From: Pyrenula massariospora
Taxonomy: Eukaryota > Ascomycota > Eurotiomycetes > Pyrenulales > Pyrenulaceae
Assembly: GCA_021030905.1 (NCBI GenBank)
Contig: JAGFMI010000003.1
Span: forward strand, 1,116,001-1,180,000
Length of the DNA stretch: 64,000 bases
Reading direction: 5' to 3'
Position numbers and translations under genes: made by a program. Position 1 is the stretch's first letter; every line of letters begins with the position of its first letter. The notes beneath the pieces are model-generated. The model worked only from the letters and a program-made list of their open reading frames with translations, was not told where the DNA came from and searched no databases. Below, piece after piece: positions 1-64,000 of this stretch.

Positions 1-1
1 C

Positions 2-370
2 GCCAAAGCCGGCATCGCCCTCGCCATCCTCCTCTGCGCCTCCGCCCTCTCCTTCCTCCTGTACGTCCTCTTCTCCCGTGGAGGGCACCTCCACCGACCG
101 CATCGGCAGCGCAAGGAGGACACCATCATCTCCGAGCTGGGGACCCGGAAGGACGGGGAGGAGCAGTGGGTCAAGCCGGAGCTGCAGGCCAGCCAGCCGA
201 CGAGCGCGTTTCTGTGGCTGCAGAGTGGGGGGTTGACGACGTCGGCGTGGCAGAGGGGGAGGATGGGGAGTAAGGGGGAGGGTAAGGGGGGTGGGGGGCC
301 AGTGGAGATGGCGGGGGGACAGGATGGGCTGGCGAGGGAGATGGATGGGGGGCAGGTTCCGAGGGTGTGA
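2..370 (+). CDS. C-terminal part of a single-pass membrane protein
   Basis: This reading frame is open from the window edge to a TGA at 368-370, so only the last 122 residues are visible. They begin with a hydrophobic segment of about 20 residues (starting GIALAILLCASALSFLLYVL), followed by a basic stop-transfer stretch (HRPHRQRKED) and a polar tail rich in glycine near the end. This looks like the transmembrane anchor and cytosolic tail of a type I surface protein, as in WSC- or Mid2-like sensors, but the ectodomain is outside the window, so the family is not known. The coding strand is C-rich at the start and G-rich at the end, like several other genes here. Confidence 0.6.
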   Translation, partial: AKAGIALAILLCASALSFLLYVLFSRGGHLHRPHRQRKEDTIISELGTRKDGEEQWVKPELQASQPTSAFLWLQSGGLTTSAWQRGRMGSKGEGKGGGGPVEMAGGQDGLAREMDGGQVPRV

Positions 371-1125
371 GTAGCTTGTTAGTGTATTCTACGGGTACCG
401 GTTATCTAAACTACCTAATACTCCAAAGCCCGATGCTTGCTCTGTGGACAAGCTCCGTGGACAGTACACATCGCCACACGGTGGATCCAATAACCTGAGA
501 TAGTCTTTCCTCTTCAATATTATCCAATCAATCAAGCAATCCTAAAAGCTTTAACAACAACCCTCCCCGCCCCACCTCGTTCAACCCCCTCTCTCCGCCT
601 CATTCAACCCCTTCTTTCAGCCTCTCAAAAGCCTCCCCACCCCTTGCACTCCTCCTATCCTTAAACACGCACGACAAAATCACTAGGCTCTGTGTTTCGG
701 ACTGCAGGGCGGCTATGGCCTATAATTATATATATATATATTATCTTAAAATTTTTAACTCCCATCAACTACGACAACAATATTATCAAAGGGCTTTAAT
801 TATAAAGTTGCATACTTATGATTGGACCCTTTGCTGATACTCTTGGATAATTCTTTGACTATCAAGGTATCAAGGACTATTGTTACCAATGGACCAACGT
901 CAGAAGGCCTGTAATTCTTTGAAAAGTTGAGAGCATTCTCAGTTTGTTGTGCCACAGCTCGCATAGAAAGCTGTGCATGGTAAGTAAAAGAGAAGAAAAT
1001 TCAAAACTTTTGTCCGCCTGCGATCCACCATGATCTTAATCGTACTCCCCATGACTACTCCTTTCCCCGCCTCTTTTCTTTTCCAACCCACAAAAATGAC
1101 CCGTCAGCACCAAATTCGTCAAGGT
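371..1125. other. Intergenic, convergent 3' ends
   Basis: Both flanking genes end towards this stretch. It holds a pyrimidine-rich block at 555-660 and a TA-repeat tract at about 720-745. I see no gene or RNA. The short plus-strand frame at 1030-1278 overlaps the end of the gene on the other strand and has no support. Confidence 0.5.
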
Positions 1126-2635
1126 CTAAATCGCTGTGTACTTTACCTGCCTTGCAGGCGTTGCCTCGAAGCAATCAAATTCGATGACTTTGGGCTTTCG
1201 GTGCTCAATTTGAGCCATCAACCCGTCCACTCCTTTTCGGTCCCAACGGCAGATGGTTCCTTCCTCACCGCTTTCTAGCTTGTACGCAAGGGTGATCAGC
1301 GTCTCTTCCCTTGATCCATATGCCGCGTTTGCGAGGGAGAAAAGCTGCTTTTTCATGAGGAGGCTGTCGCCTTCGCACCGCTTGTGGCATTCTAGCAGGC
1401 TATCGGTAGCAGGATACTTGCCGAGAAAGCGCAGCTCGCAATCGACATCACTGGAAGGTCCATCATTTTCCACGGTTTTCGAACGAGAGCGAAGATAATC
1501 TGGATCCCAAAAAACGTCGTCATCGGAAATTTCGATGGGTTTGATATCTTCCTGCTCAACAGCATCCGAGTTCTCCCAGATATGGACCGGGGAAGCATTT
1601 CGATCTTGTATGACTGGAGTGGAAGGCTCATTATGGATTTCAGAACGCTCAATTAGAGCATTGCGAGTAACGTCCTTGGACAGGCGCTGAGACTGCTCAT
1701 GGTCATCCTGCTGAGTTGTAGGAGACTTTCTTTCGGTTTGCATAGAGTTGAAGGATTGATATGTTCCCTGGACAGAGGCAATACCGGACATGGAAGAGGG
1801 CAGTATGATTGGAGACATGGCCTGTTCCAATTCATTCCTGGGACTTGTTGGTTGTCGTTCACCCGATCTGCAATCCTCCTTAGTCACTCTGGCGTGGAAG
1901 ATTTGAGGCGGTCCATCCTTTATGGTACCAGTCTTGTCGTCCCAGATGCGCCAGCCCGTCTGGTACTTGATGATGACCTCTCGAGACAAGATTCCACCCC
2001 ATGCCACGAGTATAAATCTGTCTAGGCCTGTGGACTTATACCGGAATGGCTGGACGTGAATGTTGGTGCGAGTGGCATCTTGGACAAAAGTCCATTGTGA
2101 CTTAGAGATATCCCCATACACGGCGTTTGCGTTTGTTGTTGCAAAAGGGAAATTATGTTTGGAACGTACATAATTTCTGATCCCCTCCTTCAAGTGAGCC
2201 GCTAAAAAATTGTCAAAGCGAAGCTCTGATTCAGACATTTCGCCAACCATATGATCACTGTCAACTTCGTTATTCTGGTTTGAGGTCAAGCAGCGGCTGC
2301 GAAGGTCTATTATTAATTAGCATGTTATGAAAAGGTAGGTATAGCATGAAGGAGGTTAGATGAAATAGGTTTAAGCATACTTGAGAACGGAGGCTCAGAC
2401 TTCCAAGTCTCTGCCTGCTTTCCATTCAGTGGATCAACTTGCGTTGGCGAACTTGGCCAAGTGCACGGAGTTCCTTGACGTCTGCAATTGCCGCACAGGG
2501 GACGATCTCCATCGCAGAATGTAGGAATTCTATATTCCTATTCGAAGGTTAGCGAATTTAAGTATGGCATCTTTTCTGAACCCGTACTTGACAACTTATG
2601 CAAGCAGTAGGTAATGAATCCGACCGTGACGCCAT
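1126..2635 (-). CDS. Zn2Cys6-like binuclear cluster protein (putative transcription factor)
   Basis: Exons on the minus strand are 2635-2588, 2537-2381 and 2306-1126 (461 residues). The joins are supported by donors GTACGG and GTATGC, branch-like CTAAC and CTAAT, and matching phase. Exon 1 gives MASRSDSLPTACISCQ. Exon 2 continues into CDGDRPLCGNCRRQGTPCTW, so six cysteines are present as C-x2-C-x8-C-x6-C-x2-C-x6-C. The last four fit the Zn2Cys6 pattern exactly; the second spacing is x8 rather than the usual x6. The intron falls inside the cluster, a common position in this family. The remaining ~390 residues are acidic and Ser-rich, with no domain I recognise, and no middle homology domain is obvious. 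It is probably a nuclear DNA-binding regulator, but its targets are unknown. Confidence 0.65.
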
Positions 2636-3836
2636 GTCTCGAATAATTGCGATCGTCATTGTTATGGCCTAAGTGCCCGAGGATGCGGATGGTGACAACA
2701 TGAAGGACAGGTAAAGTCAAATCATTTGTAAGTGAGAATCCATAGAACTCAGGTCTGTCATGGTGGATACGCAGAGATAAAAATGTCGGGTCAAGGCTTT
2801 CAAATAGTCAAAGTGCTTTAATGAAGCACTTACGGATATTTTCGGCCGTTGAAAAGAAGAGAGAAGCCTTGTGTAAGGTCTATCAAGCTGTCAACGGCTT
2901 GTTGCCGAGTTGAGTTGGAAGTCAGTTGTGACTGGAAAGGATTGTTGAATGGAAGATGATTGTTGAATGGAAGCTGATTGTCGAATGGAAGTTGATTGTC
3001 GAATGGAAGCCGATTGTCGAATGGAAGCCGATGGTCGAATGGAAGCCGATGGTCGAATGGATTAGAGCCAGCAAAAAAAACATGAAAGATGGAGATGATA
3101 GAATCAAGTTCAGAGTCAGTAAAGACGACGTGAAAGATAGAGGATGACTGAAAGAAGTTTGAGACCATATTCAACGGACTGAACGGATTATGAAAAGGTC
3201 TAAAGGGTAAAAGCCAAAATTAATAAAAATTGAGTTAATGACAACAATAATTTAAAAAGAATAAGATGCAATAATTTATTTTTATTGTGTATTGTAGTAA
3301 GGGAGTTTGACAGCAAGTTGTTAGCTTAGTATTTTGGTAACACCGGCGGATACCAGCTAGTACCTGCTCATAGTAGCTAAGCGATCCGTAACAATATTTA
3401 TACTTTTTATTAAATTGTTAACTCCCCTGTGATTTTTATAGTCCAAGCTTTATTAAGGGACTCTATTTACCTTTTCCAAAGGATAATATAAACCTTTATC
3501 CGACAGCTTCCTTGTATTAAGCAATCTACATGTTGTCCGGGTTCACTGAGTTCTTTTGGATGGAGTAGATGCTACTCTGTAATTAGATTTCTAAATGTGT
3601 GTTATAGAGAGCCCGTAAAGATGTCTCGGCTTCAAGGTTCTGCAAAATATTGCAGTGGTAAATCGAATCATCTTGCAGCCTAGAGCGAACATTAATAAAT
3701 ACTTTCAACAACGTGAGAACCTCCTTGTGAAAGCATGTAAAGGAATTTAAATAGAGAACCTTGTAGATAAGACTTAATGACACTCTGAAACAGCAAATTC
3801 AAACGTTTAAGACAAACTGTCAACAGACCATTCTTA
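2636..3836. other. Intergenic, AT-rich, upstream of the Zn2Cys6-like gene
   Basis: This stretch lies between the start of the cluster protein and the 3' end of the MFS gene. It contains the 18-bp tandem repeat listed separately and a strongly AT-rich stretch from about 3190 to 3520 that looks like decayed repeat DNA. A minus-strand frame at 2830-3174 runs through the tandem repeat, but I do not accept it as a gene. Confidence 0.45.
2944..3060. repeat. 18-bp minisatellite, 6.5 copies
   Basis: Six full 18-bp units (2944, 2962, 2980, 2998, 3016 and 3034) and a half unit at 3052 share the core GAATGGAAG. Units differ by a few substitutions, mostly C/T transitions that increase towards the left end, and two neighbouring units (3016 and 3034) are identical. 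Because 18 is a multiple of three, both strands stay open: the minus strand encodes a FDxxLP-type hexapeptide and the plus strand an EWKxIV-type hexapeptide. It sits about 310 bp upstream of the start at 2635. Confidence 0.9.
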
Positions 3837-5424
3837 TCACAGACTAGCTTTCCCCCTGGGCTCGAACGGCAATAACAACACCAGCACCCCTGCCACAATG
3901 AACAGCGCCCCGCTCACATACACCGGCGCCGCCGTATTGATATCGGCATATATCGCAATGATAGGCGCCATGATCCCAAAAACCCTATTCGCCGTAGCCG
4001 CCAAAGCGTTCCCCGTCCCACGATCCTTCGTCGGGAAGACCTCCGGCGTATACGCATAGAGCACCGCGTACATGATATTGCTCATGAAATTGTACGCGCA
4101 GTTCCAGCCGAGGAGGGCATCGGAAGTCAGCGCCGTAGTTGACGCGTAGAGAAAGACGCCTGTAGCCGCCGTCGAGACGGCGAGGGCCCCTTTGCGGCCG
4201 AAGTTGGGGAGTTCGACGAGGAAGCCACCGAGGATGCAACCTGGAATTCCAAGCACGGCGATGATGACTAGATTGCGGTATGTGATGTATGTTGAGCCGT
4301 CGCCGGTATCGGCTCCTTTCTTAGCTTGGATGTAGGGGAGAAATGCGTTATAGAGGGGGAAGGCGAGACCGATGAGAGCCCAGACCCAGATTATCAGGAA
4401 GTTGGAATAAGCGAGCTTTTTAGTAGCGAATAGTGACTTGATATGTGTGAAATTAATTTTTTCGAGTTTGCGTTGCAGGACTGACGTAGCGTTGGTACCT
4501 TGTTGGGCATCTCCACTGTTACAAGACTCTAGATCTGCAAGTGTTAGGGGCGAAGATTTGCCGTTGCTTTTGGCGACGAGGTGTACCACTTCAACAGCTT
4601 GTGCGTCACGTCCTCTTCCCATCAGATACTTGGGTGACTCGTATAATTTGAAAATGAATCGGATCACGAATAGTACCATCCAAAGGCTACCTATCGTGAT
4701 TAGGAAGTATCTCCAGCCCATGTTCTCGGACTTCGTACACGTCTTTGCGGTTTCCTGACATGAATGATTCCCAAGAAGCGGCCACGCAATGAGTGCGGCG
4801 ACCAGTTGTGCAAATGCCCAGAAGATTGACAGTACCGTCAGGAGATATTGATGCGAGCCCGGGAGAAATTCAAGGAAGATCGCCGAGTCGACAGGAAGAT
4901 TCCCACCAACACCGACAGACCAGAATGCAGCAAAGCAGCCAATTGCAGCAAAGTTTGGTGAGCCGGCTGCAATAAGCCCAAAGACTGCAGTAACACCAAT
5001 GGTCAAGTTGAAAGCCCATTTCCTGCCGAATATGTCACAGCCGAATCCCCAAAAGATCGCTCCGACTAGCAGTCCAATGTTCTGTGCGAGCGACAGTAAA
5101 GGCGGCTTCGATTGGTGAAACTCGTTGGCTACAGCTGGGAGAATGAGAGATGTAGCTATGGGCCACAGGTTATCGCTAGCCCAGCCAAATCCGACAACAA
5201 TAAATAGCTTCCATTGATACCTAGATAATGTTAGCTTCTATTTGATGAAGACTAGTCTGAACGTACAAGCCCATGCCAATGTCCTGTACGGCATTATTTA
5301 ACAGATGCGCCTTCGCCTCGTACACCGGGTCAAGAGTCCCCTCTGGTAGCGCAAGAGTAGTATCAGCCTCTATCGCCTGCGTCATCTCCACCGGATGCTT
5401 CCCGATCTCTTTTTCCTCGGCCAT
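3837..5424 (-). CDS. MFS transporter, sugar-porter/SVOP-like type
   Basis: Exons are 5424-5267 and 5220-3837 (513 residues). The 46-nt intron has a GTACGT donor and a GCTAAC branch site, and the join restores the frame at GLYQWKLF. About 12 hydrophobic segments follow a short polar N-terminus. The first loop reads GCDIFGRKWAF, the MFS loop 2-3 G-x-x-x-D-x-x-G-R-[KR] signature. Near the C-terminus YTPEVFPTKDRGTGNALA matches the P-E-x-[FY]-P-T-x-x-R-G-x-G motif of organic solute and sugar transporters. It should be a plasma-membrane or vacuolar carrier. The substrate cannot be read from sequence. The loop between segments 6 and 7 carries an extra 40-50 polar residues, as is common in this family. 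Confidence 0.85.
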
Positions 5425-6595
5425 AGTGGGCCGATCTCACTTTGATCTTTGTGAGGGTGCGTAATTCGGTTTTGATTTCCTAAATAGCCAGGCGTATAGA
5501 GTACTTGCCGGAGAAATATTGTGAATAATGAATCGGTTTGTAGATCTTCGGTCGATGTGATAAGGATATTAGAGAATCGAGACAGCAATAGATTGTAGCA
5601 CGACAACAACCCGCCGCAGTTTGGAAGTTTCCAGGGAAAAGTTCTTCGACAAATAAGCCGATAAAGAGCTGATAGAGGGACAACGCTGCCCACCTTGAAC
5701 CTCTATGTGCCGCTATGAACGGATACGAACTTCGACCGTGGGGTTCTCAAGTTTAAGTACACCACCAAAAATTCGTCCGTCCATCTGGTAAGCTCATGCC
5801 GGTATGCGTCACGATTGGCCTTTTGACGAAGCTCCCAAGCTTCTGCGGGGCAAATCGATGTGCGGGTGCTGGCGTGGGGAGGAGATCAGCGCCTAATTCG
5901 TATCTGGTCTCTCTAGGCGACTTTAGTGCATTCTAACAGTGGATATGCGGACGGGCCGAAGATGACCACAGGGCCTGGCGTAAGCTAGGGGATAAGTGTG
6001 CCTCAATGGGATCGCACGCCATAGCTGGCGTAGAAGATGTCAGGCTGGAAGGGCGGGACCCAAAACCTGTACTTTTTTTTAAGGAAGACTTCGAAAGGCG
6101 TTGACTGATATACTCCGACGAAGGTATGGTCTGAATCTATGATGATGGTATCCACAATTTATAAGATACAGCTAGAATTAGCATGGCACCGTTGAAGACG
6201 TGGTTCTGATTAATTTCTGGCCATTTAATATTTTGCGATAATGCGTACAAATGGTAAATGAGATTACTCCCGTTAGTACGGCGATCCACCACTGGATTTG
6301 AACAGCTTCATAAAAAGCTCACATGCTAATAACCCAGACTATTGCCCGAAGACAACACAGGTTATGCAACTTAGATCACCTGAGAAATTTCATTGGTTTC
6401 CGGCCATTAATTATACTAACCCTTGCAGGGCACGCTATGGATAATATACATCTTTATTCATCAACTCCGACATGAAGGCTTGCTGGCATGCGGCAGGAAT
6501 GACCTTTGAAAAGGAACAAGCTCAAGCAGAAAACGTAAGCACAATCGCTAAGAGCCACAAGAGGCGACCCAAAGCCGAAAAAACTACAGTACGCC
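5425..6595. other. Intergenic, MFS promoter and AP180 3' region
   Basis: This holds the upstream region of the MFS gene and the 3' flank of the AP180 gene, both on the minus strand. I see no convincing open frame, tRNA or repeat. Confidence 0.5.
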
Positions 6596-8739
6596 CTACG
6601 CGCCTGGCCTTGGGAAGACAGATGTAGTCTGCACCTGATCAATACCAAATCCGGCCAAAGTACCTTGATTTGAGTGCTGCCATCCCATTCCAGTATTCTG
6701 ATCGACAAAAGTAGATTGTCGAAAAGGATTCGTGCTTCCCGTGGGATTTGGTTTCAGCGGTTCGGCAGCAACGCCATTCTGTGACGCGGGTGAGACGTTA
6801 CGAGCGAAGGGGTTCGTTCCGGTACGCTGAGGCTGAAGAGGAGCAGGTTGATTTTGCTGTGGAGGTTGTGGGGGAGGAGAGGTGAATGGTGAATTTGCGC
6901 CGGAAAAAGACAGGTTGGGTTGAGGGGAGGATTGTTGGGTGAGATGCTTTGCGAAAGGGTTCGTGGATTGGCGATTGAGGCCGGCAGATGGGGGAGGAGT
7001 AATCGTGAAGGGTGACCCGGTTGTTTGAACTGGAGACATGGATTGACGGAAGGGGTTCGAGGACTGCTGCTGTTGTGGTTGGGTGCTTTGCATAGGCTGA
7101 GAGTGTTGAGGGAAGGAGGCCACACCATCTTGCGGTATAGAGCTTAATGAAGATTGAAAATTACTGTATGGATTGAAACTCGGCTGAGATTGAGGTTGTG
7201 GTTGAGGCTGCGGTGTGTAGCCGCCGAATCCAGCGCCAGTAAAATCTGGTTGCATAGGTTGTGGTTGTTGAGTTTGCTGAGGTTGCTGCTGCTGGGGTTG
7301 ACTGAATCCGGTATTCTGACCTTGGGCGAAAGGATTTGTATTTGTGTACTGCTGCGGCAATGGCTGACCTTGTGGTGGGAAGGCACTTTGCTGCTGCGGC
7401 ATAAACGCAGTTTGTTGAAACGGCTGTGGCTGTTGCTGGAAACCATTGTACATGGGTTGTGGGGCGGGCTGCTGAGGCATCGTCTGCTGATTATTGTCGA
7501 TCGACTCAAAGAAATCGATCAAATCAGGCGCAGGTGCCTTAATTGGTTGAATCTGAGGAGCAGTCGACGCGACCTTAGATGATGGGAATGAAGAGTCGGC
7601 CTTTGTTTCTTTGTCCAGTGGTGTAGGGGCTTTTTTCCCGCTTTTCTTAGCTTCCTGCTGTGCCAAGTACTGCCTCCGGTTGATCTCGAAGTCAGGGTCG
7701 TTCAGGTACTCTTCCAAGGAGCCTGTAAGGCTGGTTGGAGCATGCTTCAACTTCGGTATCTCTAGTCTAGTCGACATCTCGTACTGACGAGCAACGCCGA
7801 GGTATTGCACCACCAATTCGGTCTGTCTGCTGAAGGTTTTGTAAATCTGTAGAGCTCGAGTCGCATCTGGCTTTGACATCTCGAAGTAGTGTTCTAGGCT
7901 TCATTAGCTTTCACGTGCTGGCGCGTGCGGTGCTTGCTCACCCAGAACGTTGATTGTTCCCTCGTTCATAACAGAATATAGAACCATCAGATCCATGGTC
8001 AGCATTCTGAAGGCTGCTAAGGTAATTTCATTATCTGGGTCATTAGACAAAAGCTGTGATGGTTAGTTCGCGACCTTTTCCAAGTGGTGATGCGTTTTTG
8101 GACTCACGTCGCATCTCAGCAATGCCCGAATCATGGTCTGGACACTCTCTGTCTCTCGAAGAAGACCTTTCTCCACGGAAAGCCTCTTAAGCCTGCCAGA
8201 ACCATGTCTGACCATGTCGATCTTCGTATCAGAGTAACCCTTTGCTCGCTGTAGCAAATAATCGGAGTAGCGCCGGATGTTCGTCCCCTGTTGTTGCACT
8301 GGAAGGCCATGCTCAGTTAGCTTGGCGTCCAGGAAATTGCCTGAACCATAGTCACAGGTCACCACCCACTCCATATGGACCTGGATGTTTGCTGCACAGG
8401 AGAATGTTCAACATACCCTCAGTGAAATTGCTTATAGCTAAACGACGAGGTGATTCTGCCACATAACGAAGTGTAACATCCTCTTGACCTTCTCTGATCA
8501 TCAGGTGGACTATCAGCAAGCTCTTGAAGACGATTGTCCATGTAGAGTCCCTCAGCCGATGTTGGAGCGTCCGGAAGATCTCCGCGACACCAGCCTCACC
8601 ACCATTGGTCGCTGATAGGATCGTCTCGACATATTTGGTTTTCGGTGCAGCGAGCTGTCAAGTCTTAGCTTAGTATAATGCATCGATCTTGCAATCTAAT
8701 TACCTTGATTTTTGTGGCGCCCTTTACAACCTTTTCCAT
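6596..8739 (-). CDS. ANTH-domain clathrin adaptor, AP180/YAP1801-type
   Basis: Five exons, 8739-8704, 8654-8417, 8298-8108, 8053-7942 and 7893-6596, give 624 residues in continuous phase. The N-terminal ~270 residues are an ANTH domain: MEKVVKGATKIK is the phosphoinositide-binding KxxxxKxxKxK region, followed by TKYVETILSATNGG, NEGTINVLEHYFEMSK and RALQIYKTFSRQTE, all typical of AP180/CALM. The C-terminal half is Gln/Pro-rich and holds repeated NPF motifs (NPFAQ, NPFRQ, NPFAK, NPFAR), which bind EH-domain proteins, plus LIDFFES, a possible clathrin-box-like site. By family knowledge it binds PI(4,5)P2 at the plasma membrane and recruits clathrin and EH partners during endocytosis. The start at 8739 is the only in-frame ATG just before the lipid-binding motif. 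Confidence 0.92.
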
Positions 8740-10499
8740 CTCTTTGCTATCGCCTTTCGGCCCCGTTGGCGTCTGTCACGTGTGGTTAACGGGTTTGACT
8801 GTTGACCGATCGGTCAGGGAAGATTGAAAAAGGTTGCAGGTTGCGAGCAAGCGATAGTAGAATGGTTTTCGAAGTGTCACCGGTCGCAAGGGCGGCCTCA
8901 TCGCCGTGAAGCCATGGTTTTGTTTGTCAGGTTTAGGCGGTGCATCGATTGGGTACCAAGATGTTGACTTGCGACCAGAGTCGAGAAGGATCGCCGCCGA
9001 ACAAAGAATGGGTCGGCGAAAGCCCCGCTGGAATCTTCAATGCGCACTGAAAGTTTGATAAACGACTTGTTTACCGTATGAAAGGTGCGAGGGTAGGCGT
9101 TTGATTGCCGGCGACAAATAAATTGCGACGCTCACTAAGGCCGGTTGACGTCGTTGGTCCTTCGGTCCGCAGTGCCAAGCCAGAGGGAACCTACCGTACT
9201 CCAACCCCACGCGAGGACGCCTGTTAAGGCAGGCTATCATCAATAACCCATCCTTCTCGACTTTCATCGGTTTATAAGAAATCTATTGCTCGTAGCTTCA
9301 TGTGGCCAGTAATAGATATAACTACCCTTGACATTGATAACAACAAATCTATTTGCAATCCGATTACACATGTTTCTATGTATTCTCCTTAGCAGCGTGC
9401 AAAAAAATCTCGCATTTCGAACACCCTGGGAGCCACCAATATGAGCTGGGCGTCTTTTCTACGACTGATTGACCTCGTTATTTCTGCAGGTCTTGAATAT
9501 GCAGCAATTCAGTGACCAGGAATTCCTATAATGAAAGGCCAGGCGAACAGTCCTCAGCGTTTCTCTTCGCCCCACTAACCTTTTTTCTTCGCTGATTTCA
9601 TTCGATTCCAATATTAATTTTGCTCTTCTTATTTTCACAAATACACTTACCGAACCCGAAATTTCATTGAATATACAGTCAATGTGTTGAAGTTGTGTGC
9701 AAAGACCCGTAGACGGTAGTATGATGTACAAAGCTCGCTCAATGAATAAACGTGTGATTCTAGGGGTTGATTGGCAAAGTATTGGATGAAGAAATGGCAT
9801 TCCATTTGCTGTTCTGTGGACATCAATCGTTATATTTTCTATTTGTTTGTTACAGTAAGTTCTATGTCTGTAGAGACACGCCAGCGCCATTTCGCGGATC
9901 TAATCAATCGATAATTTTCAGCTTGGAGCCCTCTAAAAGGTAAGCTTCAATTTATAGGAACTGCAAATTGACGTACGCGGACTTTGTTTTTGGTATAAAC
10001 CACGGAAAAGAGAACAAAGAGTCTATCCTGTTCCCCCTTAGTCATTTCTGAGGTAGCTGGAGCAGACTGTAAGCGAAAACATTAAGAGTAGATATGGATG
10101 GAATTAGCGGAATCGGTTTTAGTCATTATAAAATTGTTAGCATAGTGTAATAACCCTTAACCGCTTTATAAGTTGCAGCAGCGACAGTGGTGCCACTGAC
10201 TACAAGCATATTCCGTAGTCGTACCGCCAAGCAATTCAACAAGAAATTACCAAACTATGAAATCAATCGCCTGTGACGGGGCCATAGATAAACTGTCTAG
10301 TAATCTTCGCGGCAGAGAAGAAAATTGACCTGTTGAGATCATCCAACAATTTTAACCTCCATTGTCTTCTTTACAAGTAACATGCAAGGACGATTTCCAG
10401 TGGAATCTGAATGAGTTCCTCCTAGATAGCGCATTAAAATCTCTTCTATCTGCGCTCCCCCTTCTTACTCTCACAACCACATACCCACCCTTCACAAAG
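8740..10499. other. Long divergent intergenic region
   Basis: This lies between the divergent starts of the AP180-like gene and the methyltransferase gene. I see no supported gene. A possible decayed fragment at about 10187-10221 shares GCCACTGACTAC with the ends of the MITE-like elements near 57 and 63 kb, but this is weak. Confidence 0.45.
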
Positions 10500-11680
10500 A
10501 TGCCACCGTCCTCGCTCCCCTTCACAACCGCCTCCGCCCCCCTCTACGACCTCCACCGCCCCTCCTACCCGCCAACCGCTGTCTCCGCCCTCCTCTCCGC
10601 CATGCACCTCTCCAACCCCGCGGGCAAAAACGCCCGCATCCTCGACCTCGCGGCGGGGACCGGCAAGTTCACCGAGCTGCTGGCCGCGCGGGACGAAAAC
10701 TTCGAGATCACCGCTGTCGAGCCGTACGACGAGATGAGGGCGCAGTTGGAGGGGAAGGGGTTGAGGGGGGTGAGGGTGGTGAAGGGGTGGGCGGAGGATA
10801 TGGGGGGCGTGGTGGGGAGTGAGGGGGTGGAGGGGGTTGTTGCTGCGCAGGTAGGTGCTTTGATCTGATGTGATTTGTGGAGAGGGGGGAGTGGATGGCT
10901 GACGAGTGTAGGCTTTTCACTGGTAAGAGGATGGGAAGGGGGTGTTTGGTTTGGGGCGGCTGGGTGATTGACTACTTGTTAGGTTTGCTACGCGTGAGGC
11001 TCTAGAGGAGATCTATCGTGTGCTTGCACCGGGGGGTTGCTTGGGGATGATATGGAATGTCGAGGATTGTATGTCTTCTCTTCTGCATCATCGCCTGTCC
11101 TTTCCTTCCCCTGTCCTTCATCCTTTGAGGTTTCTCCTTTTATACTATACTATGCTACTCTTTTCCTATAGTCACCTTCTTTTGCCCTGATACGCTTCCC
11201 CATAGGCTTCGCACCTCCAAGTTGGCCCAGCACGACATCCTGGGAACGCAGTCTCCGCAGTCTGGTGGGTGGCGGAAATCAATTCCGCGAGGATCACTGG
11301 CGGCAGGTCTTCGACGATCAGCTCAAGACCACCCCTTTCACTATCCAGTCCGCGGATCCAATGTTCTCGCTTCCGCTGGGAGAGGGAAAGGAGACTTGGA
11401 CGATGTGGTTGAGTGATGAGGAGTTTTGGGACAGATGGAAGACGAAAAGCCATATTGGTAAGTTGAAGGGGGATGACTTTGAGGTATGTGATCCTCGACA
11501 CGTAAGAAGAACCCATGCAAGAAACTAATGGTATTTTAGAGAGTGGAGAAGGAATATTTCGAGGCTTTGAAGATGGAGGATGTCGAGAGAAATGATGAGG
11601 GCAAGCTGGCAATCCATGGGTGCACATTTTGGGTGTGGACTAGTAAAATACCAGGACGGCCGTTGAGAGAAGGAGGCTAA
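10500..11680 (+). CDS. Class I SAM-dependent methyltransferase
   Basis: Exons are 10500-10850, 10912-10922, 10983-11068, 11206-11483 and 11540-11680 (288 residues). Motif I is ARILDLAAGTGKFTELL and motif II ends in ITAVEPYDEM, typical of the Methyltransf_11 fold that binds S-adenosylmethionine. AFHWFATREALEEIYRVLAPGG follows, covering motifs II/III. That join needs an 11-nt microexon (10912-10922) encoding A-F-H-W, and phase fits on both sides. The C-terminal part (ERVEKEYFEALKMEDVERN) resembles yeast Crg1/Tmt1-like small-molecule methyltransferases, but the substrate is unknown. The ATG at 10500 has A at -3. The longer upstream frame from 10362 has no family support. Codon choice changes from C-rich to G-rich within exon 1. 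Confidence 0.85.
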
Positions 11681-12210
11681 AGTTCTGAGGCTCTAGCAAA
11701 GAATGGCGCTTGCTTTGAACTATGTTGTGGTCGATTCTCTTTCTTCTCAAGACGCTGGAAAAGTGAAGAGGCTATCGAGACTGCCTTCCAAGGAATTGCT
11801 TAGGTCACCATAGAGTGCTGGGGTGTTATCTTCCCTTTGAGCCGGGGATAATGCCAGCCCTGAATCTTTTCCAGGTTCATCTCCTAGTCGGCGGAAGTCG
11901 ACCAGAGTGCTAGCTCCAAGCCTTCATAGCGAGCTTTGCAGAACTAATCCTGGTTTTCCTTGGAGCACTGTGAGGTCTCTCTGAGTTCTCCTCGCGACCT
12001 TTTTCTTCTTGCCTCCAGTGCCAATCTTTTATCTTCCTCACTTCCAGCTTTACACCTTGCTTACCCCTATTTCCACACCTTTCTTGCCCCCGTCTTTACA
12101 CCGTGCTTGCCGGTCCTATCTCGAACTCAAAAGCTATCGTCTGGCAGGTTGACCTCTTTTAGTTCCTAAGGAATGCCCATCAATCTGGAACAACCTTTTC
12201 CTCTTCCATC
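11681..12210. other. Intergenic, convergent
   Basis: This is the 3' flank of both neighbours. The sequence is pyrimidine-rich at 11960-12130. I see no supported feature. Confidence 0.45.
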
Positions 12211-12561
12211 TCACTCTTCAAGTACTCTCTTTCCCGCACCCTTCTTCTCCTCCGCCAACTCCCTAGCGATTCCTTCCAAAACGTCTACCTCTTTCTTTTT
12301 CTGCACTTGAAGATCGTCGTTCTCAAGCTTCAGCCACGACCAGTAGAGGACTTGGTAGAAGAAGAATGACATAGTAAGGACTTTGAAGATCGCGCGGCCA
12401 TGGGTGCGGTAAATTTGCACGTGTGGTGAAACAGAGGTCGGTTGGGAGGAGTCAGAGGATGTAGAGGAAGATCGCTTTAAAGGAGAGATGAGTGGGCGAC
12501 CGAGAATAGCACGTCGCGTGAATGAAGGCCGGAGTTGGTTCCGCAGGCGTATAGGACGCAT
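12211..12561 (-). CDS. Small mitochondrial inner-membrane protein, INA17-like
   Basis: A single exon of 116 residues. The N-terminus (MRPIRLRNQLRPSFTRRAIL) is rich in Arg and lacks acidic residues, as in mitochondrial presequences. It is followed by one membrane segment, FKVLTMSFFFYQVLYWSWLKLE, and a charged coiled tail rich in Lys and Glu. This layout, with G-R-x-x-x-K-V before the helix and Y-Q-V-x-Y/H-x-x-W-x-K-L-E after it, resembles INA17, a yeast factor that helps assemble the F1Fo-ATP synthase peripheral stalk. The match is from memory of the family and is moderate only. Any other small single-TM matrix-facing protein is possible. Confidence 0.5.
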   Translation of the reverse strand: MRPIRLRNQLRPSFTRRAILGRPLISPLKRSSSTSSDSSQPTSVSPHVQIYRTHGRAIFKVLTMSFFFYQVLYWSWLKLENDDLQVQKKKEVDVLEGIARELAEEKKGAGKRVLEE

Positions 12562-13138
12562 GGCTATTATGAACCACTATCTGATGATCAAAGACCTGGA
12601 CGGAACAAGTGGTCCTTCGAAGTAGCTCGCAAGCTTTGAAAGATTGGAGCAGCGGAAAAATGCAGACAAGCTTTCCCGGCAGCTTGGCTCCGCATCTCCA
12701 CACTGAATCAAAGGTTAAATTACAGGGATGGCGGATATGGCCGCCTTTGAATCCACGTGAGCGCAACCTGTCATCTTCTGCCTGTTTCTAATGACACATC
12801 TCGATCACACCTAAAGCATCAATCGAGCTAGCTATTAAAATTACACTCCCCAATTCTGTTAGAAGCAATAAACCAGGAGAATCACGGACTTGACCATCAA
12901 AATCAGTCCAAAGAAAGAAAAGTTACTTCACCGAAAGGGATTTCCGCCCTCTAGATCGACGACCATCTCCGCCCGTGCAGCTTTCTATCTTGAGCCGTGT
13001 CAAAAAATTCAACATCTCGAGAGCGTCTCGAAATCAATCTACCACCCTACATATCTCCACAAAACACCACTATCACCTGAAATCCCGATCTCCCGTCCAC
13101 CCATCCCCCATCCTCAAACCCCCAATTGATCTCCCACA
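12562..13138. other. Divergent promoter between the INA17-like gene and RAMP4
   Basis: The two neighbouring genes start outward from here. The part next to RAMP4 (13060-13138) is pyrimidine-rich and likely transcribed as a 5' UTR. No other feature seen. Confidence 0.45.
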
Positions 13139-13613
13139 ATGGTACCGCTCCCCTCGTTCAACCCACTCACTAATCCATTAAACCCCCCTTAACACCCATC
13201 CCAGGCCCAAACCCCCCAACAGCGAAAAGCCAACCTAAAATTCGCCCGCGAACAGAACGAACGCCGCGGCAAGCCCGAGAGCGCCTACAAGAAGCGCGAG
13301 AAGGGAAAGTCCCCCATTTCCACGACCTGGATCGGTACGTTACGTTCTTTTCCCCTTTCCCCTCCCCCTCTCCTACTCTGATATATTATCTTATCCAACT
13401 GCTACTGCACCCTCTTCATACCGTATCCCTCTTCCATCTCCGCACACAACCCCAAAACCGTACCTACATACCTAAATCCACCACCCCATGCCCAGGCTGA
13501 TCAAGCAATTTCCAGTCCTATTCGTCTTTCTCGTCTGCGGCGGCCTCGTCTTCGAGCTCCTGAGACTGGTGCCCTGGATATGGGATACCCTGAAGGGTCT
13601 CAACCCCTTCTAA
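13139..13613 (+). CDS. YSY6: RAMP4/SERP1-YSY6 family ER membrane protein
   Basis: Exons are 13139-13141, 13205-13334 and 13516-13613 (76 residues). Exon 1 contributes only the ATG. The protein starts MAQTPQQRKANLKFA and continues RRGKPES, KSPISTTW and a C-terminal membrane segment VLFVFLVCGGLVFELLRLV. This is the family layout: a cytosolic basic N-terminus and one tail-anchored helix. The acceptor at 13514-13515 was chosen over the one at 13495 because only it keeps the frame and joins TTWI to VLFVF. RAMP4 proteins associate with the Sec61 translocon and protect membrane proteins under ER stress. The length is close to the usual 60-75 residues. Confidence 0.9.
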
Positions 13614-14167
13614 CCTCACCCGGGGCTTCTGGCCAGGGATCTTTGCGCAAACGGGGTGGATGAGGGCTGGGGTGGGGGTGTGTATGTGCATGTGTATGTG
13701 TGCTCAGGACCGACCTGACGTCGCGGTGTATGTAGAAAGCACGGGGCAGGTGTACTAGATGGTGGATAGTACAGCATGTCTCGTGATACCAGTCCTGCTT
13801 CTTTAGAACAGCAAGCGTGGTAGATTGTATTCTTGTGGTCAAGCATCGAATTCAGGAAATGAGTCCGGCTTGGACCGAAAAGTCAGGATTGAAAAAATTG
13901 GACCAAGTCCGACGTATGTACTGTGCTGTATTACCGTTCCCGCCTGAGCGACTATTCACAGATCTTTAGAGGCACTGATGTGGAAAGAAAAGCCATGTGA
14001 CTGCACACGAGCACAGCGCAACAAATGAACGGGTCAACGAAACGAGGAATGATGCCGATTAATAACCATCACAAGCAGTGATAACAAAGTCTGCAGCACT
14101 CCCAGAGTCATTCTCGCCTTGGGTATCATCTTATTCCTCTTCGTGCTCAACCACTTTTTTCCCGCCG
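13614..14167. other. Intergenic, convergent, GT-rich patch
   Basis: This is the 3' flank of RAMP4 and of the zinc-ribbon-like gene. It contains a G-rich and TGTATGTG-type patch at 13645-13705. I see no gene. Confidence 0.45.
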
Positions 14168-15053
14168 TCACTGCATCTCCTCATCCTCCCTTCCCCCCTC
14201 CCGATCCATCGCAGCCTGCTCCCTCATTGCCTCAAAAGCCCCATACTGATGCTCCATCGGCTGGCCCCACCCTCCACCCTGAAAAGCCGGATCCGTCGCC
14301 CGATGATACTCGTATCCATTCGACCAGCTACCCCTCTTCCCATCTTGCCCGAAGCTAATTTCCCGCGGCGGCCCGTCTCCCCGCGCCGTCTCCCCATATC
14401 CCAACACCATGTACGGCTCCGCCATCTGATTTCGTCCCTCCTGCACCCCCGACGCTTCGTCTACCATCATCCTCAGATACCGCTGCTGCGCCGCCTCTTC
14501 CTCCCGCTGAAGGCTCGTCTGCTGCCGGTCCTGCACGGTTATCATCTGCGTCCCGTAGCGTGGGGGCGCGATCTGCCAGAGCTCGATGAGCCGGCGGCGC
14601 TGGTCTATGTCTGCCTGGGTGAATAGTGAGAGTTGGGAGGGGAAAAGGAAGTCTGCGTCTATGTTGTGTTGGGTTAGGATCTCGCGGGCCTCGGTGAGGT
14701 CATCGCGGGAGGCGGGGTTGGGGGCTTTGTGGGAGGAGTGATGGTAGTGCTGGGATATGTACATGACGGGGCCGGGGGACTGCGGTTCTTGAGGTGGTGG
14801 TGGTTGTTGCACAACAGGTTGTTCGAGGTGTAGGCGCTCGGATATGAGAGTGGAAAGCTCATCTTGCATTTTGGTATCTCCTTCGGAGGCGGAGAGGCCA
14901 CACTGGAAGAACAAGGGTAAGAATTTCATAAGCAAGGAAATTTGGGGGACTTGCCTGACGACAGTGGGGATTCTCAGCGAAGGCGGTCAGAGAGCTGGAG
15001 ATTTCGTTTTCGTACCCGCAGTGGTTACATCGATGAATGGCGGTGGACGACAT
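14168..15053 (-). CDS. Conserved fungal protein with split zinc-ribbon-like CxxC pairs
   Basis: Exons are 15053-14955 and 14902-14168 (277 residues). Exon 1 encodes MSSTAIHRCNHCGYENEISS and ends NPHCRQ; exon 2 opens with CGLSAS. Joined, they give C-x2-C (RCNHCG) and C-x2-C (HCRQCG) about 20 residues apart, a zinc-ribbon-like layout. The intron starts GCAAGT, the standard non-canonical GC-AG donor, and ends TTCCAG, so the second CxxC exists only after this splice. The rest is Gln/Pro-rich, then a predicted helical part (EAREILTQHNIDADFLFPSQ, RRRLIELWQIAPPRYG). I do not recognise a named family. The ATG at 15053 starts the frame directly before the first CxxC. Confidence 0.7.
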
Positions 15054-15813
15054 GAGGGACAGCTGTTGGTGGCCAAGACAAGACCTGTTAGACAGTGAAG
15101 GGGGAAGGCAAGGGGGAGAAATAAACAAAATTTGTACGATATTGTGCCCTCCCACAGAGTGGCTCTGTTGCTACCCAAGTGTCTCGTAAAATACAAGGTC
15201 TTGATTGAATCTCGCTAGACTAACGCGATAAACGCAGAACGTCCGCCGCCCTTCGCTAGCTATATTTGACTCGATACACTGAAGCGTGCTATGGTTAGAA
15301 GCAGAACGAAAAAGCGAGTTCCAAAGCAGGTTTTCGTCCAAAGGGTATCAAAGGGAAGATTTTTCAGAAGAAAGAAATCCAGGCGGGTATCCGGTCCGGA
15401 AGAGGAATCCTCGGTCGATCAATCCACGGAATGTGTGATCACAGCCAGCATTAAGGCTTGAATCACAGTCCTGAAATATGCGTCCAGATTCCTTGGGCAA
15501 ATAGGTGTGGTAATGTTGAAGTTGTCGCTGACGTGGTTGAAAAGAAGTTGACGTTGTTGGCGGGCGGAGAAAGAACGATACCTAAACTAGGACGAATGAA
15601 GAATAGCGCATCATCGCCGCGGCCGCGCAGTTGGAGCTCTGCCTGCAGTAAAAGATTCGCTGGAGAATAGCTCAATCATACTGGAAGACTCTTCACATCT
15701 CTCTGTCTCTACGCCTTCACCCTTTCTCCTTCTCTAGATCAACGACATCCTTGACATTTGACGTCACCAATCCTGTCTACGTCCCTTGCTCCCATCCATA
15801 AATTTCCTCCACC
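15054..15813. other. Divergent promoter between zinc-ribbon gene and PRE10
   Basis: The two genes start outward. I looked for the fungal proteasome element GGTGGCAAA and found only the near match TGGTGGCCAAG at about 15065, so I do not claim it. The 15700-15813 part is pyrimidine-rich and is probably the PRE10 5' UTR. Confidence 0.4.
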
Positions 15814-16881
15814 ATGGTCAGCTCTACTCCAAGTCCTCCGAAGCTTCATCCCATGATGAATAACTAATTTGACCCCGAAAAGACGTCAATAGGAACTGGC
15901 TATGATCTCTCAAACTCAGTCTTCTCCCCCGACGGCCGAAACTTCCAGGTCCGCCGCTCTCCCAAACTCCTATCTACCCTCTACCAACCAATCCGAATCT
16001 AACCTCCAACCCCCAGGTCGAATACGCCGTCAAGGCCGTCGAAAACGGCAGCACATGCATCGGCATCCGCTGCCGCGACGGCATCGTCCTCGCCCTCGAG
16101 AAGATCATCACCTCCAAGCTCCTGAAGCCCAACGCCAACAAGCGCATCGCGACCGTCGACCGGCACTGCGGCATCGTCTCCTCCGGCCTCTTGCCCGACG
16201 CACGACATTTTGTGAGCAGAGCCCGGGACGAGGCGGGGAGCTGGCGAAAGCAGTATAAGGCGCCCATTCCGACGAGCGCGCTCGCGGCACGGTTGGGCGG
16301 GTATGTGCAGGCGTATACGCTGTATAGTAGTGTGAGGCCGTTTGGGGTGACCGCGATTATTGGGGGTTGGGATAGTGAGGATGGGAGAGGGGTGGATGGG
16401 GAGGTGGGTAGCGGGCCGTCTGTCGGGAATGGGGGAAAGGTGGAGGGCCAAAAGAAAGGAGGGCCCGGGTTGTATATGGTTGAGCCGAGTGGACTGTACT
16501 GGGTACGCCGTCTTAAATCACGCAACCGGAGTGATCCAGGATGCTAACAAGGGGCTCCTAACACAGGGATACTACGGCGCCGCTACAGGCAAAGGCCGAC
16601 AAGCCGCCAAAGCAGAGCTAGAAAAGCTCGACCTCGCCAACAACCCGCCTAGCTTACGAGAAGGTGTCATGGAGGCGGCGCGAATCATCCTCGTCGCACA
16701 TGAGGATAGCAAAGACAAGGAGTTTGAGCTGGAGATGACGTGGATCAGCAATGAGGACGGGCCGACGAAGGGGAGACATGAAGAGGTGCCAAAGGAGCTA
16801 AGAGAGGAGGCAGAGAGGGCGGCGAAGAGCTCGGTTGAGGCTCAGGATGACGAGGGGGAAGGGGAGCAGATGGAGGAGTAG
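15814..16881 (+). CDS. PRE10: 20S proteasome subunit alpha7 (alpha type-3)
   Basis: Exons are 15814-15816, 15883-15948, 16017-16502 and 16567-16881 (289 residues). As in RAMP4, the first coding exon is just ATG. The protein then reads TSIGTGYDLSNSVFSPDGR and FQVEYAVKAVENG, the alpha-subunit signature (YD..x..FSPDGR..QVEYA). It goes on to GLYWGYYGAATGKGRQAAK, typical of the alpha7 subtype. The alpha ring gates entry to the proteolytic chamber and alpha subunits have no catalytic Thr. Between IGGWD and GPGLYMVEPSG lies a Gly/Ser/Glu-rich insert of ~30 residues, which I believe is usual in filamentous fungi. The C-terminus is acidic, as usual for this subunit. GC skew flips within exon 3. Confidence 0.93.
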
Positions 16882-17207
16882 AATAAGAGCGGAAAAGCTG
16901 TATGATCATCTTAGACTTATTGTTCTGTGGTCGAGGGTCCTTTGGACCCACGTGGCTCTGCTCTGCATGGGCGTCGAAGGATAGCATTTGGCCATCTGCA
17001 TTGCGATCTCAACGCATGTCTTTTCTTCCGCTACGTTGATATCCAAAGTTCTTTCGACCACCTACCCTTAAGATGCCTATCAAACCCGCTTTTATCTATC
17101 CAACCTCCCTTTCCCATTTCCAAAAACAACGCCACCCACCCAAGAACATCACACGCTCTCTTCCCAACCCATCCCCCTCCCCCCAAACCACTCACAATCA
17201 TACCTCA
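16882..17207. other. Short intergenic, convergent
   Basis: This is the 3' flank of PRE10 and lumazine synthase. It is C-rich at 17100-17207. No gene seen. Confidence 0.45.
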
Positions 17208-18064
<857 letters not shown>

Positions 18065-18538
18065 GGTGGGTATTGAGGTATAATATAGAGATCGAGGAAG
18101 AGTCCGGCTGGAGGTATCGAGATCGCGGGGGTTAGATGCAGAGTTCAAAGCGAAACAACGTTTAGCACCATTCGGATCACCAAGAGTAGATCCAATTGGC
18201 GGAGATTGAGAAGGCAGATCGCAGGTTTGACAGTTGGTTCCTTGCAGATATGGCGTACAGGAACGTGGGGTGCTGGTGGCGTTGCCCCACTACTGACATA
18301 GGACAAGAAAGTAGAATCTTGGAAAGCTCGGATATAAATGATTGAAAACGACGTATTGTCTCAAGGTGGTCAATTTTCATTCTATCTATAGATACTTACT
18401 CGATCTCTAGCGCACGGGACCTACGACGCCTGCAGACCTTACAGCTCGGATGCAACCACCTGCACACGATGTGAATCATGAAGCCACAAACATCAATACT
18501 GAGCAGACGATAAACACCCTTTCCGATGACCCTTTTAT
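18065..18538. other. Intergenic upstream of RIB4
   Basis: RIB4 and GFA1 are both on the minus strand, so this is the RIB4 promoter and the GFA1 3' flank. No feature recognised. Confidence 0.45.
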
Positions 18539-20852
<2,314 letters not shown>

Positions 20853-23633
20853 TTTTACGGCCCTCCAAAGTTTTTCTGCCTTTTAAGGATGTTAGGACAG
20901 CTGTGTGCGACTGCAACTTGTTGTCTGAACGCTGACAGCTTGCAGAGAATCACTAAGATGACAGGAACCCGTGAGAGCTGTTGGCTGCTCAGGTAAGAAC
21001 GATCGCCTGGTTCAGACAGGCAGAAAGAAAGGACTAGATGATGTTAAACAAAGAAAATTTCTGAGGAGGGTTAGGACCAAGGTAAGTGAGCAGGCAATCG
21101 GGGAGGATGACGAAGGGTTTCTTTGTTATTTGTTTGCAGCGGGCATCAGCGTCAAGCTGCCAGATTTCACCAACGCACGCCCATGGCCCAAGCGGCCGGT
21201 GAGGGGAGCCCTGCTGCCGCTAACGGCCAGGAACCACCGCACCGCCCCCAAACAGCGTCTAAAGCTGCGCCTACGCAATGCAGCTTGGCAGCCGCACACC
21301 ACCAACACAGGCTCCCGAGAAAGCCCTTGGCCCTAAGGCAGGGGCTACAGGGGGCCGACAAGGCCAAGCAAGGCCAGGGCCAGCAGAAGAACGGTCTGCT
21401 TCCTCCCGCATCCTGGGAAATCCTCCGCAGTCCGAATGCGTCTGGCCATGTCTTACCGCGGAGGCGTCCAGGTCTCAGTTTCCAAGAACATATCAACACG
21501 AACGACAAGCGTGCCATTGTTGCCATCACGGAAAGTAAAGCCCCTTTATTCCACATTCTCTCAGCTTTCCATCACATGCCAAGTTTCATTTAGATCTTTT
21601 GAAACAGGAGGCGGCCAGAAAAGGGGCCCGTAAGAAACGTCGAATATCAGATTATCTGCTTGTGGCGCAGATCTGACGCCTGGGATAGTGTGGCAGGGGT
21701 TCGCCGAGTACGAGATCGGTTGATGAGAGGTAGAGCGTGGAGCGTTGGCTGAGCCTGACCGTACCGGGCTTGCACGCAACTGGCAGAAGGTATCACACAA
21801 TTGACCTATCCGAGCTGGCTGCCATACGGACGCCACCTCATAAATAAAATGTCTCAATGGTCTACTAGAATATCCTTGACCCTATACGATCCATTGGTGA
21901 AGACTTCGAACTTCAGTACAAACCCCTATCTGCCATAAAAGTGGAATTCTCTTCGTCGTTCATGCACACGCACCACGTATATCGTATGCAATTTTCATAA
22001 ATATAATGCTGTAGCACGGACAAGCCCTGGAGTGAGTATCTTTTCGGGCATGGTCTTTGCAAGGACGATTTATGTCTCCTCCCAGACCCAAATATCATTC
22101 GCCAGATCTGTATCTGAAGGCAAGGGAAAGGAACGTGCGCATGGAGACTCACATGCGAAAATAACGATATTCATCGAGTTCCAGCTATGATACCGTGAAG
22201 TTGCCAACCAAAAATTAGGTATACAAATGGGAATGTGATTTCCATAGATTTACTGTCGTGCTGCGGTCCTTAATTGGGGCCTTCGGGCCTGAGCCTTGCC
22301 CTAAGGACGAGTGCTTGGCAGGTGATCAGCGACTCCAAATAATCTTCAACCGAACCTTCCATCCTTCTCCCCCACCATCGCCATTGCAACCCCATCATAG
22401 CACTGCTCCAACATCATGAAATTGTCATCCTGTCATCGAGTGTATGAAAAGAATTCCCAACAGAGGCCAAGGAAGTCGGACTCTGTTGACGTGAAATCAC
22501 CGAGGCTTGCTCTTTCGATCAGGCTCTGCATCTTTCACGGTGGACATGGCTAACCTGAGCTACCGCAGAATTATACCATCACCATCTCTGGCCACAGGCT
22601 TGGAACATCTGAAACCTGTTGATGGGTAGACAGAGCTCTACGTATCGAGAACAGCTCAGCAGCGGCAGATACTCCCAAATATGTTGGCAGCTGCTACCTT
22701 CAAATACGCAACAAAAGGCTTGGCATCGGAAGCCATACAGCACCTTCATTGACATGTACCAGCAGTCCGTGCTGACATCAAATATTCTTCAGTACCGGTC
22801 GACTCTGCTCTTTAAAGATTCTCCCGGTCTTTTGGACCTCCGTCGTGCCAGTCCTACGCGCTTTATCACTACGATCGTCCCTTCATCGTGGCAACCAAAA
22901 TAACAAAAATCAAACATAAGTACATTTGTCCCTTCTTCTGTCCCTATACATATCGCCGTGTCCTCTTACACGTACGCTTGTACCTGCAAACATCGGGTGG
23001 TTCCAAGGATAGATCAAAGATTCGGCGATACTCGGCTGGGGCCATACTAGATATCTGAATAGAATATGCATATTTTCGTAGCAGGGAATATTATACTAGG
23101 TCATGATCATAACATATGGACGAGATGGATTCTCAAATAAGCTGCCGTGTGCAGCTCTGATAATTCTAAAATCTATACTACAAGGCCTTTGTGGGAGGGT
23201 CACGTGGCCTATCAAAGACACGGTCGCCCGGTCGCGGAAGCTACCGATTCTTGGTATGGCATTTTTGGCAAGGTCGCTCACGTTCTTTGCAGGCGACTCC
23301 ACACCAGACACCCCGACCCTGCTTGATCTGAACCTCACTGTCAACACACTCATATCCTCCACAATTCCTCCGCCTCAGCAGGTCAGAAGCGATACGACAA
23401 CGCTTCACTTCGTCCGAAATCCCGCATCATCTTCTGGCTCATCCTTTGGCGACCGCGTTCAGCCAGGCCCCTTCCAACACCGCGTTCGCTACAACGGAGC
23501 GACTCGACTTCACGAAAGCCTACTTACCATTTCACCGAAGTCTACAAGCCCAATGGAAACGGCCTGAACTCCTCTCAAATTGACCACGAGGATGTTGAGG
23601 CTGGCTGGTTGGCGGTTGTAGAGGCTCTCTACC
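20853..23633. other. Long divergent intergenic region between GFA1 and SET1
   Basis: GFA1 and SET1 start outward from this 2.8-kb stretch. I read the open frames (for example 21123-21593, 22619-22903 and 23103-23567) and none shows family motifs, membrane segments or sensible splicing. It probably holds two promoters and long 5' UTRs. Confidence 0.5.
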
Positions 23634-26600
23634 ATGTCGCGCTCGTCAGCGGGTTTTGCAGATTTCTTCCCGACTGCCCCGTCCGTGCTACAACAAAAAC
23701 GATCAAAGGCAACGCAGGAGCGCCAAAAATCTCGCACAGGAAATGGAGCGGACAATACAATCAAGACGCCTTCAGATTCTGCGAGCGCTTCAACCAGCCA
23801 ACCTTCTGCACACCGCGACAAAGTGACATCAAAGGCAGTGAATGGGGTTGGGAAGCCACGTGTGGTCAATGCAAATGCCCTTGATGAGTCAAACACTCCT
23901 CCAGGCGACTTACTGAATGGAGTTGGCTCAGCAAGCTCTACCAGCACTGCTTCCTCAGTCTTTAGCGCCAGCCGCTCTAACCCCACTATGGCACCTACAA
24001 GCCAGATCAGTTCTCTAACGCCTCTTACTACCGCAGACTCATCACCTCCAACCAAAGTCACTAGTCCACCGGGTCTCCGCTATCAGGAAAAGAATGAGAG
24101 AACAAAAGTAATGGCCTCGCATGACGAATCTGCGCTAACACCAGTCCGAACTCCTCCCACCCCTAAATTTACAGCCCGCTCTAAAGGTAAAGTCGTCAAG
24201 GGTTGTCGCGTCACCTACGATCCAGAGCTCGATAAGAAAGCATCAAAGGACAAGAAGAGGCAAAAACCACAGTATCGCGAGTTTGGGGCCGAAGAAGGAG
24301 ACGATGATGTCCCCAAAGACCCCCGCCTTGCAATCTCAAACTACACAAGAGGACAAGCGGGAGTGAGAAAGAAGAAGTTTCGACCCGCGCCATATACTCT
24401 CAAGGCATGGCCGTATGACGCATTGCTTTCTATCGGTCCCGGTCCTCCCACCTCGGTAGTGATAACTGGTTTCGATCCTTTAGTCCCGCCAATTCAGATA
24501 AACGCTCTTTTCTCAAGTTATGGCGACATACTCGAGCTAAACAATCACACAGATCCCATAACAGGAAGGTTTCTGGGAGTGTGCGTGGTAAAATACAAAG
24601 ATAGCCGGTCGTTTCGCGGAGGCCCACCAGTCCTAGCAGTGCAGGCAGCCAGGAAAGCATACGTAGAGAGCAAGCAAGGGCAGCGCATCGGCGGTAAATT
24701 AATACACGTGGCGCCGGACCGGGATGGCACGGTGTGCAAAAAGATTGTTGATAGGGCCATTGAAGTAGCGCAGAAAGAGTCGGGAATTTTTGAGATGCGC
24801 AAAATCGAGGCCGATGCAAAGAAAAATGCACCTCCTCCAACAGCTCCGAAAGGTCCTTCGGGGAAGCCTTCCCTCCGTCCACAACCTTCAACTCCTTCAA
24901 CACCTTTTGCCCTCGCTCCACCACAACGGCCGCAGTTGGTAGAGGAGATACCCGTTCTTTCTCAAATCAAAAGAGCTCCCTATGCCTTTGTCGCCCACGA
25001 ATTTGTACCTGTTCTTAGCACGACGATTCCACACATGAAGAAGAGACTGAAATCATATCGTTGGGTAGATATCAGATGCGACAAGACAGGCTATTACATA
25101 ATCTTTGAGAGCTCCCTTGTAGGGGAGCAGGAGTGTGTTCGCTGCTACGAGATGAACAACAACCAACCCTTGTTCACGTACGTAATGCAGATGGAATGCC
25201 AGCGATATGGAAATCCAAAGTATGAGAGAAGCCCTACACCGGAGAAAATTCAGATCCAGGCTGCTCCTGTTCCTTCGCGGCCACCTCCTACTTTCTACAG
25301 CAACAAAGCAGTCAGAGCGAAATTGTCGAAGTTGAGAAAAGAAGAAGAAATAGATCTAGAGGAAGAAAAGAAACAGCGTGCCAAGGACATGGATCCTTCC
25401 CGCGCTGTCGTGGAGCTTGTGGTGAGGGAGCTTCGAACAAAGCTTATCGAAGACGCCAAAGCCCGCATAGTGGCACCAACTTTGTTTGACTACCTGGATC
25501 CTGATAAACATGCCGACAAAAGGCGGAAGCTTGGGATACCAGACCCACGAGGAGCGAGACGATCAGCGTTTGGATCCAGCGAAATTTCAAGCTCTACACC
25601 TCCAATTGGAACTCCGGATTCTCGAATGGAGACCACAGGGGGGAGCCGGAGACCATTGGGTATCTCAGATCTCAATATTCTGTCTCTTCCAAGGGTGGCT
25701 AAACGGCATGGTGAGGACCGAAGGGCAGTGGGTTTCGCCGATGAGCGGCGCAAAGCCCCAAAAAGAAGGCCAGCCGTCAGAGACCTGTACAACATGTTCG
25801 AGGATGAGTCAGACGACGAAAACAGGACATCTCAGACTCGCGATACGGAAGAACAAGAAAGCCGCCCTCCAAGTCGGGCCAGTTTAAGCTCTGATGTTTC
25901 AGAAAGCGAAGACTTGCCGCTAGCCCGTAAGGCTGCTAGGAACTGGAAAACCCTTTCAGAATCCAGGGATAGCCTTGAGCCAGAGCTTCTTACACCGAAG
26001 AAACCGCCACGTGACATTCGAATCACTCAGCTCAAAGATGATCTTCTCTCGCAGCGTTCTCCGAAAAAGCGCAAGCTTTTGGAGGAAAAACAATTGGAGA
26101 GTCGCAAGAAACGTAAAGAAGATGAGGAGCTTTTTGGTATTCAATCTGAATTCGAACGACCGGACTCTGTGGATATCAGAATGTCTGATGCCGAGCCTCT
26201 AATTGAGCCCGAGACCCCTCTTAAGACTCCAGAGCCCGAGATCGAGCCTCCCAAAGTGGTTAAGAAAACTAAAAAGGGCCAAGCGACTAAGAAAAAGATC
26301 ACCAAAAAGCCCCCCAAAAAGACCAAAAAGCAGCTTAAAGAGGAGAAGGAAGCCCTTGCAGCTCAAACGGTAGACGACGTTATTAACGAGCCTGAGGTTG
26401 AGAAAGTTGAGCCACAGGCCGAAGAGCCGGTTGAAAAAATCAGTGGAGAGCAAGATGAGGAACAGCCAGAGTTCGATTGGAGTACATCATTTGAACCCAT
26501 TCGCGTCCGACAATTTGACCTTGACAATAAATGCCTTGATTTGGATGGCTGGAAGGGTATTCTCAATGAAGATGAAGACCTACAATGTGCCTTGGATATT

Positions 26601-27542
26601 CTGAGGGGCAGCTCCGACAGCCCTAGCATTCCAATAGAAAATGTTCCAACCTGGGCTGCAAGACAAAAGGAAATCAAGGCGATGAACGCTAGCCTTGCCT
26701 CAATCGAAGCTCACGGCCAGGCTCAGATTCCCGGGTACTATGTGCCAAATCCCACGGGTTGTGCTCGCACCGAGCCTCTCACGAAGATAGCCGAGTCGGA
26801 AAAGTCCAAATACTTGCCGCACCGTATCCGTGTCCAAAAAGAACGTGAGGTACGCCAGGCCAAAGCGAAGAAGGATCCCAAGGCTGCTGCCATAGAAGAC
26901 GCAAAAGCAGAAGCTGCTCGGGCTCTCAAGTCTTCGAGGTCTACCCGTGCTGAGAACCGCCACGTCATGGCAAATATGCTACGCGAGTCCAAAGAAATTG
27001 AGATGCTCACTGGTGAAACCGACTTGCTAAAGTTCAACCAGCTCAAGAAACGCAAGAAACCCGTCAAGTTCGCGAGATCCGCTATTCACAACTGGGGTTT
27101 GTACGCACTGGAAAAGATCGATGCCAATGACATGATCATCGAGTATGTCGGAGAGAAGCTTCGTCAAGAGATTGCGGACATGCGCGAGGCAAACTACGAT
27201 CGGCAAGGGATTGGTAGCAGCTACTTGTTCCGGATTGATGAGAATACGGTCGTAGACGCAACGAAGAGAGGCGGAATTGCGAGGTTCATCAATCACAGCT
27301 GCACACCCAACTGTACGGCCAAGATTATCAAGGTGGATGGTAGTAAGAGGATTGTCATTTACGCCCTCAGAAATATCGACAGAGGTTTGTTCCCCCAATT
27401 TCTCTGTTCTTTCAAATAAGGCTAATATTTTTATTCAGATGAGGAACTCACTTACGACTATAAGTTCGAGCGTGAGTGGGATAGTGATGATAGAATACCC
27501 TGTCTCTGTGGCTCAACCGGCTGCAAAGGATTCCTCAACTAG
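23634..27542 (+). CDS. SET1: Histone H3 lysine-4 methyltransferase, COMPASS catalytic subunit
   Basis: Exons are 23634-27384 and 27439-27542 (1284 residues). An RRM-like domain lies at ~268-365 ([25 protein letters not shown]). A second fold at ~475-525 contains [16 protein letters not shown]. After a long charged, Lys-rich stretch comes the N-SET region (from [18 protein letters not shown] at ~946). The SET domain runs from ~1138, with [39 protein letters not shown] and [10 protein letters not shown], and the post-SET is [13 protein letters not shown] at the very end. The final intron falls between RNID and EELTYDY; without it the last catalytic Tyr and the zinc-binding post-SET would be lost. 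By family knowledge it methylates H3K4 at active genes and in fungi affects growth and secondary metabolism. Confidence 0.95.
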
Positions 27543-28455
27543 TCCTAGCTACTTTGATCACGCTCATGATACACTTAGCAGAAATTGCTCCTCTCCTTTC
27601 CAAGATCTCGTTAGCATCATCGATTATCCAAGCTCGGGAACGGCAATCTCTCAACGCTGATTACCGGTAATTCAGGACCAGCATTCAGCTTTGATTTCTC
27701 AACGTGTTCATTGGTGTTCCAATCACCAAGTTCGATACATTGAATGCGCATTCGCATTTTCTTTTGTGGACCATGTTTCAGTAGCATTCGATGAAAGCAT
27801 GCGATGGCGTTCTAAGAACCGGAGAATGAGGCGTTCCTTTTAGCAGCGTATGAAGCGGGGGGCATTTTTTTGGAATGGTTGAATTTTAGCAGTCTTTCTT
27901 CGGAGGACAACCTAAATTTACAGACGCGAGGCAGCAGTGGGAAAGGCTATGGAGACGTGGAAGTATGATCTGTAGCTCACGATCGAGCCGCATAGGCCTT
28001 GGACCGTAAAGGGAACCAAGTTGTACAGGACTAGAGCTGAGATACTGGCGAAGTAAAGTTCGTCGCCAAAACAAAATAGCCCAAAAATATGCAGCGGAAT
28101 CTGGGCTCCAATCTCCTCCAAATTTCTCGTCTTCCAAAATCGACCTCTTTGGGCGCGAGCTCGAAGTGACATTTTGGGCTATACCAGTCGAGGCGTGCCT
28201 TTAGAAATGATCCCAATGACCTTCTACATGATCACTTGGTTGAACAGGGGTTTTACCATATTAGGGCAATCACATCCCTTGCCCATTTGCGCAACGCCCG
28301 CCGCAACGTCATGGCAGAGCACATAGAGCCTCTCTCACTTGCTTTACTTCCCTGTCCGTCGTACGCTTCCCATCGACCCACCTCCCCAGTCCATCTCGAG
28401 CTTTACCACTCTCACCAAGGCCCGTAGTCATCTATTCACTAAACCACTCGCACCC
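27543..28455. other. Intergenic, convergent
   Basis: This is the 3' flank of SET1 and LSM6. I see no supported gene; the short minus-strand frames at 27886-28216 lack any motif. Confidence 0.45.
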
Positions 28456-28860
28456 TCATGACGACGAAATATAGAGCACTATTCCCACAAAAACAAAACT
28501 TTCAGCATGACATCTCTCTCGGAAGCAGCTAAGGAACAAAACAGAAGAGAAGAGAAGAGAAGAGACGTGGGCACACGAACCGTTATTCCCCCTTACAAAC
28601 GCGTCCCCGTACTTGCGCCGCAGCTGGCCCTGCACGTACTCCTCGCACTTCTCGAGCGCGATGTTCATATACCCGTCTACGGATTGGAGTTCGCCTGAGC
28701 GAGAAGGTGTTAGGGGTTGATTGGAGGTATGTGGGAAATGGGGGAGGGGGGAGGGGGGACCTTTGTAGACGACGCCGGAGTTCAGCTTGACGGTGACGGG
28801 GACGCCGATGATCTCGGAGAGGAAGGCTGAGGGGTCTTTGGTGGAGGTTGATGCATCCAT
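28456..28860 (-). CDS. LSM6: U6 snRNA-associated Sm-like protein LSm6
   Basis: Exons are 28860-28761, 28694-28581 and 28478-28456 (78 residues). Sm1 reads FLSEIIGVPVTVKLNSGVVYKGELQSVDGYMNIALEKCEEY and Sm2 reads GDAFVRGNNVLYIS, both typical of LSm6. The last exon carries only 23 nt (VLYISSS and stop). It is part of the LSm1-7 ring (mRNA decay) and the LSm2-8 ring (U6 snRNA stability). Intron 2 contains a GAGAA microsatellite (about 28538-28566 on the plus strand), and intron 1 is very purine-rich on the plus strand. The length is close to the usual 75-86 residues. Confidence 0.93.
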   Translation of the reverse strand: MDASTSTKDPSAFLSEIIGVPVTVKLNSGVVYKGPPSPLPHFPHTSNQPLTPSRSGELQSVDGYMNIALEKCEEYVQGQLRRKYGDAFVRGNNGSCAHVSSLLFSSVLFLSCFRERCHAESFVFVGIVLYISSS

Positions 28861-29298
28861 TTTTCTTCGTTCTCCTTTTCTTTTACTTCTGTGGATTGAA
28901 AGAGATGTTAGATGAAGGGAAAGAAAGAGCCGAAGTCCAAGGGGCCTTTGAACCTGGGAGAGTTTAAAGCTCTTCCAAGGGACCTTGGTGGAGATGGTTC
29001 GTGTGATGGGTAGCCTCGTTGATATTGGGCGGAACGTGGAGCGGGATTGGTTCCGCGTACGGGTCCCGCATTTTGCGCTTTTGTTGTGGAGAGTATTGAT
29101 ACCAATTTTTGAACTCAAGATGTCTCCGGCATGGCTATCCTGATTTAGAGACAATAACATACTTCGCCCGCCAAATCAACCTACAGACGTTCGTTCATTT
29201 CCTATTTCGTAGCCTTGCTGCTCCCATCCTTCTCGACCTCACCGCGCCTGCGCCGCAACCCCTCCCCTCCCCTAGGTCCTCCTACCTCCCTCTCCTCC
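28861..29298. other. Divergent promoter between LSM6 and the Rad60-like gene
   Basis: Both genes start outward from this 438-bp stretch. No specific site recognised. Confidence 0.45.
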
Positions 29299-30741
29299 AT
29301 GGCCGCCTCGGCTCCCAAAAGAAACCTATTCAAACGTCCGGCATGGGCGTCCGCGGCGCCGACGAAGACGCCCGATGAGGAACATGAATTCTACCGACAC
29401 ACCACCACAGTTGCGGACATTGTCGCTGAGAAGTCGCAGAAACGGGAGGCAGCTAGACGGCAGAGGAAGCTTGAAGAAGCCAGGCTTGAAGAGGAGCGGC
29501 GGAGGAATGAGGAGAGTAGGACGAAGAGGCGGAAGGTTGAGAAGAATGAGGATGGTTCGTGGAAACCGAGGGTGGATGAGGAGAGAGGTGGCGCAGAGGA
29601 AAGTCGTGAAGGGAAAAGACTTGATTCACCGGCGGTGAATGGAGGAATGGAGGATACTTCCTCGCGGCGAATTGGGAAAGAGAAGGCTGATGTTGTTGAG
29701 CTTGGAAGCGAGGATGATGGTGAAGCTCACCAAAACGCGGCAGCTGCGCATCCTGATGATAGCCTGCTTGAAATTGTCGGTGCGAAAGAAGTGCCACGTT
29801 CAAAAAAGAAGTCAGAGTACTCCGACGACTCGTCAGATAACGACTCGGATTATACTCGAGAGATCAAGCAACGCGCTCGTGAAAAAGAGCGGCGCCAGAA
29901 GCTCGGTCTTGATCCTACAAAGTCTGCCTCCCCAGCTAACGCCACTCAAAGTCTCTCCCTACGCAAATCTACCGATTCACCTTCGACATCCTTTCACCAA
30001 GACCCACCGGCACGATCCGACTCGGCAGCACGGAAGATCATATCCCCCACCCCCGTTGCGCCTGAAGATGAGCCCATAGTCGAGATCCTAATCCGCAGCC
30101 TGATACCCAACACGCGGCCTCTCGTTGTCCGTCGCCGCGAATCCCAGCCGTTAAAGGAAGTCCGGCTAGCATGGTGCGCCAAACAGCTTTTCAACGAAGA
30201 ATTCACAAGGAATGTGTATTTTACGTGGCGGGGAGCGAGGGTGTATGACGTGACAACATGCCGAAACTTCGCGCTACAGGCACAGAAGGAAAGGAGGGAG
30301 AGGGATTTCTTTCGAGACAACGATTGGGACGACGGAGATGGTATTAGTGGAAAAGGCAATAAGGAGGGAGAAACGCTGAAAATCGAGTTAGAGGCTGTGA
30401 CGGCTGACGTGCTTCAAGAGCTGCAAAGACGGCGGGAAGAAGAGGAAAGAAGGAAGACAGCGGAAGAGGAGGCGGGGGAGGATGAGGAACCTCTGCCTGA
30501 GCCGCCGAAAGAGAAGAAGATTGGGGTTATATTGAAGGGGAAGGGGCTGAAAGAGGTCAGACTTAAAGTTGCACCGGGGCATTTGGTTGGTAAGATCGTT
30601 CAGGCGTTCAGACAGCAGGCCGGGGTACCGCAGGAGAAGGGTGTCTATTTGCTTTTTGATGGAGAAAGGCTGGAGGCGGAGTCGAATGTTGAGGACGCGG
30701 GTTTGGAGGATGGGGATTGTATTGATGTACAAGTTCGGTGA
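29299..30741 (+). CDS. Rad60/Esc2/NIP45-type protein with SUMO-like domains
   Basis: A single exon. I start it at 29299 (ATGGCCGCC, a good context), giving 480 residues; the longer frame from 29215 adds 28 residues without support. A charged, Lys/Glu-rich and Ser-rich N-terminal half (RQRKLEEARLEEERRRN) is followed by two ubiquitin-fold regions. The first starts near IVEILIRSLIPNTRPLVVRR (residue ~263). The second, at the C-terminus, includes IGVILKGKGLKEVRLKVAPG and YLLFDGERLEAESNVEDAGL and ends DGDCIDVQVR, a SUMO-like Rad60-SLD. These proteins work in SUMO-dependent genome maintenance and replication-fork repair in the nucleus. The fusion order fits Rad60/Esc2; which of the two is not settled. 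Confidence 0.82.
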   Translation: MAASAPKRNLFKRPAWASAAPTKTPDEEHEFYRHTTTVADIVAEKSQKREAARRQRKLEEARLEEERRRNEESRTKRRKVEKNEDGSWKPRVDEERGGAEESREGKRLDSPAVNGGMEDTSSRRIGKEKADVVELGSEDDGEAHQNAAAAHPDDSLLEIVGAKEVPRSKKKSEYSDDSSDNDSDYTREIKQRAREKERRQKLGLDPTKSASPANATQSLSLRKSTDSPSTSFHQDPPARSDSAARKIISPTPVAPEDEPIVEILIRSLIPNTRPLVVRRRESQPLKEVRLAWCAKQLFNEEFTRNVYFTWRGARVYDVTTCRNFALQAQKERRERDFFRDNDWDDGDGISGKGNKEGETLKIELEAVTADVLQELQRRREEEERRKTAEEEAGEDEEPLPEPPKEKKIGVILKGKGLKEVRLKVAPGHLVGKIVQAFRQQAGVPQEKGVYLLFDGERLEAESNVEDAGLEDGDCIDVQVR

Positions 30742-31335
30742 TTTTTTCTTGTGGAGATATCAAATGCATCAGCTTTGTAGGGCACCGCCTTTGGGATTTT
30801 GTTGGGTCCTTGACTCCACTTGGGATGTCTAGGTTTACAATCATATTACGTTTGGTTGCAGTCTCCGGCAAGCGTATACTGATTTTGGAACAACATTCCA
30901 ATAGCCACTACGGCTTTGGTGGACACCGGAAGAATGCCAAACCTCCGCCCCGCCATTTCTCCCCGCACTCCTGACAATATTTTTTGTGTTCTGTCACACG
31001 TGAACCCGCGCTCAACCAAATAAATTGATTACACCGTTCTGAATCCTTGCAGCATACCTTAACCCAGTAAACTCAAAGTACCTCTAAGCTACCATAAATT
31101 TCCCCTCTTAAATCAAACGACAACATCAGACTCACCAAAAATCCTCTCTCAATATCACAGCCTCCATCTTCAACACCAAACCTCATCCCCACCAGTTAAC
31201 CCACTCAGAACCACACTCCACAGAAATCTCTCCACCCAACATCATCACTAAAGCAACACAACAACCTCTCCCCGTCCCCTCCCCTCCCCATCTCCTACAT
31301 CCACACTCACCCCCCAACACTCACAATACAAAACA
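30742..31335. other. Intergenic upstream of TRM112
   Basis: This contains a strongly pyrimidine/A-rich block at about 31120-31335 directly before the TRM112 ATG, probably its 5' UTR and promoter. No other feature seen. Confidence 0.45.
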
Positions 31336-31740
31336 ATGAAACTCCTCACCCTCCAATTCCTAACCTGCCCCCAAAAGCCCTGCAAACCCCTCCCCGCCTC
31401 CTTCCCCCTCCACCCCACCTCCTGCACCCTCTCCCGCACCCCCCTCCCCTACAACCCCACCTTCCTCGCCAACATATTACCCCGTATCGACTACAATGCG
31501 CTTAAGCAGATCGCCACGGAGTTAGATCTAGCGAAGCTACTGCCCACTGAGGAAGAGCTAGAGGGTAAGGGGGAGGGGCAACTTGAGGGGGAGGGGAAAG
31601 AGGAGGGGAGGAAGAAACTGTGGGGGTTGGTGATGGAGACGGGGATTGAGGAGGGGGGACTAAAGTGTGGGGGGTGCGGGTTTGTGTATGGGGTGCGGGA
31701 GGGGGTGGGGAATTTTTTGCTGCCGGGGCATCTTGTTTGA
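31336..31740 (+). CDS. TRM112: Trm112, activator of methyltransferases
   Basis: A single exon of 134 residues. It starts MKLLTLQFLTC and continues YNPTFLANILPRIDYNALKQIA and LKCGGCGFVYGV, with the end NFLLPGHLV. These match Trm112: a zinc-binding part formed by N-terminal cysteines and the CxxC, and a conserved Leu-Pro C-terminus. It is a cytosolic cofactor that activates methyltransferases for tRNA, rRNA (Bud23) and translation-factor eRF1 (Mtq2). The coding strand switches sharply: counted in 60-nt lines, 31381-31440 has 39 C and 4 G, while 31681-31740 has 27 G and 6 C. Confidence 0.92.
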   Translation: MKLLTLQFLTCPQKPCKPLPASFPLHPTSCTLSRTPLPYNPTFLANILPRIDYNALKQIATELDLAKLLPTEEELEGKGEGQLEGEGKEEGRKKLWGLVMETGIEEGGLKCGGCGFVYGVREGVGNFLLPGHLV

Positions 31741-32464
31741 ATTCTTTTGTTTTTTTGTGGGATGGGGAGGAGGGGGAGGGGGAAGCGGGGATACGGAGAG
31801 GGGGTTAAAGGCGTTTATGGATTGGTGAGGGAAGGGGATGAGGGTGCGTTATTCTACGGTTTGGGGACGGAGTGCAGAGGAGAGACAGGGAATGAGCGGT
31901 TGTATTGACGGAGAGAATTCGAGGTTATCGTCGGTGGGTTCAACCGTTCGGTTCGGAAACCAAGAGCCTGCGCGGTACGACGACCTTGTATCGTTTCTAC
32001 ACAGTAGCAGTCTATGATGGGGAAGGCAGCGAAGGGACGGGCTTTGAAACATTTCTACTGCTAGTGAATCTAGCGAGGATTCATAAGAGGAGCGGACTAG
32101 TCCTCCTGGTGGAGCCGACCACCACCGTACGCCCGATTTTGATGGAAAGGATGGTTATGGACTGTTCAGATACATTTGTGATTGAACATTGACCTGAAAT
32201 ATGATGGAGAAACTCGCTGGTAGGTCATTGCAACTTAAGTAAAAAAAGATATTGTGCGCTACCCGACTTGCTGAAATGATAACTCATAGACTATTAGACT
32301 TCCTGGCTGCAGTCTTCCCGAAGTTCTAAGATATCTCAGAGACTCATTCTCCCAGTGGTTCAAAACCTCCCCGACTCGCGGCGCTGGCAATTATCTCCCG
32401 GCATCAGAACTTTTAGACATTCCATTGCCCCGAACTCCTAGCTTAAAGGCGCGGACTTTAATAA
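31741..32464. other. Intergenic, convergent
   Basis: This is the 3' flank of TRM112 and of the lipase gene, with a G-rich run at 31740-31800. I see no supported gene. Confidence 0.45.
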
Positions 32465-33782
32465 TCACAAATCATCATGCGGCTCACCGTCCGGCGGCAA
32501 AGTCCCTTCTGGAGGATACTTCCTCCACCAATCCTTCGGGTCACCACCTGGTACGCAGAGTCCCAAGCGCCAAAAGTAATCCCTATGTGCAAAGAACAGC
32601 TCCCAGAGCCGGTAACGCGGTGAGATGGGCCAGAGACCTTGTTCCTTGATCCAATCTTCTGCATTCACGAGGGAATTCATAGCTGTACTATTTTGCACAA
32701 CCTCGGCAAAAGCTTCGATGCTCTGTGACGGCTCTCCACCAGCGATACATTTCGGATCCTCATCGCCGATGCAGTATGAGAGATCTTCGACGGTAGGGGA
32801 GAGATCCAATTTGGAGATAAAGATCTCTCCTGCGTGCATGCGATAATCCCACTCTTCAAGGGGTAGAAGGGGGACTGGATCATTCACGTGGGTCACACGT
32901 CGGTATTTGCCCTCTCTTTGAAGTTCTGAGCCCGAAATATTGAAGCGAGCGTTAAGGAAATCATTCAGCGCTTGATTGCCGATACGCGGTTCACCGAAAG
33001 TTGTGACGTGAGGGTCCCAGCCCCGAGCGATGAATTCGAGGGAAGCGAGAGCCGCAACCGCACCGCCCAAAGAATGGCCGACTAAGGTGAGCTGGTAGTC
33101 AGGGTGTCGCGCGAGTAGTGTCTCAAGATGAGGGATGAGGAGGCAGCGTGTGTTCGTCCAAGAAGTGAGAAAGCCAGCGTGTACGGTGCAGTTTTCGCAT
33201 TTAGGCTCAGAAATTTCGCCGTCGCGTTTTGTGAAAGATGTTTGTTTGTTTAGCAAAGAAGGAAGCGTATCAATTATCGTAGGATTAGAAGCGGAGTTGG
33301 CACAGATCTCAGAGTCGTCGCCATCACCAGGGAAAGGAGCATATTCAGCAGGGTTTGTGGAAAGGTCAACGACCGTGTTAGCTATGGAATATGTGCCGCG
33401 GAACGCTAAGATTATGCGCTTTGCGAATGGAGGATGGGAGACGGCGATATAGCCGCAGGAATCAGAAAGCAGTGGACCGGTATTCCATGTCTTCATATTG
33501 TTAGTCTTGGAGTTTCGGGATAGGGTAGAAGCAGCTTACTGTAACAAGCTCGAAACCCTCAAAGTCGCTGCAACGACTTAGGCATCGAAAGGGCTGCTGG
33601 ATTCCACTTGAGCCAACGCAGTAGGAGATGTCGACTATTCGGGAGAGCTCTTCAAGTTCTTCGAAAAGAGCAGAGCTGATGTTGCGGGAGCCCGAGACTT
33701 GAATCGAGGTGGGTAGTGCGCAAACGCTACAGGAGACGGAGAAAAGGAAGAGGATGAATCGTAGCAATGAATGGACAGACAT
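32465..33782 (-). CDS. Secreted class-3 (feruloyl esterase/lipase-type) lipase
   Basis: Exons are 33782-33540 and 33490-32465 (422 residues). The 49-nt intron (GTAAGC..AAG) joins FELVT to TWNTGPLLSD. The N-terminus MSVHSLLRFILFLFSVSCSVCA is a clear signal peptide. The alpha/beta-hydrolase motif LTLVGHSLGGAVAAL holds the nucleophile Ser at about residue 220. The next acid is in HVNDPVPLLPL, and YRMHAGEIF offers the likely His. IILAFRGTYSIAN is the oxyanion region of Lipase_3 (PF01764). It should hydrolyse triglycerides or esters outside the cell. The ATG at 33782 begins the signal peptide. Confidence 0.88.
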
Positions 33783-34269
33783 AAGCAATTACTTCGGCAG
33801 GTGCTTGTCAATCTTTTAGGATCATGGTGTTTTGACCGGATACAACCGTTTGAGAGACGTTGGGTTGGTTGAAGATCTGATGTCACAGGTCACAATTCTG
33901 GTCTTGGTAATGCGCTAACCCCAAATGGAAAACGGCCAGGTGCAAGCCCTCAAGCCACTCATCGTCGCGATCAACAAGTTCCCCGTACCACTCTCGACTC
34001 ACTCCGGGAGCCATCTGAACACTGTCGCTGCGCTTGTGCATCTGTCTCCACCACGAACATGCACTTGGTCAGTATACAATATTGGAGACGGGCTATTTTA
34101 TTCGTAAATCGCAGGCTAACCGGCGGCCGAGTTTCTGGCGAAACTTTTGGCCCACTAGCAGTCATGGCAGCCTTGTGAGGCATGTCAGCTTCCATTTCCT
34201 TTCAGCTGCAAAGATTCGATTGCCAACCTGATGATTCAACCAGCAATGTGATCGTGCTCCGACGTCTAC
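33783..34269. other. Divergent promoter between lipase and HET-domain gene
   Basis: Nothing beyond the flanking 5' ends is recognised. Short frames on both strands lack motifs. Confidence 0.4.
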
Positions 34270-36462
34270 ATGGACTTTGGCTCTTGGGCTCATTCGTGTC
34301 ATGCTTGCGCGAGTATAGTTCTCCAACGCTGCCCCTCTCGCGAAGAACTTTATGGCCAATTCTGGATGGCCGATGAGCTAGTTCTATTTTCTGAAGCTAG
34401 ACGCGAATCAAAGCGGTGTTCGTTTTATAGCAACCTCTTCGGCAACAGCCACCTCAAATTAAATGAGAGCTTCCACGTCCATCCGAAAGCCTACCTCCAG
34501 TTGTGGTACCGTGGAGAAAATGACCTCCCTCGCGGCCAAATTCTCTACTCCGTCCTCAAACGGGAGGATTTATCCAAGATTACACACGGACCCAACATTC
34601 AGTTCGCAGAACCGTCAATGGACTATTTGCAAGCCCTCGAAGAAGGTAGACTAACTACTTGGCGTTCTTTCTATTGCGGGGCCTGCACTGTAGGATGTGA
34701 AAAAGTCACCCGATACGGAGGGTACGCATATTGACTAGAGAATAGCAGAGCCTTCGGTCACCATCCCAAGCGCGAGACTTATCTGGTCAGGCAATTCCAA
34801 TGTACTCTGCCAGGCGAATACAACTTCGATCAAAAACTGGCTAAGCATCTGTGAGAAGGAACATCCACACTGTCGTCAATCTAGATATACCCCACGGAGG
34901 TTGCTCAATGTTTTGGGAAGCAAAGCCGCTGGTGTCCAGCTTTGTGACTTATCTAGATCAGAGTTTAAGCTTCCTATCAGGTATGCCGCGCTAAGCTACG
35001 TCTGGGGTGGCGCACAGCGCACGCAGACATTGCGGAAAAATTTAAAGAGACGCCTAGGCAAACAATTTCCCTATAAATATCTCCCAAAGGTACAGTCTAA
35101 TCTCATCATACCTCCCTTTTCGATTGGAAAGATTTTCTAACACGGACCGAGCAGACGATTGGAGACGCAGTGACGGTGTGTCGATCAATAGGGATCCAGT
35201 GGCTCTGGGTCGATGCTCTCTGTATTGTTCAAGATAACCTAACAGAGAAGAATGAGGACATTGCCCAAATGGGAGATATCTTTCGGCACGCTAGAGTGAC
35301 GCTGGTAGCTGCGGCAGCAAATACCAGCGACTCTGGATTCTTGGACGGCCACAGAGGAGCCGGAGAACAACTCCATCGCCTCAGCGCTCGTTGTGCCGGC
35401 GGAAACGCAACCACTTTCTTCCTGATAGGTGCCCGAGAACAAGCATCGCGCAACGACTTTGCAATCAACTTACGAGGCTGGACTTTTCAAGAACGGATGC
35501 TCTCTACTAGACTACTGTCCTTCTTTCCCGGCCAAATTACCCTATATTGTCGGGCGGAGCGATTACTTGCTGGCACGGGCTTTTTTGATTTTTCTTTCTA
35601 TGGTGGAATCCTGGATACCCTCCGCCGACGCCTTGGCCCAAGGCAACCGCTCAAAGATCGCCAAATTGATGATGTTGAGACCTGGATGTCCTTCTCAGAG
35701 TTCTACAATCTTAGCAGGTTCACTTTCCACTGGGATCGACTTCCTGCTCTTTCTGCAATTGCCAAGGTTTTTCTTAACGATTCCGCTCGCTTAGGTGACT
35801 ATGTTGCTGGTCTTTGGAGCGAGAAGATCTTCAAGCAGCTTTTGTGGCTCTCTATTGAGCCATACAAAGCTACGCAATCCGATGTCCAATATGTCGCGCC
35901 TTCCTGGTCTTGGGCGTCTTTAGAGAACGGGCATTCTTATTCGTCTCCATGGAGATCATTTTCTGAGATTCCCACAATTGAGGTCTTAAGGTATGATGTT
36001 CAGGCCGCACCTGGAAGCGACAGCTTGGGGGCTCTGGAGAGTGCCATCCTTTGCGTCCGAGGTAGACTGAAACAGGTCATATGGAAACCAACTTCGCAAA
36101 GTCTATCGTTCGACCTAGGCAAAATGACTTTTAATTGTGGTTTCGTATATCCGGACCATTTGAAGCACACCTGTCTTAGACACCCATTAGGGACAACTAT
36201 CGCCGCCCATTTCTTGGAGGTTGCAACATCCGAAGCACCGTGGACAGGATCACAAAAGGATATAATTTTGGATAAGGGTCTAGCAGGACTGGTAGTAGTT
36301 CGAAGCGTCAAGCAGTCTGACGCCTTTGAAAGGGTGGGTCTCGCCTTCATACCCGTCCCTAACAGGTACGGGCGCGATGGGCACACAGGACTTGAAGATG
36401 CAGAGGCATTCCGGCAAGCCTGGACCAGGGAAACGGAGGTAAAGGACCTTACTCTCGTCTAG
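34270..36462 (+). CDS. HET-domain (heterokaryon incompatibility) protein
   Basis: Proposed exons are 34270-34696, 34746-35089 and 35155-36462 (692 residues). Around residue 170 comes IKNWLSICEKEHPHCR, the W-L-x-x-C-x-x-x-H-x-x-C lead-in of HET proteins. The domain itself reads RYAALSYVWGG, LPKTIGDAVTVCRSIG, LWVDALCIVQDN, MGDIFRHARVTLVAA and further on RGWTFQERMLSTRLLSFF, all HET signature blocks. The N-terminal ~140 residues hold SCHACASI and may add a small zinc-binding or recognition part. HET proteins trigger cell death after fusion of unlike individuals and related immune-like responses. The first intron (34697-34745, donor GTGAAA) is my least certain join, so the N-terminal end could differ. 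Confidence 0.8.
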
Positions 36463-37490
36463 CTCCTTAGATCTTCGTGACATCCGTAGAAAAATTATTT
36501 GCGACACTCGGAAGATAGCGCTACGATTTTTCGATAGGACATGCTCTTATCACAGCAGTATCGAGTGCGTCAATGGGTGAATCGTGGCCAATGTCAGGAT
36601 GACTATCATGATGTTAATTTAAAATCATGGTTTTTGGAACTCAAGTGAAAGCAGAACCCAAATTTTTAGACATTAGCATGTTAGCAATGCTATGCAGCTA
36701 ATACAAAGATCCATTCGTACTTGATGTATTTCCTATTTGATATGGAAATACCTGGGAGCCTGGTTTGCAGGATGAACATCGATGTGCGCGCGATGTACCC
36801 TAATGATCAACAATTAACCGATCTCTCTACGATTGAATTGGACAGAATCGGAGTCAAGTCTCAAAACCTCTTCTGGCGGCGTCGTATCGCACATGGATGA
36901 GGACACCCAAGCCCGTGACTTTACGTGATGCCAGCACAGCTTTTCCGTACAGCCTCACCAGCTCCAGGCGCCACTCTGCATTTCCAAGCCCCGTCCGGGA
37001 GCTTAAAAAAAGCGGCTGAGGGAAGCTTTCCACGACAGTTGGCTGAGCTTTCGCTACCTGACACTTGGGATTCAGCCCCTGCACGACATAATGATCCTTC
37101 GGGCTCAAACATCCTTTCGCCTCGCCGTGATTGCCTCTGGTTGTCTCTGGATGCCTGTTAGTGATGCTTGAAGAGCTCCGAAAAAGATATTTTAACCGTG
37201 GCCTTCACGCGAGAATCTGCAGAAGACTGCAGGGGCCAGATTTGAATGCCAGCATCCTACACGATGGAGGCAAATGACTTCGATTTTAGACCGCCATCTG
37301 CCGCATCTGCGGTAGTGTAACAATGCTTTAGTTTCCTAGAAACCATAAATCGCGATGTCCTTCTCTTCTCTTCGTCTACCATCCATAGAGATCGATCGCT
37401 CTTTTTTCGCATCTGTATTTCTCACGAAAGGCCATTCTATGTGTTGCATCTCTCTGTCAATTGAAAATTACTGCCAATTTCGTGAGCTTC
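36463..37490. other. Intergenic with degenerate palindrome copy
   Basis: A 33-bp sequence at 36522-36554 resembles the imperfect palindrome at 39970-40002 but has lost its complementary end, mostly by C/G to T/A transitions. No gene is supported; frames at 36854-37161 have no motifs. Confidence 0.45.
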
Positions 37491-39399
37491 ATGGCACAGT
37501 ACGGTCCTATCGGGGGTGAACATCGGCCTGATTTTAGCTTAGACCCTCCTCGAGGAGTCAGCCTTTGGAGGAGGCGATCGTATGGCCAGCGTAATGGCGC
37601 CGCAGGACATCCTCCGCAAGGCTTCGAAGACGTGCCATTCCAATCTGCAACGACGGAGAATGCGGTCGAAAGTCAAGAATCTGGTCTCTCCGATCAGTTT
37701 AAGATCGAGTCAAACTCTGTCTCGTCAGAACCTTCATCAGCCAGGTCGCGAGTTTTCACGCGGGATTCTTGGACTCAGGAGATACTTGCATGTACCGTCG
37801 CTATCCTTTCAATAGTCTCAATCATCGTTGTGCTTTTGGTCTACAAAGGCAACCATACACCACTTGACCTTCCTGTCAACATCAAGCTGGGATCGATACT
37901 GTCTCTTCTCTCAACCATCATTGAGACGGCAGTAGCAGTTCCAATAGCTGCGGGTTTGAGTCAGCTCGCCTGGGCTAGATTCACCAAGGGGCAATTGCCA
38001 CTCTCAGATATGGAAAATTACGATCGGGCAAGCCGTGGGATTGAAGGAGGTATCTTGACCTTGTGGAGGCGTCGAGGAGAGTAAGAATCTTGCTTTCAAA
38101 ATGCAATTTCCAAAGCTTACGTGATACAACAGCTACAGGGTGGTACTTGCAGTGTTCATCGGCATTTTGATGTTCTTGGTGGGACCCTTCACGCAACAGA
38201 CGATCAGCACGAAAAGACTCCAGGCAAAAACGACTCTCCCGCGGTGCGAATCCTCATTTAACCCTCAAGCGCCTAGTGCCTGGAAATCTCTCTTTTCCCA
38301 GTTTGAGGGTTCCATATCTTCTGGAGATTACGGCGCATGGGGAAAAGCCTCACAGACACTCCAAGAGCTCAACAAGGATTGCCCTTCAGGATCCTGTGAC
38401 TGGCCGATCTATTCCACTCTAGGGATCTGCAGCCAAACCACTAATATCACGGATCACGTCAAGCAAGATTGCTCTAATGGAGACTGTACGCTATCACTGC
38501 CAAATGGCCTATCCTTACCCACTTCCAATAACAACGTCACTGGCCTCACCGGAGATTCGTCCACCATCAACTACGAGTCATGGGGCTCCTACCCGATTGC
38601 GAAGTTCTCTCTCCTCTCTCACATTGCTCCGCGCTATGGGGCCACCGAGGGCGTGATGTACTGGTGCGTCCAGGCATACAACTCTTCCGTTCGCTCCAAC
38701 GTCCTGAACAGCACCCAGACACATTCCTGGTATGACATCAACGCCACTGCAAAGAACGCCACCCCGTCAATCACCCTCATACCTCCCAAGTCGGAATGGG
38801 CCGCTCTCGGCCTCCACCGGGAGGCGAACTTCTCCGTCCACGACAACACTACCGCGCAGTTGGGCTTCGTCGCCTCGTCTTTGAACGGATCGGCGCATCT
38901 TTCCTCATACTCAATTCTCAGCAGTCTACAATGGGCCAATATAGTTGATTTCGGAGACGCAATCGCCTACGCGGCAACCAGCATGACCAATCGGCTTCGC
39001 AGTGAAGTCTGCAACGTCTCCGTTGCGGGCACGCAGCACAACGTCGACACGGTCTTGGCGGTGGAATGGGCCTGGCTGGCTCTCCCGATCGCTACGGTGT
39101 TGCTGACGTGTGTGTTTCTTGCAATCGTCATCGTCGATAGCCACCCGCCGGATGTCAAGATCTGGAAGAGCAGCATGCTGCCGGCCTTGTTCCACGGCTT
39201 GAGCGATGATATCAGGAAGGAGCATGGTACGGGGAAGGTGATGAAGTTGAAGGAGATGGAGGAGGTTGCTCGGAATATCCACGTATCCATGAGGCGGAAG
39301 GTTAGCGTTGGAGTTGATGTCGATGGGGTGCTGATGCATCCAGGAGGACCAGCGGCGCTAAAGCAGCATAAATCGTCATGGTGGAGCCTTGGTCGTTGA
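37491..39399 (+). CDS. DUF3176-type fungal membrane protein
   Basis: Exons are 37491-38080 and 38133-39399 (618 residues); the 52-nt intron joins RRG-D to YRVVLAVFIG. The ATG at 37491 begins MAQYGPIGGEHRPDF; an alternative start at 37461 adds 10 residues. Hydrophobic segments lie near residues 104-121 (ILACTVAILSIVSIIVVLLV), 135-160, 200-213 (VLAVFIGILMFLVGPF) and close to the C-terminus (LALPIATVLLTCVFLAIVIV). The long loop between the third and last is Cys-containing and rich in N-x-S/T sites, so likely extracellular. The pattern is that of the DUF3176 family, whose function is unknown. It lies at the edge of the core region. Confidence 0.75.
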
Positions 39400-40202
39400 T
39401 AAAAGAATACTGGTCTCTGTTTCTTACGAAGTTGCGGTCATCATCTCATCCAGGAAGAAAAGTCCGTTCTGAATTTATCAAAAGAGTCAGTAGATTATAA
39501 TGTGACCAGATATGGTGTAGAGAGCGAGAAAAACAAATCTCGCGGTCGGAGACTGGTACCCGAACCTAACGCCTTAACCACCCGTGCAACGGAAGTTGGA
39601 AATTCTGCCTGCTTGCGGCTAGCAACTTGCCCCTTCAGGCAGTAGCGCAGCGTAGCTTCAAGCGTGTTGACGGGAGCACCGTCCCTCTGTTGGACAATCA
39701 TCTCGTATCCGATCTCGTCCAACTCACCACCCTCCACCAAACCCACCACACCGCACCGCACCACGATAAACGACCCCGACAACGAAAACCCAACGAACAA
39801 TGCGCGTCAAACACCACTCTCCCCCAACACCCGAATGCGTACGCCCCGGTTTCCCCATCCAGCCTAGGCGCCTGCGTCGCATGATCCGCGGAGCGGGGAG
39901 CGCATAACAGGGCTGAGTTATTGCAGTGGGTTGTTTATGCGCAAGGCGGACGGCGTTGATGATGAGTCTTACGATTTTCGATAGGATCGTGCTTTTATCG
40001 TAGATAGATGCTTGATGTTGGGAGACGGTGCGTGCTTTGTGCTGTAGTTGGAATGTGAGGAATGCGTTTGTCTAGATGAGGTATCTATGAAGAAATGTGT
40101 TTCCGCGCAGACGACCTATGCAATGCGATGCTATGCGGAGGAAAGATGATAATGGTACAGTACAAATGAAAGACACCATGCCACCACTCCGAGGAGTAGC
40201 TT
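39400..40202. other. Intergenic with tRNA-like fragment and palindrome
   Basis: On the minus strand about 39541-39594, GTGGTTAAGGCG looks like a tRNA D-arm/A box and GGTTCGGGTACC like a B box, followed by a run of T. The spacing is too short and no acceptor stem closes, so this is at best a tRNA-derived relic. An imperfect palindrome lies at 39970-40002. Confidence 0.3.
39970..40002. repeat. 33-bp imperfect palindrome (copy of 36522-36554)
   Basis: The sequence begins TACGAT and ends ATCGTA with a central ATAGGATCGT, so it can fold into a hairpin. A diverged copy lies 3.4 kb to the left. The pair shares TCGATAGGA and a TTATC near the right end. Confidence 0.55.
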
Positions 40203-42452
40203 CTAGCTAGAAGCTTTTCCTTGGCCCTCGCTCTCCGTCCTCTCGCTCTTCTCCTGCTCCTTCTCCTCGACTTTGATGACCTTCTCCGTCTTCCCTGCAC
40301 CACCGCCTTCTTCAACTTTCTTCTCGTCTTTTCCTTTGTCTTTCTCCGTCCCCTTCTCCCCGGGAACCTCCCTCTCCCAACCCGTCCGCAACACCTTCCC
40401 CATCTCAAATCTAGGAAAGATGTGCGCTTCCGTATTGATCACCGTATCCTCCAACCGCACAAACCCCTCGTCGGAGAACAGGAGGAAAAAATACTTCAGC
40501 GTCTCCGCCAGCCAGAAACTCTCCATATTATCCCTCTTCCCCAAATCTTTTTCTTTGATCTCCTCGTCGTCATCGTCGTCATCATCACTATCATCATCAT
40601 CCTTCGGCACCTTCTTCGGCAGCACATTCCCCAAGCTCGTAAACGCATAGATCTTCCCCTCAGAGTCCCTGACAGCCGTGTGCCGCATAAAAGACCGGAA
40701 CATTTCCCATCCCCAGTCTCGATACATGGGGTCCTGCGTGATGCGGTACATGTAGAACAGGCTCTCCACCGTCTCTGGGCGCTGGAGGTTATGCACATCT
40801 TGCGCGTGGATGTTCACGTCTCGGCGCCACTTTGCGTCATGGTCCAGATCTAGCTTCCCAAAGCCCGCACTGTCGGTCTTCATACGGGTCTTCCTCAGAG
40901 GAGAGGTCGGAGTGTTCACGTCACCGTACATCCTCGGCGGGTCGTCGACTTCAAAATACGTGATCTCCGGTGCGAGACCGGTGTGCGTTGCTTTATACAT
41001 GGCCCAGCAGGTTTTCATGAGTTCTTTTGCGAGAGCGAGATTTTCCTCCTGAGCAGGACCCCATCCAATCCGGCCGGCTTTTTTCTTAGCTTGTTCGACA
41101 GTGGCTCCGCCGGTTGCGGCTAGTGCGATGGTACCAGGCATGAAACAGACGAGATGGTCCATTTTGGGCGTGAGTGGGCTTTCGAGGCCCTTTTGCCGTT
41201 CGGCGAGAACAGTGAGATCTCCATGTTTGGTGTAGGTTATAAGATGTTTCTTGATACCCTCCAAAGCTTCGTCCCACATGTGCAGATAGACTGACTCTGC
41301 AGAGCCGGTTTGGAGGTATTGCTTGATGAGGTATTCGTAATAGCTGTCCCCACGAGAGCCGAGGCGTATGTTCTCTCCGCGGAAGCCGCCAGTGGTTGGG
41401 TAGATGTAAATGGGTAAGAGACCACCTGGCATATGGTTGTTGTCTATAACTTGCATAATCTTTTCAGCCTTGGACCAAAAATGAGGTTCGCCGGTCAGCT
41501 TTGCAAGGTATTTGTATTCGAGTTGCAGTGTGGCCGCTTCGGCTGTGGAGGAGGCACCGTTGTCGACATGGGAAGAAACACCCACAGATGTATTGAGGTT
41601 GATGGAAGAGTAGGGAATCCCGGTGGGTGTATCAAAGGCACCGAGAAGGCGCTCGGCTAAGTCGGTTGCAATCTCAATGTATAAGTCTTCACCTGGCTGA
41701 TCAGCATCATCGTCCGTTTGCGGTGCGAGGGTTGGATAGGTAGTGGAGATGTAGTGTGCGGAAAGGAGACCACCAAGCATACGAATGGTGGTTTCAAAGG
41801 TGTTGACTTCGTGGTCAGCATTATAGTGTAGGGAGGCTTGGATCCAGTCGCGAGCGGATTTGACCTGGGAAGTCAGGTTCATGAGCATGGCAGTATCTAG
41901 GGCATCGACAATAATCCAGCCGAGCCCGCCTTCGACCATATTCCGGCCTGATTTGGTCAGGGTGTGATATTCATCAAGGCCCCAAGCATGGGACTTGTAG
42001 CCGTCCCATGATATCCTAAAGGCTTCTCGTACCACCTCCTTACGTAGACCCCAGTCTAATTTGTTGGATTGAGAGTCTGCTTTCTCGACCCAAGCAAGGA
42101 TGTCATCGTCACTCTTGGAGAAGTCAGGCAGAGATGGTGATGAGGCTGTCGATGGTGACCTCATCCACCACAGGAACGCAAGAATAATTAAGGCGGCGTA
42201 TATAACGAGTCTCCTCTTGGAGAAACCTTTCCGCCGCCGCGTAGCATAATGAGGTTTGTCCTTGTAAAGCGGCAAGTCCTTATCGTTCCCAAAGAAGCCG
42301 TTTATTTTCGAACCTATGTCACTACCACCAAGTTGCCCGTTGGAATCTCTATAATTGTACCCTCCGCGATTCGACGCCCTCCAGTAGGCATCCTCTTGCG
42401 TGCGTTGTGAGCTTGCGAAATTTGGCGCATTGCCTGGGACTTGGAAGGACAT
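40203..42452 (-). CDS. GH47 class I alpha-1,2-mannosidase (ER/Golgi type II membrane)
   Basis: A single exon of 749 residues. One membrane segment, RRLVIYAALIILAFLWWM near residues 78-96, follows a basic cytosolic N-terminus, so the enzyme is a type II protein of the ER or Golgi. GH47 blocks follow: AFRISWDGYKSHAWGLDEY, GGLGWIIVDALDTAMLM, ETTIRMLGGLLSAH, RLGSRGDSYYEYLIKQYL, RPETVESLFYMYRIT and ESFWLAETLKYFFLLF. The TEAHIF near the end is the conserved T-E-A-H-P/x-F calcium-binding end. It trims mannose from N-glycans. The C-terminal ~70 residues are Lys/Glu-rich beyond the GH47 core, and an Asp-rich insert (codons near 40570-40605) interrupts the region before the last block. Confidence 0.93.
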   Translation of the reverse strand: MSFQVPGNAPNFASSQRTQEDAYWRASNRGGYNYRDSNGQLGGSDIGSKINGFFGNDKDLPLYKDKPHYATRRRKGFSKRRLVIYAALIILAFLWWMRSPSTASSPSLPDFSKSDDDILAWVEKADSQSNKLDWGLRKEVVREAFRISWDGYKSHAWGLDEYHTLTKSGRNMVEGGLGWIIVDALDTAMLMNLTSQVKSARDWIQASLHYNADHEVNTFETTIRMLGGLLSAHYISTTYPTLAPQTDDDADQPGEDLYIEIATDLAERLLGAFDTPTGIPYSSINLNTSVGVSSHVDNGASSTAEAATLQLEYKYLAKLTGEPHFWSKAEKIMQVIDNNHMPGGLLPIYIYPTTGGFRGENIRLGSRGDSYYEYLIKQYLQTGSAESVYLHMWDEALEGIKKHLITYTKHGDLTVLAERQKGLESPLTPKMDHLVCFMPGTIALAATGGATVEQAKKKAGRIGWGPAQEENLALAKELMKTCWAMYKATHTGLAPEITYFEVDDPPRMYGDVNTPTSPLRKTRMKTDSAGFGKLDLDHDAKWRRDVNIHAQDVHNLQRPETVESLFYMYRITQDPMYRDWGWEMFRSFMRHTAVRDSEGKIYAFTSLGNVLPKKVPKDDDDSDDDDDDDEEIKEKDLGKRDNMESFWLAETLKYFFLLFSDEGFVRLEDTVINTEAHIFPRFEMGKVLRTGWEREVPGEKGTEKDKGKDEKKVEEGGGAGKTEKVIKVEEKEQEKSERTESEGQGKASS

Positions 42453-44245
42453 CTTGATTCAGGCCGTCCGTATTTCCAACGGCTGCTTTGGGTCACCGAT
42501 GTGGCATTGTGCTCTGTGCGCCCTGGATAGGGTGCAAAGTGGCCTCTCGAGGACAGGAGTGGCCGGGATGGTGGAGATGCAGTCGGGATTTTGGGGAAGG
42601 TGCGCAAACTATTTCAGATCGAGATTCGACTTGGATTGTAGATTAAATCATAAAGATACCCTTTTCAAAACGAAAATGATCGAAGGTATTGAGATGAGGG
42701 CGTGTTCGGGCGTGTTCCTTTGGAGCTGCTGCGTGGCTTTTCGCACATTGTCCGCGGAAGGCGGGAGATCTTCGCTACAAAGATCTTCCGGACAGACCCT
42801 GCTGATGTTCCCGTGGCTGCAGGAAGATCTACTTCCTCCGAATTACTCTGAAACTGCATAGAGCAAAATATGCTAACAAAAAATCTTTGAGGACATAGAT
42901 ATTTTGTGTTGAATGGAACTAATCGCGACTGTCCGTCACAAGCAGGGCTGAATCCGTGATTGTTCGCAGCGGATAAGTTCGAGATCGCATACGGACGTCC
43001 TCCCCAGCAGCACATTCCGCTCAGCCGGAGATGCCCCAGAAACCACGCGTCCTTCGCTTCATCACCTCTTCTCATGTAGCAATTTTCACGCGATATTGAC
43101 CTTAAAGGTGATTACATCCTCCACACAACCTCTAAAGCCTTTCTTAATGCCCTTGAAGCGCTACGCCTCTTTTGTGAACCATTCCTAATAGCCTCCGGCA
43201 GCGCTTCTCTTCTTAATTCGTGTTTACAGACATACATTACTCTCCACATATGGAGTGCTGCCTTTGTCAAATGTTTGCGCAGAGAATCACAGACCGGGGC
43301 AATGTGCGTTCGAAGATGGATTCTGCGGCGTTGCTCCGGCTTGGGGTTACGGAAAGTTCGATCATCGAGCTGGTCGAAAGTGGGCCATAGATAGTAATGG
43401 AGGCATACCGCCTTTCCTCTTCCATCGCATGATGTCTATCAGCTCGCTGATGATGTAGCATGGATTTGGATAGTCCATCAGACCTCTCCGGCCTGTGTTG
43501 ATCCCATTCCATCTACGCTTGGATCCCAACTCGGTGAATAGTCTATGGAGATTGTACCAGGTATCAGGGGCCTCTCGCATGTTTCGCGGTTGACTCGCTT
43601 GCAATCCTTGCATTAATGGCCGGCGGAAAGGCAATTGTTGATGGCAAAGTCTGTCATAATGCCTTGATTCTTTTCACAGCACGTGGTATGTTGGGACTCT
43701 GATCAGGTCTCTCGAGGTATAGCCAAGTAACATATACGGCGGAGGATGACTTTGTTAAATGTCGGACAAATGTTTTCATCTCATTACTTAGGGAACCGAA
43801 TGTATATTTTGAAAGCTCCATGGTGGCGTTATACATCTCTGATGCTAATTGGTGACAGTTTGTATTATGGGAAGCACAGTCGTTAGCACTAAAGAAAGCG
43901 AAGGCTATTCCTTGCTCTGTTCTAGCAAAGGCTGTCAGTCCTAGAAGCTCAAAGGAGCCCCAAGCCAGTGTCCGCATATTAAAAAATGAAGCGGTCTAAC
44001 AGCCGGGCTATATGTAAGCTCTCGAGCCATCTGAAAGCATTCTTGGAACTCCACGTATCCGCCTGGCATTGATCGATGTAGCAAAGTCGCTGTCTTTTTA
44101 CGTGGCTGATGATCTATTGAAAAGACATGTTGTTCGCCATATGAGTATTATTCCATTCGAATACATTATCTACGCAAATAAACCCGTCAAAACAACATTT
44201 ATTGACATTAGCGTTCACATTCTGAACTTGTGAATACTTTCAATG
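42453..44245. other. Gene-poor stretch at the core/accessory boundary
   Basis: I see no complete gene. On the minus strand, 44069-44037 encodes MPGGYVEFQEC, which matches the post-motif-III strand of LaeA/TAM-type methyltransferases, but stop codons lie close upstream and no motif I is present, so it would be a relic. Minus-strand frames at 43977-43654 and 43634-43362 could be pieces of another decayed gene that I do not recognise. Confidence 0.4.
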
Positions 44246-45512
44246 TCAACGAGAACTTTCCTCTCTTTCTCCAGCTTCCACCTCACTCATCTGGGTCATT
44301 CTTTGCAGCGAGCTGCTATTCTCGTCCCCGTTAGGTTGGCAGACTTCAATGAATCGTTGGATGCTACGCTTCGTTGAGGAGTGAGTGCCAGATCTTGTGG
44401 CAGTGGCTCTAAATAGAGAGGAGAAGCGGCCCCACGTGTGATACCGCCCTTCTGGTGGTTGTGAATGGCTCTGAGCAGGCCTTTGAGGCCCCGCGCCGCC
44501 TGAGTCATGAGGGCGAAAAAGATTGCGGAAAGAACCAATGGATGCAACGATAAGCGCTGGAGTAGAATGTAAGTGTAAGAATCTAGCATAATAGATCTGT
44601 CTTACATGTGTAAAGCTCTATGCCGCTCCAGAGTATGGTCCAAGTTGGGTCCAGCTGATAGGTCCAGGAGCTGACTAAACTAACACGTAGAATGGCAAAG
44701 ACGATTGTAAACATTTCAACCGAGAATACTGCCAACAGGCCAATTTTCCGAGGAGTGCTGACACGCATTCTCCAAAGAATGCTAACAGGTAGGGCAATGA
44801 CTATTGTGTGCTAGTTAGCATCTCTACAATGGTTATATGCGGAGAACGAACTCGTAGCATCTGTCGTGACATCCAAAGTGAAACCTACGTAAAGCCCCAT
44901 GCGAAATAGTCTCAAATCTCCTGGACTACCACAATGCGTAGTGATCTTAGCCCAAGGAGGGAGCAGACAATCAAACGCTATTACGCCAACGCATGCGCAC
45001 CAAGACACAAGTGTGAAAGCTGCCACTCCCCACCAAAAGCGTATCCATTTCCGAAAGTGAATGAAGATACGGCGGAAGAAAATCAAAAATGAGGCTTTAA
45101 CCAACCACAAAGCCACGAAATATAGTATGTGAAACGCAGCCGAACCTCTAAGATAACGTTCCACGCGCTTAGCAAAGCCGGGCGGAGGCAAGCGTTGGGA
45201 GGCAACAACATCAATTTGTAGATACATATCATCTGCAAGGATCTGTAACATAATAGCGAGCGCGACAGAGATCATCCAAGCCAGCCAAACGCATCCATCA
45301 TCGACATTAAATTTTCTCAAGTTATGGTACCGCAGAAACGTACGGGCAAGGATGAACACCGTAGCAAGTACACAGCCTCCCCAGAGTGCTCCCTGCCTTG
45401 GTGTGAAATTACAATGTTGATTCAAGCAATCTGGAGAACTTACGACAAGCACTTCCTTTCTGACTCTGGATGGTACAGCTGGGATCGGAGTGGAAACGCT
45501 GCCGTTAGGCAT
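44246..45512 (-). CDS. Rhodopsin-domain (PTH11-type) integral membrane protein
   Basis: Exons are 45512-44852, 44800-44606 and 44556-44246 (388 residues). Splices use donors GTTCGT and GTAAGA with phases that match. About seven hydrophobic segments are visible: GALWGGCVLATVFILARTFL, DDGCVWLAWMISVALAIML, FHILYFVALWLVKASFLIFF, FWWGVAAFTLVSWCACVGV, a segment restored by splicing (DATIIALPVSILWRMRV), IGLLAVFSVEMFTIVFAILR and LYTSLIVASIGSF. The layout and the motif in LVKASFLIFFRRIF fit the fungal rhodopsin domain (PF20684). There is no CFEM domain. The C-terminal ~90 residues are polar and Ser-rich. These are thought to be surface sensors, but the ligand is unknown. Confidence 0.8.
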
Positions 45513-47293
45513 TTTGAAAAAGATAGATTTCTGTAGTTAGTGGCATCAATCAGTATCAATGCGAGCACATGAAATACTTTCCTAGTTTCAAGAACTGGTT
45601 TCGTTTCCAAGAGCTTCTTCGAGTTGCGAGACCGTATGCTATTAAAGAGACCAGCCACAACACGCCTACTCTCATCCAGACTCGCGCGCCATATGGTCAT
45701 CAGAGCGCGATCAGACCAATGGCTAGCGAGTCTGATGTGATCGGTCGTTGCCTTCTTCATTTGCCTTGGCTAAGACTAGGATCAGTTCGTCTTGTGTTAC
45801 CAAAATCGCCGAAATGGAAAGACCGGTAGCTCGCTTCAAGGGAATGCCTGTTGCGTCAATTATGCGCCGAGTTCTAGCACTGGGCCATCCGGGACATCAA
45901 GACACCTTGACAGTGGTATCCTGGATAATGCCGCAAACTCGACGGAGTTGCAGTGCATCTGGGGTTCCACGACATTCGGTGCTCTGTCTTGATGCGCGTA
46001 AAATTTACTGGAGAGAGCTATCTGCAGACAGTCATGCATATAATTAGTAAGAAAAGCTGTCTGTAGACAGGTACGCATATAATTAGTAAGGAGTGATATC
46101 TGCAGTCAGTTGCACGCAGGGCCCACTATGCAGGCCTATCCTCATCATTTCAAACTTTGGTGGCTAACGGGATGTCACCTATAGCATTCCATTGTCCTCG
46201 TTTGGGATGCGGGCAAGGCAGCAAACTCTGCAAATTGTCCTGTCTTAAATTGAACTACCCCAAATTAGACAAATGCTCAGCCAAGTCTTTAGACTTTGGA
46301 AGTAATTCAATGCCCTCAACTTCCTTTCCAGCTCCAGAATCAGCCTGGATTTGGACCTGATCGTAATCCGTTTGAAAAGTCTGATCAAGCCGCAGAGAAA
46401 ATATTGCGTCGGGGGCTGCATGGGGCCAGAAAGTGGGTCATCACTAACTATTTCCCGTTAGAAAAGCCGACCTTCATTTCCAGGAAACTCTGATTGACTG
46501 TTGACGATGGTAGCCAAATGCACAACCATTTTGCTTAGGTATGGAGCTCGTAGGATATCTAAGACACTGCTAGATTCTGAAAGAGCAGGATAAACCCATG
46601 CTTAAACTCCAAACCTACTCAGCTCGCACACCTTCTTAGTGAGACGACCATCAAAAGCATTCGAGACAAGCAAAGCACTGCAAGCTCCGAACTCCCAGGC
46701 CTCGGAAAGAGTTGCAAGGCGAAGAGTTTCTGGAGCCTTTCAAACCGAACCGGCAAAGAGGAATCAGCATTGTTGGTCCGAATAAAGAAGTAGCTTGAAC
46801 GAGTACCGATGCACGACATAAGCCGGAACATGGCTGAGTATTAAGGTCAAAACTCTGAAAACTGTCAACCTATCCTTTTTGACATCCTTGACGAGCTGAT
46901 CGATGATCAAGGTGCAACTTATAGGTCTGCCTAAAGACCAAAATCGAAATTATCTCCGAAGGCTGAGATACTGCATAAGACTGTGAGACTTTATGTAGGC
47001 CTAACTTAGAGGAACCATGTATCTGCTACCAGTAGTCAGCTCAACTCCAGCGAAGCCTGCTACAAACGAGCTTGGTAATCATTCACTCTTGATCATCACG
47101 GACATGGAAAGGCCTTGGATAAGGACAAGGAGTTCGCTCGAAAAGAAGGCGTGTTGTTTAGACGTTCGGACGAATTTATATTTGATTGGGGTCGAAGTCT
47201 CTCTTTCTGGGCACACTTTCATCTCGCACTTTCATCTCAGTAGTCATCTTGTGTCCTTCTACGAGCGCCAAAGGTCGCATCATTGTTGTTACT
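45513..47293. other. Accessory intergenic DNA with tandem repeat
   Basis: I see no supported gene in this 1.8-kb stretch apart from the 39-bp tandem repeat at 46013. It lies between divergently arranged genes (rhodopsin-domain minus, P450 plus). Confidence 0.45.
46013..46119. repeat. 39-bp tandem repeat, about 2.7 copies
   Basis: Units at 46013-46051, 46052-46090 and a partial one at 46091-46119. Each begins with a small inverted repeat of the form CTGTCTGTAGACAG and the first two end in GCATATAATTAGTAAG, which is identical in both. Differences are mostly transitions. Confidence 0.85.
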
Positions 47294-49131
47294 ATGCTTC
47301 AAAGCATCTATAGCATTATACATGTCTCATCTATCAAAATAGTGCTTGAGAATCACCACATTCCATTTATTTTTATTCCCGCGCTCGCCATATGCTATTT
47401 CATATGGGCAATATGGACTTTCTATTTGATGCCGACTTTTGATCATAGAACACCAAAGGAAGTACCATACTGGATCCCACGTTCGTCATCTAAACTCCGC
47501 CCCCGGATCTTTCGTTGATTAAGTGGACTTGCTAACAGTTATCCATAGTCATAGGTCATACCTCGTCCTCATCCGTTTAGTAAGAAGCTATCTGACGGCA
47601 AAAGGTCATTCACTCGCAGCTTTTTCGAAATATAAATTCTGCTGTCGAGTCAGGCGTGTTCGTATTCCATTAATTATGCTTCATTCTGGTTTAACAGAGA
47701 GATAGAAACGCTTCTGATGGGTCTCGGTTACCGTTCTCACTTCGGATGTTCAAAAAGCGTCTTTATGTCATCACATCTCCAGAAGACACGGCGTTAGTCT
47801 ACCAAAACTCTGATGCCTTCTCTTGGGATGCGCACATGGACATGCTTCTAGATTGTTTTGGTATGACTAAGAGTGCGCGAAAACGTTCTTGGACCAAACC
47901 TCAGCGAGGGGACATCCTTTTCAAGGACCGCGATCAGTTGAATCCCCGGCAAAAGTGCTTCGTCCATTTAAGCGAAGATATATTTATCAAACAGCTTCTT
48001 CCAGGAAAAAATATGTACGTACTAAGAGACACATTCTTGCACCACCTGGAAGAGGCTCTTTGCTGGGAAAAGCTTCGAGGCCGATATCTGTTGCAAGAGA
48101 ACAACAACGTACTCCAGATCTCTGTCAAGCTATCCTGTCGGTTGAAGTTAGCAGACATCATCACACGTTCGATGCTTGGAGATTTAATATTCGAACTGAA
48201 TCCTAGGTTTGCTGAACCCTTCATCACTGTGAGTGAGAACGTTTGGGCAATAATGCTCAAATACCCGAAACTTCTAATGCCTCGGTTGAATATGGCGAGG
48301 AAAGAACTTTCAACTATTCTGCACTTGTACATCCAAACTCCCGAGGAAGCCCGGCATGGAGAGTGTTGGGCAATCAGAAGCCTCATCAAGTCCATGGAAA
48401 GCTTTGAGATAGACAATGACAGCAAGGTGGCAATGTTGTTAATGACATGGTTGGCGTAAGTATTTCTCATTAATGCACACTTTTGAAAGGATGAGCTGAG
48501 GCTGCATAGCGCTTATTTCAACACCATTAATGCGCTTTTTTGGCTGTTGTCTTACCTGCTCCACAACGCAGATGTCTTGAAGGCAATTAAACAAGAGACC
48601 AAGCCAGCATTCTGCAATGGTACGGTCGATATGCAGTACTTGAGCGAAAATTGCCCGCTTTTAACATCGGTCTGGCTTGAAGTCTTACGCTTACACGCTG
48701 GTTTTTGGAGCATTCGACAAATTGAGCGTGATACAGTCGTATCTGGGAAGATCCTTAAAGGAGGCAATACAGTAGTCGTTCCTTACCGACAGCTTCACCG
48801 GAGCGAGCAGATTTGGGGACCATCCAAGAACTTGTTCGATCCTGAAAGATTCTTGAAGACTCCAAGAATGAAGAATCATCCAGGTTATCGACCTTTTGGT
48901 GGGGGAGTTAGCCTCTGTCCTGGACGTCACCTCGCCAAAGACGAGGCATGTGGATTTGTGGTCATGTTGCTCCACCGATTTGATGTATGGCTTCCGATGT
49001 CATCGGATGGGAAGCACCAACAATTCCCGGAGCTAGATGCGTCCAAACCTCCCGTAGGAATTGATAGTTGCATACCATCTATGGATCTGATCATGAACGT
49101 AAAGCTGAAAACAGAAGAAAATGATGCCTGA
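47294..49131 (+). CDS. Cytochrome P450 (N-terminal exons unresolved, possibly broken)
   Basis: The clear parts are 47294-47480 (MLQSIYSI.. with membrane anchor FIFIPALAICYFIWAIWTFYL and VPYWIP), 47698-48455 and 48510-49131. The latter two join across a GTAAGT..TAG intron to give TWLAAYFNTINALFWLL (I helix), EVLRLHAGF (K-helix ExxR), DPERF and FGGGVSLCPGRHLAK, with the haem-binding Cys. Between the anchor and 47698 the sequence should supply about 25 residues (usual G-H motif, present as LIGHTSSSSV at 47553-47580), but every splice I tried meets a stop or frame break. So it is either mis-spliced by me or a pseudogene. If active, it is an ER monooxygenase of the microsomal fungal CYP type with prostacyclin-synthase-like spacing. 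Confidence 0.7.
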
Positions 49132-51668
49132 GGGGCCATGGTCAGACCCTCACTTAAAATGATATTGAACTCAATCCAAAAGTCAGATTTGCTATTACAC
49201 GTTTGTCGTTCGCACGTGATAAGTACCGCCTCCCTTCCAGGACAACTCCGAGATGACACCTGCTGGCTCAAGGCTGGACAAATTTCCAGATTTACAGAAA
49301 TCTTAGCCTGGGAGCTTTGCAGGTATCGCTCTTGCATTTGCCATGCTGGAGTAGGAAGTCTTTCCCGTGTGAGCCTTAAATTCCTCCAGGTGCGAGAGTC
49401 AAACCTGGCACCCTGGCTAGTCTTAGTAGGCGTGATAGTAGCCTTACTTCCAGCCCCCAGCGCCCCAATACGCCTTGAACTTGACCCGGGATATCTATAT
49501 GTGATGATACTAAGGCCAATCTGCAGGGCAGTAGATTGAAGATAGCAAACAGCGGTGTGCGGCTCTTGGTGGGTCAATGTGTGTCTTTATTAGCGCATGT
49601 TCATGTCGGAGCAAAACTGTGTCTTATGCATCACATTACGATTCATGAACCCTGCGCTGACTGATTACGTAAAGCTTAATGATCTTGCTACATATGCATA
49701 CCCCAAACAAAATCATCAACAGTGTTACCTACATCCATGCAATCTGCGCCAGTCATTGACGAAAGCCTTTTAGTACTCAGCACAATTTGGACTCTAATGC
49801 CCCTGTTCCCATTGTTCCTCACGGATCAAGGTAGGACAAGGCTGCAATAGAACATTGCTTGTTCCACTCTTGAAATCTCGATCGACCTCCTTCTTTCAGC
49901 GTTGGCACTACCATGCATGTTGCAGTGTCACTCCCTGCGCTGAAATAGTTCTCGCCGAAATATTCACAAAATCGATGTTTTAGTGATGAGCATTCTGGAT
50001 GCATGCTTCATCCAGTCATCAATATGGTAGGCGCTGTTACACTAATTACGCAAATACCTTGATTGTTGAAGCAACTTTAATCTTTTGCCTTGTCTCTCTC
50101 AGGATATAACTATGGGAAAATTTAGCTAAGGACTCTCTGCCGATAAGGTAAAACAATCTTGTAGGCTATCATGGACACCATTTCTTCGTCAATAGCGTTA
50201 CTTGCATCCTGATGAACTCACGAAGGGGAGGTTAAATTGGGCCCTGACGTACACCACTGGCTACTAGCTGGCTCGAAGCGCACCCACCACTCTTCTCTGC
50301 CGTGCGTTCTATGTCTGCTTGTGTCACCATAGGAAGGCAACCATCCCTTTGCAGATCTTTCACAAATACCCGACGTAGAGATGTGCTGCAGCCTGCTTCA
50401 TTGTCGGGGCAAACGTACCGTTGGTATGCGTGGGGTTGTTTCCTCGTAGTTGGCGATAGATATGTCGACCACAAACCGTCTCGACTAAGCCTCGTTCCCA
50501 TTTTCTATGGGTTTGACACTGTTCGGGGCGTCAGTCTGTTTGTATCGAAGCTTAGCTTGGATTATCTCCTCCGTCAGATGCTACTATAGATGGATTTTCA
50601 AATGGTGATAGGAGCATCTAGAGCCTGGCCCCTATCAGGTACGTTACGTGAGTATCACGTCCTCTGGACGCTCCTCATTATTTCTCCCAAGCATCTAAGG
50701 TCCTTGTATGCACACTGGCGAAGCAATTACCGTCGTGCGAGGTCCTCTGCACGCTCATATCATTCGTCTCGAGTCAGCAGGTAACGGTAGAAGGATACTA
50801 TTCAGGCTGAGATTAGAGTAGTCAAACGAGAACAAGGTAATAAAGAGAAATATAAGAACGATAAGGCGAGAGGTTATCAAGGCCAACAAAAAAATGGCTC
50901 AGTGTTGTTTTTAAGGGAGAATTTCGATATTCTCGTCCGAAGTTGAATCAGCAGGACTTATTAGGAAGTGATATGAGGCTGCGTAAATTGAGCATGGGTC
51001 CAGCTTAGCTTTAGGCCCGAGGCCGGTCTTGCGCAATTATCCAAGACGTGTATAAGTCCAGGTGCCTACCGCTATCATAAGCAGCCGTCACTGTTGGATG
51101 TCATGAGATAATTGAACAATTTGAATGATGTCAAGTTCGATCCCACTATGGAGTTGAACAATCCAGTCGGGGGCGAAAAATTGGCATGAAGTACCCAACC
51201 ACTTTGCTCACAGACACCATTCTGGCCTGGGGTTTTCACAGTTAGTCTCCGAGTTGCATGTACTGTACAACGTCACCTTGTGCGCTAAAATCAAACCAGG
51301 ATGTGTTTCAAGGTGTAGCGGTTGCATCCAAGATAAGCCAAGAGGCCACGTGAGTCCAATTACTGGAAGGTGATAGTGGCTGCGCCCTAAAATTAGTGAT
51401 ACCTGCCTGTTGGGGGGCATCCCGGGAATACTTCTGTGCCTGACTACCCCGCAGGACCCCTCCACACCACTCTGGTTTTGTCGTGATGTGCGATCAAACC
51501 ATCCTTTGCAGCCTCCGTCGCTCTTCTTTCAAATGCCTATCTGGCAAGGTTTAGACATGCACTGTTGTAGACTCCCGCTGAAGCGGCCTCCTGACATACT
51601 CTCTGACACACTGCCGATGTCTTAAGAGGAAGCTTGGATATCCAGAATTTGCCTGAAAGAATTTCGTC
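49132..51668. other. Gene-free accessory DNA
   Basis: This 2.5-kb stretch has no frame with recognisable motifs on either strand. The plus-strand frame at 49138-49539 directly follows the P450 stop and looks random. It may contain decayed transposon DNA, but I cannot name one. Confidence 0.45.
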
Positions 51669-53648
51669 ATGGACTCCGGAACTTGCCGACCGGATTCTCC
51701 CACCCTAAAAGCATGGCCCGGGCCGAAGATCCTAGATACTAGTATCGACCTGGGAGAGTATTTGTTAGATCGTTCATCGACCTTGGGTACAGACACGCTA
51801 TCCGAACTCGGTGGCGATAATGGTGCTGAAGAATTTGGAAGCCTAAGCGATTCCGTTGAAACGCGAAGACATGAGTCCGCTCAGCTGGAGCCTAACTCAT
51901 TACCAAACGAAACGCTGAATTTCGCCGCTTCTTCCATTTTAAGACGGTTCCTTCGAGGGTTTGTCTACATCAACCAGTCAATTTTGAGCGCAGACCGCCT
52001 GAATGCATTGCTTGGTCTACTATTGCTTGTCTTTTGTTTATACGTTTGGCGAGCGATCGATGCAAAGGACTCACGGATTTTGAGGGCAGATCACGCCATC
52101 AATCTGTGGATGGCTGAGAAGGAGTTTCGTGATGACTGCAGAAATCAGAATGTGCGTACACAAGACGACCTCTAGGAAAGCTGTGCTGACACAATAACGC
52201 GGACATAGGTCACGGTCGGTCAAATGTCAGCTGAATGCAATCTTGCCCTGCATAAAACTCTGAGCCCGCCGCCACTACCATCTGACAGGGTTGGAAACAT
52301 CATCAGACGCCGATGTCTCGATCTTGATAATGTCAAGCCTCTTCAGAAGCATAGTAACTACTTAGCCTGTCAAACGGAGCGACAGCATTTAACGCAGAGC
52401 TCATCGGATACATACGTCATTGCCTTATGTCTAATCCTGGTATTATCTTCTACAGCATGGTGTTTTATGGTATCCAGGCGACGCCTTCGAAATTCCAGAG
52501 CTGCTGGTAAAGCTCTTGATAGAGCTTCCCACACTTTCCCATGTTGGGTCCCAAACTCAGTTGCCCGTACCACGAGTGTTCTCACGGAAAGGTACAGCCG
52601 AGTCTACCGGACCAGCGGAGCAGACCAGATAATAAGGACCAATGCAGTCCACAATAGTTCTTATATCAAGAAGTCGTCTGAATCACTTCCAGAGGCGTTT
52701 GCAAATAGCCTTGAGGACGGGAGTCAGCTGGGCGAGGACGATGAGGGAGTCTGGCTCCCTGTCATTGTATCTCTAAATGACACGGCATCTGTCCAGAGTT
52801 CGCGACCTCGTAGCCGACGGCAGAGCTTCATCCCACAGTATGCGGTTTCAAACTTGCCAGGCGACACTGAGATCACGCAAAGGCTACAAGAAGACCTGTC
52901 TGACGAAGCGTCAATTGATGCTCTCTTCGTCAAGCGATCTTCCAGTCCGTCGAACGACATGCAATTGACGAAACAAGAAACCAAAGCTACGGTACGCGTT
53001 CATTCTCACAAAGAGACTCCTGACTCTAGTCTGCAATCTGAAAAGTCTCCACGACGTGATTCTGAGGGCTATACAATAAAAGTGATCTTGACCAATGGTC
53101 ACGTAAACTATGCCGTTAAAAAGGCCTTCTCTCAACGCCAGAAATATACCGACGAAGGCCACAATGATCAAAAGGGGACATGGACGACGGCAGAAATGCT
53201 CAACGACTCTCAGATCACGCAGCAGACAGGAAGCTTGGTCCGAGGCTTTCAATCTAAGATCAAAGAGCTTCTTTACGAAAGAAATAGACTAGACCCAGAA
53301 CGCCGATCTCATGAGTGGATTATCGAGTCCATTGACACTCACTCTTCTAGAGAAATGAGAGTCTCCGGATCGCCACCAGGGGCAAAAGTCACTGTGTTCA
53401 TTACAAAGGTACGAAGGAACGAGTTCTATGCACTGCCAGCCGCTCCACAGTACTCTCTAGGGGATTTAGCGGGATACTTGGAAACTAGTCAATACACCAG
53501 ACATCTTGAAGAGAAGGATCTTGAAGACATAGACAAAGGCGAACTAGCCTTCAGGCAGTCTATGAGGGGGGAAGTTGAAGGGAAAGCAGCGAAGATGACA
53601 GCCTTTGGAACTCTAAGGAAAAGAGTTACCCTTTTGCGTCGAACATGA
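51669..53648 (+). CDS. Unknown protein with two membrane segments
   Basis: Exons are 51669-52151 and 52209-53648 (640 residues). The intron has GTGCGT and ACATAG ends, and joining CRNQN to VTVGQMS keeps the phase. Hydrophobic segments lie at about 113-131 (LNALLGLLLLVFCLYVWRAI) and about 232-254 (TYVIALCLILVLSSTAWCFMV, followed by SRRRLR). The region between them could be lumenal and holds several Cys. The following ~380 residues are polar, Ser/Glu-rich and contain runs such as SRPRSRRQSF. I know no family with this layout. It is not obviously related to the metabolic genes around it. Confidence 0.55.
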
Positions 53649-54534
53649 GTTGCTCTACATAGCCGTGAAGGGTTCTGATTGCTTAAGAGTCCCACTTTGA
53701 TACCTACAAGATGCTTCTTCATTTGCAACTGTCGATGTTATTAAGGCTTGATACGCTATAGCAAATCTTTTCTCGCAGTGTCACGTTATCTTCCAGGATG
53801 TTGCAAGAAATCCAAGTTCTTCTAGTTTTATTCTCGACTGGGTCTACACTAGCTACTCTTTTACCTGTTTGTGAGCTTTCGTTCACTGAAACACCGCGCG
53901 ATACATGCAAATGGCACAGCGAAAATTTCCTTCTTTAGGCCGGAGGAGGCCCAGAACCTTTTGTGATTCCAATTAAGACTATGATTATGGATCTCTGATG
54001 CAGCTTGGCTTCGGTCTTTGCCTCCTAAGCACCCATCAAGGACAATGCTTTTCTTCCTTGGTGCTGTCTAAGAAGCATTCATCCAAAATCTTAATGCCTT
54101 GGGTCTTAATCGACATTCGAGCGACAAGTACGAACAACAGACTTCAAATAGCTCCTAGAGAGTCGTGACATAGACTGCGGCAGATCCATAAGTTCCTATT
54201 ACCTTACCCAATCTACTTTAACTAAAGCATTTAATGCGCTGAATTCGAGATTAACGTAGGGGGTACGGACTAATAAGAAAATATGTATATTTACTGATGG
54301 GATAACGGATAGATTGACATATCATGTATCAGTTCAATTATTTGCATCTGTTCCAATATAAAAATAGACCTAAACTATGAGCGCGGTTTACAGCGATGTT
54401 CTTAGGAATCTCGCATTTGCCATGTCATCATCTAATACCATGCTCGCACTAATACACACAAAAGGCCCTTTCTATCTAGCCTATACCTTCTCTTGTCGGG
54501 TGGATGGCTAAGGACCTCTTGGTCAGGTAAAGGG
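53649..54534. other. Intergenic, convergent, AT-rich
   Basis: Nothing recognised; AT-rich particularly at 54180-54330. It is the 3' flank of both neighbouring genes. Confidence 0.45.
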
Positions 54535-55734
54535 CTAAGGAACCGGGCCCGTCACGATCGGACCATCGTACGGTGGAAGCGGTAGCGGAGTCACTTCTCT
54601 CTGCTGGTCAATACGCTGACTAGCATATCTTAGATACTCTCCAAAAGTTCCAGGGAGAACGTCCGGATCCTTTTTCCCAGACGCGTTCCAAAGGGAGGAG
54701 AGCGGCTTCACTTTCATGTTGTCGTGGGCATGGACAGACTTTATCAGAGTCGTTCCATTCAGGAGCTGAGTGACAAGTGCTTCGGCTTCCTTCTGTAGAC
54801 TTGGATCAACGCCGTTGTCAGTGGATCGCGGGCAGCTCAGCAGGTTGAAGAGATGCGGCGTGTTGTAGCGTGTGATAGATTCCGGAGCCATGGCCTCACT
54901 TTGTGAATTGAGCAGGAACACGTGTTTTTTGACGTACTCCGGACCATTCCAGCCAGTTGCAGGATCCACAGAGACCTTCAGTTTCTCCCATGCAAGAAGG
55001 TTGACTGAGTACTCGGCCAAGTCCTTGCCTCCCAAGTCTAGGTTGAATATAAACGAGACACCTGGGCTGAAATCGGCTGGAACGCCTTGAAAGAGAGGAT
55101 GTTTATCTAAGTCTGTGCAGTCCACACGGTCCTTCCAGACTTCCATGATAATATCATGCAATTTCTTGATGCATGGGTTGCCTTTTTGGGTCACGATACA
55201 AAAATTGTGCATGCTGCCCCAGCCATTTTTGTAAAGCCCATTGATGAAACCACCAACTTCATAGGGGCATTGGGGATCGCATATCTTGTCCCAGAAGGTC
55301 CTCTCGAGATTACCGACGATCATTATGCCGACGTCAAGATAAATCCCACCATACTTGTGCAACAATGGCAGCCGTACCATATCTGACGTGTGCTGTGCAG
55401 CATAGGGACCGCGCATTGTTCGAGCTGTAACAGCCTTGGGTAGATCGTCTGCAGTAAGATAGTTGAGGGCGTTTCTTGGTGAGCCCTCAATCAAGTCGAG
55501 GATTCTCACAGTCCAGCCAGGACCGAGCTTGCGGACCCATCCAATTACGTTACGCCTTCGCCAGGAATCCAAGCCCTCCAATCCCTTGTCCCAAAAGGCC
55601 CAGACGTTCTTCTGAGACTTGACCACATTTTCAGGGTTCATCAAAAGATTGATGATCTCATCGTCAGTTCGGGAGTCTAAGTCAGTGCTATCACGTGGCT
55701 TTGCTCCCGGAGGAAGAGGAACTGAGTGGAGCAT
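54535..55734 (-). CDS. Capsular-polysaccharide-type glycosyltransferase (Caps_synth, GT32-like)
   Basis: A single exon of 399 residues. KNVWAFWDKGLEGLDSWRRRNVIGWVRKLGPGWTVRILD is the N-terminal nucleotide-sugar fold. HTSDMVRLPLLHKYGGIYLDVGIM is the donor-binding segment; the usual DxD appears as D-V-G, so the second Asp is missing, as in some Caps_synth (PF05704) proteins. There is no signal peptide or membrane segment, so it may act in the cytosol. It would transfer a sugar to a small acceptor or glycan. It sits in the cluster region next to a sulfotransferase-like gene (divergent), an exporter and P450s, which makes it a candidate tailoring enzyme, though this is inference. Confidence 0.78.
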   Translation of the reverse strand: MLHSVPLPPGAKPRDSTDLDSRTDDEIINLLMNPENVVKSQKNVWAFWDKGLEGLDSWRRRNVIGWVRKLGPGWTVRILDLIEGSPRNALNYLTADDLPKAVTARTMRGPYAAQHTSDMVRLPLLHKYGGIYLDVGIMIVGNLERTFWDKICDPQCPYEVGGFINGLYKNGWGSMHNFCIVTQKGNPCIKKLHDIIMEVWKDRVDCTDLDKHPLFQGVPADFSPGVSFIFNLDLGGKDLAEYSVNLLAWEKLKVSVDPATGWNGPEYVKKHVFLLNSQSEAMAPESITRYNTPHLFNLLSCPRSTDNGVDPSLQKEAEALVTQLLNGTTLIKSVHAHDNMKVKPLSSLWNASGKKDPDVLPGTFGEYLRYASQRIDQQREVTPLPLPPYDGPIVTGPVP

Positions 55735-56176
55735 TATGACCGAGCGTAGCCAAGGATGGTCAATGTGAATTTCTCAAACGATTGTTGACTGTGAGTTCGT
55801 AAGATGTGCGGCAGGTATTCAAGAGAGCAGCGTCACTCCAGAGGTTGACGTAGAGCTACGATATCAGAGCGCCGATGGTTTCTTTTTTACGGGTGGTTAC
55901 GCGTCAGGATAACAATATAGTATATGATAGGTTACCACGCAAATAAGCCAGCCAGCATGCATGCAGGTACTATTTGCGCTCGCCGTGCCCTAAGCCTGAT
56001 AAAGGAGATAATCTGAAAAGCCAGGTCAGCTTACAATGCATTACGGCTGATCAGGATACCCACTCCAAAAGTACCTAGTCCCGGGCTATCTTAGGTGATC
56101 ATGAAATAAAATACCAAGTCACTTGCTTGTCTCCGCCGCGATTGAACAATTTTCTTCATTTCCGGTCTTTGAAATC
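55735..56176. other. Divergent promoter between glycosyltransferase and sulfotransferase-like genes
   Basis: A 442-bp shared upstream region. Divergent pairing suggests possible common control. No motif recognised with certainty. Confidence 0.45.
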
Positions 56177-56986
56177 ATGTTGTTCTCATTCATTGAATAT
56201 CTTGGTCGATACTGGGGCGACGACGCACCCACTGATCAGTCCGATGACCTGAAAGTCATTTGCGCAGGCCTTTCCAGATGCGCAACCTCGACTTTGAAAC
56301 ACGCCATTGAAACAGAGCTGTACGGCAAGAAGTGCATGCATTTTGGATACATCATGCGTGACACGAAGCTCATCCGCATGGCCCAACAGTGTGCTCTCGA
56401 GGACAACACGGCTCAACGCCAAAAGCTCCTTCGGCGCGTTCTCAAAGGTTGCACCGGCACGACGGACATTCCCGGCTGCCTCTTTGCCGACGATCTCATG
56501 GACATGTACTCGGATGCAAAAGTCATCCTCAACCTGCGGGACGGCGGTGGAGACCCGTGGTACAAAAGTACGGAGGTTGCACAAGTCGGGCGGACCTGGT
56601 GGGAATATTGGCTGCTTTACCTAATCCCGCAGATGTACCATCGCTATTGGGCAGACGGAGCTTGGAAGTTCGTGTTCGAGAAGAGATTCGGGGACTTTCC
56701 TGCCGTTCCTGACCGTGTTTGGCAGAGGAGCTGGTACGAACTACACGCCGAGTGGGTGCGGAAGGAAGCAGCCAAGAGAGGGAGGCCGCTTCTGGAGTGG
56801 AGACCAAGTGATGGGTACGGGCCGCTTTGCGAGTTTCTGGAGCTCCCCACAACCGGTAAGCCGTTGCCAAGGCTGAACGACAGCGCAAAGATCAAAACCT
56901 ATTACTGGGCAGTTATGGCTATCGGACTCGCGCATTGGATCCTAGCAGTCGGAAGCTGCCGTCTTATCATATCATTGATCCTATAG
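56177..56986 (+). CDS. P-loop sulfotransferase-like protein (Sulfotransfer_4)
   Basis: A single exon. I start at ATG 56177 (MLFSFIEYLGRYWG; 269 residues); the frame also opens upstream at a non-ATG codon. LKVICAGLSRCATSTLKHAIE is the 5'-phosphosulfate-binding loop region of fungal Sulfotransfer_4 (PF17784) proteins. GCLFADDLMDMYSDAKVILNLRD holds the usual D/E-x-L-x-x-x-Y-P/S-x-A-K-V-I-L block and the following Arg. The last ~20 residues (AHWILAVGSCRLIISLIL) form a hydrophobic C-terminal anchor. The family is widely annotated as sulfotransferase, but few members are biochemically proven. It could add a sulfate to the product of the nearby cyclase. Confidence 0.75.
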   Translation: MLFSFIEYLGRYWGDDAPTDQSDDLKVICAGLSRCATSTLKHAIETELYGKKCMHFGYIMRDTKLIRMAQQCALEDNTAQRQKLLRRVLKGCTGTTDIPGCLFADDLMDMYSDAKVILNLRDGGGDPWYKSTEVAQVGRTWWEYWLLYLIPQMYHRYWADGAWKFVFEKRFGDFPAVPDRVWQRSWYELHAEWVRKEAAKRGRPLLEWRPSDGYGPLCEFLELPTTGKPLPRLNDSAKIKTYYWAVMAIGLAHWILAVGSCRLIISLIL

Positions 56987-58481
56987 GGCGTTTTTCAGGC
57001 GGCACATCGTTACAGCCACAATAATTGATTTACAATTCAATATTGCAGAGAATGTACTTTTTGTTCGGTCGAATGCGGAGTATTGCGCCAAGAGTAGTCA
57101 TTGACGTAATTCACTACCTGCTGTATTGTAAGATTATGTGAAATACCATTACCTGAACGACGGCCGTGGCATTTAAAATCTAAATTACCTCTCCATAAGT
57201 TAGCCTTACTATGCTAAAGATTATAAACAAAATTAGGCTTTTACACCTTAAAATTTTGAGTAATACAAACCTTACTTTACTCAGGATTCTATAAATTATT
57301 TATATTATCGTACGAGATACCGCGCTTAAATGTTGTGAATTTACGCCACTGACTACTTTTAATGCATGCCTTCGTAGATGAGTGACGTACCGTTGTGTAT
57401 GCTTAAGTTCGTGAGCTGCGTGGTAGACAGTCAACCTCCTGCAACTGACAATACCCCGACCTCAGCTTGTAACGCAGGAATCTCGTATTTTCACACTTTG
57501 TCACGACCGTAATAAGGTGCTGACGGAAAAATGGCTGAGAGCCTTTAAATGCACTGCGGCACTATGAAAATCGGCGATGGCTTGATAAATCTAAGCGAGG
57601 GCTGTGATCTTATCTAACACCGTGCATATCGTGCAAGGCGGCTGGATGTTGATACTCTCAACCGCCGACTGTGACCCGTGTCCTGCAGGGAACCTCGTCT
57701 CCGGCTCGGTTATCGTGCACATACTATGCTAATTAAACATTTCAAATATTCAGAACACTTTTGCCTCCAGTATGTGGTGCGATAGTCATTTTATCTCCCC
57801 TTATACGTTGACATTGAAGACAAAGAGCTCGTAGATCTATTCGGAGCGACTTTGAGATCTACGAAGCCTATATGGAGCTCGGGGAATATAGAGACTATTT
57901 TGGTCTAGTACAACCCCGGCGTTGCGCCTCGTTACAAGGATGCCGAGACGGTGTAGGATCTAATCAATCACCCAATTAATCAATCGGAGATCTTGTGGAT
58001 ACTTTCGGGGTCTCAACTATCCTGATGCTCGTCTCGGGTGGTACCACCCACTCTTTGTGATCTTACGTGAGATTATGAAATGGGTCCAGAAATGTTCTCG
58101 GACCTTTTGGTTGCGATAAGAAATACTTGGTGGCTTAAGATCCCGGAGCGGCTTGAGGATCCAACGCTTTTGTTTGCTTGTCATGGGCGTTCTACGGTAA
58201 AGGCGGCACCTATTCCTAGCTGGGTTAGACAAGAGCGAATCAAAAAAAAGTACCAAGCAAAAAGTGGCTTAAGCCCCTGAAAGACGGTACACAGTTCACT
58301 CTCTCATCATCACTTTGATACTCATAATCTTGTACGACTTATGAGATTCGACAGCAGGGCCAAGGATATTGAGATGCTGGACGGACAGCGGTGACAGAAA
58401 TTCTCGGGCTCTTCATCTCTTTCGTCTTGGAAGCAGCGGCTTATTCCACATCCGGTAGAATAGAAGTCTTCGATCGGCACA
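56987..58481. other. Intergenic with MITE-like element
   Basis: This 1.5-kb stretch is AT-rich around 57180-57320 and holds the inverted-repeat element at 57080-57370. I see no gene. Confidence 0.45.
57080..57370. mobile_element. MITE-like element, copy A (~290 bp)
   Basis: The left end at about 57080 has CCAAGAGTAGTCATTGACGT and the right end, ending at GCATGCC (57370), reads on the minus strand TTAAAAGTAGTCAGTGGCGT. Both resemble the ends of the element at 63263. The interior is AT-rich, non-coding, and shares short blocks with the other copy (for example an ATTACC[CT]GAA block near the left end). Differences are mainly C/T and G/A, as after repeat-induced point mutation. Confidence 0.6.
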
Positions 58482-60441
58482 ATGAACCCTGAAAAAGATG
58501 GAAGTATCAGTCCCGTGCCCAAAGAGGACCGACAGAGCAACGAAGAGGCTTATTTGACCGGCTGGAAACTTTTTTTGACATCCTCTGGGTACATTCAAGG
58601 AGAAGTGTTGGCGGCACGCACTGACAGATCTTAGCATATTCATAAGCTTATCGCTAGTGAGCTTCGAATCAACCATAGTAGGGAGCTGCATTGTCGAAAT
58701 TACTAAGGACCTTGCTGCATTCGACCAGAGCGGTTGGATATTCACGGCATATATGATAACGTATTCAAGTAAGTGGAATAAATGACATTTGCATCAAAGT
58801 TGATAGAAGAGAACTGAACCGGTAAATTCTAGGCTTCGCCGTCATTACTGCGAGGCTGAGTGATGCGCTGGGTCGCAAATTCATCATGCTTACCTCTTTA
58901 ACAATCTTTTCGATATTCTCACTGGCATGCGGATTTTCTCAGAACATGACAACACTTATCGCATTTCGGGCAGTCCAAGGGATCGGCGGTGCCGGCATCA
59001 ACTGCTTAAGTCTAGTTGTGATTCCCGAGATTGTCCCTCCCAAAAAAAGAATGATATACGGCGCTGCGAACGCCGGCTTGAGCAGCTTGATGGTAATTCT
59101 CGGATTTACCATGGGAGGTATCGTTTCAAATAGTATTTCATGGCGTTGGATTTTCTGGATCATGTCAGTGCTTGACGTATCTATTATCTGTCTCATGTGT
59201 GACTGCGCATGACCTTGAAGTTGACACATGCATTAGGGTTCCGCCTTCTCTGTTCTCAATTGTTATACTGGCTTTAGTTATGCCAAACCTGCATCATTCT
59301 GCAAATGAGAACCTTAGCGTCTATCAGTACGGAGTTCGTGATCTCTTGTCTCCGGCACTTGCAAGAGCATCATATTCAGCCTTTGATGAACGAGGCGCCA
59401 TACTACTACTGCTCTGTCTTGGCTTCTTCGTCTTCGCTTTGGGAGAAGGAGGCGGCGAAACTTTCAAATGGGGAAGCGCTCTCATAATATTCAGCTTGGT
59501 GTTTTCGCCGTGTTTACTTGTACTGCTCATATTGCACCTACGCAGATGCGATAAGCTCCACAAGCAGGGGGAATCACGTCGAGAGCCGCTATTTCCGCTC
59601 AGCCTCTTCAGGGACAGATTAGTGGTGTCCCTTTTCTCGTAAGCTTGTGAAATCAACGAAGCAAAGGTCGCGGCTACTTACCATTGCAAATTAGCTACGC
59701 CCTCCTTGCGGGACTGCCGCTTTACGCAGCCATCCTTATCATGCCTCAGCGCTTTCAGGTTCTTCAAGGGGACACTCCAATAAAGGCTGTTGTACATCTT
59801 CTTCCACTAATACTGACGCTTCCGTTCTCGATAATTCCCACCACTTTCATAGTGCAACGACTTCACGTGCCATTTGTCGTTCCTATGGCCTGCACTTCTC
59901 TGATTGCGGCTGTGGCCATGGGGGCGCTCTCGGCGCTCAAACAGAATCAACAAGAGGCGACTTATGGGTTGGAAGCAGTGATTGGAACTGGCGTAGGTCC
60001 AGGCTTGGCTGTGGCTACGATGTTGGCGCTGAACCTTGTGCGAGGCAAGCCAGCTGCACATTCCGGTGCGTTTAGTTCATATCTTTCGATATCGAAACAG
60101 ATCCAGCTGACACCCCTCCAGCGGTCACCATGGCTCTCTTCGATGAGATTCGAGCATTTAGTGGTGTCGTCTCGTCATTCATTTGCACAAACATTTTGAA
60201 CTCGCGGGTCCATCGGTTCCTCTCGGAGTGTGCGGATTGCACTGCTCGAGACAAAACAATACTAGAGGGCACCCCGAGTGAGCTCGACTATGTCAGTGAA
60301 CAGATCAGGTCGGCCGCGTTGGATCTCTTTAAAGATATTTTCTCACTTGACCTAAAAGTTATCGCAATTATGGGAGGCGTGTCAGTCATTGCGGCGGCGG
60401 GCTGCTACAGCAAAAAGTACAGCCATCCTAAGTGGACATAG
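58482..60441 (+). CDS. MFS multidrug/efflux transporter, DHA2-like (14 TM)
   Basis: Six exons, 58482-58588, 58635-58768, 58833-59163, 59237-59638, 59695-60065 and 60122-60441, all in phase (554 residues). For intron 1 the acceptor TTAG at 58634 is needed; the earlier ACAG would meet a stop. After a polar start come AYLTGWKLFLTSSG, VSFESTIVGSCIVEITKDL, SDALGRKFIML (loop 2-3 motif), RAVQGIGGAGINCLSLVVIPEIVPPKKR and GAANAGLSSLMVILGFTMGGIVSNSISWRWIFWI (motif C), typical of DHA2. Hydrophobic segments continue to the end, and the last part holds FSLDLKVIAIMGGVSV. It likely exports a drug-like metabolite at the plasma membrane. Its place between the sulfotransferase-like gene and the P450 fits a cluster pump. 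Confidence 0.85.
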
Positions 60442-61141
60442 ACCTTACTTTGCATTGGTACGATTTTCATTAACTCCAATGTCCAGGATATCCGCGGTAG
60501 AATGTCCTATACTATCGCCCTTCCCGAAAAGGCAACTACAAGACGGTGCAAGACTCATGTCAAGCGAAGTTTTGCAGGTAAAGCAGTAGAGCGAGTTCGA
60601 GCCGAGGTAAGCTAGAATTCTGAGTTCCTTGAATACATTGTGATTTAGTTACTGTGCGCCCTTTCTATCCGATTGAATTAAGACCACTCTTTCGGAACAA
60701 TGTAAGCGGAGCAACGTTGCCACGGAGCATGTGCAACATTATTTTTCCTCTAATCTTTTGACATACCTTCACCTTTTCGTTTCTTAGCCTGTGCGTCTAA
60801 AGGCGACACCAAAATGTTGTTATCCATGGTCAAAGTGACCAGCCGGCGGCCGCATTTGCAGGTCCACTTTGTGACGTACCCAAGGTTCCACCAGGTGGTC
60901 GAAGATGATCAGGGACTCGACATTGTAACCCTGAGGCTACATATGAAAGTTAAATGAAGATTGACGGTTCTGTAAACAGACTGAAACCGAAGTCAATGGT
61001 CTCACGAACGTCTTGATCGATTGGAACCTGAAACCTTCCATGCTGAGATCCTGTAGCAGTGGTACAAGGGACTTCGGAAAGCACAGACTTGCTGGTAGCT
61101 AAACAACGAGCTGAGCGAACTATGCGAATTCTTGTCTCCAG
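60442..61141. other. Intergenic, convergent
   Basis: This is the 3' flank of the MFS exporter and of the P450. No gene or repeat recognised. Confidence 0.45.
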
Positions 61142-62963
61142 CTACACTCGTGCTTCCTCCAAATGCCATCTTGTTCTTCTCCGAACTCTCACCCTCAGAT
61201 CTCCATCCATTCTAGCGGTATTACTCCCTGGGATATGGTTCTCCATCGCTGGGAAGTCTCGTTTTCCATCTGAACGCCTCTTCGAGAACCCAACGACTTC
61301 AATATCGAGCCCAGCCAACACTGTCGCTAACGCTACCAGAACTTCCTGCTTTGCAAATATCCGTCCCGGACAGAGATGGTGTCCTCCACCAAATGCGAGG
61401 AATCTGCCCTGAGTTCCTGTCGTTGAGAATTTGGCCTTCTCCGAACCCTCATCATGGCGAATCCAGCGTTCTGGATGGAATTCTTCAACGTCAAAGGCAT
61501 CCGCTTCTGAAGATTCTCCTGGAGCTGATTTGTTCGTATCCTCAAGGTGCCGCGTAGTCCAATAAGGGTCGCGATGAGTCATATACGGCGGTGCTAAGAT
61601 CAGATCTCCTTTCCGCATGTAGTGGCCGCCGAGCTGCGTGTTTCTGAGGGGAGTGCGAAAGACTATTAGATCCACATACACGCGAAGTGTCTCGTGAAAT
61701 GCCGCGTTCATAAATGGTGAACGCATGAGATGTGGAATATCAAGCGAATGTCCACTCTCCGATACGCGGCTCGCGTCGTTGACTTCGTCCTTTATGCGGG
61801 CTAAGAAGCTGGGCCCCTCACCTGTCGGAGAGAGGATGTGCATGAGGAGCCAGCCCATTGAAGGGACGGCGTTGGTATTCAGGCTGTGCCACAGTTTCGT
61901 TACTTCTCAATGTTTTAGTATCAAAGGGAAAGGTCATTTACCCAAATAAAAGGCCAAGGTCCAGTGCGGCCAGCGCCCTCGTACTTGCACCAAACCTTTC
62001 GCCAATCCCATGTCTTTCCCGAACATGCTTTGCTCCCCAGTATGGATGCCAATCCGATCCTGCCTCATCAATAGCGTCTTTACTATGCAGCTTCCGCCCC
62101 TTGGAAATCCAGGCTTCAAGTCCGGCAAGGATTCGCTCCCTAGCTGCGTATGCCCCCGGTGCCAACCACCTGCCGCCACCGAAGCTTAGAGTTGTGAAAC
62201 CCTTGTCAAATGCCCAATATGAGCTCTCAAAATCTGGGATGAATTCTTCGATATGTTGTCCAAAAAGCGCTGTGAGGGAAGCAGAGGCCATGATCGGTCG
62301 AAACCATGTAAAGAAATCAACTTCTTTCCATTCCTCCAATCCCTCCAACGTGTTAAGGCGAGATTGTAGCCTCTCAGCAAACTTCGTCGTTAATAAATTC
62401 ACTGCTTTTGTCGACAATAAATTTCTCTGCCCGCTATCTCTGTCAAGCTTAAAGTACTCTGGTAGCTCGTCTGCCTCCGCTCCGGGACCTGAATGAAAGA
62501 TTTTGGAATCGGCACCTTTGGGCAGTCCAAGGCCATTTTCAAGTACTGTGATGTTAAAATGACCTCTCGTAACCGCCTTCGAGCTTGTCAGACTCAGAAC
62601 ATCTTCTTGGTGAGACAGAATATGAGCCGAACGACCACCAAATAAGAGTGTGATAGCACTGATGTTTGCAGTAGCCTGCTTGTGCTGGATCCATCTCCAG
62701 AACCTGCCGACCTTGTTGTTAATCAACGGCCATATTGCCAGTCCCACCCAAGGTAAAGTGTAGGGGGCTATCGGAGGCGGGACCGCCGATTTCCTGGACG
62801 ATCGCGCATTTTGATTCAATGAAACCGCGTACTGGTAGCGCAATGAAGTGAACAGCCAAGTAACAATGCAAGTAACTGGAATGACAACTAAGCTTGTTAT
62901 GATTGAGTAGAGTGTAAAGCGTACTATTAAGAAAGCCATTTCAGAGGGTGAAAAGGTGTCCAT
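61142..62963 (-). CDS. Cytochrome P450, divergent to triterpene cyclase
   Basis: Exons are 62963-61942 and 61883-61142 (587 residues). The 58-nt intron (GTAAAT..CACAG) joins LGLLFG to LNTNAVPSMGWLLMHI, the I-helix, where an N-T-x-x-x-P motif takes the place of the usual acid-Thr pair. The N-terminus holds a membrane anchor (FLIVRFTLYSIITSLVVIPV). Then come AFHETLRVYVD (ExxR), FHPERWIR and FLAFGGGHHLCPGRIFAK with the haem-ligating Cys. The I-helix Asn in place of the acidic residue resembles prostacyclin-synthase-like/CYP8- and CYP7-type enzymes. It would be an ER monooxygenase. It shares a 729-bp promoter with the cyclase gene, so it is the best candidate to oxidise the cyclase product. The ATG at 62963 precedes the anchor; an upstream start at 63041 is less likely. 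Confidence 0.88.
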
Positions 62964-63138
62964 TGCACAAAGATGGGAATGACTAGATCTGGCACTCCAA
63001 AGGCGTAAGCTACCTTTGCAGAGAGTAAAAATGCGGTTCACCTTACGATATCAACGAGACCCTCCATTGTTGTAGCAAGCAAGTCACTCAGCACGCTGGA
63101 CCGTGAACAATCTCACATGTCGGCATCTCACGCCACAT

Positions 63139-63213
63139 GTCAGCATGCAACGGGTCAGCATCAAACCGATCAGCATCGAACGCGTCAGCTTACCATGGGT
63201 TAGCATCCAAGAA
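63139..63213. repeat. 15-bp minisatellite, five degenerate units
   Basis: Units start at 63139, 63154, 63169, 63184 and 63199, with core GTCAGCATC and variable ends. It lies in the promoter between the P450 and the cyclase, nearer to the P450. Confidence 0.75.
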
Positions 63214-63262
63214 CAAAGCTCGACGGTTCGGTTGTGTTGAATGACAATAGCTCGAATACGAG

Positions 63263-63492
63263 GGCGTGCATCAAAAGTAGTCAGCAGCGTAATTTACCTG
63301 GCACAGTAAAATACAGTACTATTACCCGAAAAACCGTTACAGAATTTTAAGATTGAACCCCAAGTACTCTGAAATTAAATCTTTCTAAACACTCTTTATC
63401 GCAAATGGATACTAATTGTAATATATACAGAATACGCGGATACTTCTTCTCGTCAGAGTAACTTACCCTATTTACTGCTATTGATGCACGCC
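63263..63492. mobile_element. MITE-like element, copy B (230 bp)
   Basis: Terminal inverted repeats of about 35 bp: the left end starts GGCGTGCATCAAAAGTAGTC and the right end, read on the minus strand, starts GGCGTGCATCAATAGCAGTA. The interior is AT-rich and non-coding. The flanks show no clear target duplication longer than a possible TA. It resembles copy A at 57080. Confidence 0.7.
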
Positions 63493-63692
63493 TTAGTGTA
63501 CCGAAACTCCAATACAAAGAAAGCTCTTGATACGATGTCAGCAGCTAGAATCATAAATGCGCCGCACTTAGGTCTATAGATATCGTACCGTAGAGTATAA
63601 GTCTGCGTACCACCGGGCAATGTTCAAGTAGCTCGGGAAGCCGTCTCACACTGTTCATTCTTTACTCCGGCATCAAACGCGGACCGACCAAC

Positions 63693-64000
63693 ATGATTGC
63701 ACAAGAGAGCACCATTGCAGAAGTGGATGAAGCTGTGAAGCTGGCTGCTGAACATGCTTTCCATCGCATGGATCCCACTGGGCATTGGGTTGCAGAGGTG
63801 CTTGCAGATGTCACATTCACAGCTGAGTACATCTATGTCCGTCACATCTGGGGAACCGGCTTTGCCTCGGACGGCCATTTATTGAAACAGTATATTCTCT
63901 CTGAGCAAAGGAGCAACGGTTCCTGGGCAAGAGCCACCTATTATGAAGGAGATACCTCTACGTCGACGCAGGCATATCTGGCCCTTAAGATCCTTGGAGT
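63693..64000 (+). CDS. Squalene-hopene-cyclase-type triterpene cyclase (5' part, truncated by window)
   Basis: The frame opens at ATG 63693 and runs past the window edge (102 codons and 2 nt visible). It begins MIAQESTIAEVDEAVKLAAE. DPTGHWVAEVLADVTFTAEYI is the first QW-like block, with the G-H-W and A-E-Y motif typical of prenyltransferase-like alpha/alpha-barrels. SEQRSNGSWARATYYEGDTS is a QW motif followed by the E-G-D-T/V-S-T-T block, and TQAYLALKILGV follows. The arrangement matches fungal squalene-hopene cyclases rather than lanosterol synthase, which needs 2,3-oxidosqualene and differs here. The catalytic D-x-D-D motif and the C-terminal half are outside the window, so product class, and whether a glycosyltransferase is fused as in enfumafungin-type enzymes, cannot be told. 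Confidence 0.85.
   Translation, partial: MIAQESTIAEVDEAVKLAAEHAFHRMDPTGHWVAEVLADVTFTAEYIYVRHIWGTGFASDGHLLKQYILSEQRSNGSWARATYYEGDTSTSTQAYLALKILG

Follow-up and report, generated by a model that had tools for sequence, protein, structure and literature searches.

What does the right-hand end of this stretch of Pyrenula massariospora DNA encode, and which of its genes act together? The window (the whole 64,000-nucleotide stretch analysed here) ends within the start of a squalene-hopene cyclase (SHC)-type gene, which lies near genes for a cytochrome P450, a transporter, a sulfotransferase and a glycosyltransferase. The original prediction joined them in a triterpenoid cluster with a sulfated or glycosylated, hopane/fernane-like product. 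The genome behind the window amounts to 37.8 Mb in 33 contigs, and its gene content and short GT-AG introns are those of a fungus. We read the same contig rightward beyond the window in overlapping 10-kb pieces; positions above 64000 are counted on from the window. The features concerned are the following.

47695..49131, plus strand: second P450, main exons (PF00067)
54535..55734, minus strand: Caps_synth / Gly_transf_sug-type glycosyltransferase, 399 aa (PF05704, PF04488)
56177..56986, plus strand: Sulfotransfer_4 sulfotransferase, 269 aa (PF17784)
58482..60441, plus strand: MFS transporter, 554 aa, six exons (gene model; MFS_1)
61142..62963, minus strand: cytochrome P450, 587 aa, intron 61884-61941 (gene model; PF00067)
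62964..63692, no strand: upstream region shared by P450 and cyclase, 729 bp between both start codons
63139..63189, plus strand: 15-bp tandem array, 3.4 copies, in the shared upstream region (Tandem Repeats Finder)
63693..65666, plus strand: SHC-type cyclase gene, single exon, 657 aa (PF13249, PF13243); its first 308 bases, 63693..64000, are in the window
about 66405-67398, minus strand: RTA1-like gene, about 290 aa, right of the window
70780-71720, plus strand: short-chain dehydrogenase, right of the window

The gene content read from the window was recovered. Extending the contig to the right, as had been proposed, completed the cyclase: from its ATG at 63693, the frame crosses the window edge and stays open as far as the stop at 65664-65666, giving 657 aa in one exon with matches to PF13249 (315 bits) and PF13243 (350 bits). 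The divergent P450, the MFS gene, the sulfotransferase-like protein and the Caps_synth-type glycosyltransferase were confirmed, each with its Pfam domains over the cut-off. In the second P450 announced at 47-49 kb, PF00067 lies in the last long exon (47.7-49.1 kb). The locus is, in our view, likely to be a small triterpenoid cluster, whose core is the single-domain SHC-type cyclase and the divergent P450 with their shared upstream region of 729 bp.

The DXDD motif of the cyclase is present as DVDD (residues 385-388), and the equivalents of D374, D376 and D377 in Alicyclobacillus numbering are all retained. The protein scores 390 bits against the Alicyclobacillus squalene-hopene cyclase and 112 bits against human lanosterol synthase (OSC). 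Its AlphaFold model has a mean pLDDT of 89.4, and the top Foldseek matches of this model are the SHC structures 3sqc, 2sqc and 1sqc (TM 0.86-0.88), followed by human OSC (0.83-0.85). We rejected the possibility that the gene encodes a lanosterol synthase, given that DVDD replaces the DCTAE-type motif and SHC outscores OSC. PF13243 occurs at two places in the genome, this locus and a gene on another contig (C22) that has a DCTSE motif and human LSS as its best PDB match (592 bits). Hence, the lanosterol synthase of this genome sits elsewhere and the cyclase gene is not the sterol enzyme. Two of the outcomes that had been named as fatal to the prediction, a degraded pseudogene or a lanosterol synthase, both fail, as the frame is open and of SHC type. 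The resemblance to the enzyme of Alicyclobacillus acidocaldarius (1SQC) covers the whole fold (TM 0.86-0.88), the DXDD motif, His at 451 and Tyr at 420, but identity is about 34%, and D447 and E93 are replaced here by Cys and Gln.

We placed the cyclase among the best 120 of 1322 listed relatives. The closest of these is P0001 (Logan, source lgn), which is 63% identical and also 657 aa long, and the remainder reach at most 47%. In a FastTree phylogeny of the cyclase, these 120 relatives and the Alicyclobacillus enzyme, the cyclase groups with P0001 (support 1.0, stem 0.60), and this clade is sister (0.988) to a group including fusions of a cyclase with a glycosyltransferase (in Hypoxylon, Caloplaca and others), an Emmonsia cyclase, Stereocaulon and others. 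With IQ-TREE on 55 chosen rows, UFBoot support was 100 for the cyclase with P0001 and 98 for the larger group; the latter reached 99 when the fast-evolving cyclase was taken out. The characterised EfuA, PolA and AfumA were represented in the trees by stand-ins, namely the Hypoxylon fusions and the afumA-named P0119 (A. lucknowensis), and P0119 falls outside the larger group. The long stem of the clade formed by the cyclase and P0001 is unexceptional, several fungal tips being equally long.

Clusters of a kindred type are already known, as far as the available text of their descriptions goes, for enfumafungin, fuscoatroside and polytolypin. Enfumafungin-type clusters encode a cyclase fused to a PF03033-type glycosyltransferase and include an acetyltransferase (available text of PMC8403587, PMC12667498, PMC11371599). 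Like the present locus, clusters of this type (efu in Hormonema carpetanum, fso in Humicola fuscoatra and the H. rubiginosum cluster) have an SHC-type DXDD cyclase beside P450s, and cyclases of their kind fall in the neighbouring clade. Unlike them, the cyclase here is single-domain and the neighbouring glycosyltransferase belongs to the Caps_synth family. We considered a sterol-type glycosyltransferase (PF03033) as a partner and discarded it, since the four matches in the genome are all away from the locus. The selected open frames that were scanned with Pfam gave no acetyltransferase match. The polytolypin cluster of Polytolypa hystricis has a motiol synthase and three P450s (available text of PMC11371599). 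Compared by this description, it shares with our locus an unfused fungal SHC-type cyclase with a P450, but here one P450 is adjacent and the second is distant. Could the locus then encode a fernane pathway of the enfumafungin or polytolypin type? The sister position to the clade of cyclase-glycosyltransferase fusions, stable in both tree methods and upon removal of the cyclase, points in this direction. Yet the cyclase lacks the fusion and forms a separate, long-stemmed clade with P0001. Two pocket positions also differ from most relatives: at 437, the cyclase and P0001 alone have Ala where 112 of the best 120 of 1322 have Met, and at 606 these two alone have Trp where 112 of the same 120 have Tyr. 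We thus find such a pathway very improbable. The hopane/fernane skeleton originally proposed did not find support either: skeletons are not readable from sequence, and the cyclase lies outside the clades of the stand-ins for fernane makers.

The active site of the cyclase departs from that of its relatives. We picked the positions to compare from the Alicyclobacillus literature, and we take D447 to be the carboxylate beside the DXDD:His pair; the roles of D447 and H451 are likewise assumed. The literature search on SHC residues 447 and 451 returned nothing usable. At the positions of D447 and E93, the cyclase carries Cys456 and Gln93, whereas the Alicyclobacillus enzyme and every one of the listed relatives (120/120, the best of 1322) have Asp and Glu, respectively. 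Retention of D447 and E93 as a criterion for membership among fungal SHCs was not found in the literature searched. The codon of Cys456, TGT, is two base changes away from an Asp codon. A hand alignment had suggested that this Cys copies Cys533 of OSC; we rejected this because the profile alignment puts the D447 column against Glu532 of human LSS and the neighbouring one against Cys533. Other changes are shared with P0001. Both proteins have His at position 451, which is Arg in 109, His in 9 and Gly in 2 of the best 120 of 1322, and both have Tyr at 420, which is Phe in 117 of these 120. The clade is known here from two sequences only, the cyclase and P0001.

Such changes raise the question of whether the cyclase is a failing gene, with an open frame and an enzyme that is dead or nearly so. 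We defined as near-invariant the 102 columns with a conservation of 97% or more across the listed relatives, P0001 excepted. The cyclase deviates at 11 of them, P0001 at 4 and the other listed relatives at 5 or fewer. The losses of D447 and E93 fit with decay, as do nine changes private to the cyclase versus two private to P0001 at these columns (p 0.065) and a branch twice as long as that of P0001 (0.43 vs 0.21). However, the excess of changes in the cyclase is general. There are 11 cyclase-only versus 9 P0001-only changes at columns conserved at 80-97% and 31 versus 8 at those conserved at 50-80% (p 0.0003), showing no specificity for near-invariant columns (Fisher p 0.71). Deviation alone does not imply lost activity, because the Alicyclobacillus enzyme is active and deviates at 15 of the 102. 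The 657 codons have accumulated neither a stop nor a change in length relative to P0001. When we simulated point mutations without selection (200 runs), frames were free of stops in 15% of the runs at 5% protein change, in 2% at 10% and in none at 20%, which makes an open frame unlikely under neutrality beyond about 10% protein change. The SHC fold is confidently predicted (AlphaFold, Foldseek) and the P450 frame is intact too. The cyclase gene shows no sign of RIP decay (TpA/ApT 0.56). A dead or dying enzyme is hence unlikely. We read the substitution pattern as one of altered but not absent constraint: the cyclase may be catalytically altered or weak, or its gene may be in the course of being lost. 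A bolder scenario, in which a rewired acid site and a remodelled lower pocket would take another substrate or stop the cascade elsewhere, giving a skeleton new for fungi that the P450 would oxidise and the sulfotransferase perhaps sulfate, appears to us quite unlikely.

We then come back to the reading of a cyclase-P450 core and to the evidence that ties the two genes. The P450 gene lies on the minus strand with its start at 62963, has one GT-AG intron (61884-61941) and encodes 587 aa in an intact frame. Its matches to solved structures are weak (CYP51, CYP7A1 and others). Among the 26 listed relatives, several belong to Dothideomycetes and one bears the name CYP7B-like; the closest is P0121, at 57% identity, and the others are at 38% or less. 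P0121 has 327 aa and ends where the first exon of the window P450 ends, as expected of a gene call that is blind to introns. P0001 and P0121 are each a single-contig protein from source lgn, on a contig of 10,902 bp. Such an equality by chance has a probability of about 1.7e-5 for a given pair, and 0.04 are expected over the 119 × 26 listed pairs. From the equal size, we infer that P0001 and P0121 are presumably on one contig, and the cyclase-P450 pairing seems conserved in a second organism. The shared 10,902-bp size is the sole linkage evidence beyond adjacency. The lists hold one other coincidence of size, at 4,978 bp, between the cyclase P0046 (ena) and the sulfotransferase P0147 (jgi), with 0.10 expected; the sources differ and we took it as chance, not as a link between cyclase and sulfotransferase. 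The second P450 of the window lies 12 kb from the first, shares 24% identity with it over 239 aa and is not counted in the core.

The upstream region shared by the two genes was also analysed. We considered its tandem array as the signature of a regulon and dropped the idea, as the copies in the genome are scattered: we counted 7 exact copies of the pair TCAGCAT-N8-TCAGCAT and 52 with at most one mismatch (6 for the backwards control), and one copy is inside another P450 gene. A six-frame regular-expression search of the 109 kb read detected no Zn2Cys6 regulator pattern, a point against the cluster reading, although the search would overlook a motif interrupted by an intron.

Do the neighbouring genes extend this core? 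The MFS gene, modelled by hand with five GT-AG introns, encodes an intact protein of 554 aa; a crude hydropathy scan could not tell 12 helices from 14, so the 14-TM topology of the original prediction is not confirmed. It is a possible exporter, its membership of the pathway being judged by adjacency only. The sulfotransferase resembles schistosome sulfotransferases (E 4e-14), keeps the P-loop-like motif GLSRCATSTLK and has an Asp97 that aligns with the acceptor-side Asp of the schistosome enzyme. In the latter, Asp91 is close enough to the acceptor hydroxyl for a hydrogen bond (available text of PMC4618941). We infer that this Asp91 is the residue aligned to Asp97, with an offset in the numbering of the construct. 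The glycosyltransferase, whose best listed relative is 55% identical, has LDVG in place of DXD, a trait of the whole family. The RTA1-like neighbour was considered for dedicated self-protection and set aside: RTA1 is found at about 19 places in the genome (27 stretches), hence its adjacency says little.

One may still propose a single five-gene pathway in which cyclase, P450, MFS transporter, sulfotransferase and glycosyltransferase make a sulfated and/or glycosylated triterpenoid. All these genes lie within 11 kb (54.5-65.7 kb), the sulfotransferase has its P-loop-like motif and the aligned acceptor-side Asp, and the Caps_synth gene is unique in the genome. In addition, identity among listed relatives drops from 63% to 36% for the sulfotransferase, much like the drop from 63% to 46-47% for the cyclase. 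Against this, none of the 67 listed relatives of the two transferases comes from a 10,902-bp contig, although a contig so short may end before these genes. The glycosyltransferase accounts for 61 of these 67; its family is widespread in fungi (Aspergillus, Chaetomium, Colletotrichum, Hypoxylon and others), and a link with cyclases is not visible among the 61 listed. No PDB match was obtained for the family, which is distinct from the PF03033 type of the enfumafungin-like fusions. Furthermore, low-GC DNA stretches for about 1.5 kb between the sulfotransferase and the MFS gene, and Sulfotransfer_4 occurs at about eight places in the genome. We therefore regard the five-gene pathway as doubtful. 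For the sulfotransferase, the glycosyltransferase, the RTA1-like gene and the dehydrogenase, position is all that argues for belonging. As a consequence, the predicted triterpenoid cluster stands for the SHC-type cyclase and its P450 partner, but not for the two transferases, which are tied to the cyclase by nothing but adjacency. The sulfated or glycosylated product was accordingly not borne out.

We thus see in the cyclase-P450 pair the probable core of a small pathway to a triterpenoid. In such a pathway, the reaction would begin with proton transfer from the middle Asp of DVDD to squalene or 2,3-oxidosqualene, the putative substrates, and the cyclase would close the substrate into a polycyclic triterpene, which the P450 would hydroxylate or oxidise. 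The MFS protein encoded next to the P450 may export the product.

Fungal SHC-type cyclases can lead to antifungal fernane glycosides, for example enfumafungin, the parent of ibrexafungerp (available text of PMC12667498). We found no paper matching this locus in the literature searched, which leaves most subscription journals outside. The locus opens no new class of system, and its most interesting part is the set of changed cyclase residues. A cyclase clade beside the enfumafungin group, with its own P450 and two changes at otherwise-invariant residues, makes a reasonable choice for genome mining, and the cyclase provides a natural test of the role of D447 and E93.

The upstream region common to the first P450 gene and the cyclase gene carries a tandem array, and exact paired copies of the array's core, spaced 15 bp apart, are rare (7 sites genome-wide). 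It is listed here with the other features of the surroundings, coordinates beyond 64000 continuing the window numbering on the same contig (G000:C27).

35101-36462, HET-domain gene
44811-45536, fungal-rhodopsin-domain gene
47000-49131, second P450 gene, PF00067 match within the last long exon
57000-58480, gene-poor, lower-GC stretch (GC 0.44)
63139-63189, tandem array (15-bp unit, 3.4 copies, GTCAGCATCAAACGG)
66405-67398, RTA1-like membrane protein gene
70780-71720, short-chain dehydrogenase gene

The HET-domain and fungal-rhodopsin-domain genes lie left of the locus, a setting that resembles variable fungal regions. The second P450 is distant from the first. Sulfotransferase and MFS genes flank the gene-poor stretch. 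Immediately downstream, the cyclase gene is adjoined by the convergent RTA1-like gene; the short-chain dehydrogenase, encoded some 5 kb past the cyclase, is a possible tailoring enzyme.
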